Part shown: positions 1 to 64,000 of the stretch, in pieces
Position numbering within the stretch: position 1 is the stretch's first letter
Layout of the letters: each line of letters starts with the position of its first letter
Origin: Arthrobacter sp. 31Y
GTDB taxonomy: Bacteria > Actinomycetota > Actinomycetes > Actinomycetales > Micrococcaceae
NCBI RefSeq assembly: GCF_000526335.1
Contig: NZ_JAFW01000001.1
Coordinates: 3,720,001 to 3,784,000, forward strand
Length of the DNA: 64,000 bases
Reading direction: 5' to 3'
The notes under the pieces: generated by a model
What the model saw: the letters and a program-made list of their open reading frames with translations, nothing else
Database searches by the model: none
What the model was told of the DNA's origin: nothing
Position numbers and translations under genes: made by a program

Positions 1-384
1 CTCGCCCAACAGGTTTTTGGCACAACAGCACGCCCGGCCGGAATGCCGATGGATGCGTGGCAGGAGGACGGACAATTCGTTGTTGCCTTCGATCTGCCGG
101 GGGTGGATCCGCAGACCGTTGACTTGGACGTCGAACGCAACGTCCTCACGGTCAAGGCCGAACGCAAGTCGCCCGCGGGGGAGAACACCGAGATGATCGC
201 CGCCGAACGCCCACAGGGCGTGTTCAGCCGCCAGCTCATCCTCGGTGACACCCTCGATACCGACGGCGTCCAGGCCAGCTACGACGCCGGGGTGCTCACA
301 CTCCGCATCCCCGTCGCCGAGAAAGCCAAGCCGCGGCGCATCGAGATTCAGTCCAATGGGCAGAGGCAGGAAATCAACGCCTAG
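1..384 (+). CDS. Hsp20/alpha-crystallin small heat-shock protein (5' end outside window)
   Basis: Cytoplasmic ATP-independent holdase that binds unfolding proteins. The frame is open from base 1, reading [20 protein letters not shown], so the first methionines seen (bases 43 and 49) are internal and the true start is outside the window. The alpha-crystallin domain is visible: an [10 protein letters not shown] strand, then [14 protein letters not shown], a Phe-Ser-Arg-Gln segment (VFSRQLIL) and the C-terminal [20 protein letters not shown] block. LRIPV carries the short I/V-x-I/V-like motif used for oligomer contacts. It precedes a J-domain gene, fitting a chaperone context. Family assignment is secure; only the N-terminus is missing. 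Confidence 0.93.
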
Positions 385-550
385 TCCCGTCCGCCCTGCC
401 GGAAGGCTCACCCGGGGTGGCCAATCGGCAGGGCGCCAGCCGGGAACAACGGAGGCGGTCGCATCGGAATAGTAGGGCGCAGGCTTCGCGCCACGTCACA
501 GCGTTTCTTAGCGCACATGAAAGCGACCCCCGCCCGTCGTCTCCCGATTG

Positions 551-578
551 ATGGCCCCCGGCTCAGGCCGGGGGCCAT
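551..578 (+). terminator. Strong GC hairpin between hsp20 and the J-domain gene
   Basis: Arms 551-562 (ATGGCCCCCGGC) and 567-578 are perfectly complementary with a 4-nt loop. No U-run follows. It sits 166 nt after the hsp20 stop and 32 nt before the next GTG start, so it may end hsp20 transcription or shape the leader of the J-domain gene. I see no gene in the rest of 385-610. Confidence 0.5.
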
Positions 579-610
579 CCCCAAATCCGCAGCAGGAACC
601 GGAACCAGCA

Positions 611-1021
611 GTGAACACCCAACCCGACCACTACGCCACCCTCCACGTGTCGCCGGACGCGACCGCCCGCGAGATCAACCGCGCCTACCGCACCCTTCTT
701 CGGACCCACCACCCGGACACGCGCCAAAGGGTCGACGACGGCGACACCACCTCCGCGGCCGACCTCCAGGAATTGCACGGCATCATGCAGGCGTACGTCG
801 TTTTGTCGGACCCGGGGAAGCGGGCGGCTTACGATCGTGCGCAGCGGACGCTTGGCGGTACTGGCGGAACGTCTGGCGTCACGGGCGGGACTCCGGTGAA
901 AGTGCGCTTCCATAGGACCGAGTCCACCCCTACCCAAAGCGAGCAGTCACCGCTTTCGTTCGGACCAACCCGTTGGGAACCTTCACCCCGCAATCAGAGA
1001 TCACCGAGGAGTAATCAATGA
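611..1021 (+). CDS. J-domain (DnaJ-like) co-chaperone, short
   Basis: About 136 residues. A J-domain fills residues 1-75: HYATLHVSPDATAREINRAY, then TLLRTHHPDT with the His-Pro-Asp loop that stimulates Hsp70 ATPase, then a helix ending in a DPGKRAAYDR-type segment. There is no G/F-rich region, zinc domain or C-terminal substrate domain, so this is a class III J-protein. The tail is Ser/Thr/Gly rich. The GTG at 611 was chosen because it directly precedes the domain and follows a CAGGAACC-like ribosome site; an upstream ATG at 548 in the same frame would add unconserved residues and lies before the hairpin at 551-578. It overlaps the next gene by ATGA, suggesting translational coupling. Confidence 0.82.
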   Translation: MNTQPDHYATLHVSPDATAREINRAYRTLLRTHHPDTRQRVDDGDTTSAADLQELHGIMQAYVVLSDPGKRAAYDRAQRTLGGTGGTSGVTGGTPVKVRFHRTESTPTQSEQSPLSFGPTRWEPSPRNQRSPRSNQ

Positions 1022-1395
1022 GCGCTTGGCGTCCCTACGACGGCCACATCATTCCCGCGTTCTACGAACGGTTCGAGAAACGCTGGGGGAGAGGGACGGC
1101 TCCGTTCCTGGACCCCGAAATCCACGAACAACCCATGCCCCGAGCCCAATGGATCAACCCGGACACGGGTGCTGCCGTGGCCGTGGTCCCCATCTGGACA
1201 GACGACCCCGAGCACCGCTCCTTCGGCGTCTTCTACCTGCCGCCGGCCGGGGATATCTGGATGCTTCGCCCGGGGCCGACGATGTTCCTGGAACCCAGCG
1301 GGGAAGCCAGCCGCGAGCAGGTGACCCTCCGCAACGACGCCTTCAAGAAGGCCGTCAACCATGCCAAGGAGTTCATTTACGGCCCGCAGCTTTGA
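1018..1395 (+). CDS. Conserved hypothetical protein, coupled to the J-domain gene
   Basis: 125 residues, soluble, no signal peptide or membrane segment. I do not recognise the family. It is rich in Pro and aromatic residues, with WRPYDGH near the N-terminus, a central PIWTDDPEHRSFGVFYLP stretch and a basic C-terminal helix. Its ATG overlaps the preceding stop by 4 nt, so the two are almost certainly cotranslated and the protein may work with the J-protein. No catalytic motif is evident. Confidence 0.7.
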   Translation: MSAWRPYDGHIIPAFYERFEKRWGRGTAPFLDPEIHEQPMPRAQWINPDTGAAVAVVPIWTDDPEHRSFGVFYLPPAGDIWMLRPGPTMFLEPSGEASREQVTLRNDAFKKAVNHAKEFIYGPQL

Positions 1396-1472
1396 CGGGA
1401 GGCGACGTCGGCATGTCCCTAGGCACCCGCCGTCGTGCGTTCCTCATCGAGGGGTGTGGTGGAAAAAAGAAG

Positions 1473-1516
1473 GCTGGTGCAGCCTGTGGAACGAATCCCA
1501 AGGCGGCTGCACCAGC
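1473..1516. other. 12-bp inverted repeat in the 1396-1767 gap
   Basis: GCTGGTGCAGCC at 1473-1484 is repeated as its exact reverse complement at 1505-1516, separated by 20 nt. It lies about 80 nt after the stop of the upstream gene and could be a factor-independent terminator or an operator. The remaining 372-nt gap up to the gene at 1768 contains open frames on both strands, but none has recognisable protein features or a good start. Confidence 0.35.
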
Positions 1517-1767
1517 TGCTAGTACGACTTTCTGCTATGAGTTGTGACACCTATTCATTGGCCGCTCCTAGTTCCCGGCTTCGATTGTTTCCGGGCCTTT
1601 CAAAGTCTGTGCGGGGCGGGGAGGAGCTGAGGGTGGTCGTTGAGGGCTCCGTCCCAGGGAGAACACCTCCCATTTTACGGCGGCCCTTGGGAAAAAGCGC
1701 TGGAATTCGCGGTATTTCAGGGGAGCCTGCCGGGGGAGCGCGGCGTACCGTGGCACGATAGATCACG

Positions 1768-3099
1768 ATGAAACTGCGCGCTGATCAGACCGGAAACCGT
1801 GGCCTCCCGATGCCCCTTTGGCTACAGGGTGGTTTGGAAGCGGCTCAGGCAGCGTTTATTTCCGCCATTGTGGTGATCCTTCCGTTGGTGGGGGTGTGGG
1901 CCACGGACGGGTTCCAAGACCGGAACGTGGACTCCTTGGCACGATTGGCGGGCCAGGCCTGGCTGCTGATCCATGGTGTTCCGCTGGAGCTGGCGCACGT
2001 GAACATCGGTACCGCGGCCCAACCGGGTTCGGGGCTACTGTCCCTCATTCCCCTTGGCCTGACACTCATTCCGTTCCTGCTCGCATGGAGGGCAGGACGT
2101 CGACTGGCCCGGGCGTCATACACCGATCAGCTGTGGCAGGCGTTCCTTGGCGCGTTCGTGGTGTACGCGGCCTTCGGGACCGCCACCGGATTCGTGTGCC
2201 GAACACCGGAAGTCATCATCAATCTTTGGTTCGCCATGACCATTCCGCTGATCTCCTTTGGCCTTGGCATGATCGTGGGCGCCCGACGAGAGGCAGGCTC
2301 GTGGAGCCGGCTGATCGGCGTCGACGCGGTCGCTTGGCTCGCGAAGACCAGCCAGCATTCCCGCTGGGCCGGCTCCTACGTGGGCTCGGCGTTGAAGGCA
2401 GGATTTGTAGCCGCCATGGCCGCTGTTTGCCTGGCCGCACTGCTCCTGGCCGTGACTATAGTGTGGCATTGGACGGACATTATCGCCGTCTATGAGGGAC
2501 TGAAAGCTGGTGCCTTGGGCGGTGCCGTGCTCACTATCGCGCAGCTCGGCTTCCTGCCCAACCTCGTCATTTTTGCGTTGTCCTGGTCCACTGGCGCGGG
2601 CTTCTCGCTCGGCGTCGGCTCAACAGCGGGTCCGCTGGGCACCGCCGTCGGGCCTCTTCCGGCCGTCCCGGTTCTTGGTGCCCTTCCCGCCGGGCAGTTC
2701 GACGCCGGGGCCATGGCCCTCGCGCTGCCGGTGGTCGCCGGGATCCTGGCGGGTTGGTGGTTCCTGCGCGAAGGCGAGAACCACTTTGACGAGTGGCTGT
2801 CCATCAAGATCAAAGCCCGATGGTTCACTGCCACCGTTTCCACCTTGTTCCTGGGCGCATTTATTGGCGCCGTCGCGGGGCTCCTGGGTGGGGCGTTGGC
2901 GTGGATTGCGCGCGGTTCAGCAGGCGTTGGACGGCTCACGGAAATCGGCCCACACCCGTTGTGGATGGCAGTTTGGCTGGCCGCCGAAGTGGGCATCGGC
3001 GTCGTGATTGGCTATGCCGTGGGGCCGTGGCTGGAACGCCGCCAAAAGCTCCGCGAGGCGAACCTCGACGAAGCAGCGTACGACGACGAACACGCCTGA
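1768..3099 (+). CDS. DUF6350 / PerM-like integral membrane protein
   Basis: 443 residues with roughly eight to ten hydrophobic segments, starting near residue 26 (AAFISAIVVILPLVGVWA). It has the periodic Gly/Ala-rich helices of the DUF6350 family and a charged cytoplasmic C-terminus. In Mycobacterium tuberculosis the family member PerM (Rv0955) lies directly upstream of purN and purH and helps stabilise the cell-division machinery; the same order PerM-like then purN occurs here, with one small reverse gene between. The function here is inferred from family and synteny. A small hairpin (3096-3113) overlaps the stop codon. Confidence 0.8.
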   Translation: MKLRADQTGNRGLPMPLWLQGGLEAAQAAFISAIVVILPLVGVWATDGFQDRNVDSLARLAGQAWLLIHGVPLELAHVNIGTAAQPGSGLLSLIPLGLTLIPFLLAWRAGRRLARASYTDQLWQAFLGAFVVYAAFGTATGFVCRTPEVIINLWFAMTIPLISFGLGMIVGARREAGSWSRLIGVDAVAWLAKTSQHSRWAGSYVGSALKAGFVAAMAAVCLAALLLAVTIVWHWTDIIAVYEGLKAGALGGAVLTIAQLGFLPNLVIFALSWSTGAGFSLGVGSTAGPLGTAVGPLPAVPVLGALPAGQFDAGAMALALPVVAGILAGWWFLREGENHFDEWLSIKIKARWFTATVSTLFLGAFIGAVAGLLGGALAWIARGSAGVGRLTEIGPHPLWMAVWLAAEVGIGVVIGYAVGPWLERRQKLREANLDEAAYDDEHA

Positions 3100-3151
3100 G
3101 CGGGTTCGCTCAGTAGCGCTGGGGTTCCCCGGAAAAGCTACCGCGGGCGGT

Positions 3152-3574
3152 TTACCGCAACGGCCCCGGCATGGAGTTCTCGAGCTGCGTCAGGCACTGT
3201 GTCTTGGCGGATTCCGTGAGCGCCCCGCGTGAGCAGTCCTGGTATGTGCTGACCTGGTTGAAGAAAAGCGCGGATGTCAGGATCAAGAGGCACATGACGG
3301 CCGTGACGACCAAGCCGGAAATTGTCCCGAACAGCATCAGTTTCGGGTGCTTGTGCTTCAGCGTCCTTACCAACACGACGATACCCAACACCAACGCGGC
3401 GAGCGTCAGGATGGCGCTCAACCACACGTAATCCACGTTCAGTGAGAACACGAAGAACGCACCCAAAGCCGCCAAGAGGAATGCACGGAAGAGGTTCTGG
3501 CTCACGCCGAGGGCAGACTTTTCGGCCTCGGAGCGGGGTTGTTGGTTCGGTTTGGAACCGACGTCGGGATTCAT
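3152..3574 (-). CDS. Small membrane protein, DUF4190-like topology
   Basis: About 140 residues: a polar N-terminus rich in Asn, Pro and Gln, then three hydrophobic segments (LFRAFLLAALGAFFVFSL, WLSAILTLAALVLGIVVLV and LMLFGTISGLVVTAVMCLLI), then a soluble tail with two cysteines (YQDCSRGALTESAKTQC) that could form a disulfide outside the membrane. The inner ATG at 3574 was preferred over 3601, because the longer form runs into the purN promoter area. It faces purN divergently and converges on the PerM-like gene. Function unknown. Confidence 0.65.
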   Translation of the reverse strand: MNPDVGSKPNQQPRSEAEKSALGVSQNLFRAFLLAALGAFFVFSLNVDYVWLSAILTLAALVLGIVVLVRTLKHKHPKLMLFGTISGLVVTAVMCLLILTSALFFNQVSTYQDCSRGALTESAKTQCLTQLENSMPGPLR

Positions 3575-3612
3575 GTTTTCCAGCCTACGCGAGCCGCCCA
3601 TAAGCTAGTGCA

Positions 3613-4188
3613 ATGCGCATTGTTGTCCTCGTCTCCGGTACCGGTTCAAATCTTCAGGCAGTCATCGACGCCGTGAAGTCGGGTGAACTGGATGCCGAGA
3701 TCGCTGCTGTGGGCGCTGACCGCCCCGACACGTATGGCGTGGAGCGCTCTGACGAGGCCGGCATTGAGACCTTCGTGGTGAACTTCAACTCGTTCGAAAC
3801 CCGCGCTGAGTGGGATACCGCCTTGCGGGACAAAGTCCTGTCTTACCAGCCGGATGTGGTGGTGTCATCCGGTTTCATGAGGATCGTCAGCTCCGACTTC
3901 ATTGATGCCTTCGGCGGCAAGTACGTCAACACACACCCCGCGCTGCTCCCATCCTTCCCCGGCGCCCACGGAGTGCGCGACGCCATCGCGTACGGCGTGA
4001 AGGTCACGGGCTGCACAGTCCATTGGGCCGACGCCGGCGTGGACACGGGCCCCATCATCGCCCAGGAAGCCGTGAGTATTCTTCCCGAGGACTCCGAAGA
4101 ATCCTTGCATGAGCGCATCAAGGTAGTGGAGCGCCGCCTGCTGGTCCAGACCCTGGCAGACCTCGCCGCCGCCCCCTCACCCAAGTAG
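3613..4188 (+). CDS. purN: Phosphoribosylglycinamide formyltransferase (GART)
   Basis: Transfers the formyl group of 10-formyl-THF to GAR, third step of purine synthesis. 191 residues, normal length. The N-terminal VSGTGSNLQA loop binds the substrate phosphate. The catalytic set is visible: VNTHPALLPSFPGAHG (Asn and His) and GCTVHWADAGVDTGPII (catalytic Asp). The upstream sequence has a TAAGCT -10-like box 7 nt before ATG and no ribosome site, so the message may be leaderless. A 66-bp palindrome follows 6 nt after the stop. purH, its usual downstream partner, lies 4.5 kb away here. Confidence 0.97.
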   Translation: MRIVVLVSGTGSNLQAVIDAVKSGELDAEIAAVGADRPDTYGVERSDEAGIETFVVNFNSFETRAEWDTALRDKVLSYQPDVVVSSGFMRIVSSDFIDAFGGKYVNTHPALLPSFPGAHGVRDAIAYGVKVTGCTVHWADAGVDTGPIIAQEAVSILPEDSEESLHERIKVVERRLLVQTLADLAAAPSPK

Positions 4189-4194
4189 CCCGTA

Positions 4195-4260
4195 CCCAAC
4201 TGAGCAACAGCAAACGTCCCAATGAGGCCTGAGTAGAACGTTTGCTGTTACTCAGTTGGG
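4195..4260. repeat. 66-bp palindromic repeat, family I, copy 1
   Basis: Begins CCCAACTGAGCAACAGC and ends with the near reverse complement GCTGTTACTCAGTTGGG, with a variable centre. It starts 6 nt after the purN stop. The same element recurs at 5251, 16153, 44614 and 60766. Its position suggests a terminator or a REP/MITE-like element. Confidence 0.9.
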
Positions 4261-4323
4261 CGCCAGGGGCGTATGGCTGTGGATAACGCTGCACGCTCCC
4301 GTTACATTTGCCAGCATAGGCTG

Positions 4324-5259
4324 ATGAAGATCCCGCAGCCGCTGCCGGCAGACCTCACATCGAGACCCTTTACCAGGCAGGAAGCGCTCGACGCCGGAGT
4401 GACAGTTGGGCGCCTGCGTTACCGGGATCTGGACTCACCAAGCCGCCAGATATTCGTACCCGGCTCCCCTGACGAGCTGCCATTGACTGATCGGGCCAGA
4501 CCCCTGACGTTGGTCACACCGTTCTCCGCGGCTTCCCATGCAACCGCCTTCCTTCTTTGGGGGTTTCCCGGGTTCCTCCCACGCAGCAATGAGCCTGGGA
4601 TTCACATTTCGCGGCCCTACACGGTAGGCATCCCGCGCCGGCGGGGCGTCATCGGGCATCGGGGTCAGTTCTTTGAGGACGAAATCACCACGCTCAATGG
4701 CCTGATTATCACCAGCCGGGCTCGAACATGGCTGGACTGTGCCCGGAAGATGGACATCGACGAGATCACCGTCGTGGCTGATCATTTGCTGCGCATACCC
4801 AGGCCGGAATACGAGGGACGCAGCTCTCCGTACTGCACGATGGATGAGCTCGAAGAAATGCTGGACCGACACTGGGGGACACCGGGTATTCGCAAGGCCC
4901 GTCTCGCGTTGGAGCAAGCTTGCGTGGGTGCTGATTCCGCCCCCGAAACCAGGCTCAGGCTGGCGCTCAAGTGGGCTGGCCTGCCCACAGCGGAAGTCAA
5001 CGTACGCACGGAACTGAGTCCCGGCGTCGTGCGTCAACCGGACCTGGCCTATCGCGAGCAGCGCGTTGCCGTTGAATATGAAGGTGAGGCGCATTCGGAT
5101 CCGGAGCAGATCGTGAAGGACATCGCCCGCGAGGAGGATTTCAGTCGTGCCGGATGGATTCTTGTGAGGATCTCCAAGCGCCACATGTCCACCGGCGCGA
5201 CGACCGCGGTGGCCAAAGTCCGCAGGGCGCTCGAACAACGTGGCTGGTCACCCAACTGA
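4324..5259 (+). CDS. AbiEi/DUF559-type protein with Vsr-like endonuclease fold
   Basis: About 311 residues. The N-terminal part (PFTRQEALDAGVTVGRLRYRDL) resembles the winged-helix region of AbiEi-type antitoxin-like proteins. The C-terminal part resembles DUF559/Vsr endonucleases: APETRLR with Glu near 208, PDLAYRE with Asp near 240, and VAVEYEGEAH with acidic residues near 251-253, followed by DIAREEDF and GWILVRI. Such proteins are common single genes in Actinobacteria; substrate and role are not established. The inner ATG at 4324 was chosen over 4273, which lies almost inside the upstream repeat. The stop codon and the last two codons (Pro-Asn) are supplied by the next copy of the 66-bp palindrome, so the gene is bracketed by two copies. 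Confidence 0.75.
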   Translation: MKIPQPLPADLTSRPFTRQEALDAGVTVGRLRYRDLDSPSRQIFVPGSPDELPLTDRARPLTLVTPFSAASHATAFLLWGFPGFLPRSNEPGIHISRPYTVGIPRRRGVIGHRGQFFEDEITTLNGLIITSRARTWLDCARKMDIDEITVVADHLLRIPRPEYEGRSSPYCTMDELEEMLDRHWGTPGIRKARLALEQACVGADSAPETRLRLALKWAGLPTAEVNVRTELSPGVVRQPDLAYREQRVAVEYEGEAHSDPEQIVKDIAREEDFSRAGWILVRISKRHMSTGATTAVAKVRRALEQRGWSPN

Positions 5260-5316
5260 GTAACAGCAAACGTCCCACTGAGTGCTCAATGGGACGTTTG
5301 CTGTTACTCAGTTGGG
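5251..5316. repeat. 66-bp palindromic repeat, family I, copy 2
   Basis: Near-perfect palindrome; the inner arm GTCCCACTG pairs with the CAATGGGAC side. It overlaps the end of the upstream gene and provides its last codons (CCC AAC TGA). It lies between convergent genes, suiting a bidirectional terminator. Confidence 0.92.
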
Positions 5317-5332
5317 TGAGGGGGAGGGGCGG

Positions 5333-6685
5333 TTAGGAGAGGTCGCGCTGCTTCGTTTCCGGGGCGAAGAATGCCATCCACAGCACGGACAGCAGAACCA
5401 GCCCTCCTGCCATCGCGAACGACTGCGCCAACCCGAACTCAGGCCAGAAGAACGAGGCGAACACCAAGGGGCCAAAGCCCGCGCCGAGGCGGGAGAACGT
5501 CGAAGCCCAGCCGAAGCCGGAGCCGCGAAGCTCGGTCGGGTACAGCTCGGAGACGTAGGCGTAAAGCACCGGGATGGCCACCTGGACCACGAAACCGAAC
5601 ACCAGCAGCCAGAACACAGCAGCCGAAGGCACGTCCACCACGAACGCCACGATCACCAAGGTCAGCGCGGACAACGGGCCGGTGATGGCAAGGATCCACT
5701 TGCGGCCCACACGTTCCACCAGCAGCGCTGCGACCACCACTCCCAGAAGTCCGACGGCGGCCATGCTCGCCGTCGTGACGAACGCCTTGTACTCCTCGAA
5801 TCCGGCGCCGATGAGAATGCGCGGCATCCACGTCAGCGACAAGTAATAGACCAGAAGCACAGAGAAGAACAAAGCCCAGGCCGCGGTGGTGATCTTCCAG
5901 TTGAACTGCCAGATCCCCCGCAACTGGGCCCAAGCGCTGCCGGGGGAGAGACGGGGCGCTGCCTGCGGTTCGGGCAAGCTGTACGCGCGCGGCGAAGCGC
6001 CGGTTGCCTCCACCAGACCATCAATCACAGCGGCGGCCTCAGCGCGGCGACCCGCCCGAATGAGGAACAGCGGGGACTCCGGGACCGATCGCCGTACCCA
6101 GAACACCAGTAACGCCGGCAGCACCATGATCAGCATGGTCAGCCGCCAGTCGCCAAAGGCTGCAACCAGCCCGGCGGAAATGAAACCGCACAGCGCTGCG
6201 CCCACAGGCCACCAACCATCCATGGCAGTGAGCACCTTGCCGCGTTGCTTGCGAGGCGTGAACTCACCCACCAGCGCGTAGTCCACGGGGATGCAGCCGC
6301 CCAAGCCGAAGCCAGCCATGAAACGGAAGATGCAGAACCACACGATGTCCGGGGCGAAGGCACCCAGAACCGTGAAGATGCTGAAAATCAGGAGGGTGGC
6401 CGTGAAGGCTTTCTTGCGGCCAATGGTGTCCGCAATGGTTCCCCATGCGAACGCACCCACAGCCATGCCGATCAGGTTGGCCGTCCCGATCCACGCAGCG
6501 TCAGCGGGCTGCAGGGACCAGTGCTTGGACAGCAGCGGAATCAGGATGCCATTGAGCGTGACATCCCAGGCGTCGAACATGAACCCGAGCCCGCCGATCA
6601 GGAAAATCCGTCCTTGGACCTTCCACCGCCATGGCAGTTCCTGCACAACTTGTTCGCCGCTGGGCACGGCTGTGTATGTATTCAT
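5333..6685 (-). CDS. MFS transporter (sugar/aromatic-acid porter type)
   Basis: 450 residues, about 12 membrane segments. The loop 2-3 motif is present (GTIADTIGRKKAF), as are a RFMAGFGLGGCIP helix-4 motif and VPESPLFL after helix 6, all typical of the sugar-porter and AAHS/SV2-like branch. The start at 6685 has a strong AGGAGG ribosome site 5 nt upstream. It is the last gene of an operon with murQ and a GlcNAc-kinase-like gene, so the most likely cargo is MurNAc or a related amino sugar; this is an inference from context, as MFS sequence alone does not fix substrate. Confidence 0.85.
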   Translation of the reverse strand: MNTYTAVPSGEQVVQELPWRWKVQGRIFLIGGLGFMFDAWDVTLNGILIPLLSKHWSLQPADAAWIGTANLIGMAVGAFAWGTIADTIGRKKAFTATLLIFSIFTVLGAFAPDIVWFCIFRFMAGFGLGGCIPVDYALVGEFTPRKQRGKVLTAMDGWWPVGAALCGFISAGLVAAFGDWRLTMLIMVLPALLVFWVRRSVPESPLFLIRAGRRAEAAAVIDGLVEATGASPRAYSLPEPQAAPRLSPGSAWAQLRGIWQFNWKITTAAWALFFSVLLVYYLSLTWMPRILIGAGFEEYKAFVTTASMAAVGLLGVVVAALLVERVGRKWILAITGPLSALTLVIVAFVVDVPSAAVFWLLVFGFVVQVAIPVLYAYVSELYPTELRGSGFGWASTFSRLGAGFGPLVFASFFWPEFGLAQSFAMAGGLVLLSVLWMAFFAPETKQRDLS

Positions 6686-6736
6686 TTGCCCTCCTGCATG
6701 CAACTTTATGCGCTGGGCACGGCACCGCCGTCCGGG

Positions 6737-7687
6737 TTACTTCTGGTTCTGGATGGCCCTGCGCAGGAAACCGCCGGCTTCCTCCAGGGCGCCCTTGGCT
6801 TGACCAGCCTCGATGCCTGTCAGGAGCACCAGGATGGCTGCCTTCACCGAACCGCCAACAGAGTCCAAAGCAGTTGCAGCTTCTTGGGCGGACACGCCGG
6901 TGGCATGCTGAACCGTCCGTTGCGAGCGGGCCAGCAGTTTCTCGTTCGTGGCTCGCAGGTCCACCATGAGGTTCCCGTAGGTCTTGCCGAGCTTCACCAT
7001 CACCAGGGTGCTGATCATGTTGAGGACGAGTTTCTGCGCCGTGCCCGAGTTGAGCCTGGTTGAACCCGCGATGAACTCAGGACCCACTACAACTTCGATC
7101 GCCGCGTCCGCCACGTGACTCACGGCCGAGCCCTCATTGCATGCCAGCGATGCCGTGAAAGCACCCCGCTTCCGGGCTTCCTCCAGCGCGCCGATCACGT
7201 ATGGCGTCCGGCCCGAGGCCGTAATACCGACGACGGCGTCCGCTTCAGTCACGTTGATGTCGTGCAAATCCCGCGCTCCGGCGGTTGCGTTGTCCTCGGC
7301 ATACTCCACCGGTTTCTGGATCGCCTGCACACCGCCCGCGATCAGTCCGACGACGAGTCCCGGCGGGGTGCCGAACGTCGGCGGGCACTCGCTCGCGTCG
7401 AGCACACCGAGTCGTCCGGCCGTTCCGGCTCCCACGTACAAGAGGCGGCCGCCGCGCTGGAGTCGCTCCGCAACGGCGTCGACCGTCTGAACAATTGCTG
7501 GACCCGCGGCCTCAACCGCTGCGTGTACTCCTGCACTGTGGGCAAGCATCGCTGAGACGAGTTCTTCGGTGCCCAAGATGTCCAGGTTTTCCAGGCCTTC
7601 GGCTGTGGCCTCGGTCTGCAATCCGGCGAGTTCCGTGCGCAGGCCCGCGAGATTGTCGGCGTTAGTCGGGCCAGTTTGTTCCGTCAC
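6737..7687 (-). CDS. murQ: N-acetylmuramic acid 6-phosphate etherase
   Basis: Cleaves the D-lactyl ether of MurNAc-6-phosphate to give GlcNAc-6-phosphate and D-lactate during peptidoglycan recycling. 316 residues, normal length. SIS-domain hallmarks are visible: GGRLLYVGAGTAGRLGVLDA, ECPPTFG, GITASGRTPYV and the NSGTAQKLVLNMIST block, with the catalytic Glu and sugar-phosphate Ser/Thr residues in these segments. The GTG at 7687 has AGGAAAGG upstream and overlaps the kinase gene by 26 nt, giving a coupled kinase-etherase pair. Earlier starts would add unrelated residues. Confidence 0.95.
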   Translation of the reverse strand: MTEQTGPTNADNLAGLRTELAGLQTEATAEGLENLDILGTEELVSAMLAHSAGVHAAVEAAGPAIVQTVDAVAERLQRGGRLLYVGAGTAGRLGVLDASECPPTFGTPPGLVVGLIAGGVQAIQKPVEYAEDNATAGARDLHDINVTEADAVVGITASGRTPYVIGALEEARKRGAFTASLACNEGSAVSHVADAAIEVVVGPEFIAGSTRLNSGTAQKLVLNMISTLVMVKLGKTYGNLMVDLRATNEKLLARSQRTVQHATGVSAQEAATALDSVGGSVKAAILVLLTGIEAGQAKGALEEAGGFLRRAIQNQK

Positions 7688-8606
7688 GGTGGATGTACCT
7701 TTCCTGGATGAGCCCGCGGCGCGTCGCAGCGAGGGCAGCACCGTCCAAACCATCGCCCAGCGGGGCCACCACCTCAATCCCAGCCGAAGCGAGGGACTTC
7801 CGCAAGAGCGCGGCGAAGAAGTCCGATCCCACCACTCCGCCCAGCATCGCCACGCGGGGTGTGCCGCCCTCGTCGCCGGTCGCTAGCGTCACGGTATAGG
7901 TCAGGATCCGGCACGCCTCGCCAACGATGTGATGCGCGACGGCGTCACCGGCCTCCGCTGCGTGCAGAACCAGCGGCGCGAATCGGGCCATGGCCCTGTA
8001 GGGGTTCTCTGATTCGGCAAGCCAACCCGGCAGCATCTCGGGTGACTCGACCAGAGCGCGGGCCGCAGCGGACAACGACGTGGCCGGGCCGCCGTCGTGC
8101 GCTTCAAGAACTGCCTGCAGACCCTGCTGACCGATCCATCGGCCGCTGCCGCGATCGCCAAGGTAGGGACCCCATCCGTCGGCCCGGTGCAGGATGCCGG
8201 CTTGGTCGAAGCGGAAGGCCACGGCGCCGGTGCCCACGATCAGTGTGGTGCCGGGGGCGCCCTGCAGTGCGCCAAGCTGGGCGGCGGTGGCATCGGAGAG
8301 GACGGCCGCGGGGACACTGAACCGTTGGGACAACATGGTGGCGAGCTCCTGCGACTTCTCGGCGGAGGCTTCAACGCCGGCGACCGCGGCGCCGATACCC
8401 GTCAACGTGCTGACGGGGAGACCGGGCGGCAACTGGCTGACCGTCTCGAGCAGGAGGTCGAACGCGAGGGTAGGTCCGTTGTCCACGTGTACCCCGGGGA
8501 AGCCGTGCTGGTCGGCGGCGCCCAGCAACTCATTACCGCTGCGCAACTCCACGCGGCAGCGGCTCTTCCCAACATCGGCAACGAGAACAACCTCGGTGGC
8601 TTCCAT
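7662..8606 (-). CDS. BadF/BadG-family ATPase, N-acetylglucosamine/MurNAc kinase-like
   Basis: 314 residues with an actin-like ATPase fold. The N-terminal phosphate-1 motif is [15 protein letters not shown], and a second phosphate loop reads [14 protein letters not shown], followed by [16 protein letters not shown], typical of eukaryote-like GlcNAc kinases. First gene of an operon with murQ and an MFS transporter, so it probably makes the 6-phosphate that MurQ needs. Whether it prefers MurNAc, GlcNAc or both cannot be told from sequence. It is divergent from purH. Confidence 0.82.
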
Positions 8607-8727
8607 GGCTCAACCCTATGTTGAACGACGCAAAACCGGGGTGGCAACGAAACACGATAAACTCTCCGTATCCCCACCACCCGCGAAACCACCCGCGATA
8701 TCTACGCGAACTAAGACGGAGACTTTT

Positions 8728-10398
8728 GTGAGCTTGACGCAGCTTGACCGTGTGCCCATCCGCCGTGCACTGATCTCGGTTTACGACAAGACGGGACTGG
8801 AGGAGCTCGCGAGGGGCCTGCACGCAGCCGGCGTGGCCCTTGTTTCCACCGGCTCCACCGCTAAGAAGATCGCCGCCGCAGGCATCCCGGTCAAGGAAGT
8901 CGAAGAAGTCACCGGCTCCCCGGAAATGCTGGACGGCCGTGTCAAGACCCTGCACCCGCGCGTGCACGGCGGCATCCTTGCTGACCGTCGCGTCCCGGCC
9001 CACATGGACACCCTCGCGGGCATGGCGATCGAAACCTTCGACCTCGTTGTGGTGAACCTGTACCCGTTCGTCGAGACCGTGAAGTCCGGCGCAGCGCAGG
9101 ACGATGTGGTGGAGCAGATCGACATCGGAGGCCCCGCCATGGTGCGTTCGGCCGCGAAGAACCACGCCGCCGTCGCCATCGTCACGGACCCGCACTTCTA
9201 CGGTGCAGTAGTCGACGCCGCTGCACACGGCGGTTTCGACCTCAACACCCGTCGTCGCCTGGCTGCCAAGGCCTTCGCGCACACGGCGAGCTACGACAAC
9301 GCTGTGGCTTCCTGGACTGCCAGCCAGTTCCTGGACGAAGACGGCGACGGCATCATCGACTGGCCCGCTTACGCAGGTCTGTCCCTGGAACGCTCCGAGG
9401 TGCTCCGCTACGGCGAAAACCCGCACCAGCAGGCCGCCCTCTACGTGGACAAGGCTGCTCCGGCGGGCATCGCCCAGGCCGACCAGCTGCACGGCAAGGC
9501 CATGAGCTACAACAACTTCGTCGACGCCGACGCCGCCCTCCGCGCTGCTTTCGACTTCGCCGAGCCCGCCGTCGCAATCATCAAGCACGCCAACCCGTGC
9601 GGTGTGGCTGTTGGTTCGGCCGACGCTGCCGACCCGATTGCTGACGCTCACGCCAAGGCCCACGCCTGCGATCCCGTCTCCGCTTTCGGCGGCGTCATTG
9701 CTGCGAACCGCACCGTCACCGCAGGCATGGCCCGCACGGTTGCCGACATCTTCACCGAGGTTGTCATCGCCCCGGACTTCGAGCCCGAAGCTGTGGAGAT
9801 CCTCTCCAAGAAGAAGAACATCCGTCTCCTCGCACTGCCCGAGGGCTACGGCCGCTACCCCTCCGAGATGCGCCAGGTCTCCGGCGGCGTCCTGGTCCAG
9901 ATGAGCGACAAGGTAGATGCCGACGGCGACAACCCCGCCAACTGGACCCTCGCAGCCGGCGAAGCCGCCGACGAAGCAACCCTCGCGGACCTCGCTTTCG
10001 CCTGGACCGCTTGCCGCGCCGCCAAGTCCAACGCCATCCTGATCGCCAACCACGGTGCAGCCGTGGGCATCGGCATGGGCCAGGTCAACCGCCTGGACTC
10101 CTGCCGCCTGGCCGTCGAGCGCGCCAATACGCTGGGCGTGAAGGTGGAGTCCGACGTCGAAGGCGCCGGCGGTGCGTCCAACACCAGCGGTGGCGACGCA
10201 CCCGAGCGTGCACGCGGTGCCGTTGCATCCTCGGACGCGTTCTTCCCGTTCGCTGATGGCCTGCAGATCCTGATCGACGCCGGCGTCCGCGCGGTCGTCC
10301 AGCCGGGCGGTTCCGTCCGGGACGAGGAAGTCATCGCAGCAGCCAACGCTGCAGGCATCACGATGTACTTCACCGGCGCGCGCCACTTCTTCCACTAG
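8728..10398 (+). CDS. purH: Bifunctional AICAR formyltransferase / IMP cyclohydrolase
   Basis: Catalyses the last two steps of IMP synthesis with 10-formyl-THF. 556 residues. The N-terminal IMPCH (MGS-like) domain is seen as [28 protein letters not shown] and [17 protein letters not shown]. The AICARFT domain carries [23 protein letters not shown] and the DAFFPFADG block near the C-terminus. The GTG at 8728 with GGAG nearby was chosen; the frame is open upstream but there it is antisense to the kinase gene. In mycobacteria purN and purH are adjacent; here they are separated. Confidence 0.97.
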
Positions 10399-10400
10399 TC

Positions 10401-10518
10401 CCCACCGCCTCCCTAACCTCGCTGCGCTTCGGCCAGGGAACCCGGGCGGCGTGGGCCCACCCACCGCCTCCCTAACCTCGCTGCGCTTCGGCCAGGGAAC
10501 CCGGGCGGCGTGGGCCCA
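10401..10518. repeat. Tandem pair of 59-bp repeats after purH
   Basis: Two identical 59-bp units, 10401-10459 and 10460-10518, each with CTCGCTGCGCTTCGGC at its core flanked by CCCTAAC and CCAGGGAAC arms. The unit is partly palindromic, like a REP element. A diverged third copy in the opposite orientation lies at 43995-44050. Confidence 0.95.
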
Positions 10519-10548
10519 GTCAGGCCCGCAAGAAGAAGCTCAACGCAA

Positions 10549-10580
10549 CGGCGGCCGCCCCCGGAAGGGGACGGCCGCCG
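10549..10580 (+). terminator. Probable purH terminator
   Basis: CGGCGGCCGCCCC is followed by a short loop and then GGGGACGGCCGCCG, giving a 13-bp GC stem with one bulge. It lies about 150 nt after purH and also faces the end of the convergent protease gene. Confidence 0.7.
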
Positions 10581-10629
10581 TCGTGCTTAACGCGTATTTA
10601 ACAGGGACGTGCCTGCAAAAAGGTGTCCG

Positions 10630-11634
10630 CTACGAAGCCGCCGAAGCCGTGTTGTAGGTGGACTGGATGACGGTGCCCCAGTACGGGCCGTACATGGTGG
10701 TGGAGTTGCTGCCGTAGCCGTAGCTGTTCACGGAGTTCTGGTAGCCGGTGGAGCTGGTGCCGATGAACCACGGACCGCCCGAGGACCCACCGGTCATGTT
10801 GCAGGGGATGCCCTGGCTGTTGAACTGCGGGTTGTAGGGATCGTTGGTGGCCTTGCCGGAGCAGCTCTTGAGCGATTCACCGTTGAAGGGCGAGCCTGCC
10901 GGGTAGCCAAAGGCCTTGTAGCTCAGGCCGCGGGCGGCGTTGAACTGGACGCCTGAGGAACCTACGACGTCGGCGAGCTTCTGGCCGTTGAGGGTGTTCA
11001 TGACGGCGAAGGCGGTGTCGTACTGCATGTTGCCGTTGGAGGCCCACTGGGTGGGGGCGTACAGCGCCTTTGCCGTCCACTTCCCGTAGGGTGCTGCGCC
11101 GTTGAGGTATGCCGGAACGAAAGTGAAGTTGGTGGCGTAGGCGCCCGGGCCTTCGTTGAGGCAGTGTCCGGCGGTGGAGACTGTGCTCTTGTTGGCTGCG
11201 GTGACGGAGTTGCCGGAGCAGACGTAGTTGGAGCCGCCCAGGGTGAAGAAGATTTTGCCGATGTGCTTGACCGGCGTTTCGCTCTGGTTCACTTTGCGGT
11301 CGATGGTCTTGGAATCGGGTGCTGCCTGCTGGCCTGCGATGCTGCTGATGGCGCCCGGGGCTTCAGTGACTGGGGCTTTGCCGAGGTTGAGGAGCTTGCC
11401 GCGTTCGAGGGCCTTCGCGGCCAGGACTTCGCCGGACATGGCATTCTTCATGCGTTCCGGGGTCCAATAATCTGCAGCGCCGGCGTCGGACACTACATGG
11501 CTGCTGACCGCAGCGTCGCTGGAGTCTGTGGTGTTGACCGGTGCCGCGTTGGCGCTGGTGGTTCCAACCAGCGCCAGGATTGCGGCAGCGGACAGACTCA
11601 GCAGGCTTGTGGCCAGGGTCTTGGTTTTTGTCAC
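10630..11634 (-). CDS. Secreted trypsin-like (V8/glutamyl-endopeptidase type) serine protease
   Basis: 334 residues from a GTG at 11634 with a GTAGGA ribosome site. A signal peptide is clear: VTKTKTLATSLLSL, a hydrophobic core, then an Ala-x-Ala site (TSANAA). A propeptide-like segment follows. The catalytic triad is visible in order: STAGHC (His), YDTAFAVM (Asp) and MTGGSSGGPW (Ser). Cysteine pairs (CSGN with AGHC; SCSG with IPCN) suggest two disulfides. It is predicted to be exported, and the N-terminal region of about 100 residues may be removed on maturation. A longer in-frame ATG start at 11739 would place charged residues before the signal peptide and was rejected. Confidence 0.9.
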   Translation of the reverse strand: MTKTKTLATSLLSLSAAAILALVGTTSANAAPVNTTDSSDAAVSSHVVSDAGAADYWTPERMKNAMSGEVLAAKALERGKLLNLGKAPVTEAPGAISSIAGQQAAPDSKTIDRKVNQSETPVKHIGKIFFTLGGSNYVCSGNSVTAANKSTVSTAGHCLNEGPGAYATNFTFVPAYLNGAAPYGKWTAKALYAPTQWASNGNMQYDTAFAVMNTLNGQKLADVVGSSGVQFNAARGLSYKAFGYPAGSPFNGESLKSCSGKATNDPYNPQFNSQGIPCNMTGGSSGGPWFIGTSSTGYQNSVNSYGYGSNSTTMYGPYWGTVIQSTYNTASAAS

Positions 11635-11856
11635 GTTGTTCCTACCTATCGAGGGAGTGAGGCGGCCAGTGATGGCGACCGCCGACTGACGGAATTGAAG
11701 GTATCGAACGTATGACAAGTTTGTAAAGAGATGTTTCATAGTTTGTGATAATTTGATGTCACTTCCTCGTCAAGTGGCGAGGTTCGTTTGGCGTGCGCGT
11801 CCACTGGCGTGAACGAGCACCGACGGTCAGCGGCAGCCGGCATCCCGTTCTCGCCG

Positions 11857-12444
11857 TTAGTGGTCTTTGACCGTGACTCTGTCCGGCAGGGGCTTGGGTG
11901 TGACGCCAGGCCATGAACCGTCCCGTTTGAGCAGCGAGAGATTGCGGGCGCCCTCGGGATCGTCCGCGCTGAGCGGGATGATGATGGTGTTGTGCTGCGA
12001 GGGAACCGAGGGCTGCCCGCCCATCCAGGCCGATCCCACGCCTGCGGTGGAGAGGTCGAAAAACGGCTCCCCGTCAGCGGTGGTGGCGCTGATCTGGATC
12101 TGTGTGTTCGGCATGTACCCCTCGCCCACGGACCACACGTTCCGGACGATATAGTCCACCAGCAAGTCTCCGTAGAGGACGGTGTATCCGGGGTCGATGG
12201 CCAAGGCTACGGCGTATCCGGTGTTGCCCTTCACATTAGGCGGACCCCCTCCGGCGAAGTCGGTCACCGAAATCCCGGGAACGGCGTCGATCGCCTCGCG
12301 GGCCTCGGTCATCGTCTGGCCGGTGTCGGCATCGTGCGGGATAGTCTCCCGAGGTGACGGCGCGGGGACTGCGCAAGCGGTCAGTGCGAGGAGAATCCCC
12401 GCTGCCAAGGCAGCCCCGAAGGCAGATCGGTCAGTTCGGATCAT
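11857..12444 (-). CDS. Putative secreted lipoprotein
   Basis: 195 residues. An N-terminal signal ends in LLALTAC, a lipobox with the acylated Cys near residue 24, followed by a Pro/Ser linker. The rest is a soluble domain with no family I recognise; it has repeated Gly-rich and aromatic stretches (TDFAGGGPPNVKGNTGYAVA). Likely anchored on the outer face of the membrane. It is divergent from icd. Confidence 0.75.
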   Translation of the reverse strand: MIRTDRSAFGAALAAGILLALTACAVPAPSPRETIPHDADTGQTMTEAREAIDAVPGISVTDFAGGGPPNVKGNTGYAVALAIDPGYTVLYGDLLVDYIVRNVWSVGEGYMPNTQIQISATTADGEPFFDLSTAGVGSAWMGGQPSVPSQHNTIIIPLSADDPEGARNLSLLKRDGSWPGVTPKPLPDRVTVKDH

Positions 12445-12478
12445 GGGTTCACTCTACGCAAAGGCCTAAGTAGTCCAA

Positions 12479-12523
12479 GCCCGACGACGGCGGGCAGCAG
12501 CGGCGGCCAGGCCGCCGTCGGGC
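12479..12523. other. Hairpin in the divergent lipoprotein-icd interval
   Basis: GCCCGAC at 12479 pairs with GTCGGGC ending at 12523, and inside it CGGCGGCC (12501-12508) pairs with GGCCGCCG (12510-12517). It lies between two divergent starts, so it is not a terminator for either gene; it may belong to the icd 5' leader or be a protein-binding site. Confidence 0.45.
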
Positions 12524-12555
12524 GTTATCACCGGAGAGTGGTAACGAACACGTGA

Positions 12556-14862
<2,307 letters not shown>

Positions 14863-14902
14863 TCCCTCGAGCTCGGGTGCCTTTCACGGGCGCCCGAGCT
14901 CC

Positions 14903-14966
14903 GAGTTTTTTGTACAGATAATGCCCCCAAGACGCGGTCTTGGGGGCATTATCTGTACAAAAACTC
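14903..14966. repeat. Palindromic repeat, family II, copy 1
   Basis: Arms GAGTTTTTTGTACAGATAAT and ATTATCTGTACAAAAACTC with a C/G-rich inner stem (GCCCCCAAGAC and GTCTTGGGGGC). It directly abuts the stop codon of the reverse gene and follows icd, so it can terminate both; U-runs are present in either direction. A second copy is at 51628. Confidence 0.92.
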
Positions 14967-16076
14967 CTAGCGGTCTGCGCGGAACCGCTCCGGTGCCATG
15001 CCGCCGTCGACGATGTCCTTGAGCACCCGGCCGATAGCGGGCGTGAACTTGAAACCGTGACCCGAGAAGCCTGCGCCCACCACCAGCGGACCGAAGTGGT
15101 CCAGCACAAAGTCCTCGTTGGGGGTGGTGGTGTAGGTGCAGCTGATGGGAACCGCGGTGGAGGGGTCGACGCCGGGAAGCCACTCTTCGGCGTACCGCAC
15201 CAATGCTTCCATCTGGTGGGGGATGGGCTCGAACGTGCGCTCGTCCGGATCCATGACCGGGCCGACGCCGTGCCAGCCGGCCTTCACGCCTTCGCCGGGG
15301 GTGAGCATGCCGTAGACCGGGCTGTACCAGTACTCGTAGGCTTCGTTGTTCGGATCGGGGTCCGGGCTGTGGTTGAAGCTCGGCCACACCATGGTTTTGT
15401 CCGTGGGAGTGAAGTGGGCGGGCTGCTCCTGGGTTACCACCAGTGCCGGCAGATCCGTGAGCTTGCCGATGAGTTTCGGAGTCCACGCGCCGGCCGTCAC
15501 CACGACGCGGCTGGCGGTGTACTCAGTCTCCTCGGTCACCACCACCGCTGATTCGCCTCCGGTGACGCGGATGTCCTTCACCGGCGTCGAGTACTTGAAA
15601 ACGGCACCGTGGGCTTCAGCTGATTTCCGCAGCGCTCCCAGGGCGTCAGCCGAGCGGATCCGGCCGGAGCCTGGCACGAAGAGGACGTCGGTGGCGAAGT
15701 TCATCCCCAGCCATCGGTTGGCAGCTTCGTCGGGGGAGATGAAGTAACTCTCGATGCCTCGTGCCTCGTGGGCTCCCCGGACCTCGTGCAGGCGGGGGAC
15801 GTTTCCGTGGTTCACGAGGCCCACCATGTCCAGAAGCGGTGCCCCGTGCTCGGCTGCCAGCTCGTCCCACAGGATCTTGGACTCAGCGAGGAGGTCCAGG
15901 TAGTCGGCCTCGGCGTAGGCGGTGTTGAAGTTGCGTGTGGCGCCGTGCGAAGCGCCGATGTGGTGGCCGGCCTCAAATTGCTCCAGCAGGACTACTGAGC
16001 GACCCGCCCGGGCCAGTTGCCAGGCGGCCGCCGATCCCATGGCTCCTCCGCCAACAACTACAACGTCAACCTGCAT
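14967..16076 (-). CDS. FAD-dependent N-methyl amino acid oxidase (sarcosine oxidase / SolA family)
   Basis: 369 residues. DAO fold with a Rossmann motif at residues 4-15 (VVVVGGGAMGSAAAWQLARA) and SHGATRNFN, then a late SCTYTTTPNEDFVLD motif whose Cys is the covalent FAD attachment site in monomeric sarcosine oxidases and MTOX. The C-terminal GAGFSGHGFKFTPAIG block is typical. It probably oxidises an N-methylated amino acid to the amine plus formaldehyde and H2O2. Start 16076 has GGAG upstream. It lies downstream of the phosphonate transport genes on the same strand but a palindrome separates them, so co-transcription is uncertain. Confidence 0.85.
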   Translation of the reverse strand: MQVDVVVVGGGAMGSAAAWQLARAGRSVVLLEQFEAGHHIGASHGATRNFNTAYAEADYLDLLAESKILWDELAAEHGAPLLDMVGLVNHGNVPRLHEVRGAHEARGIESYFISPDEAANRWLGMNFATDVLFVPGSGRIRSADALGALRKSAEAHGAVFKYSTPVKDIRVTGGESAVVVTEETEYTASRVVVTAGAWTPKLIGKLTDLPALVVTQEQPAHFTPTDKTMVWPSFNHSPDPDPNNEAYEYWYSPVYGMLTPGEGVKAGWHGVGPVMDPDERTFEPIPHQMEALVRYAEEWLPGVDPSTAVPISCTYTTTPNEDFVLDHFGPLVVGAGFSGHGFKFTPAIGRVLKDIVDGGMAPERFRADR

Positions 16077-16152
16077 GCCTGCTCCATCCACCGTGGCCCT
16101 CTTGAAAACGCGACCCCCGAAAGAGGGCCACCTCCCATTCTGCCCCCACTCA

Positions 16153-16218
16153 CCCAACTGAGTGACAGCAAACGTCGCTATGAGGGCTCATTGGAGCGTT
16201 TGCTGTTACTCAGTTGGG
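16153..16218. repeat. 66-bp palindromic repeat, family I, copy 3
   Basis: Starts CCCAACTGAGTGACAGC and ends GCTGTTACTCAGTTGGG. It lies 14 nt beyond the phnE stop and 76 nt upstream of the next gene on the same strand, suiting a phnE terminator. Confidence 0.92.
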
Positions 16219-16232
16219 TCAGCCGTGCAGCG

Positions 16233-17087
16233 TTAGGCGGCCAGGCGCCTGCGGATCCACGCGGAGAACTGGTCCACCACGATGATCAGCACCAGCACGA
16301 TCAGGATGTGCGTGAGCATGGAGTCGAACTGGAACGACTTGATGGACTGGTTGATCAGCAGCCCGATGCCTCCGGCGCCCACTAGGCCAAGGACCAGCGA
16401 GGACCGCACGTTGACGTCGAAGCGGTAGAGCAGCAGGCCCACGAACTGCGGAACCACCATGGGCAGCGTTGCGTTGGCCACCTGCTGGATCCGGTTGGCG
16501 CCCGCCGTCCGGAGTGCTTCCTGGGGTCCGGAGTCGATCTCTTCCATGGACTCCGCCCACAGCTTCCCCATGACACCGGTGTTGTGGCAGATCAGTGCGA
16601 GCACGCCCGCGAACGGACCAAGCCCGACTGCCGTAACGAAGATCAGTGCGAACACGATGTCCGGCACGGCACGGAAGAAGGAGAGGATGGCTCGCGCAGC
16701 TTGGTAAACGAGCCGGTGCGGGCTGGTGTTCTCCGCAGCCAGCGCCGCGAGCAACAGAGCGAATGGCACCGACAACGTGGTTCCCAAGAGCCCGATCCAG
16801 AGGGTCACCAGCGTGGCTTCCAATCCGGGCCGGAGGGTCTTTTCCCAGCTGAGGTCCGGCGGGAACGCGTCGCCAATAAACGCGGCCATGCCCTTCCAAC
16901 CGTCAACCAGCAGTTCCGGTTTGAAGTCCGTCCCTTCGATGGCCACGGCGTGAAGTCCGACGACGATGGCCGCCACTGCCGCCGTCGTGATCCACCGCAG
17001 CGGCTTCTTCGGGCGGACCAGTGCCACCCGGCTTTTGCTGATGGAGTCGCGGCGTGCGACGGCCGGGGTCAAAGTGTGGGGCGTCAT
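16233..17087 (-). CDS. phnE: Phosphonate ABC transporter permease
   Basis: 284 residues, six or so membrane segments. The inner-membrane-permease signature is visible (ICHNTGVMGKLWAESMEEI then EALRTAGANRIQQ, the EAA loop that docks the ATPase). The QFVGLLLYRFDVNVRSSLVLG block is characteristic of PhnE. ATG overlaps the phnC stop by 4 nt. Last gene of a transport operon FAD oxidase-phnD-phnC-phnE. Confidence 0.93.
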   Translation of the reverse strand: MTPHTLTPAVARRDSISKSRVALVRPKKPLRWITTAAVAAIVVGLHAVAIEGTDFKPELLVDGWKGMAAFIGDAFPPDLSWEKTLRPGLEATLVTLWIGLLGTTLSVPFALLLAALAAENTSPHRLVYQAARAILSFFRAVPDIVFALIFVTAVGLGPFAGVLALICHNTGVMGKLWAESMEEIDSGPQEALRTAGANRIQQVANATLPMVVPQFVGLLLYRFDVNVRSSLVLGLVGAGGIGLLINQSIKSFQFDSMLTHILIVLVLIIVVDQFSAWIRRRLAA

Positions 17088-17854
17088 GCTGCGGATTTCC
17101 TGTCTGAAACGTCCCGGTCCGGGGCGTACAACGTGTCAAGGTGATCGGCCGTGATCTCTGTGGAGGGGAGGTCGAAGGTCATGGAGCCTTGGAGGAGGCC
17201 GATGGACCTGTCCGCATACCGCAGGGCGAGATCGGGCTGGTGCAGCACCGCGGCCACAGCCAGCCCTTCGGAATGTGCGAGTTCCCGCAGCAGCGCCATG
17301 ACTTGCTCCGCGGCGTGCGGGTCCAAGGCGGACACCGGCTCGTCAGCGAGGACGACGTCGGCCCGCTGGCACAGCGCCCGGGCTACGGCCACGCGCTGCT
17401 GCTGTCCGCCGGAAAGACGACCGACGCGGTCGAAGGCGCGGTCTGCAAGCCCGACGCGGTCCAGGCAGTCGAGGGCTTCCTGTTGAACGTCAGTTGGAAA
17501 CAGCAGAGGACTGAGCGAGCGAACCGTAGGGATGCGGGACAGGGCGCCTGCGCACACGTTGTCCAACGCAGTGCGCCGGGGGACGAGGTGGATTTTCTGG
17601 AAGATCATGGCCATGCGCTGACGGGCCTGCTGCAGCTCACGCCCCTGGAGGGTATCCAGTGCGGTTCCGTCGATGCTGATGCTGCCCGAATCCGGTGCGG
17701 TGATGCCCATGACGCAGCGCAAGGTGGTGGACTTGCCCGAGCCGTTGGCGCCAAGGAATGCCACGAGCTCACCGGCTGCAACGGAAAAGTCCACGCCCTC
17801 CAGAACCGTCCGTCCGTTGAAGGACTTCCGCAGGCCTTGGACAGAGAGCAGCAT
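17084..17854 (-). CDS. phnC: Phosphonate ABC transporter ATP-binding protein
   Basis: 256 residues. Walker A FLGANGSGKST, Q-loop MIFQKIHLVPR, signature LSGGQQQRVAVARAL, Walker B DVVLADEPVSALD and H-loop VLHQ are all present. The Q-loop sequence and the GADDRAF-type region (GLADRAFDRVGRLSGG) fit PhnC. Starts in a TAATG overlap with phnD. Confidence 0.93.
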   Translation of the reverse strand: MLLSVQGLRKSFNGRTVLEGVDFSVAAGELVAFLGANGSGKSTTLRCVMGITAPDSGSISIDGTALDTLQGRELQQARQRMAMIFQKIHLVPRRTALDNVCAGALSRIPTVRSLSPLLFPTDVQQEALDCLDRVGLADRAFDRVGRLSGGQQQRVAVARALCQRADVVLADEPVSALDPHAAEQVMALLRELAHSEGLAVAAVLHQPDLALRYADRSIGLLQGSMTFDLPSTEITADHLDTLYAPDRDVSDRKSAA

Positions 17855-18768
17855 TACAGGTCCTTCTCGGTGAGGCCCATGGTCTCGGCGAGCTCGAACA
17901 ACGGGGTGTAGTTGTCCTTGGTGACCTCAAGGAGCGGGCCCGGAGGGGTAACGTCCAGGAACTCGCCAACTTTGGCCACGTCAGCGGGATCCAGGCTGAG
18001 GAACGCGTCCTTCACAGCGGCCTTGAACGCGGGGTCGGCGTCGCCCCGTACGGTGATGGGATCGTTGGGGATGGGATTGGACGTCCACACTTGGCGGAAG
18101 TTATCCGGCGTGAACGTGCCTGCTGCAATGGCCGTGGCGAGCGTCTGAGAGTTGATCTCGGCCGCGTCCACTTTGCCGTTTGTCAGGGCGAGCAGCGCTT
18201 CGGGGTGACCACCGGTGTAGTCCATTTTGATGTCGGCGTCGGCGATTCCGGCTTCACGAAGGCCGAAGCGTGGCAGGACATCGCCCGAGGTGGATCCGAC
18301 GCTGCCCAGGGCGAGCGACTTACCTTTCAGATCCCCGATGGCTTGGATGGGGCTGTCCCTGGGAACCCAGATCCCCGCCGTGTAGGTGCTGAGTTCCTTC
18401 TCCGCGGTGCCAAAAGATACCAGCGGTTCAGCACGCGCTTTGGCGTCAGCGAACACGTAGCCCAAAGGACCGAACTGGCCCAGGTCCAGCTTGCCGTTGC
18501 GCATGGCCAGGACCTCCGCGGCGTAGTCTTCCACTACCTGAACGCTGACCGGGCATTCGAGCTTCTTGGACAGGGCTGCGGCCAGGACGTCGTAGGCCGG
18601 CTTCAATTTGGCCGGGTCCTCGTAAGGCTCGATGCCAAACTTGATCTCGCCATTGGGGCAGGTAGCACTCGTGGCTTCGGGGGAGGACTGCGCCGAGCCG
18701 CCACAGGCAGTGAGCGCCAGAGCGGTGGCGAGGGCAAGCGCGGAACCGGTGAGGAGCGAGGTTTTCAT
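17854..18768 (-). CDS. phnD: Phosphate/phosphonate-binding lipoprotein
   Basis: 304 residues. Lipoprotein signal ending LALTACGG. The mature domain has the PhnD fold features: IKFGIEPYEDPAKLKPAYD, LAAALSKKLECPVSV, DLGQFGPLGYVFA and SVGSTSGDVLPRFGL, the Ser-Thr-Ser-Gly loop that holds the phosphonate group. Delivers substrate to PhnE/PhnC. Preferred ligand cannot be read directly; the neighbouring enzymes suggest aminoethylphosphonate or an N-methylated form. Confidence 0.92.
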   Translation of the reverse strand: MKTSLLTGSALALATALALTACGGSAQSSPEATSATCPNGEIKFGIEPYEDPAKLKPAYDVLAAALSKKLECPVSVQVVEDYAAEVLAMRNGKLDLGQFGPLGYVFADAKARAEPLVSFGTAEKELSTYTAGIWVPRDSPIQAIGDLKGKSLALGSVGSTSGDVLPRFGLREAGIADADIKMDYTGGHPEALLALTNGKVDAAEINSQTLATAIAAGTFTPDNFRQVWTSNPIPNDPITVRGDADPAFKAAVKDAFLSLDPADVAKVGEFLDVTPPGPLLEVTKDNYTPLFELAETMGLTEKDL

Positions 18769-18828
18769 GGGAATCCTTATGCGAAGGGGATGTGGGAGGG
18801 GAGAACGGGAAACTCAGTACAAGAAGGC

Positions 18829-20052
18829 TTAGTACAAGCGCGACACGTTGCGGTGTGCCAGGCCGAAGGACAGGGTCATGCCCACGCCGGAGGTCACGGA
18901 TACCACGGTGACGCCGGGTTGGACTTCGCGGACCAGGATCGGCGCCACATCGGAGGAAGCGTAAATGCCTTGCCAGCGCTGGATGATCTCCAGCGGTTCT
19001 CCGATCCGGCCTTCGATTTCCGTGGTGAGGGTGGCTGTCACGGTTTCGTCCAGGAAGGGGTCGGCTGTGTGGTGGTAGTGGTGCGAGTCGCCCAGGATGA
19101 TGGTGCCGTCGGGGCGTTGGGTGAACATGACGTTGGCGCCGATTTCCAACAGTTCGGGCTGGTTCTCCAGCACTTCGGAGCGGAGGGCCGAAGCTGCGGG
19201 CATGTCCGTGAAAGCGGGGTATCGCAGCATGGATGTCGCCGTCAGAACGGCTGGTGCGAAGTCAACACCCGAAGGTTTGGCGGCCAACGACATCTGCAGC
19301 GCACACCGCTGAATCCGGTGCTCCGCGGCGAGATCCGGGAAGAGGTAGTCCACGTCGTGTCCGACGCACACAAAGACCTGTTTCGCGTGAAGTTCGCCGC
19401 GCGACGTCTGGACGGTCACACCATCCGGGGACTGGCTAAAGTTCAGCGCCGCCGTGTTCCAGTGAAGTTCGACGCCGGGTTGCTGGCTGAGCCACTCGGC
19501 CAACTTTGCCACTGTGGTGCGGGGATCCACCCGGAGGTCGTCCCGGAGGAAGGCGCCGCCAACCAAGCCGGGCCATCCGCCTTGGTGAGTGCCGTCGTCG
19601 TGCGCTTCGTCCCCAGCAGAAACAGCGGAATCAGCGGCACCTAAGCGGTCGCGGGTTTCGTCGGGGGACAGCAGCTGAACCTGCCCGGGTTCACGGACGG
19701 CGGAGAGCTCGCGAAGGACGTTCATCTCTGCCTCCGTGCGGGCAAGAACTACAGCGCCGGCTTCGGCAGCCCAAAAACCGGCACGCTCCGCGAACTCGAG
19801 CCAGTACTTACGCGAGGTCTGCGCAAGTTCGTAGAGTTCGCCGGATTGGGCAGTGATGCAGCAGTGGCCGAAGTTACGCACTGAAGCGCCTGCGGCGTGG
19901 TGGTCGCGCTCAATGATGGTGACGGTCAGGCCGTTGGCAACAGCGTGGGCGGCGTGGGCCAGGCCCACGATTCCGGCGCCGACAATGACGACGTCGGTGG
20001 GCTGGCCGGACCTGCTGGTGGTGGCTTCGGGGGAGGTGCTCGGGTTGTTCAC
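18829..20052 (-). CDS. FAD-dependent oxidoreductase of phosphonate clusters (TIGR03364-like)
   Basis: 407 residues, DAO fold. Rossmann motif near residue 22 (DVVIVGAGIVGLAHAAHAVA), IIERD, then the SVRNFGHCCIT motif characteristic of the phosphonate-linked clade. A C-terminal SVTSGVGMTLSFGLAHRN segment closes the FAD site. Known family context: these oxidases occur with phosphonatase-like hydrolases and phosphonate transporters, and members have been shown to oxidise N-methyl-aminoethylphosphonate or AEP to phosphonoacetaldehyde. No PhnW transaminase is present in the window, so this enzyme probably supplies the aldehyde. It leads the operon and is divergent from its likely regulator. Confidence 0.87.
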   Translation of the reverse strand: MNNPSTSPEATTSRSGQPTDVVIVGAGIVGLAHAAHAVANGLTVTIIERDHHAAGASVRNFGHCCITAQSGELYELAQTSRKYWLEFAERAGFWAAEAGAVVLARTEAEMNVLRELSAVREPGQVQLLSPDETRDRLGAADSAVSAGDEAHDDGTHQGGWPGLVGGAFLRDDLRVDPRTTVAKLAEWLSQQPGVELHWNTAALNFSQSPDGVTVQTSRGELHAKQVFVCVGHDVDYLFPDLAAEHRIQRCALQMSLAAKPSGVDFAPAVLTATSMLRYPAFTDMPAASALRSEVLENQPELLEIGANVMFTQRPDGTIILGDSHHYHHTADPFLDETVTATLTTEIEGRIGEPLEIIQRWQGIYASSDVAPILVREVQPGVTVVSVTSGVGMTLSFGLAHRNVSRLY

Positions 20053-20099
20053 ACCACTGACATTGGCTGGTCAGCAGTGGAGAATCAAGCTCAAAAGCC

Positions 20100-20115
20100 A
20101 CTTGTATATACAAGT
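20100..20115. promoter_or_regulatory. HutC/GntR-type operator, perfect 16-bp palindrome
   Basis: ACTTGTATATACAAGT is a perfect palindrome and matches the TGTATATACA core bound by HutC-subfamily regulators. It lies 48 nt upstream of the FAD oxidase start and 101 nt upstream of the divergent GntR gene, so it can control the catabolic/transport operon. Confidence 0.85.
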
Positions 20116-20198
20116 TAATCAGAATTTAACGTTTGTTCATTTGAGTTCACGATCAGTTCACCTTGCGTCGCTCAAAAGCAGTGATGTCAGCCGAATCA

Positions 20199-20214
20199 AC
20201 TTGTATTATCAACT
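20199..20214. promoter_or_regulatory. Second, degenerate operator over the gntR promoter
   Basis: ACTTGTATTATCAACT matches the upstream operator at 12 of 16 positions. It contains a TATTAT -10 box (20204-20209) and ends 2 nt before the GTG of the regulator, implying a leaderless message and autorepression. Confidence 0.65.
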
Positions 20215-20215
20215 G

Positions 20216-20998
20216 GTGAGCACACAGCAGAACGCGCCTCTCCACGTCCGTCTCAGCGAGGAATTCATGCGCCGGATCACCGACGGTGACTGGCCGCCGG
20301 GATTCCAGCTGCCCAGCGAAGCGGAGCTGTGCCGCGAGTTCGGAACATCCCGCGGACCGATCCGCCAAGCGCTCGCATTTCTGCGGTCCGAGGGTGCTGT
20401 GACCGGAGGCAGGGGGCGGCCACCTATGGTGCGCTCATCCGTTCCCTCGCAGTCGTTCTCCACGTTCAATTCGTTCACGGAATGGGCCAGCGGGATCGGC
20501 AAGAAGCCCGGCCAGAGAACCCTCGAAGTGGCACGGCGCGAAGCCAGCCCGGAAGCCGCGGAGGCTCTTGGCCTCATGCCCGGAACCACCGTGGTGGAGG
20601 TCCTGCGCGTCCGCTACCTGGATGAGGCTCCGGCCATGATCGAGCGCACCACGTTCACCCTGGACGTGGGCCGGAAACTTTTCGACTTTGATACCGATTC
20701 CGGGTCCATCTTCGCGTTCCTCAAGGAACAAGGCGTGGACCTGCATAGCGCACGCCACACCATCGACGCCGTCGCGGCCAGTGACGAGGACGCCGAATTG
20801 TTGGAGCAACCCGAAGGCATTCCGCTCCTGCGTGAACGCCGCATCACCCGATCCGCCGACGGGCAGCCCCTCGAATACTCAGAGGACCGCTACCTGCCGG
20901 CACTCACCAACTTCACCATCGACAACACCGTGGAACGCCGGGCCGCCCTGGTCCGCATCCACACCGATCCTCAATCCACACAAGGAGTCACCCCATGA
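20216..20998 (+). CDS. GntR-family (HutC subfamily) transcriptional regulator
   Basis: 260 residues. Winged helix at residues 10-75: LHVRLSEEFMRRI, PGFQLPSEAELCREFGTSRG and ALAFLRSEGAV, followed by a UTRA ligand domain (PGTTVVEVLRVRYLDEAPAM and LEYSEDRYLP). The GTG at 20216 was chosen because it directly precedes the helix-turn-helix and follows a -10 box. It overlaps the phosphonatase-like gene by ATGA and faces the FAD oxidase operon, with a HutC-type operator in between. Probably senses a phosphonate or its breakdown product. Confidence 0.92.
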   Translation: MSTQQNAPLHVRLSEEFMRRITDGDWPPGFQLPSEAELCREFGTSRGPIRQALAFLRSEGAVTGGRGRPPMVRSSVPSQSFSTFNSFTEWASGIGKKPGQRTLEVARREASPEAAEALGLMPGTTVVEVLRVRYLDEAPAMIERTTFTLDVGRKLFDFDTDSGSIFAFLKEQGVDLHSARHTIDAVAASDEDAELLEQPEGIPLLRERRITRSADGQPLEYSEDRYLPALTNFTIDNTVERRAALVRIHTDPQSTQGVTP

Positions 20999-21666
20999 TC
21001 AAGCTTGTTGCCTGCGATATGGCCGGAACCACCATCGACGAACACGGGGACGTGTACGTTGCCCTTGCCCGTTGCGTTGAAGAAACCGGTGTGAGCACCA
21101 CGCCCGAGGCTGTGCAGGAATGGATGGGCGCGGACAAAGTCGAGGCCATCACGGCGCTGATCCAGGCCGGCGGCGGCAGTGCCACGCCGGAAGTGGTGGC
21201 TGCCGCCTTTATCCGTTTCAAGGAACTGCTCGTGGAGTTCTACGATGCCAACCCGCCGGTGGCGCTCGAAGGTGTGGAAGATGCGTTCCGCGAACTCCGC
21301 AATCAGGGCATCAAGGTGGCTTTGACCACCGGCTTCTCACGCGACGTCGCAGAGCCCCTGCTGGAGCGGCTGGGATGGGGCGTCGGCGACGATCACCTGC
21401 TGGACGCCGTCGTATGTTCCGACGAAGTAGCCGCCGGCCGCCCGGCGCCCCACATGATTCACCGGGCCATGGAGCTGACAGGTGTGCAGGATGTCCGCGC
21501 CGTGATTGCTGCCGGGGACACCGTGAACGACCTCGCCGCAGCCAACAACGCAGGCGTCACCGCCGTGGGCGTCCTCACCGGCAAGCTGGGTCGCGAAGAC
21601 CTCGCCGTGCACCCGCACCACCACATCCTGGACGGCGTGAAGGATATCCCGGCGCTGCTTTCGTAG
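20995..21666 (+). CDS. Phosphonatase-like HAD hydrolase (PhnX-related, TIGR03351-like)
   Basis: 223 residues. HAD motif I KLVACDMAGTTIDEHG has the nucleophile Asp8; motif II LTTGF; motif IV region AAGDTVNDLAAANNAG. The cap segment WMGADKVEAI keeps a Lys (residue 48) at the place of the Schiff-base lysine of true phosphonoacetaldehyde hydrolase (MGxxK), so C-P cleavage of phosphonoacetaldehyde is plausible. The protein is shorter than classical PhnX and the next motif residues differ, so a related aldehyde is also possible. Coupled to gntR. Confidence 0.87.
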   Translation: MIKLVACDMAGTTIDEHGDVYVALARCVEETGVSTTPEAVQEWMGADKVEAITALIQAGGGSATPEVVAAAFIRFKELLVEFYDANPPVALEGVEDAFRELRNQGIKVALTTGFSRDVAEPLLERLGWGVGDDHLLDAVVCSDEVAAGRPAPHMIHRAMELTGVQDVRAVIAAGDTVNDLAAANNAGVTAVGVLTGKLGREDLAVHPHHHILDGVKDIPALLS

Positions 21667-21754
21667 CGTCCGGCGTTTGGCTGGCCGTCCGTTTACTTGG
21701 ACGCTGGGCGCCCTCCGTTTGGCTGGGGACCTCCGGCATGGAAGATTGGGACCC

Positions 21755-22195
21755 GTGAAATTCCTTCACCCTTCACCCAAGTCCTCCTCTCGCGGCGTCA
21801 CCATCCTGAGGGTGGTTTTCGGCGTGCTCCTCATGGTCCATGGCTTCCAAAAGTTCATGGCCGGGCATGCTGCGTTCGCCGCGTCTGTTGCCGCCATGGG
21901 CGTGCAGAAGCCGGAGATCGTGGCGTGGCTGGTGATCGCCGGTGAATTGGGCCTTGGCCTGCTCCTGGTGCTCGGCGCCCTGACCCGGGTTGCCGGCTTT
22001 CTGGCGGCGATCATGTTCGCAGGAATCTGGTTCGTGACCGAAGCGGGCAAACCCCTGCTCACCGATAATTCCGGTGTTACGGCCGAACTCCTGATCATTT
22101 ACGTGGCTATCTCCATCGCGTTCGTGTTCCTCGGACCCGGCGCGCTGTCCTTGGACCGCAAGCTGGCACGGCAGCCGGCCCGCCAAGGGCGTTAG
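21755..22195 (+). CDS. DoxX-family membrane protein
   Basis: 146 residues, four hydrophobic segments. The DoxX signature LRVVFGVLLMVHGFQKF near residue 18 and the AGELGLGLLLVLGALTRVAG repeat are clear. DoxX proteins are small quinone- or redox-linked membrane proteins of varied, often unknown role. The GTG at 21755 was chosen; the frame extends upstream but the added residues are not membrane-like or conserved-looking. Follows the phosphonatase gene by 88 nt. Confidence 0.82.
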   Translation: MKFLHPSPKSSSRGVTILRVVFGVLLMVHGFQKFMAGHAAFAASVAAMGVQKPEIVAWLVIAGELGLGLLLVLGALTRVAGFLAAIMFAGIWFVTEAGKPLLTDNSGVTAELLIIYVAISIAFVFLGPGALSLDRKLARQPARQGR

Positions 22196-22199
22196 TACA

Positions 22200-22215
22200 C
22201 GTGAGTTAACTCACG
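22200..22215. other. 16-bp perfect palindrome after the DoxX gene
   Basis: CGTGAGTTAACTCACG lies 4 nt after the DoxX stop, between convergent genes. It could be a protein-binding site or a short hairpin. No loop and no U-run, so a terminator role is weak. Confidence 0.5.
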
Positions 22216-22273
22216 ACGGCGGCTCGAACCCTGGAAGCCAAGGCGCGGGGCCAGACCAACTCAGGAAGCCAAC

Positions 22274-23344
22274 TCACCGAGCGTCGTTGGGGTATCGGAT
22301 GCCCAGCTGTGACCGCACCCCGTCAAAAAGGCGCATGACGTTGACCGAGTCCTCCAGCGGCATGACCGGGCTTTCGATCAGACCCTGCTGGATGCAACGG
22401 GTGACTTCTCGGAGTTCGTAGGTGTATCCGATGCCCACCACGTCAAACTGCTCGCGGCGCGGCTCGTCCCAACCAATCCTGATCAGCAGCTCACGGGGGT
22501 TGTTTACGGAGCCAACGGTCTGCAGGAACCCGAGCCCGCCGGCTACGGTGGCAGTCCGGGGTCCATGTGCCATCAGCGAGGACGTCAGTTGTGCCTGAGC
22601 ACCAGTGTCGTAGCCGAGGGTCAGGGCATTCTGGCTGTCCACGCCGTCGTCGTTGAGCGTGCCGATCGCGGTGACCGACTGCGGGAAGCCCAGCGTTCCG
22701 AGCGCCCACAGCAGCGGGTAGACGGTGATGTCCAGGAGCGCTCCGCCGCCGTCCTTGAGTGCCCAGATTCGTGCGGCGGGATCGTAAGGTGCCGGGAATC
22801 CGAGGTCGGCACTGACCCACTGGATCTGTCCAAGCTCACCGGAAGCCGCGATCTCGAAGGCCCGCTGAATGCTCGGCAGGAAACGGCTCCATACAGCTTC
22901 CATGAAGAACACGTTCTGCTCCCGGGCGAGCTTCACCAGCTCGGTTGCTTCGCGGGCGTTGATGGTGAGGGCTTTCTCGCACAAGACGTGCTTCCCTGCC
23001 CGCAGAGCTGCTGAGGCAATCTGGAAATGTTGGGCATGGGGAGTGGCTACATAGACCACGTCCACGGCGGGATCCTCGAACAGACGCTGGTAGCCGGGTA
23101 CGCCGCCGTCGTCCCCGTAGCCCTTGGTGAAGCCAAACGTGCGGGCGAACGTATCCGCGGCCGCCTGGGTGCGGGAGCTCACCGCATACAATTCCGCATC
23201 TTCAAGCAGTGCCAAGTCCTGAGACACACTGTTGGCGATGTTGCCCGTGGACACCACTCCCCACCGCAGCGGCCGCCCGGTTGCTGCCCGGGGATCCTGG
23301 TTGGTCTGGGTGGAAAGCCACGGCACGGCGATAGGGAGTGTCAT
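22274..23344 (-). CDS. Gfo/Idh/MocA-family NAD(P)-dependent sugar oxidoreductase
   Basis: 356 residues. The N-terminal Rossmann fold begins RWGVVSTGNIANSV; the VVYVATPHAQHF and HVLCEKALTINAREA blocks give the conserved Glu-Lys that contacts cofactor and substrate. The C-terminal domain has ALLDITVYPLLWAL with the usual Asp and Tyr. Similar proteins act on sugars, inositol or trans-dihydrodiols; the substrate is unknown here. Start 23344 precedes the domain; an in-frame ATG about 100 codons upstream lies in the repeat array and gives a Pro/Arg-rich tract, so it was rejected. Confidence 0.88.
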   Translation of the reverse strand: MTLPIAVPWLSTQTNQDPRAATGRPLRWGVVSTGNIANSVSQDLALLEDAELYAVSSRTQAAADTFARTFGFTKGYGDDGGVPGYQRLFEDPAVDVVYVATPHAQHFQIASAALRAGKHVLCEKALTINAREATELVKLAREQNVFFMEAVWSRFLPSIQRAFEIAASGELGQIQWVSADLGFPAPYDPAARIWALKDGGGALLDITVYPLLWALGTLGFPQSVTAIGTLNDDGVDSQNALTLGYDTGAQAQLTSSLMAHGPRTATVAGGLGFLQTVGSVNNPRELLIRIGWDEPRREQFDVVGIGYTYELREVTRCIQQGLIESPVMPLEDSVNVMRLFDGVRSQLGIRYPNDAR

Positions 23345-23401
23345 GCGCTTTATCCTCTCACTTCGGGCAGGCGTTGGCGGGCGTTGGCGGTGACAGTGGC
23401 T

Positions 23402-24107
23402 TGGTGCGCACCCTTTAACGCCGACCGCGCCCGTAACCTCTGGTGCGTGCGGCGGGTACGGGTGCGCTCGTGGGGAACAGGGGTGCGCCCGGAGGGAACA
23501 TGGGGTGCGCTCGTGGGGAGCTTGGGGTGCGCTGGTGGGGACGGGTGCGCCCGGAGGGAACATGGGGTGCGTGCGGCGGGATCGGGTGCGCCCGCGGGGA
23601 GCTTGGGGTGCGTCGTGCACGGGCGGGGGCAAGGCTGGCCCTGGCAAGCGGGGGTTGAGCGGGCTTGGTGCGCACCCTTTTACGCCGATCGCGCCCGTAA
23701 CCTCTGGTGCGTGCAGCGGGTACGGGTGCGCCCGTGGGGAACAAGGTGTGCGCCCGGCGGGATCGGGTGCGCTGGCTGGGGTGGGGCAAGGCCAGCCCTG
23801 GCAAGTGGGGGTGAGTTTGGCTGGTGCGCACCCTTTTACGCCGATCGCTCCCGTAACCTCTGGTGCGTGCGGCGGGATCGGGTGCGCCCGCGGGGAGCTT
23901 GGGGTGCGTCGTGCACGGGCGGGGGCAAGGCCGGCCCTGGCAAGCGGGGGTAGTTTGCCTCGTGCGCACCCTTTTACGCCGATCGCGCCCGTAACCTCTG
24001 GTGCGTGCGGCGGGTATGGGTGCGCCCGCGGGGAACAAGGGGTGCGCCCGGAGGGAACATGGGGTGCGTGCGGCGGGAAGGGGTGCGCCCCCGGGAAACG
24101 GGCTGGT
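23402..24107. repeat. Hierarchical repeat array of GGTGCGC units
   Basis: Fills the 798-nt gap between divergent genes. Four cores of about 39 bp start near 23402, 23667, 23823 and 23961; each begins GGTGCGCACCCTTT (last copy CGTGCGC) and ends CCCGTAACCTCT. Each core is followed by a run of 18-22-bp units that begin GGGTGCGC or GGTGCGT, in varying number (about 8, 3, 2 and 5). The first three runs end with a spacer containing GGCAAGG and CCCTGGCAAG. Open frames here are by-products of repeat length and GC content. Function unknown; see findings. Confidence 0.9.
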
Positions 24108-24142
24108 AGCGTCGGGCTGGAATATGCGGTTATTGGGGGATT

Positions 24143-24517
24143 GTGGAAACGAAAATAAAGCGGCCTTCAGCGGGCCCGCGAATTGCGTCAATGGTGCTCG
24201 GCGTGGTGGGCTCAGTGCTTTCCCTGCCGGTGGCAGCGTTGCTCGGTTTTGCTTTAGGGCTTTACCCGAGCCGAATGGAATGTACTACGGGCACGTACGG
24301 CTCAGGCTGCTATGAAGGCGATCTTCTCAATGCCACTGTCCTTTTCGCTCTGGTTTACCTGCCATTCCTTCTGCCGACGGTCGCCATTACCCAATTGCAG
24401 CGGAGCAAAGGGCGCAGAACCACGGATTTCATACCCTTGATCGTTCTGTGCGTCGTGCCAGCGGCAGTGATTGTCCTGTGTGCCGTACTGGCTCTGGTAT
24501 CTCCAGGCTCGCTCTGA
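24143..24517 (+). CDS. Small membrane protein, unknown
   Basis: 124 residues from a GTG start. Three hydrophobic stretches (MVLGVVGSVLSLPVAALLGFAL; FALVYLPFLLPTVAI; FIPLIVLCVVPAAVIVLCAVLAL) with a cysteine pair in the first loop (MECTTGTYGSGC) likely facing outside. No family recognised. Base use is lower in GC than neighbours at the start. Sits beside the repeat array. Confidence 0.6.
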   Translation: METKIKRPSAGPRIASMVLGVVGSVLSLPVAALLGFALGLYPSRMECTTGTYGSGCYEGDLLNATVLFALVYLPFLLPTVAITQLQRSKGRRTTDFIPLIVLCVVPAAVIVLCAVLALVSPGSL

Positions 24518-24642
24518 TGTCCCCGACACGGTAAGCATTCTGTCAAGTCATAGGAATGCCCGGGGTACCGAAATTCCTCGCCTAGGCTTAGGCAATCATC
24601 CCTCGCAGAGGTTCTGTGGGGAGTTACCGAAATGGAGCAGGG

Positions 24643-25734
24643 ATGGGTACTTTTCGGCGCGTCATTTTGCCGGTTGCCTGGTTGTTGGTTTTCGCGGTTA
24701 TTGCGGTGGCCTTAATCAAAATTGCCTTTGTGGATGGCCTGGAATCGGCCGCTGCGGGGCCCGCCCCTCTGGCGCAGGTGGATATTCCGGTGGTCCCGGC
24801 AACCAGGGCTACCGTCACTAACACCGTGGAAATCAAGGGCACCGTCCAGAGCGACCCCGCCGAGACCGTCCGCAGCACCTCAGCCGGAAAAGTAGTGCAG
24901 GTCTTTGTTGAGCAAGGCGCAACCGTGGCCAAAGGTGACGCCCTTTTCCAGGTCAAAGCCGAGCGCGCAGTCACCACCCAGCAGCCGTCACAGGACGGCC
25001 CGCAAACAGCGCCCAAGCCTGTGTACGACTACTTCGACATCCTCGCTCCGAGGGCCGGAACCTTGCAGCAGCTCACCACCCTCATGGACCAGCAGGTCAC
25101 TGTGGGCGAGGCAGTGGGAAAGATTGATCCCGGAACGTACACGGTGGCCGGTTCCGTGACGGCCGCCCAACAGTACCGCCTGCTGGGGAAGCCCGGTCCT
25201 GCCGAGATTGCCTTGGTGGGTGGTCCTGCTCCGTTCCAGTGCGCCGATGTGACGCTCAAGAACAACGCGTCCGACGACGGCGCGGCCTCGGGCGGGCTGG
25301 CCGCCACAGGTGGGGGTGTCGGAAGGGGCATCGGCGCAGCCATGGTTGGTCCCGGAAGCGGAAGCCAGCCAGAAGAAGGCGGCACTCCCACGGGAACGCT
25401 GAGCTGCCCGATTCCTTCGGGCCAGCAGGTCTTCGCAGGACTTGGCGCCACCATGACGGTCAGCGCCGGCGTTGCTCCCGACGTCGTGACTGTTCCCCTG
25501 ACGTCAGTAAAGGGCAGCGTGAAGGATGGGATTGTGTGGATCGCGGGCCCGGGAGGAACGGGTGCCGCTCCCGAGCAGCGCACTGTTCAGCTGGGTCTCA
25601 ATGATGGTTCCGTGGTGGAGGTGACCTCCGGCTTGGCGGAGGGCGAGCAGGTCCTCGAATTCGTTCCCGGGGCACCGGCCGTTGAGGATCCCATGATGGG
25701 TCCGGGCCAGGCCGTCTACGGTCCGATGGGCTAA
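24643..25734 (+). CDS. Periplasmic-adaptor-like (HlyD/MacA-type) exporter subunit
   Basis: 363 residues. One N-terminal membrane anchor (ILPVAWLLVFAVIAVALI), then a barrel/lipoyl-type region (VEIKGTVQSDPAETVRSTSAGKVVQVFVEQGATVAKGDALF), then a second half-motif (DILAPRAGTLQQLTTLMDQQVTVGEAVGKID). A Gly/Ser-rich low-complexity insert lies near residues 215-255. Start 24643 has GGAG upstream. First gene of a three-gene MacAB-like operon with the ATPase and permease that follow. Confidence 0.85.
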   Translation: MGTFRRVILPVAWLLVFAVIAVALIKIAFVDGLESAAAGPAPLAQVDIPVVPATRATVTNTVEIKGTVQSDPAETVRSTSAGKVVQVFVEQGATVAKGDALFQVKAERAVTTQQPSQDGPQTAPKPVYDYFDILAPRAGTLQQLTTLMDQQVTVGEAVGKIDPGTYTVAGSVTAAQQYRLLGKPGPAEIALVGGPAPFQCADVTLKNNASDDGAASGGLAATGGGVGRGIGAAMVGPGSGSQPEEGGTPTGTLSCPIPSGQQVFAGLGATMTVSAGVAPDVVTVPLTSVKGSVKDGIVWIAGPGGTGAAPEQRTVQLGLNDGSVVEVTSGLAEGEQVLEFVPGAPAVEDPMMGPGQAVYGPMG

Positions 25735-25738
25735 GAGC

Positions 25739-26467
25739 ATGGACGAAACAAGCAAAGAAACACTGGTCAGCCTGCGGTCAGTGACCCGATCGGTGAGGCT
25801 GCCTGATGATCAACAACTGAATATCCTCCGGGGTATTGATCTGGAGGTTCGCAGTGGAGACCACATTGCCATAGTTGGCCGTTCCGGTTGCGGCAAATCA
25901 ACACTGCTCAACCTGCTGGGCCTTCTGGACATCCCGACCTCGGGGGAGCTTGAGTTCCTGGGGCAGCCCGCGGACAGGCTGGGCAACAACGCCCGCGCAC
26001 GGTTGCGGGGCTCCACAGTTGGCTTCGTTTTCCAGCAGTTCAACCTGTTGCCCGGCCGCAGCGCCTTGGACAACGTCATTACGCCGCTGTTCTATGCCAA
26101 AGGCAAGGAATTCTGGCGGCGCCGCGAGATTTCCATGGACATGCTGGACCGCGTTGGCCTCGCTTCCCGGGCCAACACCATGCCCAACATGCTCTCCGGA
26201 GGCGAGCAGCAGCGCGTGGCGATCGCCCGTGCCTTGGTGCGCAGGCCGAGGCTGATCCTGGCCGATGAACCAACCGGTGCGCTGGACGTGGAAACGGGGC
26301 AGTCCGTCATGGCTCTCCTGGACACGGTGGCCACAGAAACAGCTGCGGCTTTGGTGACCATCACGCACGACACCAACGTCGCAGCCTTGGCCCGGGCTTG
26401 CTACCGTTTGGATTCCGGGGTGCTCAGCCCGCTGCCGGCGGCGCAGACTGCAGGGGTGGGCGCATGA
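25739..26467 (+). CDS. ABC transporter ATP-binding protein, MacB/LolD type
   Basis: 242 residues. Walker [13 protein letters not shown]-loop [19 protein letters not shown], signature [16 protein letters not shown], Walker [13 protein letters not shown] and H-loop ITHD are present. Starts 4 nt after the adaptor stop and overlaps the permease by ATGA. Confidence 0.93.
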
Positions 26468-27645
26468 CCGGCTTCATTTCCACGCTGGTTGAAGCGTGGC
26501 AGGAACTTCGTATCAACAAGGTGCGCATTCTCCTGGCCCTTCTTGGCGTCGCCTTGTCCGTTGCGGCGCTGACTTCGGTGGTGGGCGTAGGAAGTTTGGC
26601 CCGCGAAGGAATGAAGGTTCAGTCCGAACGAAATGGTGGCCGGGTGGCCACGCTCTCCTTGATGGTGCACGGGCAGAACATGCCGGATCCGGCAAAACTT
26701 GAGAAGGCCTACCAAGGCATTCAACAGCGCTACGGCATCACTACTTCCACGCACGTCAGCCAGACCCAGGCTGGCTTTCAGTTTCCCCGCGGCGTGACTA
26801 CTGTCAACGTGACCATTGTGGATGTGGGCTATGGCATCATCCACAGGGTCCCGCTGCAGCAAGGTAGCTGGTTCGCGCCCGACGACGGCAAAAGGCTCGC
26901 GCCCGCCGTCGTCGTCTCCGAAGCCTTCTACAACCAAGCAGGCAGGCCCAATCTGACCACCCACCCCACGGTGACCATCCCGGGCGACCAGCCGGCCACG
27001 GCGGTGATGATCGGCGTCGTGCCTGATTCCTATCCGGACACTCCGCCATCGGCGTTCATCCTTGCCGAGGGCGCGGCCATGACCGGGATCAAACCCCAGG
27101 TGTCCGAGTTCAAAATGTGGGTGGGCGAGGAACAGGCCGGAGCCCTCACTGCGGCAATCACCGCCGATCTCCAAGGCCAGTTCCCCGGTTACTACGCCCA
27201 AGCCAGCCGCATGGACTATGCCGCATGGGGTGATCCTTTGGCTCCCGTCCAGCTGGTGGTTGGCGGCGTGGCCGGTCTGGTGCTCCTGCTCGGAGCCGTG
27301 GGAATGCTCAATATCTCCATGGTGACCGTGCGCTACAGGGTCCGTGAAATAGGCATCCGGCGAAGCTTCGGTGCAACGTCCGGACGGATTTTTGTGGGTG
27401 TCATGATGGAATCCGTGGTGGCCACTGCGGTTGCCGGCCTGGCCGGAGTCATGCTGGCAGTCGCAGTGGTGAAGCACCCGTGGATCGAATCGAAGGTGGC
27501 GCCGGGTCTGACCGAATACCCGGCCTTCCCCATTGAGGCCGCCCTGATGGGCTTCGGTGCAGCAGTCCTTGTGGGCGCACTCGCCGGAGCCATTCCTGCG
27601 CTCGTGGCGGTGCGCGTCAAGGTCATCGACGCGATCCGGTTCTGA
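26464..27645 (+). CDS. ABC transporter permease, FtsX/MacB type
   Basis: 393 residues. An N-terminal membrane helix (RILLALLGVALSVAALTSVVG), a large extracellular MacB_PCD domain, then three C-terminal helices with VRYRVREIGIRRSFGAT, the conserved loop of FtsX-like permeases. With the two upstream genes it forms a mechanotransmission-type export or envelope system of unknown substrate. Its 3' end overlaps the convergent ATPase gene by 23 bp. Start 26464 chosen by the ATGA overlap. Confidence 0.9.
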   Translation: MTGFISTLVEAWQELRINKVRILLALLGVALSVAALTSVVGVGSLAREGMKVQSERNGGRVATLSLMVHGQNMPDPAKLEKAYQGIQQRYGITTSTHVSQTQAGFQFPRGVTTVNVTIVDVGYGIIHRVPLQQGSWFAPDDGKRLAPAVVVSEAFYNQAGRPNLTTHPTVTIPGDQPATAVMIGVVPDSYPDTPPSAFILAEGAAMTGIKPQVSEFKMWVGEEQAGALTAAITADLQGQFPGYYAQASRMDYAAWGDPLAPVQLVVGGVAGLVLLLGAVGMLNISMVTVRYRVREIGIRRSFGATSGRIFVGVMMESVVATAVAGLAGVMLAVAVVKHPWIESKVAPGLTEYPAFPIEAALMGFGAAVLVGALAGAIPALVAVRVKVIDAIRF

Positions 27646-28315
27646 CCTCCTCGGTAAGCCTGCCCTGCTGAAGCCGGAAGCAGCGCTCGGTTTTCTGGGC
27701 CAGGCTGCGGTCGTGCGTGACTACCAGGATGGTGGTGTTGTGATCTCGGCTCAGGGAGCTCAACAGTTCAATGATGTGCTCGCCGGTTTGCTCATCCAGG
27801 TTCCCGGTGGGCTCATCGGCGAGGATCAGCTTGGGCTCGTTGGCCAGCGCCCGGGCAATCGCCACACGCTGCTGCTCCCCGCCGGACAATCGGTTGGTGC
27901 GGCGCGAGTGCTTCTCCGGATCCAACTGCACCTGTTCCAACAGCTCTTTGGCACGCTGCAGCCTGGCCGCCTTGCGGACGCCCGCGAACTCCATGGGCAG
28001 CATGACATTGTCCACTGCGCTGAGGTTGGGGATCAGGTTGAACTGCTGGAACACGAACCCGATGTCCCGCCGACGGTACTCGGTCAGTTTCCCGTCCGGT
28101 AGCCCCGCCAGGCTGACGCCATCCACGACGACGTCTCCGGAGGTGGGTTTGTCCAGCGCACCCAGGAGGGACAACAGCGTGCTTTTGCCGCTGCCGCTCT
28201 TGCCCACGATGGATGCCAGCGAGCCCTTCTCCAGCTCGAAGCTGACGCCGTTGACCGGCTTGATGGTCCGGTCACCGGACTTGAACTGACGGACCAGGTC
28301 CTTGACTACAATCAC
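27623..28315 (-). CDS. ABC transporter ATP-binding protein, MacB/LolD type (second system)
   Basis: 230 residues with Walker A IVGKSGSGKST, Q-loop [19 protein letters not shown], signature [15 protein letters not shown], Walker [13 protein letters not shown] and H-loop VTHD. Downstream partner of the FtsX-like permease that starts at 29784, 2 nt apart. Strongly similar in layout to the ATPase at 25739, which lies convergently, so the pair of operons may stem from an inverted duplication. Confidence 0.93.
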   Translation of the reverse strand: MIVVKDLVRQFKSGDRTIKPVNGVSFELEKGSLASIVGKSGSGKSTLLSLLGALDKPTSGDVVVDGVSLAGLPDGKLTEYRRRDIGFVFQQFNLIPNLSAVDNVMLPMEFAGVRKAARLQRAKELLEQVQLDPEKHSRRTNRLSGGEQQRVAIARALANEPKLILADEPTGNLDEQTGEHIIELLSSLSRDHNTTILVVTHDRSLAQKTERCFRLQQGRLTEEVRTGSRR

Positions 28316-28317
28316 GG

Positions 28318-29784
28318 CTATTCTCCTCGGAGTACTTCGATGGGACGTATACGCGCGGTCAGCAAGGCTGGAACCAACGCGCCGATGATGGCTACCGCGA
28401 ACACGGCTGCGATGCCGGCAGCGAGCACCCCTGGGGAGACGCTGGCTGTGACCGAGGTCAGCAGTTGTGAGGCTCCGCCGAAGGGGCCACCCTGGCCACC
28501 GCCCATTCCGCCACCGGGCATCCCGCCACCGGGGACTGCGCCGTTGGGCATGGCCCCGGCCAGTCCTCCACCGCGCTGGGTGGTGGTGGCCGCCGTCGTG
28601 GTGGTGTTCGAACTAATGAGCGCGGAAGCGATGCCGCCGCTGGCCAGTGAAGCGATCACAGCACCCACCACGCTGCCAAGGGCAACCAGGACCAACGACT
28701 CAAGGACGAACTGCAAGCCGATAGTACGGTTCCGTGCACCGATGGCTTTCAGGACGCCGATTTCGCGGCGGCGCTCGCGGACCAGCATGGCCATGATGAG
28801 CAGGATGATGATTCCGGCGGTGGCGAGTGCTGCGATGAACGCGATCAGCGAGATGTTTTTGACGCTGTCCAGTGAGCTGACGGCGGTTTCGAGGTTGCGC
28901 TGACCTTGGGTGACGTCTGCTTTGTCCGTGCCGAGGGCGTCCTGGACGGCAGTTTTGGTGCTGTCCACGTTTTCCATGCTGTTGACCGTAACGATCATGG
29001 TGGAGAGCTCATCAGGGGTCTCGGCCAGTGTTTGGGCTTCCGGGAGGGTCACGTAGACGGCGTTGTTGCCGAAGGTGGTTCCGGCGTCGAAGATGCCAGC
29101 CACGGTGAAGGTCTTGTCCTGAATGGTGAACGTGGAGCCCACCGTCAGGCTGTTCTTCTCAGCCAACGACGTGCCTACCAGGGCCTTCGCCTCCGATGCC
29201 GAGTAGTCTCCCAAGCCGGTGCCACTGGTGATGTCCAGGGCCTTGCCGGTGGTGTCCACCTCGGCGCCGATGCCCGTCGCCGTGATCGGGAGCGTGCGTG
29301 CAGGCTGGGTGGTGGTTCCGGTTGAACCGCTGGCGTTGTTGCGGTTGCCGAGCGTACCGGCGTCGACGGCGGCCGTCAGATTGGTACTGACTGTCGCCTG
29401 CTGCCCGCCGGGGCCGAAGCCACCCCCGGGTCCGGCCTGCTGTGTGGTGCCTGTGGTCGAACCCGTTGTTGCAGTGGTGGTTGTCTGAAGACGCAAAGCC
29501 TTGGTCCCCACTACCGCCGTCACGTTGGCCACCGAAGCCGCAGTCTCAGCCTCCGCCGTCGTCAGTGGTTCGCCGCCGCCCTCAAAACCTTGGCCGCCTG
29601 CCGGATTCACCGTCAGGGTGGTGCCCACGGAGGCGTTGAGCTCCTGGACCTTGGCACCCACTGCCTGATTGGCCACGAGCATGGCCAGTGCCAGGCCGAT
29701 AGCTACGGCCAGGACGGCAACAACGGCCGCCGTTCTGATTTTGTTGCGGAAGGCATTGCCTACGCTTCGGGCAAGGACGCTCAC
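28318..29784 (-). CDS. ABC transporter permease, FtsX/MacB type, with Gly/Thr-rich inserts
   Basis: 488 residues. N-terminal helix (IRTAAVVAVLAVAIGLALAMLVA), MacB_PCD-like extracellular region, and C-terminal helices with RERRREIGVLKAIGARNRTI. Two low-complexity inserts are odd: a Thr/Gly/Gln-rich stretch near residues 100-160 and a Thr/Gly/Met-rich one near 395-435 (GGGMPGGGMGGGQGGPFGG). The GTG at 29784 was chosen for its GAGGAG ribosome site. No adaptor gene accompanies this system. Confidence 0.87.
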   Translation of the reverse strand: MSVLARSVGNAFRNKIRTAAVVAVLAVAIGLALAMLVANQAVGAKVQELNASVGTTLTVNPAGGQGFEGGGEPLTTAEAETAASVANVTAVVGTKALRLQTTTTATTGSTTGTTQQAGPGGGFGPGGQQATVSTNLTAAVDAGTLGNRNNASGSTGTTTQPARTLPITATGIGAEVDTTGKALDITSGTGLGDYSASEAKALVGTSLAEKNSLTVGSTFTIQDKTFTVAGIFDAGTTFGNNAVYVTLPEAQTLAETPDELSTMIVTVNSMENVDSTKTAVQDALGTDKADVTQGQRNLETAVSSLDSVKNISLIAFIAALATAGIIILLIMAMLVRERRREIGVLKAIGARNRTIGLQFVLESLVLVALGSVVGAVIASLASGGIASALISSNTTTTAATTTQRGGGLAGAMPNGAVPGGGMPGGGMGGGQGGPFGGASQLLTSVTASVSPGVLAAGIAAVFAVAIIGALVPALLTARIRPIEVLRGE

Positions 29785-29928
29785 GTTTCTCCTCTTGACC
29801 TGCAAGTTCTAGGGACCCACTGAACGTGGGCCGCAGATCCAAGACTCGTGAGTACTGCTGTGCGTGGAGCCTGCCGAAGCTATGCGTGGGCTGTGAAAGG
29901 TTGCGCGAAAGCGGCAAAGCGGCAAAGC

Positions 29929-29966
29929 GCAAGCCCCGGCCCGCCTGCTGGCGGACCGGGGCTTGC
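29929..29966 (-). terminator. Terminator of the monosaccharide transporter operon
   Basis: GCAAGCCCCGG at 29929 pairs with CCGGGGCTTGC ending at 29966; the inner arms pair further. It lies just past the stop of the binding-protein gene on the reverse strand. Confidence 0.8.
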
Positions 29967-29978
29967 TTTGTAAAGGTG

Positions 29979-31076
29979 TTACTTGGTGATCGGGCCGAGT
30001 ACCGGATCGTCGACGTAAGCGGTCTTCACGTTCTCTGCAGTAACGATCTGCGGAGGCAGGAGGAACGCCGGGACGGTCTTGACGCCGTTCTTGTAGGAGT
30101 CCTTGTCGTTGATTTCCAGTTCCTTGCCGGCCTGGAGGTCCTTCACCATGGTGATGGCGTGCTCAACGAGCTTACGGGTGTCCTTGTTGATGGTGGAGTA
30201 CTGCTCGCCAGCGATGATCGACTTCACGGACTCAACTTCGGAGTCCTGGCCGGTTACCACGGGGAGCGGCTTTCCGGCAGCCTTGACGGAGGTCAGGACT
30301 GCGCGGGCCAGGGTGTCGTTCGGGGAGAGAACGCCGTCCAGGGAAGCGGTGCCGTAGCTGCCGGTGAGCAGCGTGTCAGCGCGACGCTGGGCGTTTTCAG
30401 CCTTCCAGCCCTGGGTTACAGCCTGCTCGAACGTGGTCTGGCCGGACAGGACCTTGAGGGTGCCGTCGTCGATCTTCGGCTTCAGGACGCTCATGGCGCC
30501 GTCAAAGAAGACCTTCGCGTTGGCATCATCGGGAGAGCCAGCAAACAGCTCCACGTTGTACGGACCGGACGCCTTCTTGGCCTTCATGCCATCCAACAGG
30601 GCCTCGCCCTGGAGGACGCCAACCTTGAAGTTGTCGTACGCCACGTAGTAGTCCACATTCTCGGTGTTGAGAAGCAGGCGGTCGTAAGCGATGACTGTCG
30701 CGCCGGAGTCCTTGGCCTGCTGGAGCTGCGTACCCAGCTGGGCGCCGTCGATGGCTCCCACAATGATGACCTTTGCACCCTTGGTGACCATGGCACTGAT
30801 CTGGTTCTGCTGCTCGGACACGCCGCCGTTGGCGAACTGGACGTCGGCCTTGAAGCCGGCGCCGGTGAGGCCATCGTTGAACAGCTTCTCCGCGAGGACC
30901 CAGTTCTCACTGGTCTTCTGCGGAAGTGCAACGCCGATCAGCGAGTCCTTGGGGAACGCTTCCCCGCCTGCCGTGCTGGTGCTTGAGCCGCTGTCAGTGC
31001 GGCCGCAGGCTGTCAGCGCCAGTGCCGCGATGGCAGCGACTGCTGCTGCCTTTCCTGCTTTACCAAACATTCGCAT
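29979..31076 (-). CDS. Multiple-monosaccharide-binding lipoprotein (ChvE-like)
   Basis: 365 residues. Lipoprotein signal AAAVAAIAALALTACGR, then a periplasmic-binding-protein-like type 1 domain: SLIGVALPQKTSENWVLAE, NQISAMVTKGAKVIIVGAIDG, VIAYDRLLLNTENVDYYVAYDN and VVTGQDSEVESVKSI. This pattern matches ChvE and related aldose-binding proteins. ATG 31076 is favoured as the first Met of the signal; ATG 31070 is an alternative. Last gene of a mmsA-mmsB-binding-protein operon. Confidence 0.9.
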   Translation of the reverse strand: MRMFGKAGKAAAVAAIAALALTACGRTDSGSSTSTAGGEAFPKDSLIGVALPQKTSENWVLAEKLFNDGLTGAGFKADVQFANGGVSEQQNQISAMVTKGAKVIIVGAIDGAQLGTQLQQAKDSGATVIAYDRLLLNTENVDYYVAYDNFKVGVLQGEALLDGMKAKKASGPYNVELFAGSPDDANAKVFFDGAMSVLKPKIDDGTLKVLSGQTTFEQAVTQGWKAENAQRRADTLLTGSYGTASLDGVLSPNDTLARAVLTSVKAAGKPLPVVTGQDSEVESVKSIIAGEQYSTINKDTRKLVEHAITMVKDLQAGKELEINDKDSYKNGVKTVPAFLLPPQIVTAENVKTAYVDDPVLGPITK

Positions 31077-31129
31077 ATCTTGGTTCACTTTCTGTGTGGG
31101 TGGGGTGGAGCGAGTCGTGAGGAAGCGGA

Positions 31130-32401
31130 TTACGCTTCCTTGGAGATGACCTCTTTGGTGGACGTGGTTTCGTCCGGCTTGATCTCGTTGTTGTTTCGCT
31201 GGAATCCCTTGATCAGCATGCCCGTGATGGACCGCTTGCCCTGGGACTTGTTGTAGACATCGAAGGCGACTGCGGCCAGGAGCACCAGGCCCTTGATGAT
31301 CTGGGTGAGGTCGGCGCCAACACCCAGGAGCTGGAGGCCGTTGTTGAGGACAGCCATGACCAGGCCACCTACGATCGAGCCGATCACGGTACCAACACCA
31401 CCGGTAACGGCGGCGCCACCGATGAAGACGGCTGCGATGGCATCCAGTTCCCAACCGACGCCGTCGAACGGGCCGGAAGCGGTGGAACGGGCAACGAAGA
31501 TCATGCCGGCCAGGCCAGCCAGGATGGACATGTTCATCATGACCATGAAGTTGACCTTCTTGGACTGAACGCCGGAGAGTTCGGCTGCGTGGCGGTTGCC
31601 ACCCACGGCGTAGACGTGGCGGCCAAGGACCGTCTTGTCAGCGATGAACCCGTAGATGAGGACCAGCACGGCGAGGATCAGGCCGGGGATGGGGAAGGAG
31701 GTTCCGGGGCGGCCGGTTGCGAACAAGTACGTTGCGTAGAGGATGGCGCCGCAGATCAGGACCAGCTTGGTGACCTCCACCCAGAGCTCGGGAACGTCGG
31801 CGCCAAGGGCCTTGGCTGCTGCACGGGCACGCAGGGACATGATCACAACGAATGCTGCCGCCACAATGCCGATGAGCAGCGTGAGGTTGTTGAATCCGGT
31901 GTTAGGGCCAATCTCGGGCAGGTAGCCGGAACCAATGAATTGGAATTCCTTGGAAACCGGGATGGTGTTGGACTTGCCCACAAACTGGTTGAAGCCACGG
32001 AACAAGAGCATGCCGGCCAGGGTCACGATGAAGGCCGGGATGCCTACATACGCTGTCCAAAGGCCTTGCCACGCGCCGATCACCGCGCCAAGGAGCAAGC
32101 CGAAGAGCACGCCTGCCCACCAAGGCAGGCCCCAGTCCCGCATGGCGAGGGCAACCGAAACGCCCACGAATGCTGCCACGGAACCCACCGAGAGGTCGAT
32201 GTGACCGGCGATGATGACCAGGACCATGCCAATTGCCAGGATCAGGATGTAGGAGTTGCCGTTGAACAGGTTGATCACGTTGCCCGGGGTCAACGTGCGG
32301 CCCCCGGTGAAGATCTGGAAGAAGACGATAAGTGCCACCAGGGCGAAGATCATGCCGAACTGGCGGGTATTGCCACCAAATAGCTTCTTGAGCGCGTTCA
32401 T
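31130..32401 (-). CDS. mmsB: Multiple-monosaccharide ABC transporter permease
   Basis: 423 residues, about ten membrane helices. The N-terminal FGGNTRQFGMIFALVALIVF and the loop AGHIDLSVGSVAAFVGVS are hallmarks of the BPD_transp_2 sugar permeases; GGNRHAAELSGVQSKKVNF is the ATPase-contact loop. It works with the ATPase at 32446 and the lipoprotein at 29979 to import aldoses. Spacing to both neighbours is about 45-55 nt, consistent with one operon. Confidence 0.93.
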   Translation of the reverse strand: MNALKKLFGGNTRQFGMIFALVALIVFFQIFTGGRTLTPGNVINLFNGNSYILILAIGMVLVIIAGHIDLSVGSVAAFVGVSVALAMRDWGLPWWAGVLFGLLLGAVIGAWQGLWTAYVGIPAFIVTLAGMLLFRGFNQFVGKSNTIPVSKEFQFIGSGYLPEIGPNTGFNNLTLLIGIVAAAFVVIMSLRARAAAKALGADVPELWVEVTKLVLICGAILYATYLFATGRPGTSFPIPGLILAVLVLIYGFIADKTVLGRHVYAVGGNRHAAELSGVQSKKVNFMVMMNMSILAGLAGMIFVARSTASGPFDGVGWELDAIAAVFIGGAAVTGGVGTVIGSIVGGLVMAVLNNGLQLLGVGADLTQIIKGLVLLAAVAFDVYNKSQGKRSITGMLIKGFQRNNNEIKPDETTSTKEVISKEA

Positions 32402-32445
32402 TGTTTTGGTCCTTGTGTCAGGAAGGGGTAAGGCTGGGCCAACGG

Positions 32446-34002
32446 TCAGGCTGTCTTGCGGGCGGAAGTCATGAGCTTCATGAGGCTTTCCTGGGTTGCT
32501 TCGTTTTTATCCAGGACACCGGTGATGGCGCCTTCAAAAATGGTGTAGATGCGGTCGGACAGGCCCAGGAGCTCCGGAAGCTCCGAGGAAATGACAATCA
32601 CTCCCTTGCCCTGGTTGGCGAGCCTCTGGATGATGCCGTAGATCTCGTACTTGGCACCAACATCGATACCGCGGGTGGGTTCATCCAGGATCAGGAGGTC
32701 CGGATCAGTGAACATCCACTTGGCCAGCACCACCTTTTGCTGGTTACCGCCGGAGAGCTTGGCAACGCCTTCCTCAACCGACGGAGTCTTGGTCCGCAGT
32801 GATTTCCGGTACTCCTCGGCAACGGAGAATTCCTTGCGGGTGTCCACCACGGTGTAGTTGCTGATCTTGTTCAGGGCCGCCGAAACCGTGGTGGTCTTGA
32901 TGTCGTCCAGCAGGTTCAGGCCCAGCGACTTGCGGTCCTCGGTGACGTAACCGAGCCCTGCGTCGATGGCGGAACGGACGCTGCGGAGGTTGACCGGCTT
33001 GCCGTCCTTGTACACCTGCCCCTTGATGAAGCGTCCGTAGGAGTGGCCGAACAGGGACCGGGCAAGTTCCGTGCGTCCGGCACCCATGAGACCGGCGAAA
33101 CCTACAATCTCACCCCGGCGGACGTAGAAGTTGGAGCCTTTGCAGATCAAGCGGTCCTGGATCTGGGGGTGTCCCACCGTCCAGTCCTTGACCTCGAAGA
33201 AGACTTCACCGATTTTCGGCTCATGATCGGGGAAACGGGACTCGAGCGTCCTGCCCACCATGCCCTTGATGATGCGGTCCTCGTCCACGCCATCCCGCTT
33301 GACGTTCAGCGTTTCAATCGACTTGCCGTCGCGGATGATGGTGATCTCGTCCGCGATCTGTTCGATCTCGTTGAGCTTGTGGGAAATGATGATCGAGGTG
33401 ATGCCCTTGCCTTTGAGGCCAAGGATCAGGTCCAGCAGGTGCTGGGAATCGGATTCGTTCAGAGCGGCGGTGGGCTCGTCCAGGATCAGCAGCCGAACGG
33501 ACTTGTTCAGTGCTTTGGCGATCTCCACCAACTGCTGCTTGCCGACGCCGATTTCCTTGATGGGGGTGTCCGGGTCTTCCCTCAGGCCCACGCGGGCCAG
33601 GAGTTCCATGGAACGCTTGCGCGCTTCCGCCCAGTCGATCACACCCCACTTGGTGGGTTCGTTGCCCAGGAAGATGTTCTCCATGATGGACAGTTCCGGG
33701 ATCAACGCCAGTTCCTGGTGGATGATCACGATGCCCGCTGCTTCGCTTGCGCGAATGTCCTTGAACTGCTGGGTTTCAGCCTGGTACACGATGTCGCCCG
33801 TGTAGCTTCCGTAGCCGTAAACGCCAGACAGGACTTTCATGAGCGTGGACTTGCCGGCGCCATTTTCTCCACAGATTGCGTGGATTTCGCCGGCCATCAC
33901 GCGCAGGTTCACATTCGACAAGGCCTTCACGCCTGGGAATTCCTTCGTGATCGAGCGCATCTCCAAGAGGATGGGATCACCTTGCGTGTCGAGGGATGTC
34001 AT
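32446..34002 (-). CDS. mmsA: Multiple-monosaccharide ABC transporter ATP-binding protein
   Basis: 518 residues with two ATPase domains. Domain 1: Walker [16 protein letters not shown], Walker [12 protein letters not shown]. Domain 2: [15 protein letters not shown] and [20 protein letters not shown]; its Walker A is degenerate ([15 protein letters not shown]), as is usual for RbsA/XylG/GguA proteins. The ATG has GGAGGCGTAAGGG upstream. A possible ROK-type box lies about 93 nt upstream. Confidence 0.94.
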
Positions 34003-34094
34003 CAGCCCTTACGCCTCCAATGCATGACTTCGTTGTCGGCCCCGCAATGGCGAGGCTGTCTGATGAAAAAGTAAACTGGATCACCCGTCTTATC

Positions 34095-34112
34095 GTCAAG
34101 ACTTGAACGCAT
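34095..34112. promoter_or_regulatory. Candidate ROK-regulator box upstream of mmsA
   Basis: GTCAAGACTTGAACGCAT matches 15 of 18 positions with a sequence upstream of the ROK regulator gene (35355-35372). Read on the reverse strand, it includes a TTGACG -35 element that is 18 nt from a TTTACT -10 of the mmsA operon. Confidence 0.55.
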
Positions 34113-34131
34113 GATCCAGCTAACGATTTCG

Positions 34132-35322
34132 TTACCTACCGGTAATACCGGCGTGTTGGAACACCAAAGCAGCCGCTCCAAGCGCTTCTGCACGCGCCCC
34201 GAGGGAGGACATTGCCAGGTGCGTCGTCTCGCCCACCACGGGCACCGCGTGGCGTACCAAGCCCCTCCGGATGGGGTCCAAAAGGAGGTCGCCAAGGCCC
34301 GCCAGCGGACCGCCCACCACGATGACTTCAGGGTTGATCAGGTTGGAGACGTTGCCCAGCGCCCGGCCCACCGCCAGCCCGGCGTCGTCCACTACGCGTT
34401 GGGTTGCGGAGTCGCCGGCGAGGCAGTTGCGGACGATGTCCTGCGGCGTCAACAGCACCTCCTGGCCGCGCCCCAGCAACTCGATCATGGTGGTGGTGGA
34501 CGCTATCGTTTCGAGGCAACCCCTGTTTCCACAGCGGCACACCAGGCCATGCTCGTGAATGGTGGCGTGGCCGATTTCCCCGGTGATGCCCACGTTGCCG
34601 TAATAGGGGAATCCGTTAAGGATCAGGCCGGCGCCGATGCCCGAGCCGATCTTGAGGAACATCAGGTTGGAGACACCGCTGTGCGGTCCCCACGTCACCT
34701 CGGACAGTGCCCCGAGGTTAGCGTCGTTGTCAACGAATACGGGGCAGTTGAGGGCTTCCTCAAGCCGGTGGAGGATGTCGATGCCAACCCATTCGGGCAA
34801 GATGGCGCCCTGTGCCACCGTGCCGGATCGTCGGTCTATAGGGCCTGGGATACCCGCGCCCGCTCCCACTACCGCAGTTCGGTCGATCCCGTTCTCCTGG
34901 AGCAGTTTTTCAAGCAACAGGACCGCGGCCGCTATGCCTTCCTCGGCCTGGTGACCCAGCGGCAACTCGATGTAATCCTCGGCAATGACGTGATAGCCCA
35001 GCGAGGCAAGGACTACCCGCAGGTGGCGGCGTCCGAAGTCGATTCCGACGGCGACCGCACCGTTGCTGTTCAGCCTGACGTTGGTTGCCCGGCGGCCGGA
35101 GCTCGTGGTCGGCTCCGTGGATACCAGGCCCGCGTCCTGCATGATTTTGACGATGTTTGAAACCGTTGCCGTGGAAAGGCCGGTCTGCCGGGAGAGCTCT
35201 GCTTGCGTGGAGGGCCCGCTCAGCAGGCATTCGATGATGCGCTGTTGATTCAGGTGGCGCAGCGCGGACTGCGAGCCAGGTTTTCTTGGGTGGCTCTTCG
35301 TTGAGCGCTGCGTTGCGGACAT
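34132..35322 (-). CDS. ROK-family transcriptional regulator
   Basis: 396 residues. An N-terminal MarR-like winged helix (RIIECLLSGPSTQAELSRQTGLSTATVSNIVK) is fused to an ROK sugar-sensor domain: VAVGIDFGRRHLRVVLA phosphate loop, VFVDNDANLGAL and the zinc-type motif EHGLVCRCGNRGCLETIAS. The ROK domain has all expected cysteines. Placed directly upstream of mmsA, same strand, so it very likely represses the importer in response to a sugar. Start 35322 chosen to give a usual N-terminus. Confidence 0.92.
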   Translation of the reverse strand: MSATQRSTKSHPRKPGSQSALRHLNQQRIIECLLSGPSTQAELSRQTGLSTATVSNIVKIMQDAGLVSTEPTTSSGRRATNVRLNSNGAVAVGIDFGRRHLRVVLASLGYHVIAEDYIELPLGHQAEEGIAAAVLLLEKLLQENGIDRTAVVGAGAGIPGPIDRRSGTVAQGAILPEWVGIDILHRLEEALNCPVFVDNDANLGALSEVTWGPHSGVSNLMFLKIGSGIGAGLILNGFPYYGNVGITGEIGHATIHEHGLVCRCGNRGCLETIASTTTMIELLGRGQEVLLTPQDIVRNCLAGDSATQRVVDDAGLAVGRALGNVSNLINPEVIVVGGPLAGLGDLLLDPIRRGLVRHAVPVVGETTHLAMSSLGARAEALGAAALVFQHAGITGR

Positions 35323-35354
35323 GACAAGAAGATTGCCCCACAAGCGAGCTTGTA

Positions 35355-35372
35355 GTCAAGAAGTGAACGCAA
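35355..35372. promoter_or_regulatory. Candidate ROK-regulator box in its own promoter
   Basis: GTCAAGAAGTGAACGCAA; near-identical to the box upstream of mmsA. On the reverse strand it carries a TTGACT -35 element, followed 18 nt later by CAATCT and the start codon, suggesting autoregulation. Confidence 0.55.
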
Positions 35373-35427
35373 GGAGTCAAGCATTACCGACATACTCCAA
35401 CGCAAGAACACTGGATATGTACCCCGT

Positions 35428-35482
35428 GTGGGGCCCGTTATGCGCGCTAACTTCGAGATTGAGGGCGCACAGCGGGCCCCAC
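35428..35482. repeat. 18-bp inverted repeat between divergent genes
   Basis: GTGGGGCCCGTTATGCGC at 35428-35445 and its reverse complement (two mismatches) at 35465-35482. It lies in the divergent interval between the ROK regulator and the amidase. The GGGCCC core resembles the style of the other palindromes but shares no arm with them. The rest of 35323-35644 holds promoters and no gene that I can support. Confidence 0.75.
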
Positions 35483-35644
35483 AACGGTCGCCTGACAACA
35501 GCCATGCGGGCATTGCGTCCCGCTTTGGCGGCACGCGGGTCCAATTGCCCCGCTACGTGTGCTCCTGCCGCGCCTACGCTTGAAGAAGAAACCTCCCGGG
35601 CCCTTGTGCGAGGCATTGGGAACAGGCGAAACCAAGGGGTAATG

Positions 35645-36505
35645 ATGCTTCTCTCAGTCCTGCAGGCGAACGCTTCCGTCATGGACGTTGAGGCGAACCT
35701 GCGCACCATCGACGACGCCGCGCAACGCGCCGCCCACGCGGGGGCCGGCCTGCTCCTCACGCCTGAGTTGTTCCCCGTGGGATATGCCCCTCTGCGTTTG
35801 CACGCCGAACTGGACCCTGCCACCCTCCCTGACGTTCGCGAACGCCTGGCAGGCATCGCCCGCCGGCACAAGATCGGCCTGGTCTACAGCCTTCCGGCAG
35901 TGAGCCGTCAGGCAGCCGTCAACCAGCAGGAGACAGCGCACGACGACGACGCGCAGCAGACTTCAGCGGGCAACGCTTGGCACATCACGGCTACTTTGGT
36001 GGACGCATCAGGCGCCGAGGTGCTCAATTACGCGAAGGTGCATCTCTTTGGGCCGGAAGAGCACAAGGCGTTCGTGGCCGCCCAAGAACCTCCCGCCGTC
36101 GTGGATTTCAACGGACTCCGTACGTCGATGCTGATCTGCTACGACGTTGAGTTCCCGGAAGCTGTTCGTGCCGCTGCCACGCGCGGTGCCGAACTGCTGC
36201 TGGTGCCCACGGCCCTGTCCGCGGGCTTCGACAATGTCCCGCAGGTGCTCATCCGCGCCCGTGCCCTGGAGAGCCAGCTCAACGTGGCCTACGCCAACCA
36301 CTGCGGACACGAGGATGTGTACAACTTCCTGGGTGGCAGTGTGGTGGCCGGACCGGACGGATCGTTGCTCGCTGCGGCGGGGGAGTCCCCTACGCTGCTG
36401 TTCGCGGAGGTTGGCGCGGAAACAGTGAAAGCAGCGCGCTCTGAAGTCCCGTACCTGCGCGAACGCAGGCCGGAACTCTACGAAGAGTGGGAGCAGCGCG
36501 GCTAG
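35645..36505 (+). CDS. davA: Nitrilase-superfamily amidase, 5-aminovaleramidase (DavA)-like
   Basis: 286 residues. Carbon-nitrogen hydrolase with the Glu-Lys-Cys triad: LLLTPELFPVGY (Glu), VLNYAKVHLFG (Lys) and SMLICYDVEFPEAVR (Cys). The pattern YAKVHLFGPEEH and VRARALESQ-like IRARALESQLNVAYANHCG matches the DavA branch, which hydrolyses 5-aminovaleramide to 5-aminovalerate. A short insert with a His-Asp-rich tract (residues 95-108) is odd. AAGGGG precedes ATG 35645. It ends in a 4-nt overlap with the convergent PucR gene. A davB-like monooxygenase lies 4.5 kb downstream, so the pathway assignment is an inference. Confidence 0.75.
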   Translation: MLLSVLQANASVMDVEANLRTIDDAAQRAAHAGAGLLLTPELFPVGYAPLRLHAELDPATLPDVRERLAGIARRHKIGLVYSLPAVSRQAAVNQQETAHDDDAQQTSAGNAWHITATLVDASGAEVLNYAKVHLFGPEEHKAFVAAQEPPAVVDFNGLRTSMLICYDVEFPEAVRAAATRGAELLLVPTALSAGFDNVPQVLIRARALESQLNVAYANHCGHEDVYNFLGGSVVAGPDGSLLAAAGESPTLLFAEVGAETVKAARSEVPYLRERRPELYEEWEQRG

Positions 36506-38145
36506 CTGTCCGTCCTTTCGGCCGGAAGACCGTCTACCAGCTCGTCCACATACTGCAACGCGAACCAGAGCTCGGCGCGCACCTGCGCCTGGTTGAGGTC
36601 CATGTCCAGCAGTTCGCCGAGCACGCCGATCTGCCGCCGCACACTGTTTCTGTGCAATCCCAGCAGCTTGGCGGAACCGTCCCAACTGCCGTTTTCGCTG
36701 AGCCATCCCCGCAGCACGCTCAATAGCGGGTCCCGCCGATCAGCTTCCAACGCGAGCACGGGCGCAAGGAGTCGCTCGGCCAGTAGGGTTCCCGCCTCGC
36801 GTCCCAAAAGTCCGGCAACGGACCAGGTCACCTCATCCACACGGGCGCTCTTGCCGGTGGTAACAACACGACTCCGCAGCGAACTCGCCCGTTGGTAGGC
36901 GGCCGTGAGCCCTGTGAGTTCCGCGGGTTCGCCGATCACCAGGCGCCAGCCCAGCTTCTCGACGTCAGCCAGCAGGGAGTCATCCACCTTCAGCCGTGTG
37001 ATCGCAGCGAATCCGTACTCGGTGACCTCTACGAGCTTGGTGTCGAAAAGCCTCCGCCACTGCAGCAGCTCGCGGACGGGCCCGTCGTCGGCAGCGCCGT
37101 CCACCCTGACGCCTTGAACCACCCGCATCTGTGCCGAGCGGGTGGAGGAGAGACTCTGCGCCACCAGGTCCTTCAGGCCGTTCACATGCTTGGTCCCGCC
37201 GGAGGTTATCGAATCCGGATGCAGCAGAACCGCCGTAGCCAACTGGCTCGGAGCAAGAGAACCACTGGTCCGCTGCCGCACCAACAGTTCCAGCAATCCC
37301 ACAGCCGACTGCACCACGTTGTTCTGGGCCGGCGTCAGTGGCGTATCCGAGCCGAGGATCAGTGCACCCAAGTTCGCGTCCTTGGTGCTGCGCAGAGGAT
37401 GACCGAACACCAATGCCGATCCCGGCTGGTCAAAACCGTCCATCTCCACCCGCGGACCGCTGCCGGACAACAGCCGCTCCAGCATCGGCACCAACAAAGA
37501 ATGCTCGACGCCGGTGCTGCCGCCGGTGTTGTGCCCGCCGGTGTTCTGCCCGCCGGCGTTGTGCCCGCGCGCCCGGACCCGCCCGTCCGCGCCAACAAGG
37601 ACAGCCCACACGGGCACCCGCTGAACAAGGGCCGCGAGCAGTTCGTGCTCGGGCCTGGGGGAGAGGACTGCCCGCATGAGTTGTCGGTTGGTATCGGCCA
37701 GTTGCCGGAAGACCCTGGCGTTGTCCGTTTCCAGGAGCTGGGAGAATTCCAGCCCGATCGCCGCGAACGGCAGTGATTCCGGAACTTCGAACAAGGTGAG
37801 GTTGTGCCGGCGGCAGGCATCCACCAAGGCGTCGGGGACGGCGTCGAAATAGGGCCTGATCCCGAAGCCCAGCGCCGCCACCTTGGCATCCACCAGCCGC
37901 TGGACGTAGGCATCCACCTTCGCCGCCGAGCCACCTTTCCCAAGGAAAGGCAGCCCGGCGGTCAGGAGAAACTCACCCTCCGGGAGGTATGGCGTGGGGT
38001 CCTCCAGCTCACTGGGCTCCACCCACCGGAGCAGCGAGGCGCCGCTACCGCCGTCGTGAAGTAGTTTCAACGCCGGCGGCAGCTGCTCCAGGAACTGTTC
38101 GAGCGTGACGAAACTCAGGCGGGCGGTGGCGGGCTCAGGCGACAT
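36502..38145 (-). CDS. PucR-family transcriptional regulator
   Basis: 547 residues. N-terminal PucR domain (LLRWVEPSELEDPTPYLPEGEFLLTAG), a central GGDEF-like/CdaR region, and a C-terminal helix-turn-helix block (LRGWLSENGSWDGSAKLLGLHRNSVRRQIGVLGELLDMDLN). A His-Asn-Gly-Gly-Thr-rich repeat (HNAGGQNTGGHNTGG) interrupts the middle. PucR proteins sense nitrogen-compound or amino-acid intermediates. The start at 38145 overlaps the alr stop by 11 nt, implying coupling with alr and a likely control role in the amino-acid locus. Confidence 0.88.
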   Translation of the reverse strand: MSPEPATARLSFVTLEQFLEQLPPALKLLHDGGSGASLLRWVEPSELEDPTPYLPEGEFLLTAGLPFLGKGGSAAKVDAYVQRLVDAKVAALGFGIRPYFDAVPDALVDACRRHNLTLFEVPESLPFAAIGLEFSQLLETDNARVFRQLADTNRQLMRAVLSPRPEHELLAALVQRVPVWAVLVGADGRVRARGHNAGGQNTGGHNTGGSTGVEHSLLVPMLERLLSGSGPRVEMDGFDQPGSALVFGHPLRSTKDANLGALILGSDTPLTPAQNNVVQSAVGLLELLVRQRTSGSLAPSQLATAVLLHPDSITSGGTKHVNGLKDLVAQSLSSTRSAQMRVVQGVRVDGAADDGPVRELLQWRRLFDTKLVEVTEYGFAAITRLKVDDSLLADVEKLGWRLVIGEPAELTGLTAAYQRASSLRSRVVTTGKSARVDEVTWSVAGLLGREAGTLLAERLLAPVLALEADRRDPLLSVLRGWLSENGSWDGSAKLLGLHRNSVRRQIGVLGELLDMDLNQAQVRAELWFALQYVDELVDGLPAERTDS

Positions 38146-39382
38146 TGCCTTGCCCGGCAGCGGCCGGCTCCTGGTAGTCGGGGCACTCGTAGGCGCTGTC
38201 ATGCTCTGCGGCGCTGGAGTAAGCGCGCGGCAGGCGGGGCGCGATCCTGTTGATGATCTCGTCTCCGTGACTGCCTATTGCGGCACCCCAGTCATCCGCG
38301 CTCGCCGCCCCTGTAGACGGGTCGCCGAACAACACGGCGGTGTCGCCGACGTCGATTCCTGCAGCATCCGGTCCCAGATCCACCATGAACTGATCCATGC
38401 ACACCTTGCCGATCACGGGCACGCTGCGTCCTCCAACGTTCACCACGGAGCGGCCGCTGATGCCCTTGGGGATGCCGTCCGCATAGCCGAGCGGGATGAG
38501 GCCGAGGTATCGAGGTTCGTAGGTGATGGCCTGGTGTTCGTAGCTCACGCCGGTGCCGGCTGGAACTTTCTTGACCATGACCAGCGGCGCCGTCACGCTG
38601 AGCGCGGGGCGCAGTCCGAAGTCCGCAGGGTCCAGGTGATCAGCGGGAGCGAGGCCATAAATGGCGAGCCCTGCGCGGACCATGTCGAAGTGGAATTCCG
38701 GCCGGTCCAGGATGTTCGCGGAGCTGGAGACGTGCCGGAGTTCGGGCTTCAGCCCGGCTTGGTGCGCCTCGCGGACTGCATCCTCGAACTCGGCCACGGC
38801 GGTGGCATTTCCTGGATGTGCGGGGACGTCGGCCCAGGCCAGGTGGGTCCAGAGGCCTCGAACGCGAAGGGTCCCGTCCAATTCGGCTTGCCGCGCCCGG
38901 GTTACGAGTTCGGCCCAATCTTCTTTGCGCGCGCCGCCGCGGCTCAGGCCGCTGTCCAGTTCCAGATGCACGACGGCGGGACGGCCGAGGCGTCCTGCGA
39001 TACCTTCCAGCACCTCCAGTTGACGGACGCTCCCGAGGGACACGTCGACGTCGTTTTCGAGTGCTTCCAGAATGGTGGCGCTTGTCTGGGATGCCAGATA
39101 CAGCCACGAAAGGATGGGCACTGTGATCCCGGCCTGCCGCAGCGCGATGGCTTCGGTGAGCTGGGCGGTTCCCAGCCAGTCAGCCCCTGCATCCACAGCG
39201 GTTTGCGCCACTTCCACCAGTCCGTGGCCGTAGGCGTTTCCCTTCACCACAGCCATGAAATACGGGGCTTCGGTGCGCTTTTTCAGGGCTTTGACATTGT
39301 CTGAAATCGCGGACAGGTCAACGGTGACCTGTCCCGACAGGGCTGCCGGGGCAGCCGCTTGATAGTGTGCATTACGTCTCAT
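38135..39382 (-). CDS. alr: Alanine racemase (or broad amino-acid racemase)
   Basis: 415 residues, PLP enzyme. The Schiff-base Lys lies in FMAVVKGNAYGHG (residue 47), the fold marker LGTAQLTEAIALRQAG follows, and the C-terminal domain has GTGVSYEHQ with the catalytic Tyr and IPLGYADGIPK. Interconverts L- and D-alanine for the cell wall; in a locus with a lysine-type monooxygenase it might instead serve catabolism of a D-amino acid, a possibility sequence cannot settle. Divergent from the permease; coupled to PucR. Confidence 0.93.
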   Translation of the reverse strand: MRRNAHYQAAAPAALSGQVTVDLSAISDNVKALKKRTEAPYFMAVVKGNAYGHGLVEVAQTAVDAGADWLGTAQLTEAIALRQAGITVPILSWLYLASQTSATILEALENDVDVSLGSVRQLEVLEGIAGRLGRPAVVHLELDSGLSRGGARKEDWAELVTRARQAELDGTLRVRGLWTHLAWADVPAHPGNATAVAEFEDAVREAHQAGLKPELRHVSSSANILDRPEFHFDMVRAGLAIYGLAPADHLDPADFGLRPALSVTAPLVMVKKVPAGTGVSYEHQAITYEPRYLGLIPLGYADGIPKGISGRSVVNVGGRSVPVIGKVCMDQFMVDLGPDAAGIDVGDTAVLFGDPSTGAASADDWGAAIGSHGDEIINRIAPRLPRAYSSAAEHDSAYECPDYQEPAAAGQGNVA

Positions 39383-39480
39383 GGTTGAACACTATAGGTC
39401 ATTTTGCACCGCGGTGAGAGGTGGCTCACATGCCAGTCTTGTGGAGGGGAAATCGAAACTACTTTGAAGGGACGTCAAGG

Positions 39481-41007
39481 GTGACTGTGCCTGTGAACAC
39501 CGAAAATTCAGCGGTGCTGACCGTCGCGAGGCCGAGCCTCGGGGCTCAGCTTCTGCGCCGCAAGCCCATTGGCCAGATGGTCAGTGAAGCCGGAAGCGGC
39601 GAGGGCGGTACGCCATTGGTCCGCAGCTTCGGCGTCCTCCAACTGACCATGATCAGCGTTGGTGCAACTCTGGGCACCGGCATCCTGGTGATCCTTGGTG
39701 AGTCCGTGCCGCTGGCAGGTCCGGCTATTTGGATCTCCTTCGTCATCGCCGGCCTCGCTGCGCTGCTCTCCGCCGTGTCCTACGCGGAAATGGCGGGCTT
39801 GGTTCCCGTGGCAGGCTCCAGCTACTCCTACTCCTACGCCACCATGGGCGAGGGCATGGCCTGGATCTGCGGTTGGTGCCTGGTGCTGGAGTACGCGGTC
39901 TCCGTGGCCGCTGTTGCGGTTGGTGCGGGGCAGTACGTCAACGAGACGTTGGCCGCCTTTGGACAGTTCCTCCCGGATGCTGTGAGCCAACCGCCCGGTG
40001 ACGGCGGCGTCGTAAACCTCCCCGCGATGGTCATCGTGGTGCTGGCCATGGTCCTGCTGGTGCGCGGTGCGCGGGAGAGTGCATGGATCAACACGGCCAT
40101 TGTCATCATCAAGGTGGGCATCCTCATCTTCTTCTGCGCAGTGGCCTTCACAGCCTTCAATGCAGGCAACTTCGAGCCGCTCCTGCCCATGGGCGCAGCA
40201 GGGGTTTCCGCCGCAGCCTCGAGTGTCTTCTTCTCTTACATCGGCTTCGATGCCGCCTCCACCGCCGGCGAAGAAGCCAAGAACCCCAAACGCGATTTGC
40301 CCCGGGCCATCATGCTCTCCATGGTGATCGTCACCAGTATTTACGTCCTGGTTGCCGTTGCAGCCATCGGCGCCCGGCCGTGGGACTGGTTCGACGGTAC
40401 GGAAGCTGCCTTGGTGCAGATCCTCCACGAGATCACCGGCCAGCCGTGGATCGCCCTGGTCTTCTCCGTCGGTGCTGTGCTTGCGATCGCCAGTATTGTG
40501 CTGACTGTTCTCTACGGCCAGACCCGCATCATGCTCTCCATGTCCCGCGATGGCATGGTTCCCAAGATCTTCGGCCGCGTTTCCCGCCGCACCGGCACTC
40601 CGGTGGCGGGGACGCTGATCATTGGTATCGCCGTCGCCCTCACTGCTGGCCTGGTTCCGCTCGGTGCGCTGGCGGACGCCACCAGCATCGGCACACTCTT
40701 CGCCTTCGCGCTGGTGAACGTCGCGGTCATCTACTTGCGGCGCAACCGCCCCGATCTTGAGCGGAGCTTCCGGGTCCCGCTGTACCCGATCACGCCCATC
40801 CTGGGCACGCTGATGTGTGCCTACCTCATGCTCAACCTCGGCGCTGACACGTGGATCACCTTCGGCGTGTGGATGCTCGTGGGCATCGCCATCTACTTCG
40901 GCTATGGACGCCGGAACTCCAAGGTAGCCGCGCTCAGCGAGCAGGACTACCGTGAATTAACCACCAGGGCCGTGAGCCCGGAACCTGTGAAAGCAGAAAA
41001 CTCATGA
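39481..41007 (+). CDS. APC-superfamily amino acid permease
   Basis: 508 residues, about 12 helices. The APC signature is clear: QLTMISVGATLGTGILVILGE, helix-3 region SYSYATMGEGMAWICGWCLV, and FFSYIGFDAASTAGEEAKNPKRDLPRAI. The GTG at 39481 has GAAGGGA upstream. It overlaps the monooxygenase gene by ATGA and so imports a substrate for it, probably a cationic amino acid such as lysine. A GTGAG-6-CTCAC repeat (39414-39429) in the promoter could be a regulator site. Confidence 0.9.
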   Translation: MTVPVNTENSAVLTVARPSLGAQLLRRKPIGQMVSEAGSGEGGTPLVRSFGVLQLTMISVGATLGTGILVILGESVPLAGPAIWISFVIAGLAALLSAVSYAEMAGLVPVAGSSYSYSYATMGEGMAWICGWCLVLEYAVSVAAVAVGAGQYVNETLAAFGQFLPDAVSQPPGDGGVVNLPAMVIVVLAMVLLVRGARESAWINTAIVIIKVGILIFFCAVAFTAFNAGNFEPLLPMGAAGVSAAASSVFFSYIGFDAASTAGEEAKNPKRDLPRAIMLSMVIVTSIYVLVAVAAIGARPWDWFDGTEAALVQILHEITGQPWIALVFSVGAVLAIASIVLTVLYGQTRIMLSMSRDGMVPKIFGRVSRRTGTPVAGTLIIGIAVALTAGLVPLGALADATSIGTLFAFALVNVAVIYLRRNRPDLERSFRVPLYPITPILGTLMCAYLMLNLGADTWITFGVWMLVGIAIYFGYGRRNSKVAALSEQDYRELTTRAVSPEPVKAENS

Positions 41008-42707
41008 CCATCGCCACTGAACTTCCCGTCGTCGACACCCCCGGCGACGACGCAGCTGAAAAAGCACCCATCACCATGCTGAACCCGGACTTCCCGTTCA
41101 GCTACGACCATTACCTGGCGCACCCGGACGGTTTGGGCTCCATCCCCGAGGAGCTGTACGGGACGGAAGTGGCCATCATCGGCGCCGGCCTGTCCGGGCT
41201 GGTCACTGCGTATGAACTCATGAAGCTCGGCCTCAAGCCGGTCATCTATGAGGCCGACCAGATAGGTGGCCGACTCCGGACAGCCAGCTTCCCTTCGGCT
41301 CCCGGCGTGGTGGCCGATCTCGGTGGCATGCGGTTCCCGGTGTCCGGCAAGGCGTTCTACCACTACGTGGACCTGCTTGGCTTGGAGACGAACGAGTTCC
41401 CCAACCCCATGGCGCCGGCCACGTCCAGTACGGTGATCGAGCTCGCGGGCAAGAAGCACTACGCCACCACGGCCGACGAACTGCCGGAATTCTTCCGCGA
41501 AGTGGCCGACGCCTGGAAAGCCGCCGTCAACGACGGTGCAGCGTTCGCTGAAATGCAGGAAGCCATCAAGGCCCGCGACACCAAGCGGATCAAGGAACTG
41601 TGGAACGCGCTCCTGCCAGAGTTGGATGAGCAGACCTTCTATGGCTTCATCGCCGCCAGCAAGTCCTTCAAAGAAGCCGGCTTTGCCCACCGCGAAGCCT
41701 TCGGCCAAGTGGGCTTCGGCACCGGCGGTTGGGACACCGACTTCCCCAACTCCATCCTCGAAATCCTTCGAGTGGTCTACACCGACGCGGATGACCAGCA
41801 CCGCTCCATCGCGGGAGGAGCGCAAAGGCTCCCCGAGGCACTCTGGAACCACGCGCCGTCGGGCCTTAAGTATTGGCCGGACGGCACCTCGCTCGCGTCC
41901 CTGCACAGCGGTTCGCCCCGCGGAGCCGTGGACAACATCCGCCGGGCAGAGAACGGCGACCTCCTGGTCCGCGAGAACTGGGGACGCGAGGCCCCGTACC
42001 AAGCCGTGGTGACCACGTGCCAGTCCTGGCTGCTGTCCACGCGAATCCACACCGAGGAAGCGCTGTTCCCGGCGGAGCTGTGGACGGCCATTGAGCGCTC
42101 GCACTACATGCAGTCGTCCAAGACTTTCGTGATGGTGGACCGACCGTTCTGGAAGGACATTGACCCGGAGACCGGCCGCGAGGTCCTGTCCATGACGCTC
42201 ACCGACCGCCTCAACCGGGCTACGTACTTGCTCGACGACGGCCCGGACAAGCCCGCTGTCATCCTCCTGTCCTACACGTGGAACGACGACGCTTTGAAGT
42301 GGTTGGCCCTGAGTGCCGAAGAGCGCGTCAAACTGATGCTCCACTCGCTGCAGCAGATCTACCCGGGCGTGGACATTGCCAGCCACATCGTCGGTCAGCC
42401 GATCACGGTGTCCTGGGAAGCGGATCCCAACTTCATGGGGGCTTTCAAGGCCAACCTGCCCGGGCACTACCGCTACCAGCAGCGGCTCTTCACGCACTTC
42501 AAGCAGGAGCAGTTGCCGGAAAGCCAGCGCGGTATTTTCCTCGCCGGGGACGACGTCTCCTTCACGGCCGGCTGGGCAGAAGGGGCCGTGACCACTGGCC
42601 TGAACGCTGTTTGGGGCGTGGTGAACCACCTGGGTGGCTCGTCGGCCGCCGGAAACCCAGGCCCGGGCGACTTGCTGGACGAACTCGGCCCGATCAGCCT
42701 GGATTAA
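41004..42707 (+). CDS. davB: Lysine 2-monooxygenase (DavB)-like flavin amine oxidase
   Basis: 567 residues, close to known lysine 2-monooxygenases. FAD motif VAIIGAGLSGLVTAYELMKL, YEADQIGGRLRT, and ADLGGMRFPVSGKAFYHYVD; a late block ITVSWEADPNFMGAFKANLP and IFLAGDDVSFTAGWAEGAV covers the C-terminal FAD contact. From memory of the Pseudomonas DavB sequence, long stretches agree across the whole length (for example FGQVGFGTGGWD.DFPNS and RYMQSSKTFVMVDRPFWK-like). It would convert L-lysine to 5-aminovaleramide and CO2. Other amino acids (arginine, phenylalanine) are possible because related monooxygenases vary in substrate. Confidence 0.82.
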   Translation: MTIATELPVVDTPGDDAAEKAPITMLNPDFPFSYDHYLAHPDGLGSIPEELYGTEVAIIGAGLSGLVTAYELMKLGLKPVIYEADQIGGRLRTASFPSAPGVVADLGGMRFPVSGKAFYHYVDLLGLETNEFPNPMAPATSSTVIELAGKKHYATTADELPEFFREVADAWKAAVNDGAAFAEMQEAIKARDTKRIKELWNALLPELDEQTFYGFIAASKSFKEAGFAHREAFGQVGFGTGGWDTDFPNSILEILRVVYTDADDQHRSIAGGAQRLPEALWNHAPSGLKYWPDGTSLASLHSGSPRGAVDNIRRAENGDLLVRENWGREAPYQAVVTTCQSWLLSTRIHTEEALFPAELWTAIERSHYMQSSKTFVMVDRPFWKDIDPETGREVLSMTLTDRLNRATYLLDDGPDKPAVILLSYTWNDDALKWLALSAEERVKLMLHSLQQIYPGVDIASHIVGQPITVSWEADPNFMGAFKANLPGHYRYQQRLFTHFKQEQLPESQRGIFLAGDDVSFTAGWAEGAVTTGLNAVWGVVNHLGGSSAAGNPGPGDLLDELGPISLD

Positions 42708-42722
42708 TCTCCCCGGATACGT

Positions 42723-42780
42723 TGCGAGGCCCGCTCTGCATCCCCAAACCCTCGGGTTGGGATGCAGAGCGGGCCTCGCA
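42723..42780. repeat. Palindromic repeat, family III, intact copy
   Basis: TGCGAGGCCCGCTCTGCATC pairs with GATGCAGAGCGGGCCTCGCA. It lies 15 nt after the davB-like stop, between convergent genes, suiting a bidirectional terminator. An interrupted copy is at 43962-44070. Confidence 0.9.
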
Positions 42781-42812
42781 TTCGTGTTTATGTGGCCAGC
42801 GGCTGGGTCGGT

Positions 42813-43529
42813 TCAGCGCAGGGCCAGTGCGAGCCCGAGCATGGCCAGTGCGAGCAGCGGAAAGATCCAGTTGGTGATGATCAGCGTGAGAATCTTCGTC
42901 CCGGTCCCGTTGCGTGGAGTCGTGTTGGAGCGCGGGTCGGTGATGTACTCGCCGTCGTTGCCCCAAGACCGGATGGTGATGGCGATCGACAGGAGCACCA
43001 TGACTGTGGCGCTGCCGACGAGCCAAGGCAGGGGATCCAGCGCCAGCCATGCGTCCGCCTGAGTGGCTGGAGTCGTTACGGCCGAGAGGAGACCGGACAT
43101 TGCGCAGATTGCAACAAGGGCGATGAGTACCCAGATGCGTCGGATGGCTGCGTTGATATATAGCGGCAGGAGGGCCATCGCCACCACTGGTGTCGCCAGG
43201 AAGGCTACCTGTGCCGGTGAAACCAGCATCGCTTCGGAGCTAACCCAGGACGCCACTGCCTGACTGAAAAGCAGGAAAGCCAAGAGGCTCAAGAGCAATG
43301 GCCAGAGCGCCTTTTTGACCCACTCATTGCGTGGTGCCGTTGGTAGTTCAAGCGCGGCGGCGTAGTTTCGGGCCGGCCCGAATGCTTCCTCGGCTCCCTG
43401 GCCCGAATCGCTGAGGAGCTCGCGCGCGCTTGCCACGGTGTCACCAATCGCGTCCCCACGTACCTGGCGCAGACGAAGCTCCAGGATGAGTTCGTCAAAC
43501 CATTTTTTGTCGGTAGTTTTCTGCATCAT
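42813..43529 (-). CDS. Membrane protein with N-terminal HAAS-like domain, PadR partner
   Basis: 238 residues. A helical N-terminal region (WFDELILELRLRQVRGDAIGDTVASARELL) resembles the HAAS/permease-prefix domain found next to PadR regulators. About five membrane segments follow. Overlaps the PadR gene by ATGA. PadR and HAAS pairs often form a sensor-regulator unit; the ligand is unknown. Two adjacent start codons (43529 and 43526) are possible. Confidence 0.72.
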   Translation of the reverse strand: MMQKTTDKKWFDELILELRLRQVRGDAIGDTVASARELLSDSGQGAEEAFGPARNYAAALELPTAPRNEWVKKALWPLLLSLLAFLLFSQAVASWVSSEAMLVSPAQVAFLATPVVAMALLPLYINAAIRRIWVLIALVAICAMSGLLSAVTTPATQADAWLALDPLPWLVGSATVMVLLSIAITIRSWGNDGEYITDPRSNTTPRNGTGTKILTLIITNWIFPLLALAMLGLALALR

Positions 43530-43912
43530 GTAGTGATCTCCATCGTGTGCTGTCCGTCGCTGAGGTATCGGTTGCTGAGTGCGGTGAATCGCAGCCAGTC
43601 CGCGCTGAGCCGGTTCTTTTCGGCACGCCCGCGGTCAGTCAACGCGAAGTACTTTCGGCCCGGTCCGCCGTCACCTGCCCGCCATTCGGTAGTCACCAGG
43701 CCGGCAGCCTCGTAGCGGGTGAGGAGTGGGTAGAGGGTGCCGCCTTTGACGGTGCCGAAACCGTTGCGCTCGAGTTCACTGATGATCGCGTAACCGTAGG
43801 AGGGTCCGGCGGAGAGGGCATGAAGCGCAAAGAAACCCAGGGTCGCCCTCAGCCAATCGCTTGGCCAATCGGCGCCCTCTGACGCCGGTGGCTCAGGATG
43901 AGAAACTGTCAT
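43526..43912 (-). CDS. PadR-family transcriptional regulator
   Basis: 128 residues, winged helix. FALHALSAGPSYGYAIISELERNGFGTVKGGTLYPLLTRYEAAGLV is the PadR signature, followed by GRKYFALTDRGR. Upstream of a membrane protein with which it is coupled; it probably autoregulates that pair. Confidence 0.92.
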   Translation of the reverse strand: MTVSHPEPPASEGADWPSDWLRATLGFFALHALSAGPSYGYAIISELERNGFGTVKGGTLYPLLTRYEAAGLVTTEWRAGDGGPGRKYFALTDRGRAEKNRLSADWLRFTALSNRYLSDGQHTMEITT

Positions 43913-43961
43913 GACTATATTGTCACTCTAAGTAGTTAGCCTGTAAAGCCACTGATGCGCA

Positions 43962-44070
43962 GTGAGGCCCGCTCTGCGCCCCCAACCCATCGCAGGGCCC
44001 ACACCGTCAGGGTTCCCTGGCTGAGCTTGCGAAGTCAGGGAGGCGGTGGGGATGCAGGGCGGGCCTCTCA
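43962..44070. repeat. Family III palindrome interrupted by a 59-bp-type repeat
   Basis: The outer arms GTGAGGCCCGCTCTGC (from 43962) and GCAGGGCGGGCCTCTCA (to 44070) belong to the family III palindrome. Its centre is interrupted by 43995-44050, an inverted, diverged copy of the element duplicated after purH: both share GGGCCCAC, GGTTCCCTGGC and AGGGAGGCGGTGGG. A nested insertion. Confidence 0.88.
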
Positions 44071-44078
44071 ATTGCTTT

Positions 44079-44597
44079 CTAAGCGTGCATCTCCCGGTGC
44101 GCCGCCGCGAGTTCCTTGTAGTGCGCGGCGTTGTGCTTGACGCCTTCGATCTCCTCATCGGTGAGCTCACGGCGGACCTTGGCGGGAACACCGGCCACGA
44201 GGGAGCGGGGCGGAATGACCGTGCCTTCCAGAACCACGGCGCCAGCAGCAATGAGCGATCCAGATCCGATCACTGCGCCGTTGAGGATGGTGGCACTCAT
44301 GCCGATGAGGCAGTCGTCCTCCACAGTGCAGCCGTGAACTACTGCGCTGTGGCCCACGGAGACGCGCTCGCCCACAGTGCAGGGGAACCCGGGGTCGGCA
44401 TGGAGGACTACGTTGTCCTGGAGGTTGGACCCTGCGCCGACGCTGATCGCGGCTGTGTCAGCTCGGACGGAGACGCCATAGAAGGCGCTGGAGTCCGCAG
44501 CCAACGTGGCCTTGCCAATGATCGATGCTGTGGGCGCCACGAAGGCGGATGCATGGATGGCCGGGGTGTCCCCGGCGAAAGTGTAAGAGGGAGCCAT
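44079..44597 (-). CDS. Gamma-carbonic-anhydrase-like hexapeptide-repeat protein
   Basis: 172 residues of left-handed beta-helix: repeated hexapeptides such as IGKATLAADSSAFYGVSVRAD, NVVLHADPG, VGHSAVVHGCTVEDDCLIGMSA and IGSGSLIAAGAVV. Conserved His residues (HADPG; GHSAVVHGC) match the zinc site of the PaaY/YrdA family. Carbonic anhydrase activity is possible but not assured. Start 44597 was taken; a family I palindrome lies upstream. Confidence 0.87.
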   Translation of the reverse strand: MAPSYTFAGDTPAIHASAFVAPTASIIGKATLAADSSAFYGVSVRADTAAISVGAGSNLQDNVVLHADPGFPCTVGERVSVGHSAVVHGCTVEDDCLIGMSATILNGAVIGSGSLIAAGAVVLEGTVIPPRSLVAGVPAKVRRELTDEEIEGVKHNAAHYKELAAAHREMHA

Positions 44598-44613
44598 GCT
44601 GCCCAGCTTATTT

Positions 44614-44679
44614 CCCAACTGGGTAACAGCAAACGTCGCACTGGGCCGTCAGTGGGACGTTTGCTGTTACTCAGTTGGG
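44614..44679. repeat. 66-bp palindromic repeat, family I, copy 4
   Basis: Starts CCCAACTGGGTAACAGC and ends GCTGTTACTCAGTTGGG. Its right arm supplies the last codons and stop (CCC AAC TGA) of the reverse-strand methyltransferase, exactly as copy 2 does for an unrelated gene. Confidence 0.92.
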
Positions 44680-45336
44680 CAACGGGGTGCGGAGGACCAG
44701 GAACTGGTAGTGCTGATTCCACTGACCCGCGCCGGGACCGGACTCCACGCCCACACCTTCCGGCCAGGTCCGGAAATGCTCCACGGTGCCGTGTTCGCCA
44801 AAGATCATGCGCACGGTTTCGTCGCGGCGGCGGCTGAAGAAGCGCCGCGGTTCTTCCAGGTCTTCGGGGTTCAGGACTTCGTCGTCCTCGCCTGACCAGA
44901 GCCCGACGGCGATTGGCGCACCAGGTGCGGTGACCCGCACAAGTTCCCGGACGACGTCGTGAATCCGGCTGTTGGGCACATGCAAAAGGGTGCTCATGGT
45001 CCATGCGGCGTCGAAGGCGGAATCGGGAAACGGCAGGTCCCGCCCGCTGGCCACCGAGGCGTCAAGCCCGGCCGAGCGCGCCACATGAACGCTCTCCGAG
45101 GACAGGTCAACACCGGTGTAATGCAGCCCCGCGCGGACGAACTCCACGCCCTCCACTCCGGTGCCACAGCCGAGTTCCAGCAAGGAGTGCCGCCACTCAG
45201 ACTTCAACAGCCGGATGAACCACTCCCGGCATTCAACGCGGTGCGGGGTCAACGCCCGGGTATTCCGGACGGCAGCATGGCGGTTGTAGTAAACCGCCAA
45301 GTCAGCTTCGTGATCGGCCTCGGGGATGCCGTGCAT
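44671..45336 (-). CDS. Class I SAM-dependent methyltransferase
   Basis: 221 residues. Motif I LLELGCGTGVEGVEFV binds SAM; the post-I region GVDLSSESVHVARSAG and FDAAWTMSTLLHV (motif II) follow. The N-terminus DLAVYYNRHAAVRNT is typical of small-molecule methyltransferases. Its substrate is unknown. Ends within the palindrome (Pro-Asn-stop). Followed upstream by purU in the same direction, with 21 nt between. Confidence 0.85.
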   Translation of the reverse strand: MHGIPEADHEADLAVYYNRHAAVRNTRALTPHRVECREWFIRLLKSEWRHSLLELGCGTGVEGVEFVRAGLHYTGVDLSSESVHVARSAGLDASVASGRDLPFPDSAFDAAWTMSTLLHVPNSRIHDVVRELVRVTAPGAPIAVGLWSGEDDEVLNPEDLEEPRRFFSRRRDETVRMIFGEHGTVEHFRTWPEGVGVESGPGAGQWNQHYQFLVLRTPLPN

Positions 45337-45357
45337 ACCCTCAGCATAGGAGTGGCG

Positions 45358-46209
45358 CTAGTTGAACACCACGGTCCGCGTGCCATCCAGGAGCACCCGG
45401 TGTTCGGCGTGCCACTGAACGGCCTGGGCCAACGTGCGGCCTTCCACGTCGCGACCCATCTGGACGAACTGGGCTGCAGTCCGGGCATGGTCCACGCGGA
45501 TAACTTCCTGCTCGATGATCGGCCCCTCATCGAGGTCCGCCGTCACATAGTGGGCGGTGGCGCCGATGATCTTCACACCACGGGCGTGAGCCTGGTGGTA
45601 GGGCTTGGCGCCCTTGAAGGAGGGGAGGAACGAGTGGTGGATGTTGATGGCCTTGCCGTTCAACTCCGTGCAGAGCTCGTTGGAGAGGACTTGCATGTAC
45701 CGGGCCAGGACGGTGAGCTCAACATCGTGCTCGGCCACCAACTTCAGCAGCTGCGCCTCAGCCTGTGGCTTGGTTTCCGGCGTCACCGGGAGGTGGTGGA
45801 AGGGGATGCCGTAGAAATCCGCCAATGACTCAAGATCGCGGTGGTTGGACACGATCGCCGGAACCTCGATCGGCAACGTACCTGTGCGCTGCTGGAACAG
45901 GAGGTCGTTGAGGCAGTGCGCGTCCTTGGAGCACAGGATGATGGTGCGGACCTTTTCGCCAACCGGGTTGATCTGCCACGTCATGCCGAAGGATTCGGCA
46001 ACCGGCCGAAGAGAAGCGGCCAGTTCGGCTTGGGACGACGCCGTGGTTGCCTCCACGCGCATGAAGAAGTTGCCTGTGCTGGGGCTTCCGTACTGCTGGG
46101 AGTCGGCGATATTGCAGCCGGACTCGAGGAGGGCGCCCGCCACCGCATGGACAATGCCGGGGCGGTCGGGGCAGGAGAGTGTTACAACGAAAGCGGTGGA
46201 GTCAGTCAC
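45358..46209 (-). CDS. purU: Formyltetrahydrofolate deformylase
   Basis: Hydrolyses 10-formyl-THF to formate and THF, balancing the one-carbon pool. 283 residues: an N-terminal ACT domain (FVVTLSCPDRPGIVHAVAGALLE) and a formyltransferase-like domain with ANIHHSFLP-type AINIHHSFLPSFKGAKPYH (Asn-His) and GATAHYVTADLDEGPII (Asp). It shares the fold with PurN. The GTG at 46209 follows a TAGGCT box, so translation may be leaderless; an earlier ATG at 46293 lies in the riboswitch region of the divergent gene and was rejected. Divergent from glyA. Confidence 0.93.
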   Translation of the reverse strand: MTDSTAFVVTLSCPDRPGIVHAVAGALLESGCNIADSQQYGSPSTGNFFMRVEATTASSQAELAASLRPVAESFGMTWQINPVGEKVRTIILCSKDAHCLNDLLFQQRTGTLPIEVPAIVSNHRDLESLADFYGIPFHHLPVTPETKPQAEAQLLKLVAEHDVELTVLARYMQVLSNELCTELNGKAINIHHSFLPSFKGAKPYHQAHARGVKIIGATAHYVTADLDEGPIIEQEVIRVDHARTAAQFVQMGRDVEGRTLAQAVQWHAEHRVLLDGTRTVVFN

Positions 46210-46247
46210 ACGATCAAGCCTACCTGTGCTGCCTTGTTGTACTGTTA

Positions 46248-46328
46248 ATGGGTCGCAACTGGCGTTGGGTGGACTACCACCAGGGAGCGGCAATCATGAA
46301 GACCACGGATCGTACGCCTGGGCCGAGG
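46248..46328 (+). promoter_or_regulatory. ZTP (pfl motif) riboswitch upstream of glyA
   Basis: Shows the pfl/ZTP consensus in order: GGGTCGCAACTGGCG (46250-46264), GGGTGGACTACCACCAGGGA GCGG split by a hairpin (46267-46290), and a conserved CGTACGCCTGGGCCGAGG element (46311-46328) after a variable loop. ZTP riboswitches sense 5-amino-4-imidazolecarboxamide riboside phosphates, which accumulate when 10-formyl-THF is low, and switch on folate/purine genes. Here it precedes glyA and folD, both one-carbon genes. A possible expression-platform stem (GGTCATG with CGTGACC) follows. Confidence 0.88.
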
Positions 46329-46445
46329 GTCATGTCTTACCGTTGCACGCACGTGACCGATCCCTCCGTCAAAAAGGGGACGCGGGAATGCTGCTGCCGG
46401 TAGCCTGACCTGTAGCACCACCCGTTGCCTAGCCAGGAGATTTCC

Positions 46446-47741
46446 GTGACTACCACAACCACTTCCGCGTCTGTCAGCAACCAGTCGCTCGCCGATCTCG
46501 ATCCCGAGATTGCAGCAGTCCTCAACCAGGAACTTGGCCGTCAGCGCGGCACCCTGGAAATGATTGCGTCCGAAAACTTTGCGCCCCGCGCGGTGATGGA
46601 AGCCCAGGGCTCCGTCCTGACCAACAAGTACGCCGAGGGCTACCCGGGCCGCCGCTACTACGGCGGTTGTGAATACGTCGACGTCGCTGAGCAGCTCGCC
46701 ATCGACCGCGTCAAGGAACTCTTCGGCGCCGAGTACGCCAACGTCCAGCCGCACTCCGGTGCCCAGGCGAACGCTGCAGCACTCTCCGCCATGATCACCC
46801 CGGGCGACAAGATCCTTGGTCTTTCCCTGGCACACGGCGGTCACCTGACCCACGGCATGAAGCTCAACTTCTCCGGCAAGCTCTACAACGTAGCTGCCTA
46901 CCAGGTTGAAGAAGACAACTTCCGCATTGACATGGACAAGCTCCGCGAGCAGGCCATCGCTGAGAAGCCCCAGGTCATCATCGCAGGCTGGTCCGCGTAC
47001 CCCCGCCACCTCGACTTTGCTGCCTTCCGCTCCATCGCGGACGAAGTTGGCGCACTACTGTGGACGGACATGGCGCACTTCGCCGGTCTGGTTGCAGCGG
47101 GTCTGCACCCGAGCCCGGTCCCGTACTCCGACGTCGTCACCTCCACGGTGCACAAGACCCTCGCAGGTCCGCGTTCCGGTGTGATCCTTGGCAAGCAGGA
47201 GTGGGCCAAGAAGCTCAACTCCAGCGTCTTCCCGGGCCAGCAGGGCGGTCCGCTCATGCACGTGATCGCGGCCAAGGCTGTCGCGTTCAAGATCGCCGGC
47301 GGCGAAGAGTTCAAGGAGCGCCAGGAGCGTGTCCTCGAGGGCGCCAAGATCATCGCAGACCGCCTGAACCAGTCCGATGTTGCCGAGGCCGGAGTTTCGG
47401 TCCTGACCGGCGGCACCGACGTTCACTTGGTCCTGGTTGACCTCCGCAACTCGCAGCTGGATGGTCAGCAGGCCGAAGACCTCCTGCACTCGGCGGGCAT
47501 CACTGTGAACCGCAACTCTGTTCCGTTCGATCCCCGCCCGCCGATGGTCACCTCCGGCCTCCGCATCGGTACGCCTGCCCTGGCTACCCGCGGGTTCGGT
47601 GCCACCGAGTTCACCGAGGTTGCCGAGATCATCGCCACCGCGCTCAAGGCAGGCTCCGCCGCCGACGTCGAGTCCCTCCAGGCACGCGTCGACAAACTGG
47701 CTGCCGACTTCCCGCTGTACCCGCAGCACGAGCAGTGGTAA
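46446..47741 (+). CDS. glyA: Serine hydroxymethyltransferase
   Basis: Transfers the serine hydroxymethyl group to THF, giving glycine and 5,10-methylene-THF. 431 residues, PLP enzyme. [40 protein letters not shown] and [18 protein letters not shown] [16 protein letters not shown] (PLP Lys) are present. GTG 46446 has AGGAG 6 nt upstream. Regulated by the ZTP riboswitch in its leader. A strong hairpin separates it from folD. Confidence 0.97.
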
Positions 47742-47792
47742 AGCCGCGTTTCCGCGGCTAAATAAACGCATCTCCCGGGCACTGAACCGGAG

Positions 47793-47836
47793 CCAACGGG
47801 ATCCGCCGCCACACCTACGGCGGCGGGTCCCGTTGG
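47793..47836 (+). terminator. Long hairpin between glyA and folD
   Basis: CCAACGGGATCCGCCGCC (47793-47810) pairs with GGCGGCGGGTCCCGTTGG (47819-47836) with one wobble. A smaller hairpin AGCCGCG...CGCGGCT lies at 47743-47760. They may partly terminate glyA transcription before folD. Confidence 0.75.
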
Positions 47837-47875
47837 CATGAGCCCTTACGTCACCCACCAGAAAGAGCAGATGGA

Positions 47876-48769
47876 ATGACACAGTCCACCGCACAGATCC
47901 TTGACGGCAAGGCCACCGCCGCAGCCATCAAGGCAGAACTGACCACTCGCGTTTCCGTCCTGGCCGCCAAGGGAATCGTCCCCGGCCTGGGCACCATCCT
48001 GGTGGGCTCCGACCCCGGCAGCACTTGGTACGTGGGCGGCAAGCACAAGGACTGCGCCGAGGTTGGCATCCAGTCCATCCGCCGCGACCTCCCTGAGGAC
48101 ATCAGCCAGGAAGACCTCCTGGCGGTTGTCCGCGAGCTGAACGACAACCCGGAATGCACGGGTTACATCGTCCAGCTGCCTCTGCCCAAGCACATTGACC
48201 AGGACGTCATCCTCGAAGCTATGGATCCTGACAAGGATGCCGACGGCCTGCACCCGATGAACCTTGGCCGTCTGGTGGCCAACGTCAACGGCGAAATGAA
48301 GTCCCCGCTGCCCTGCACACCCAAGGGCTGTGTGGAGTTGCTCCGCCGCCACAACATTGAACTCAAGGGCAAGCGCGTCCTGGTGGTTGGCCGCGGCGTG
48401 ACCATCGGGCGCCCGATTGGCCTCTTGCTGACCCGCAAGGAAGTCAACGCCACGGTGATCCTGGCCCACACCGGGACGGTGGACCTGCCCGCAGAACTGA
48501 AGCAGGCCGACGTCGTGATTGCCGCTGCCGGCGTGCCGCACATGATCAAAGCTGAAGACCTCAAGCCGGGCGCCATAGTGCTCGACGTCGGCGTCAGCCG
48601 CGTGGACGATGGCAACGGCAAAGCAGTGGTCACCGGAGATGTGGACCCGGCGGCTGCCGACGTCGCCGCTTGGCTGTCCCCGAACCCGGGCGGCGTAGGT
48701 CCGATGACCCGGGCCATGCTGCTAGCGAACGTTGTGGAGAGCGCTGAGCGCCAGGCAGGCATCGCTTAG
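47876..48769 (+). CDS. folD: Methylenetetrahydrofolate dehydrogenase / methenyl-THF cyclohydrolase
   Basis: Interconverts 5,10-methylene-THF and 10-formyl-THF. 297 residues. The catalytic Lys region [37 protein letters not shown], and the NADP loop [19 protein letters not shown] are clear, with [10 protein letters not shown] at the C-terminus. Tyr in the first motif (WYVGGK) is the usual active-site residue. Next to glyA, as in many Actinobacteria. Confidence 0.97.
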
Positions 48770-48782
48770 GTTCGCGCGAACA

Positions 48783-48834
48783 GGGGTGCCCTGACTACGG
48801 GGTGCCCTGATTACGGGGCGCCCCGATTACGGGG
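48783..48834. repeat. Three 16-bp tandem repeats after folD
   Basis: Units GGGGTGCCCTGACTAC, GGGGTGCCCTGATTAC and GGGGCGCCCCGATTAC. They lie in the 160-nt gap between folD and the exporter operon; no gene is seen there. Confidence 0.85.
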
Positions 48835-48840
48835 CCGAGC

Positions 48841-48874
48841 TGCCGAAGATGCCGTGCGCACGGCATCTTTGGCA
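48841..48874 (+). terminator. Probable folD terminator
   Basis: TGCCGAAGATGCCGTG pairs with CACGGCATCTTTGGCA through a GCGC centre; a perfect 10-bp inner stem. It follows the tandem repeats, 72 nt after folD. Confidence 0.75.
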
Positions 48875-48929
48875 GGGAACCCTCGAAATGGCCTCGCGTA
48901 AGTCAGTGGGCACTACTAGTCTGCTGAGG

Positions 48930-49925
48930 GTGCACAATGAAGCAACCCGCTCTCCGACACCGACACCGTCAGCATCGTCGCAATCCGGCGTGGACATGAA
49001 CCGACCAACCGTCATCAGCGCCCGGAACCTCACCAAGGCCTATGGTGAGCTCACAGCCGTGGACAACATCTCCTTCGACGTACCGGCGGGGGAGTCCTTC
49101 GGGCTGCTGGGTCCCAACGGCGCCGGCAAATCCACCACCATGAAGATGATCGGTGGCGTCTCCCAGCGCACGTCCGGCTCGCTGACCATCATGGGCTTGG
49201 ACCCCGAATCCCATGGTCCCGAGGTGAGGGCGCATCTGGGCGTGGTCCCGCAGCAGGACAATCTGGATGAGGAACTCAAGGTTCGCGAGAACCTGATCGT
49301 CTACGGTCGCTACTTCGGCTTGCCCCTGAGCTACTTGAAGCCGAAAGCTGATGAGCTCCTGGAGTTCGCGCAGCTGACGGACAAAGCCAATTCCAAGGTG
49401 GACGCGCTCTCCGGTGGTATGAAGCGTAGGCTCACCATCGCCCGCTCCCTGATCAACGAGCCGCGAATACTGCTCCTGGACGAGCCCACCACCGGGTTGG
49501 ATCCGCAGGCCCGGCACATCCTCTGGGACCGGCTCTTCCGCCTCAAGGAAAACGGCGTCACGCTGATCCTCACCACCCACTACATGGACGAGGCCGAACA
49601 ACTGTGCGATCGCCTGATCGTGGTGGACAAAGGCCGCATCATGGCCGAGGGGTCGCCGGCCACCTTGATCCGCGAGCACTCGTCGCGCGAAGTACTCGAG
49701 CTCAGGTTCGGGTCCGAGCGAAACGCGACCATCGGCGTCGAACTTCAAGGCATCGGTGAGCGGCTGGAAACGCTGCCGGACCGCGTGCTCATTTACGCGC
49801 ACGACGGCGAGGCCGCACTGGAGCAGGTCACGGCCCGAGGGCTGCGCCCGATGACCTCGCTGGTGCGACGATCATCGCTGGAGGACGTGTTCCTGCGGCT
49901 GACCGGCAGGAGCCTCGTTGATTAG
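48930..49925 (+). CDS. ABC exporter ATP-binding protein (DrrA type)
   Basis: 331 residues with the GTG at 48930. Walker A FGLLGPNGAGKST, signature LSGGMKRRLTIARSL, Walker B RILLLDEPTTGLDPQARH and the H-loop LTTHYMDEAEQLCDRL are as in daunorubicin/multidrug-type exporters. GTG 48930 follows a TAGTCT -10-like box, but ATG 48996 is a good alternative that removes a Ser/Thr/Pro-rich tail of 22 residues. Coupled with two permease genes. Confidence 0.85.
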   Translation: MHNEATRSPTPTPSASSQSGVDMNRPTVISARNLTKAYGELTAVDNISFDVPAGESFGLLGPNGAGKSTTMKMIGGVSQRTSGSLTIMGLDPESHGPEVRAHLGVVPQQDNLDEELKVRENLIVYGRYFGLPLSYLKPKADELLEFAQLTDKANSKVDALSGGMKRRLTIARSLINEPRILLLDEPTTGLDPQARHILWDRLFRLKENGVTLILTTHYMDEAEQLCDRLIVVDKGRIMAEGSPATLIREHSSREVLELRFGSERNATIGVELQGIGERLETLPDRVLIYAHDGEAALEQVTARGLRPMTSLVRRSSLEDVFLRLTGRSLVD

Positions 49926-50796
49926 GCGACAGTTGACTGACTCGGCGAACAAGCCAATCACGACGGCGGCGCCACCGTTGCGGGCCCACTCGCCTGAGGT
50001 TTCGGCTGCCCGGGCGCGACGTTGGGGTGCCTTCTTCTACGCGGAGCAAGTACTTCGTGTCATGCGCAACTACGGCTGGTCCGTGGTCCTGTACAGCGTG
50101 GGACAGCCGGTGGCGTACCTGTTCGCCATGGGAGTGGGGCTGGCCAGCCTGGTGGATGCCAATAGTGAGGCTGCTTTCGGGGGCGTCAGCTACCTGGAAT
50201 TCGTGGCTCCGGCATTGCTGGTGTCCGCGGCTGTGATGACGGCGTCTGGAGAGTTTTCCTACCCCATCATGGACGGCTTCAAGTGGCGCAGGGTGTTCTA
50301 CGGCCCGCATGCTTCTCCGTTGATTCCGCAGCAGATCGCCAGCGGCCACATCATGGCCAGCACGGTGCGGTTCCTGTTGCAGTCGGTGGTCTACTTCGTG
50401 GTGGTTGCCATGTTTGGTGCTTCACCGAGCCCGTGGGGATGGGTGTCCGCAATCGTCGCTACGGTGGCAGCGCTGAGCTTTGGTTTGCCACTGATGGCCT
50501 ATGCCGCAAGCATCACCCAGGACAAGGGGCAGTTTGCCTTGGTTCAGCGGTTCATTGTGATGCCGCTATTCCTGTTCTCGGGGACGTTCTTTCCGCTGGA
50601 TTCGCTGCCGATTGCGGTCCGTTGGATCGGTTGGATTTCTCCGGTGTGGCACGGAACTGAGCTGGGCAGGGTCTTCACCTACGGCATGGATAAAGACCCG
50701 TTGCTGACCATCACGCACGTAGTGTTCCTGCTGGCGACGGCAACTGTGGGCTGGGTGCTTGTCCGGCGCCAGTTCGTGAAAAGGATGGGCTCATGA
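49918..50796 (+). CDS. ABC-2 type exporter permease 1
   Basis: 292 residues, six membrane segments. The TTG start at 49918 has AGGAG 6 nt upstream and overlaps the ATPase stop. The ABC-2 features are YSVGQPVAYLFAMGVGLASLV and late FSGTFFPLDSLPIAVRWIGWISPVWHGTELGR. Pairs with the next permease to form a heterodimeric channel. Confidence 0.88.
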   Translation: MIRRQLTDSANKPITTAAPPLRAHSPEVSAARARRWGAFFYAEQVLRVMRNYGWSVVLYSVGQPVAYLFAMGVGLASLVDANSEAAFGGVSYLEFVAPALLVSAAVMTASGEFSYPIMDGFKWRRVFYGPHASPLIPQQIASGHIMASTVRFLLQSVVYFVVVAMFGASPSPWGWVSAIVATVAALSFGLPLMAYAASITQDKGQFALVQRFIVMPLFLFSGTFFPLDSLPIAVRWIGWISPVWHGTELGRVFTYGMDKDPLLTITHVVFLLATATVGWVLVRRQFVKRMGS

Positions 50797-51626
50797 GTGT
50801 CCTGACGGGTGGCCACAGCGCCACGGATCTTGCCCGGGAGCGGAAGTTCGGGTCGCTGTACTCCCGCAATGCGAAGGCTGTGGTGGGCCGTGGGCTGATG
50901 GCAGCCAAGAGCAGTACGTGGCTGGTGATGGTGTCCGGGTTCTTCGAGCCCGTCCTGTTCCTGCTGGCCATGGGCGTGGGTATGGGCTCTATTGTGGGGA
51001 CGGTGCAAGGTCCGGGCGGCGAGGAAATCAGCTACGCGGCCTACATTGCTCCCGCCCTGTTGGCGGTCTCTGCAATGAACGGGGCCATTTACGACTCCAC
51101 GTGGAATGTCTTCTTCAAGATGAACTTCGCCAAGTTGTACCAGGGGATGCTCTATACGTCCCTGGGCCCGCTGGACGTAGCCATCGGCGAGATTTTCCTG
51201 GCCCTCTTGCGCGGACTGCTCTACGCCACCGGATTCACGGCCGTCATGGGGGTGATGGGGCTGCTCACCAGTTGGTGGGCCATCCTGGTCATTCCCGCCT
51301 CGGTACTGATCGCCTTCGGTTTCGCGAGCTTCGGGATGGGTATCACCAGCTTCATGAAGACCTTCCAGCAGATGGACTGGATCAACTTCTTCCTGCTGCC
51401 CATGTTCCTGTTTAGTGCCACGTTCTACCCGCTCAGCGTCTACCCGCAGGTCATTCAGTGGTTCATCCAGGCCATGCCCCTGTGGCACGGGGTAGAACTC
51501 CTGCGCCAGATCAGTGTGGGTTCGTTCAGTCCGGCAACTGCCATCCATGTGGGCTACTACCTGGTGATGATCGGCCTCGGCATCATGCTGACCACCGGAA
51601 GGCTGCGCCAGCTGTTCCTCAAATAA
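50793..51626 (+). CDS. ABC-2 type exporter permease 2
   Basis: 277 residues, six membrane segments, homologous to the preceding permease: FFEPVLFLLAMGVGMGSIVG and FSATFYPLSVYPQVIQWFIQAMPLWHGVELLR. ATG overlaps the previous stop by ATGA. A family II palindrome starts 1 nt after its stop. Confidence 0.9.
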   Translation: MSVLTGGHSATDLARERKFGSLYSRNAKAVVGRGLMAAKSSTWLVMVSGFFEPVLFLLAMGVGMGSIVGTVQGPGGEEISYAAYIAPALLAVSAMNGAIYDSTWNVFFKMNFAKLYQGMLYTSLGPLDVAIGEIFLALLRGLLYATGFTAVMGVMGLLTSWWAILVIPASVLIAFGFASFGMGITSFMKTFQQMDWINFFLLPMFLFSATFYPLSVYPQVIQWFIQAMPLWHGVELLRQISVGSFSPATAIHVGYYLVMIGLGIMLTTGRLRQLFLK

Positions 51627-51627
51627 A

Positions 51628-51694
51628 GGGAGTTTTTGTACAGCTAATGCCCTCAAAAAGCCGTCTTAAGGGCACTAGCTGTACAAAAACTCCC
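51628..51694. repeat. Palindromic repeat, family II, copy 2
   Basis: GGGAGTTTTTGTACAGC pairs with GCTGTACAAAAACTCCC; inner TAATGCCCTCAA and TTAAGGGCACTA. It starts directly after the permease stop. The outer arms share the GAGTTTTTGTACAG core with copy 1. Confidence 0.92.
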
Positions 51695-51753
51695 GTGTTC
51701 GCCGTCCGTGGAAGCGGGCACAGGCACCATTCCGCGTTTGAGACAATTGAGCC

Positions 51754-52320
51754 ATGCAATCTCTCGGTGACCCGCACCCGTCCACGTCCCCCGCCGGCAA
51801 AGGCATGTTCAAGGGCTTCCGCATTGGCGGCCTGGGGATGACCGTCGTCATCATCGCTTTCCTGGTAGCCGTCATTTTCGCGGCCAATCAGAACGATGTT
51901 GTGGGTTGGGTCGTGGCTGTAGTGGCGTTCGGCTGGCTGGCACTTGCCACCTTCGTTGTGCTGAGCATCCGCAAGGCCGCGCAGCGCGCCGGTGCCAAGT
52001 TGACCGAAGCGCAAAATGCGTTCAACGCCGCTGCTGGCCGCGCGCCGTCGTCGTCCGCTGCAGACCATGGTGGCACCCGGGTAGTCGCCGAGCGCAGCCA
52101 GGCCGACGAGGTACGCGACCTCAAGCTGGACCACTCGTTCAAGATCGTGCAGGTGCAGGTCCGTGTGGTTGACGAGGAACGCGCCAAGGGCGGCGCAGCT
52201 GACCAGGACACCATCAACCGCGCCTTGGAAACCATCGCCATTACGGCAACCAACGCGCGGGACATGATCAAGTCCTCCGGAGGCTCGGAAGAGCCCATGT
52301 CCGGCACCATCATCGACTAG
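51754..52320 (+). CDS. Membrane protein, unknown, with a coiled-coil tail
   Basis: 188 residues. Two adjacent hydrophobic segments (LGMTVVIIAFLVAVIFAA and VGWVVAVVAFGWLALATFVVL), then a soluble, Ala/Gln-rich helical tail with heptad-like repeats (AQRAGAKLTEAQNAFNAAAG; DQDTINRALETIAITA). No family recognised. Stops 10 nt before the exonuclease start. Confidence 0.65.
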   Translation: MQSLGDPHPSTSPAGKGMFKGFRIGGLGMTVVIIAFLVAVIFAANQNDVVGWVVAVVAFGWLALATFVVLSIRKAAQRAGAKLTEAQNAFNAAAGRAPSSSAADHGGTRVVAERSQADEVRDLKLDHSFKIVQVQVRVVDEERAKGGAADQDTINRALETIAITATNARDMIKSSGGSEEPMSGTIID

Positions 52321-52330
52321 AGTGGACCGG

Positions 52331-54306
<1,976 letters not shown>

Positions 54307-54310
54307 CTCC

Positions 54311-54988
54311 ATGTGCTCTGCTGGCCAGTTCAACGTCAAGACCGACACCCGCAAGGGTGCCGGTCCGGACGATTCCAGCCAGCTGGCTGTCACCGGTACT
54401 GATTGTGGTGCCGGTGACACCATGTGCGTGGGCGTGATCCTTGGGTTCCCCCCGGAAATTGCCCGTGAACTCCAGGAGTGGCGGGCTTCCTTCGGTGATC
54501 CCATGGCTGAGGTTATCCCCGCCCACATCACGCTGATCACCACCACCCCCACCCAGGACTGGGCCGCCACTCGGGAGCACGTACGGGACGTCGCCAGGAC
54601 GCAGGAACCGTTCAGCATCACCATCTCGGGCACAGGTTCTTTCCGGCCCGTCTCGCCTGTGGTGTTCGTCAACGTCGAAGAAGGCTTCGAAGAATGCGTG
54701 CAACTGCACGAGAAACTTCAAAGCGGTCCGCTGGAACGAATGCTGCCTTTCCCGTACCACCCGCACGTCACGGTGGCGCACGACGTCGCCCAGGAAAACC
54801 TCGACGAAGCCGAAACGGTGCTCAGAGATTACCGGGCGACCTTCCCTGTGGTTAGCATGGGACTTTACGAGCACGACACCAATGGAATTTGGCAGCTACG
54901 GGAAGAGCTCGACTTTGGCGGCGATACTGACGAAGAACAGCAAACGGATTCAAGCCACACAGGCGGACGTTCCTCCGCTGCCAATTGA
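54311..54988 (+). CDS. 2H phosphoesterase (2'-5' RNA ligase / LigT-like)
   Basis: 225 residues. Two H-x-T motifs are visible: PAHITLI (near residue 70) and HPHVTVAH (near 150), the catalytic pair of the 2H family. Such enzymes act on cyclic or 2'-5' phosphodiesters; the substrate is unknown. Starts 4 nt after trpS, so it is cotranscribed. Its end overlaps the next reading frame by about 107 nt. Confidence 0.82.
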   Translation: MCSAGQFNVKTDTRKGAGPDDSSQLAVTGTDCGAGDTMCVGVILGFPPEIARELQEWRASFGDPMAEVIPAHITLITTTPTQDWAATREHVRDVARTQEPFSITISGTGSFRPVSPVVFVNVEEGFEECVQLHEKLQSGPLERMLPFPYHPHVTVAHDVAQENLDEAETVLRDYRATFPVVSMGLYEHDTNGIWQLREELDFGGDTDEEQQTDSSHTGGRSSAAN

Positions 54989-56000
54989 GCTGGCTAAGCT
55001 CAAACTGGAGCTTCTCCGCAAGCGGCAGGACTGGGGTCATGCCAAGCGTTCCGGCGGCGGTCTGCCCAAAAAGGCCGGCGCATTCATTGCGCTCTTCATG
55101 GCCAGACTCAACACCGTCCGGCCCATGCGTGCCTTCCAGCATTACACCCGCCAACACGGGCCGCTGCTGAGCGCAGGCATCGGCTTCAACATGTTCTTCT
55201 CCGTGACCGGTTTGCTCACCACCGGCTTCGCGGTGGCAGGCATCGTACTGGGAGGCAACCCAGCCCTGCAGAACGCTGTGATCAACAGCGTGGCAGCGGC
55301 TGCCCCAGGGCTCCTGCAGGTGAATGGCGGTGAAGGCCTGGTGGATCCACAATCACTGCTCAACCCATCGGGACTTGGATGGACGGCCCTCATCGCGGCG
55401 GTCATCACAGTCTTCGTTTCCCTGGGCTGGATCGCCAGCATCAGGGAAGGACTCCGGGGGGTCATGAGCGCCGACCCCTTGGTACGAAACCCGATTGTTC
55501 AAAAACTCATCGACGCCGGCACTTTGCTGCTTCTCGGTGTCATCCTGGTGATCAGTGCAGGCGTCTCGCTTGTCTTTGGCACGGCAGCGGACTGGCTCAT
55601 AGATTTACTCAAACTGGACGAAGGGATCACCGGGCCCATAGCTGCGACCGTCAAGATTGTGGTTCCGCTCCTGCTGAACTGTGCGACGGCGGCAGTACTG
55701 TTCCGGATCGCGGGTGGCCTGAAGCTGGGGCGCCGTGCGTTCCTTGAGGGCGTGGTGCTGGCGGGCGTTGGGACCACGGTTCTGCAATTCTTCAGCACGG
55801 AACTTCTTGCCCGTTCCGGCAACAATCCCGTTCTGGCGTCGTTTGCCATCATCATCGGCCTGCTGATCTGGTTCAACCTTGTGAGCCAGGTGTATCTCGT
55901 CTCAGCGTCGTGGTCAGCTATCCGCGAGGCTGATACGGAATCGGGAGAGTCCCCGCGCAAGAAAGTCCTCGGTTCACGTCGAGTAGCGCCGCGCACCTGA
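54882..56000 (+). CDS. YihY/BrkB-family inner membrane protein
   Basis: 372 residues with six or more hydrophobic segments. The family markers are MFFSVTGLLTTGFAVAGIV after a helical N-terminus, a large loop with a SIREGLRGV motif, and a WFNLVSQVYLVSASWSA C-terminal block. Function unknown; some members are linked with virulence or lipid handling. The ATG at 54882 lies within the previous gene; later in-frame alternatives (from about 55098) would lose much of the N-terminus, so the true start is uncertain. Confidence 0.8.
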   Translation: MEFGSYGKSSTLAAILTKNSKRIQATQADVPPLPIELAKLKLELLRKRQDWGHAKRSGGGLPKKAGAFIALFMARLNTVRPMRAFQHYTRQHGPLLSAGIGFNMFFSVTGLLTTGFAVAGIVLGGNPALQNAVINSVAAAAPGLLQVNGGEGLVDPQSLLNPSGLGWTALIAAVITVFVSLGWIASIREGLRGVMSADPLVRNPIVQKLIDAGTLLLLGVILVISAGVSLVFGTAADWLIDLLKLDEGITGPIAATVKIVVPLLLNCATAAVLFRIAGGLKLGRRAFLEGVVLAGVGTTVLQFFSTELLARSGNNPVLASFAIIIGLLIWFNLVSQVYLVSASWSAIREADTESGESPRKKVLGSRRVAPRT

Positions 56001-56022
56001 CAGTTTCAACCTGGAGTCCGCT

Positions 56023-56175
56023 ATGAACAACCAACTGTGGATCGCTTGTCTCATTGGGGCTGCGGTTGGACTCGTCGTTGGCCAGCTGGTTTTCAAATCG
56101 CCCTTCCTGGGCATCCTCATTGGGGTTGGTCTCGGTGCGCTGGTTGGCGCTGCGGTGGGCCCCCGCCGCGGATAG
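56023..56175 (+). CDS. 50-residue glycine-zipper membrane protein
   Basis: A short gene with a GGAG ribosome site 7 nt before ATG. Two hydrophobic helices with Gly at regular spacing (LIGAAVGLVVGQLV and ILIGVGLGALVGAAVG) separated by a Phe-Lys-Ser-Pro turn, then a basic GPRRG tail. This glycine-zipper pattern suggests a membrane-embedded small protein. It follows the YihY gene by 22 nt and may be cotranslated. Below usual gene-calling size. Confidence 0.75.
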   Translation: MNNQLWIACLIGAAVGLVVGQLVFKSPFLGILIGVGLGALVGAAVGPRRG

Positions 56176-56181
56176 CCGGAA

Positions 56182-56244
56182 CAACGCGGGGTCACTTGTG
56201 GCCTCTTTGAAGGCGCATAAGGGGCCATAAGTGACCCCGCGTTG
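56182..56244. terminator. Long hairpin between convergent genes
   Basis: CAACGCGGGGTCACTTGTGG (56182-56201) pairs with the CCATAAGTGACCCCGCGTTG side ending at 56244. Stem about 22 bp with two mismatches, loop 19 nt. It lies 7 nt from both the small ORF and the glycosidase stop, so it can end both transcripts. No other copy seen here. Confidence 0.85.
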
Positions 56245-56250
56245 CTGGTC

Positions 56251-59200
56251 CTAGGGCGCCGGCACCAGCCCTTCCCAAGCAACCGTCCAGTTGGCAGGGA
56301 ATCCGGGGGCGTGGCGCTCCGGTCCGTTATCCCAGCCGGCGGCCATCAGTGCCACCGCAGCAAGAAGCCCACCATTGCCCGGCAGGTAGAGCGGCAGTGA
56401 GTCGGTCTGGCGATTGTGGCCGTTGGGGAGGACCGTATTCTTGCCGGCGCCCAGGAGAAGCGCATCAACTGCGGCCTCCGGGTCTTCCAGCCGGGCAGCG
56501 GTCATGGCCATCACAGGGTAGTCCCAACCCCACGTGCTGGCCCAGTCCCAGTCGGCCAGAACGTCGGAGAGCGTGGCGCGCATGATGGCCGGATCAATGA
56601 GATCGGTCTGCGGGAGGACACCGAGGGCGCACAGCATGGACGGGTGGTCGGTTCGTATGGTGAACGGCTCGACGTCGATCGCTGCGTACACGCCGTCAAT
56701 GACCCTCGGAGGCACCATGCCATCGGCCACCTTCGACCATTCCTCCACAGACTCCAGCCCCAGACGATCCCGCCAAGCAACAGCAGTCCGTAGGCCCCAC
56801 TGCCAGTAGGCCAGCTCAAACGTTGGGTTGGTGACCTTGGCCCTGATGGACCCGTAGCTCTCCTGGGCTGGAATAAGGGGTGATCCCAGCTCGAAGCCAC
56901 GTGGGGTGGGGTGCGCGAAGCTGGCCATGAACGCGGCCGATTCGAAGACGATTTCCGCAAATTCCTCCAAGACTTCCCGGCGCGGATTGGCCCGATACAC
57001 CAGCTCGGCAAGGTGTATGGGGTGGGGCTGCTGCCAGATCAGGAAAGTGCCGATGGGGCTCGGGCTTTCCCTGCCGTCCGGACCTACCTGCTTGGGCCAG
57101 CGGACGCCGTCGAATCCCTGTGCCTTGGCCGTCTGGCGTGATGTCTCCAGTACGGTGGAGTACCACCGCAACGACGGCAGCAGGAGCTCCACCCGGTTCC
57201 AGTGAGCAAAGTGCGCGGCGTGCCACCAGTGCATCTCCAGATGAAAGCGGCCACGCCATGAATTACAGACCAGCCCTGTTTCCTGCGGAGGCAACGAGCC
57301 TGAGCAATTGATAGCTGTCAGATACTGGGACAACACGATCCTGCGTTCCAGTTCCTTCGCCCGCGGATCATCTGTGGCATCAAGCTCGATTGCCCCGCCC
57401 GAGGACCAGAACTCTGGCCAGTAGGCCGCGGACGCTTCGATGACGGACCGTGCAGCTGAAAGCTCGACGCCGTTGCCCGCCTTCGTGGCGCGGGTTGGCC
57501 GCTGTGCTTGGCTGGCGTGCCTGTTGTTGCCTCTGGGGATGCAGTCGCCATCCCCTGCGGAAATGAAAGTAATAGTGAAGTCCAAGACGTCATCGGAACC
57601 GCTGGAGGAGACCCGTAGCCCATGCTGTTCGGCCTGTTCCACTGCCAGGTCCTCTCCGGTGATCAACACTTGGTACCGGGAATCGTCCAGTTCGCGGTGG
57701 GCTGTCCACGCTGCGGAGGCGTGGTGGTCTTTCACGGGCGATGGTTCGCTAAGTGTTGTGGTGTGAGCGTCCGGGCTGTTCCAGTCTGCGGCGTCATGCC
57801 AGGCTTCGGAACCGTATGGGAAGCCGATGCCCACAACCAAGCCGGCATCAAGCGCCGGCGATTCAACGCGGAAGGCGAGCTCGTCGCGGTCCGGATGGCA
57901 CGCCGTCGTGACCTTGACCGGGTGTCCAGCCACGGCGAAGCGGCTCGTCACCGCTCCTGTCCAGAGGTCGAGTGTTTGTTCAGTGTCAGCGATGTCGGCT
58001 GGCACGAGGGGGCGTTCGGATCCGTCCTCCATCCAGCGGAAGCCAATGCGTCCCAGGTCCAGCCGATGGGAGTTAGCGCGGAGCCAGGTTTCTGCCCGGG
58101 AGGTGTCTGTCTCGCGGTCGTTGACGATGTCGCCCACCATATCCACGTAGGGCACAGGGCCTCGCGGCGAATCGTAGAGGACTGTGGAAGCAGCGAGGTC
58201 GTAGGGCTCCGGTGACGGAACGGAGTGCCAACCCCACTGCGCTTGAGTACCGAGCAACGTTCCCGGCGGCAGATCGTCGCGGGCGCCCACGGGGTAGGCC
58301 TCTGGCATTGATTGCAGGCCGGTGAGATCCAAGGTGAACGCAAACTCGCCGTTGCCCACCGAAACGGGGCTTCGGGGGTCGAGGTGTTCCTGACGGACGT
58401 TGTGGCGCTGGACCAGGACCTTGCGGTCGATGGGGGAGCCTCCGGAAGGGGCGCCCGACTCCAGGACCACCGTGTCTTCAAGCTCTCTGAGCGGGAAGAA
58501 CGCGGCCCGCTCGTGCGGACTCTTGTTGGGCTGGTGGAGCGTCAGGAACAGGCTGCCATCCAGTGCACGGCCGATCATGCCGTGGCCACCATCGGTACTC
58601 CAGAGGGGCTCCGGTTCCTGGACCCAGGGCCCCACAACAGTTCCGGATTCGCTTCGCGCGATTCCCATGGCATAGCCCTGATCACCAAAGCTGGACCAGA
58701 GCATGATGAGCTTTCCGCTGGAGAGCCGATAGAGGAACGGGCCGTCGGTGACGTAGACCGGAAGCTCCCTGTTCCGGACTGAAGGGACGTCCAGGGCGCG
58801 GGACCATGGCGCCTCCGAGGCACTGAAGAGGAAGACCGGATCACCCTCAGTGGTCCGCAGGTCCGGGCTGAGCTGCTGCGCCATCATGGTGCCGTCGTGG
58901 ACTTGCTTCCACTCGTGGCAGAACACCAACCAAGGTTTCCCTTCCTGGTCCACGTGGAGGGTCCCGTCCAGGCACTCCCAGTCGTCAGGAGTGACGGGAC
59001 CGTCGCTCCAAGGCTCATAGGGGCCCTCTGGCTTGGTTGCTGAAAGTATCTGTGTTCCCCGGCAATGCCCGGGGGCGGTGAACGTCGCAAACATGAAGTA
59101 CCGGCCCTGGTACTCGTGGACCTCAGGCGCCCAATACTGCTCGTGGCTCCAGAACTCGGGGGATGGGCGGAAAGCCGGCACCGGACCCTCCCATGTCTCG

Positions 59201-59349
59201 AGATCGGTGCTCCGGTAGCAGTCGAAGCCCGTGGCCGGACCCGACCAGATGTTCTTATCGGTGCTTCCAAAGAGTAAATACTCCCCGGATTCCGGCAGTG
59301 TAACGACGAAGGGATCCCGGATCTGGATCTGGTCCAAGTGGTGGGTCAA
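56251..59349 (-). CDS. Two-domain glycoside hydrolase: GH43-like propeller plus six-hairpin domain
   Basis: 1032 residues. Residues 1-300 form a five-bladed GH43/GH32-like propeller: IRDPFVV with the likely base Asp12, YWAPEVHEYQGRYFMFAT, and DGTLHVDQEGKPWLVF. From about residue 320 a second, (alpha/alpha)6 glycosidase-like half follows: SVGNGEFAFTLDLTGLQ, WRGRFHLEMHWWHAAHF and ASTWGWDYPVMAMTAARLEDPEAAV, reminiscent of GH95/GH65-like enzymes. No signal peptide, so it acts inside the cell or needs another export route. The domain pair suggests stepwise breakdown of an oligosaccharide, perhaps fucosylated or arabinose-containing; no substrate is proven. Divergent from a sugar-binding lipoprotein. 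Confidence 0.85.
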   Translation of the reverse strand: MTHHLDQIQIRDPFVVTLPESGEYLLFGSTDKNIWSGPATGFDCYRSTDLETWEGPVPAFRPSPEFWSHEQYWAPEVHEYQGRYFMFATFTAPGHCRGTQILSATKPEGPYEPWSDGPVTPDDWECLDGTLHVDQEGKPWLVFCHEWKQVHDGTMMAQQLSPDLRTTEGDPVFLFSASEAPWSRALDVPSVRNRELPVYVTDGPFLYRLSSGKLIMLWSSFGDQGYAMGIARSESGTVVGPWVQEPEPLWSTDGGHGMIGRALDGSLFLTLHQPNKSPHERAAFFPLRELEDTVVLESGAPSGGSPIDRKVLVQRHNVRQEHLDPRSPVSVGNGEFAFTLDLTGLQSMPEAYPVGARDDLPPGTLLGTQAQWGWHSVPSPEPYDLAASTVLYDSPRGPVPYVDMVGDIVNDRETDTSRAETWLRANSHRLDLGRIGFRWMEDGSERPLVPADIADTEQTLDLWTGAVTSRFAVAGHPVKVTTACHPDRDELAFRVESPALDAGLVVGIGFPYGSEAWHDAADWNSPDAHTTTLSEPSPVKDHHASAAWTAHRELDDSRYQVLITGEDLAVEQAEQHGLRVSSSGSDDVLDFTITFISAGDGDCIPRGNNRHASQAQRPTRATKAGNGVELSAARSVIEASAAYWPEFWSSGGAIELDATDDPRAKELERRIVLSQYLTAINCSGSLPPQETGLVCNSWRGRFHLEMHWWHAAHFAHWNRVELLLPSLRWYSTVLETSRQTAKAQGFDGVRWPKQVGPDGRESPSPIGTFLIWQQPHPIHLAELVYRANPRREVLEEFAEIVFESAAFMASFAHPTPRGFELGSPLIPAQESYGSIRAKVTNPTFELAYWQWGLRTAVAWRDRLGLESVEEWSKVADGMVPPRVIDGVYAAIDVEPFTIRTDHPSMLCALGVLPQTDLIDPAIMRATLSDVLADWDWASTWGWDYPVMAMTAARLEDPEAAVDALLLGAGKNTVLPNGHNRQTDSLPLYLPGNGGLLAAVALMAAGWDNGPERHAPGFPANWTVAWEGLVPAP

Positions 59350-59371
59350 AGCGTGCTCCTTTGCAGGCCTA

Positions 59372-59421
59372 AATAGTTCACGGTGGAAACTATTGACGAA
59401 TATACACTGCCTTGATACGTT
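59372..59421 (+). promoter_or_regulatory. Operator-like repeat and promoter of the binding-protein gene
   Basis: AATAGTT (59372-59378) and AACTATT (59388-59394) are inverted arms 9 nt apart. The second arm overlaps a TTGACG -35 (59393-59398) that is 17 nt from TACGTT (59416-59421). The site lies 23 nt from the divergent glycosidase start, so one regulator could control both genes. Confidence 0.65.
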
Positions 59422-59460
59422 TCAGGAACCGTTTTCTTGAGTCTGAAAGAAGCTTACCCA

Positions 59461-60762
59461 ATGACGCGTAAATCTCTCCGTAGTATCCGAAAATCCATCG
59501 CATTCGTCACCGCTGTTGGCCTGATGGGCCTCACGGCAGCGTGTTCAAGTCCCTCCTCCAACCAGCCTGAAGATGGTCCCGTGGAAATCCGGTTCTCGTG
59601 GTGGGGCAACGCCACCCGGGCCGAATTGACCAACAAAGCCATCAAGGAGTTCGAGGCAGCCAACCCCAACATCAAGGTCAAGCCGGAGTATGGCGACATC
59701 GGCGGCTACTTCGACAAACTCGCCACCCAGGTTGCTGCGAACGACGCCCCTGATGTCATCACCATGGGTGGCGCCTATCCGGCGGAGTACGCCAACCGAG
59801 GCGCGCTCTTGGATCTGTCCAAGGTTGAAGGGCCGCTGGACCTCTCCAAGATGGATCAGGGCGCCTTGGAGAACGGTCAGGTGCAAGGCAAGCAGTACGG
59901 TGTCTCCACGGGCGCCAATGCCCTGGCCATCGTGGTCAACCCCGCCGTCTTTCAAGCTGCAGGCGTTGCCCTTCCGGATGACAGCAAGTGGTCCTGGGAT
60001 GACTTCGCAAAAACAGCCGGGGACGTCACTGCCAAGAGTCCCAAGGGAACTTACGGCACGGCTACCGTCCTCACCCATGACTCACTGGATGCCTTCGCCC
60101 GCCAACGCGGCGAATCCCTGTACACACAGGATGGCCAGCTGGGACTGAGCAAGGAAACCGTACAGGACTATTTCGATTTTTCCGTCAAGCTCAGCGAATC
60201 CGGGGCGGCCCCTAGCGCTTCCGAAACTGTGGAGAAGCTCAACGTCAGCACGGAGCAGACACTCATGGGGATGGGGCAGGCCGGCATGATGCTCACCTGG
60301 ACCAACTCCCTGACCGCCCTCAGCAAAGCCTCCGGAGCTGAACTCAAGCTGCTGAAACTGCCCGGCGAGACCCCCACGCCCGGCATCTGGCTTCAGTCAT
60401 CGCAGTTCTACACCATCTCCGCCCGCAGCAAGCACACGGACGCAGCAGCAAAGCTGGTCAGCTTCCTGGTCAACAATGAGGCAGCGGCCAAGATCATCCA
60501 GAGCGACCGCGGCGTGCCCAGCAACTCCGGTATGCGCACGGCCATCCAGGATCTTCTGACGCCCCAGGGCAAAGTGGAAGCAGCCTACATAGATCAGATC
60601 GGCAAGATGGACTTCGCGCCAACATTCATCGGTCCCACCGGTTCAACGGCAGTTTCCGAGATCACGGCACGCATCAACACCGAGGTCCTGTTCAAGAGGC
60701 TGAGCCCGGAAAAGGCGGCCGAGCAGTGGCTGAGCGAAAGCAAGGCGGCAATCGGCAAGTAG
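59461..60762 (+). CDS. ABC sugar-binding lipoprotein (family 1 solute-binding)
   Basis: 433 residues. Lipoprotein signal ending LTAACSS. The mature domain starts VEIRFSWWGNATRAEL and has a GDIGGYFDKLATQVAANDAPDVITMGGAYPAEYANRGALLDLS pattern of maltose/oligosaccharide-type binding proteins. No permease genes follow; a family I palindrome ends the transcript 4 nt after the stop. The partner permeases must be encoded elsewhere, or it acts with a shared transporter. Confidence 0.9.
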   Translation: MTRKSLRSIRKSIAFVTAVGLMGLTAACSSPSSNQPEDGPVEIRFSWWGNATRAELTNKAIKEFEAANPNIKVKPEYGDIGGYFDKLATQVAANDAPDVITMGGAYPAEYANRGALLDLSKVEGPLDLSKMDQGALENGQVQGKQYGVSTGANALAIVVNPAVFQAAGVALPDDSKWSWDDFAKTAGDVTAKSPKGTYGTATVLTHDSLDAFARQRGESLYTQDGQLGLSKETVQDYFDFSVKLSESGAAPSASETVEKLNVSTEQTLMGMGQAGMMLTWTNSLTALSKASGAELKLLKLPGETPTPGIWLQSSQFYTISARSKHTDAAAKLVSFLVNNEAAAKIIQSDRGVPSNSGMRTAIQDLLTPQGKVEAAYIDQIGKMDFAPTFIGPTGSTAVSEITARINTEVLFKRLSPEKAAEQWLSESKAAIGK

Positions 60763-60765
60763 GTA

Positions 60766-60831
60766 CCCAACTAGGTGACAGCAAACGCTCTACTGAGCCG
60801 TCAGTAGAGCGTTTGCTGTCACCTACATGGG
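60766..60831. repeat. 66-bp palindromic repeat, family I, copy 5
   Basis: The most diverged copy. TAGGTGACAGC pairs with GCTGTCACCTA and GCTCTACTGA with TCAGTAGAGC: changes in one arm are matched in the other. It lies between two convergent genes. Confidence 0.9.
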
Positions 60832-60843
60832 CGGGCGGGGCCC

Positions 60844-61620
60844 TTAGCCTGCGTCCTGGACCTCAATGTACGGGTCTGCCCAGGCTCCGATGATCCGGGC
60901 AACCCGTGCTGCCTGGCCCTTCCCGGTGAGGAGATGCTCGCTGCCTTCCAAGGAGATAAAACTCCGGGGATGCCGGGCAGTGCGGAAGATTTCACTGGCG
61001 TTATCGATCCCCACGGTGTTGTCAGTGGGGGAGTGCATCACCATCAGCGGCTTGTGAAGGGTGCGGATGCAATCGCGCAGATCAGCGCGTTCCACGTCCT
61101 CCACGAAGTGGCGACGAACCTCCATGGGCCGTCCGCCAAGGTCAACCACAGCGCTGCCATCGCGCAGGATGTCCTCAATCTCGGTGTCGAACATGTGCTC
61201 AACATGCTTGGGTTCGTACGGTGCGGCAACGGTCACCACGGCGTTCAGGCCAGGGACATCGCGCGCTGCGGCCAGCACGGCTGCACCGCCGAAGGAATGG
61301 CCAACCAGCAAAGAAATTCCACGGCCCTGCGCACGCATGAACTCCGCGGCCAGGATGGTGTCGGATACCTTGACGCTGAAGGAGCCGGCCGACCATTCAC
61401 CGGCGGAGCCGCCAAGGCCCAGGTTGTCGAAGCGCAGCATGCCAATGCCCTGTTCCGCGAGCCCTTTGCAGATGCGCGACGCGGCTGGGCTGTCCTTACC
61501 CAGAGTGAGGCCGTGCGAGTACAGCCCCCAGCCCCGGACCGGCCCCTCGGGCACGTCCACGATGCCGGCCAGCGAATCGCCGGTGCTTCCCGTGAAGCTG
61601 ATCTTCTCAGAGCGTGACAC
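60844..61620 (-). CDS. Alpha/beta hydrolase (esterase/acyl-hydrolase type)
   Basis: 258 residues. GXSXG element LLVGHSFGG (Ser), a late MVMHSPTDNTVGI (Asp) and SLEGSEHLLTG (His) complete the triad; LYSHGLTLGKDSPAAS gives the oxyanion loop. The family includes the hydrolase halves of OsmC fusions. Substrate unknown. Faces the palindrome copy 5 and lies downstream of sdhB on the same strand. Confidence 0.83.
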   Translation of the reverse strand: MSRSEKISFTGSTGDSLAGIVDVPEGPVRGWGLYSHGLTLGKDSPAASRICKGLAEQGIGMLRFDNLGLGGSAGEWSAGSFSVKVSDTILAAEFMRAQGRGISLLVGHSFGGAAVLAAARDVPGLNAVVTVAAPYEPKHVEHMFDTEIEDILRDGSAVVDLGGRPMEVRRHFVEDVERADLRDCIRTLHKPLMVMHSPTDNTVGIDNASEIFRTARHPRSFISLEGSEHLLTGKGQAARVARIIGAWADPYIEVQDAG

Positions 61621-61651
61621 GCTGGTCTCCTTGCGTTGCGGACGTTCTTTA

Positions 61652-61698
61652 ACGACGCCGGCGCCGTCACCAGCAGTGGTGAGCGGCGCCGTCGTCGT
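61652..61698 (-). terminator. Probable sdh operon terminator
   Basis: ACGACGCCGGCGCCGTCACC pairs with GGTGAGCGGCGCCGTCGTCG with one bulge and one mismatch, loop CAGCAGT-like. It lies 22 nt beyond the sdhB stop on the reverse strand, before the hydrolase gene. Confidence 0.75.
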
Positions 61699-61719
61699 GC
61701 TGCTTTTGATGAACGGTGA

Positions 61720-62502
61720 CTAGATCTTGCGGGCCAGGATGGCCTGCTTGACCTCGGCGATTGCCTGGGTCACCTGGATGCCACGGGGGCATGCTTCCGA
61801 GCAGTTGAAGGTGGTGCGGCAACGCCACACGCCTTCTTTGTCGTTCAGGATCTCAAGGCGCATGTCGCCGGCGTCATCGCGGGAATCGAAGATGAAGCGG
61901 TGGGCGTTGACGATCGCGGCCGGACCGAAGTACTGGCCATCGGTCCAGAAGACCGGGCAGGACGAGGTGCAGGCAGCGCAAAGGATGCACTTGGTGGTGT
62001 CATCAAAGCGCTCACGGTCTTCAACGGACTGCAGGCGTTCCTTGGTGGGCTCGTGGCCCTTGTTGATCAGGAACGGCATGACTTCGCGGAAGGACTGGAA
62101 GAAGGGTTCCATGTCCACAATCAGGTCCTTCTCCACAGGGAGGCCCTTGATCGGCTCGACGGTGATGGGCTTGGTGGTGTCCAGGTCCTTCAGCAGCGTC
62201 TTGCAGGCGAGGCGGTTGCGGCCGTTGATGCGCATGGCATCGGAGCCACACACGCCGTGGGCGCAGGAGCGACGGAAGGAAACGGTGCCGTCAATCTCCC
62301 ACTTGACCTTGTGGAGGGCATCCAACACGCGGTCCGTGCCGTACATGGTCAGCTTGTAATCATCCCAGCGTGCCTCGTCCGAGATCTCGGGATCGTAGCG
62401 GCGCACGCGCAGCGTGATGTGGAATGTGGGAATTTCACCGTCGCCGGCAACGCTTGCCGGGAGCTCGATCTTGGAAGCGGGCTCTGCCATTTCGGTCGTC
62501 AT
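61720..62502 (-). CDS. sdhB: Succinate dehydrogenase iron-sulfur subunit
   Basis: 260 residues. Three iron-sulfur centres are visible: 2Fe-2S (RSCAHGVCGSDAMRINGRNR with ACKTL), 4Fe-4S (CILCAACTSSCPVFW) and 3Fe-4S (CRTTFNCSEACPRGI). Passes electrons from the flavin of SdhA to the membrane quinone. Starts in a TAATG overlap with sdhA. Confidence 0.97.
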   Translation of the reverse strand: MTTEMAEPASKIELPASVAGDGEIPTFHITLRVRRYDPEISDEARWDDYKLTMYGTDRVLDALHKVKWEIDGTVSFRRSCAHGVCGSDAMRINGRNRLACKTLLKDLDTTKPITVEPIKGLPVEKDLIVDMEPFFQSFREVMPFLINKGHEPTKERLQSVEDRERFDDTTKCILCAACTSSCPVFWTDGQYFGPAAIVNAHRFIFDSRDDAGDMRLEILNDKEGVWRCRTTFNCSEACPRGIQVTQAIAEVKQAILARKI

Positions 62503-64000
62503 TAGTACTTACGCTCCATCGGCTCGTAACGGGTGAAGATGACGGGCTTCGTCTCAAGACGGATGCCCGCGACGGATTCCGCCGAGGAGTCGACGGTGAC
62601 GGAATTGTCCAGGTAAGCCATGGAGTGCTTCATGAACTTTTCGTCATTGCGGTCCGGGAAGTCCTCGCGGTAGTGGCCACCACGGGATTCTTCACGGTGC
62701 AGTGCACCAACGGTCATGACCTTGGCCATGTCCAGCAGGAAGCCCAATTCCACTGCTTCCAGGAGATCCAGGTTGAAGCGCTTGCCCTTGTCCTGAACGG
62801 TGACGTGCTTGTACCGCTCTTCGAAAGAGTCGATGTCGCGGAGGACCTGCTCCAAGGATTCCTTGGTGCGGAACACCTGCATGTTGGCGTCCATGGTGTC
62901 CTGCAGCTCCTTGCGGATCTGCGCAACACGCTCGGTGCCGTTGCCGGTGAGCAGGCCGTCCAGGATGCCGCGGGTCATTGCCTCGGGGTCCTCGGGGAGC
63001 TCCACGTAGTCGGCCGTCTTGGAGTACTCCGCAGCGGCGATGCCGGCGCGCTTACCGAAGACGTTGATGTCCAGGAGGGAGTTGGTGCCGAGGCGGTTGG
63101 AGCCGTGCACGGACACGCAAGCAACTTCACCGGCTGCGTAGAGGCCCGGGACGATCGTGTCGTTGTCCTGGAGGACTTCAGTGGTGATGTTGGTGGGGAT
63201 GCCACCCATGGCGTAGTGCGCCGTGGGGAACACTGGAACGGGGTCGGTGAACGGTTCCACACCAAGGTAGGTGCGGGCGAACTCCGTGATGTCCGGAAGC
63301 TTGGCCTCGATGTGCGCGGGCTCAAGGTGGGTCAGGTCCAAGAGGACGTAGTCCTTGTTCGGACCGCAACCGCGGCCTTCACGCACTTCGTTGGCCATGG
63401 CGCGGGCCACGATGTCACGGGGTGCAAGGTCCTTGATGGTGGGGGCGTAGCGCTCCATGAAGCGCTCACCCTCCGAGTTACGCAGGATGGCACCTTCACC
63501 ACGTGCACCCTCGGTAAGGAGGATACCCAGGCCGGCGAGGCCGGTCGGGTGGAACTGGAAGAACTCCATGTCTTCCAGGGGAATGCCACGGCGGAAGGCA
63601 ATGCCCATGCCGTCGCCCGTGAGGGTGTGCGCGTTGGAGGTGGTCTTGAAGACCTTGCCGGCGCCGCCGGAGGCGAACACTACGGACTTGGCCTGGAAGA
63701 CGTGAAGTTCGCCGGAAGCGAGGTCATAGGAGACGACGCCGGCAACACGCTTCTGCTTGTACGGGGTACCGTCTTCGCGTACTGCGTCTTCTTCGACGAT
63801 CAGCAGGTCAAGGACGTAGTACTCGTTGTAGAACTCAACGTTGTGCTTGACGCAGTTTTGGTACAGCGTCTGCAGGATCATGTGACCGGTACGGTCAGCT
63901 GCGTAGCACGCACGGCGGACGGGTGCCTTGCCGTGGTCGCGGGTGTGGCCACCGAAGCGGCGCTGGTCAATCCGGCCCTCGGGTGTGCGGTTGAACGGCA
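62502..64000 (-). CDS. sdhA: Succinate dehydrogenase flavoprotein subunit (5' end outside window)
   Basis: At least 499 residues, C-terminal part. FAD-binding and catalytic blocks seen: [63 protein letters not shown] (substrate His) and [18 protein letters not shown]. The N-terminal Rossmann motif and FAD-linked His lie beyond base 64000. TCA cycle and respiratory complex II. Overlaps sdhB by 1 nt. Confidence 0.96.

Follow-up and report, generated by a model that had tools for sequence, protein, structure and literature searches.

A copy-number-variable GGTGCG array in Arthrobacter sp. 31Y is one example of a clade-limited family of composite intergenic repeats

We analysed a 64,000-nucleotide stretch of the Arthrobacter sp. 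31Y chromosome (hereafter the window), in which a 706-bp repeat array lies between an oxidoreductase gene and a set of genes for HlyD-like, ABC-type and FtsX/MacB-like proteins (Table 1). The neighbouring gene calls confirmed that the array occupies an intergenic region between divergent genes, as a first-pass annotation had stated. The hexamer GGTGCG occurs 23 times in the array versus 36 times in the remaining 63,294 bp of the window, and 1000 base shuffles of the array averaged 1.4 occurrences, with at most 6 in any one shuffle.

Table 1. Features at and around the repeat array (window coordinates)
Feature	Position	Strand	Details
Left neighbour, Gfo/Idh/MocA oxidoreductase	22274..23344	-	Pfam PF01408, PF22725
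Core 1, 60-bp head-to-head unit pair	23407..23466	+	R2 match 66.2 bits
Core 1, sequence plan	23407..23466	+	CGCACC-N13-CGCGCC-CGTAACCTCT-GGTGCG-N13-GGTGCG
Core 1, hairpin fold	23407..23466	+	-34.9 kcal/mol, z -3.4
Direct GGTGCG run behind core 1	23461..23612	+	Spacings 18-22 bp; TRF rows 23442-23614, 23460-23612
Spacer with GGCAAGGCTGGCCCTGGCAAG	23613..23663	+	
Core 2	23671..23730	+	R2 match 66.5 bits
Direct units behind core 2	23725..23771	+	
Core 3	23827..23886	+	R2 match 66.1 bits
Direct units behind core 3	23881..23908	+	
Core 4, top-scoring core of the genome	23965..24024	+	68.4 bits; fold z -5.0
Direct units behind core 4	24019..24107	+	TRF 24018-24097
Right neighbours: small ORF, HlyD-like protein, ABC ATPase, FtsX/MacB permease	24143..27645	+	

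The plan of the array was as first described: four 39-bp heads, starting at 23403, 23667, 23823 and 23961, are each followed by direct units that begin with GGTGCG at a spacing of 18-22 bp, and whole cores are themselves tandemly duplicated 138-264 bp apart. The run lengths, put earlier at about 8, 3, 2 and 5, were nearly right; our recount gave 9, 4, 3 and 5 units, including the unit right behind each 39-bp head, and one unit of the second run is a GTGTGCG variant. A spacer with GGCAAGG...CCCTGGCAAG, described as shared, was present behind runs 1, 2 and 3 and absent behind run 4. Likewise, the palindrome attributed to every core was found as exact GGTGCGCACC at the opening of three of the four, core 4 opening with CGTGCGCACC instead. 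We rejected a coding array as unlikely, because none of the four open frames that cross the array matched Pfam and the number of cores differs between species. An assembly artefact, also raised at first pass, is unlikely because the family forms arrays in other assemblies too, and several of those are single-contig.

A DNA search across the entire 5.08-Mb genome found further copies of the element. With a 60-column family model trained on 24 copies (20 of them from 31Y, four from genome G008), we found 27 cores in 19 intergenic regions at E<1e-7, one opposite-strand echo being excluded. Each core spans 60 bp, in which two ~19-bp units (GGTGCG-N3-GGCG-N2-AA-N-G) lie head to head across a fixed 10-bp centre, CGTAACCWCT; most are extended on one side by at least one direct unit of 18-22 bp. 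All 27 cores lie between genes as called by a home-made codon-usage gene finder. By our reading, the 19 gaps comprise five convergent, nine tandem (five sense and four antisense) and five divergent gene pairs, with one upstream gene, in locus L104, weakly predicted. Because these proportions resemble the background in a 200-kb sample of the same genome (34 convergent, 111 tandem and 34 divergent of 179 pairs; P = 0.29 for at least five convergent gaps of 19), the elements have no clear gene-orientation preference. Most copies outside the window begin with GCCGCACC, GGCGCGTCC or similar, and GGTGCGCACC is special to the window site; it is therefore improbable that the family is recognised through this palindrome, the role proposed for it at first pass.

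Searching other genomes for the core, as the first-pass annotation recommended, was productive: the structured model matched 32 of 198 same-genus genomes, including that of 31Y (30 of 187 among good genomes), with per-genome match numbers scored up to 27 and both strands of one palindrome possibly counted. We scanned 84,980 named species for an exact 20-base pattern; the scan, which may have excluded records close to that of the window, returned 32 stretches, all from Paenarthrobacter (nitroguajacolicus, nicotinovorans, histidinolovorans and sp. CM16) or from Arthrobacter-labelled strains (9V, EpRS71, MYb23, cf158, ISL-95 and M2012083). In a single-gene tree, the 26 element-bearing genomes examined separated from the four element-free genomes that the tree covers. 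Some species of the clade have few matches (three each in G160 and G209), so that no single site seems essential. The companion check of other replicons came back empty, the family matching none of 72,556 plasmid and 50,697 phage records, and we rejected a plasmid or phage origin. No title or abstract describing the element family was found in the open-licence literature on Arthrobacter, Paenarthrobacter and Micrococcaceae repeats; a REP survey has one table row for Arthrobacter livingstonensis (PMC12306157). The array is one copy-number-variable example of a clade-limited composite intergenic repeat family, which is new and of a known general kind, that of composite intergenic repeats such as BOX.

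We then compared sites between species. Element sites whose flanks match those of an element site in 31Y made up 14 of 15 in G186, 12 of 12 in G188, 9 of 10 in G193 and 5 of 7 in G168 (where locus L231 was matched through one flank only), that is, 40 of 44 over the four other species. The window site was examined in 30 genomes through the oxidoreductase gene, which served as the anchor (found in all 30 genomes at E<=1e-60), plus 1.5 kb beyond. A script listed eight cores at this site in G046 (seven once one that overlaps its neighbour is discounted), six in G061, four in 31Y and in G097, three in G193 (one overlapping, hence two), two in G150 and in G047, and one each in G186, G188, G073 and G008; truncated remnants were seen by eye in G174 and G089, and the other 17 genomes had none. 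The comparison of array length between strains that had been advised thus gave a core number from 0 to 7. On a gene tree made by a quick method, and with remnants counted as present, presence changes at least five times and copy state at least nine times.

The genes on the right of the array also vary. The HlyD/ABC/MacB-like operon (window 24143-27645) is missing up to the permease tail in four relatives (loci L152, L153, L154 and L159). In G186, G188, G150 and G073, read by eye, the array directly abuts sequence of the permease-gene tail (window 26464-27645); alignment confirmed the junction in G186 and G188, and the G188 alignment restarts at window 27609, a GGTGCGC. These junctions would fit a deletion of the intervening genes with one end inside the array.

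A second variable place is the gap between hpt and ftsH (L107 5092-6911, L180-L197), which looks like a gene-gain spot and holds, depending on the species, lipoprotein-like, AbiEi-like (PF13338 below cut-off), LacI-like regulator and other genes. Two genes there are bordered by inward-facing elements. The idea of a mobile cassette is weak, since single genes or single elements occur in place of a clean unit: the first gene is accompanied by one element in G128 and G160 and by an apparent degenerate element (by eye) in G052, and G085 has the second gene only. Behind hpt in G193 (L183, about 600-850), GGTGCG units alternate with the GTGTGCG variant; this run is a different local expansion of the same family.

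To what extent the elements are constrained was measured at matched sites. Over 31 orthologous pairs from 13 sites (single or first cores; flanks of at most 120 bp with many gaps, one too-short upstream flank being dropped), the 37 near-constant columns were identical in 1047 of 1147 comparisons (91%), the remaining 23 columns of the core in 498 of 713, and the aligned flanks in 965 of 1472 upstream and 1536 of 2318 downstream positions; variable core columns and flanks are 66-70% identical between species. Among 86 cores (17 sites, six genomes), identity in the variable columns was 66.1% for same-site orthologues and 87.0% within one array, as expected of tandem duplicates, and fell to 49.8% for pairs of sites in the same genome and 48.5% where both site and genome differed, versus a composition expectation of 50.8%. 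The corresponding values for the near-constant columns were 92.1%, 94.4%, 89.7% and 89.2%, a contrast that is inflated because these columns were picked from the same data and the elements were detected by their likeness to the consensus. Since between-site identity in the variable columns is at the composition level, different sites of one genome do not convert each other, and we rejected homogenisation by gene conversion. Judged from these alignments, key bases of the element appear to be kept by selection.

These data bear on the possibility that the family is a non-autonomous mobile repeat (MITE- or REP-like), fossil or parasitic and of no host function, whose arrays grew in tandem by slippage or unequal recombination. 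A dispersed family requires a copying mechanism, tolerance of insertions between genes accounts for the location, hpt adjoins ftsH with no gene or element between them in seven of nine outgroup genomes fetched, and BOX, RUP and SPRITE repeats are argued to be mobile parasites in one study (PMC3049150). However, the near-constant columns persist where the variable columns have drifted between sites to composition level, and the sites are mostly common to species rather than newly inserted. Furthermore, our transposase test, a search for the Y1 (PF01797) RAYT enzyme, matched 0 of 20 genomes (12 element-bearing and eight not) versus 5 of 14 control genomes; we rejected a RAYT-driven REP on the 12 element-bearing genomes. 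We regard a functionless mobile repeat as a credible but rather unlikely account.

Among 395 genomes of the taxonomic family, the model matched 25 at E<=1e-4, including 14 outside the genus, and 20 places were fetched from 10 of the 14. Ten places, in genus g45 (G529, G402 and G435), are variants of CGCACC-CGTTAACGACGAA-CGCACC-centre-GGTGCG-TTCGTCGTTAACG-GGTGCG; they share the 60-bp 6-13-6-10-6-13-6 layout of GGTGCG boxes with a different linker, and some carry further units. The layout was part of the search model, whereas the further units outside the 60 bp were not. A 19-bp period was found in 11 of 11 distinct g45 units and in 18 of 33 units of 31Y. Of all the data, the g45 copies hint most strongly that the unit layout predates the clade. 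Convergent gene pairs flank nine of the ten g45 elements; in one g45 sample such pairs make up 27 of 163 (P about 8e-7). The other ten places, in g38 and g40, are hairpins, four of them followed by a T run; they may be chance picks of a structured model, and we do not call them family members. No double-box hairpin emerged from a 60-bp inverted-repeat scan of 200 kb from each of three genomes (one g38, one g45 and one free of the element), a scan of low sensitivity that reported just one of six known cores in 200 kb of 31Y.

We next considered whether the element acts as RNA, that is, as a transcribed hairpin serving as a factor-dependent terminator, an mRNA 3'-end stabiliser or a small RNA. 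Fold energies lie below those of shuffles: z-scores span -2.8 to -7.8 in Paenarthrobacter (window cores, -2.8 to -5.0), and the g45 value is -12.7. Stem pairing reached 83.7% versus 35-55% when partners were slid by one to three columns. The convergent setting of the g45 copies, linkers that differ between genera yet pair inside each genus, and the T runs of the g38/g40 look-alikes are also in its favour. Compensatory change in the stem is not: when 111 distinct cores were aligned on sequence only, changes on both sides fell in 33 cells versus 45.6 in shuffles and in 9 pairs versus 8.6, and 83.7% of cells were paired versus 85.1%, all 500 shuffles reaching the observed value. A 24-core set behaved alike (83.0% versus 84.3% paired; 5 pairs versus 3.6, reached by 106 of 500 shuffles), so that neither set showed stem covariation above shuffles, including within Paenarthrobacter. 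In the 3' GGTGCG boxes the T is 93-95% constant, and its 5'-arm partner is A in only 42-51%; A or G, either of which could pair with it in RNA, make up 73-75%. As far as the alignments indicate, the stem keeps specific bases more than it keeps pairing. The window region 23200-24300 contained no intrinsic terminator (G+C hairpin then T run), and the window region scanned contained no sigma-70-type promoter; both candidates were rejected. So was a known RNA family, Rfam returning only miRNA-model hits at E 2 and 4. The tandem sites, five sense and four antisense, and the five divergent sites speak against a transcript as well, and the lack of a gene-orientation preference favours a role at the DNA level. 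An RNA-level role is, on balance, unlikely.

The first-pass annotation also likened the array to iterons, and direct repeats of 18-22 bp would suit the iterons of an integrated replicon or of a replication origin. Iterons would sit at a single locus beside an initiator gene. Instead, the array is chromosomal and lies 1.31 Mb from dnaA (at 2.434 Mb), the element recurs in 19 chromosomal regions, no replication-initiator domain turned up in the five adjacent window genes that were scanned, and the plasmid and phage records are matchless, leaving an iteron origin with next to no credibility.

MIRU-VNTR loci of Mycobacterium are intergenic tandem units with lineage-dependent copy number, and the array resembles them as tandem units between the genes of an actinomycete; to our knowledge, MIRUs have not been described as head-to-head pairs around a fixed centre. 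Promoter tandem repeats of M. tuberculosis are reported to be phase-variable (PMC12817950). The earlier remark that no described element has such a plan was too strong, since the two-level plan of pneumococcal BOX elements (boxA, variable tandem boxB, boxC) is similar (PMC3049150). Both are composite interspersed repeats with stem-loop potential, a variable internal tandem module (here the 9, 4, 3 and 5 units per core) and variation between strains. The likeness to BOX is one of plan by description, and Streptococcus pneumoniae belongs to a different phylum; here, in contrast, one inverted unit pair is joined to tandem units, the whole core is itself tandemly repeated, and most sites are common to species. 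BIMEs are clusters of small inverted repeats between genes (PMC3049150), and our elements too are extragenic inverted repeats that fold as hairpins; unlike BIMEs, which number in the hundreds, they occur in tens of copies and have a conserved asymmetric centre.

Our leading interpretation, to which we assign a probability of roughly 45%, is that the family is a domesticated composite repeat whose unit would be a double-stranded DNA site for a candidate sequence-specific protein. The binding-site reading leads because conservation falls on specified bases and the stem lacks covariation, and in this sense the earlier suggestion of a binding-site array for a DNA-organising protein holds in spirit. 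The family would have spread in an ancestor, probably by a mobile mechanism since lost, and would then have been retained because its specified bases are read as double-stranded DNA by the putative protein. With head-to-head and direct units combined, an array would recruit several molecules of the protein, which would thereby bend, bridge or coat DNA, and array length would tune occupancy. Several observations count against a protein site: hairpin folding and strong stem pairing are needless for a plain one, the convergent setting of nine of ten g45 elements suits a transcript-end role or tolerated insertion, and some species of the clade have few matches.

The placement of the family on the chromosome may hint at a nucleoid role. 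The 16 merged loci all lie between -1.27 and +1.57 Mb of dnaA; the widest stretch free of loci spans 42.8% of the chromosome (P about 0.004), and 912 kb separate the point opposite dnaA from its nearest locus (P about 0.0005), both P values assuming uniform placement and the pattern being noticed post hoc. Four other genomes mostly agree on this depletion around the terminus, and are not independent because most sites are shared. To see whether poor conservation near the terminus could account for the depletion, we compared 400 kb of the 31Y chromosome there with fetched G186 stretches, which covered 84-100% of each 20 kb at 4.13-4.43 Mb and almost none of the final 100 kb (0.725 overall versus 0.827 near the origin); one or two sites would be expected in 300 kb. 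PMC4726725 gives about 70 NBS and 24-52 SBS, the chromosomal palindromic sites of the nucleoid-occlusion proteins Noc and SlmA, as under-represented in Ter regions, and our elements are likewise tens of palindromic sites that may be depleted near the terminus; yet one weaker G186 copy (2.283 Mb, 38.3 bits), genuine-looking by eye, lies near its terminus. NBS (14 bp) and SBS are, in that text, single palindromes with a known protein, whereas here the sites are composite arrays and the protein a candidate. A more specific version of the binding-site reading, in which the elements would be platforms for a putative actinobacterial chromosome-organising or nucleoid-occlusion protein, strikes us as a long shot; on this view they would be kept at fixed gaps across roughly the two thirds of each chromosome arm nearer the origin and be absent around the terminus, and the length of an array would set the local protein load.

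For Paenarthrobacter, a common soil genus, the family provides a defined conserved non-coding element with natural copy-number variants at matched sites of many species. It makes testable whether dispersed intergenic repeats are parasites or recruited protein-binding platforms, and the arrays are usable as VNTR-type markers for the genus. Elsewhere in the window, we observed a ZMP-ZTP (pfl) riboswitch at 46245-46330 (42.7 bits; gathering score 39), a perfect 59-bp tandem duplication at 10401-10518, and 3.2 copies of a 16-bp unit, GGGGTGCCCTGATTAC, at 48783-48834.
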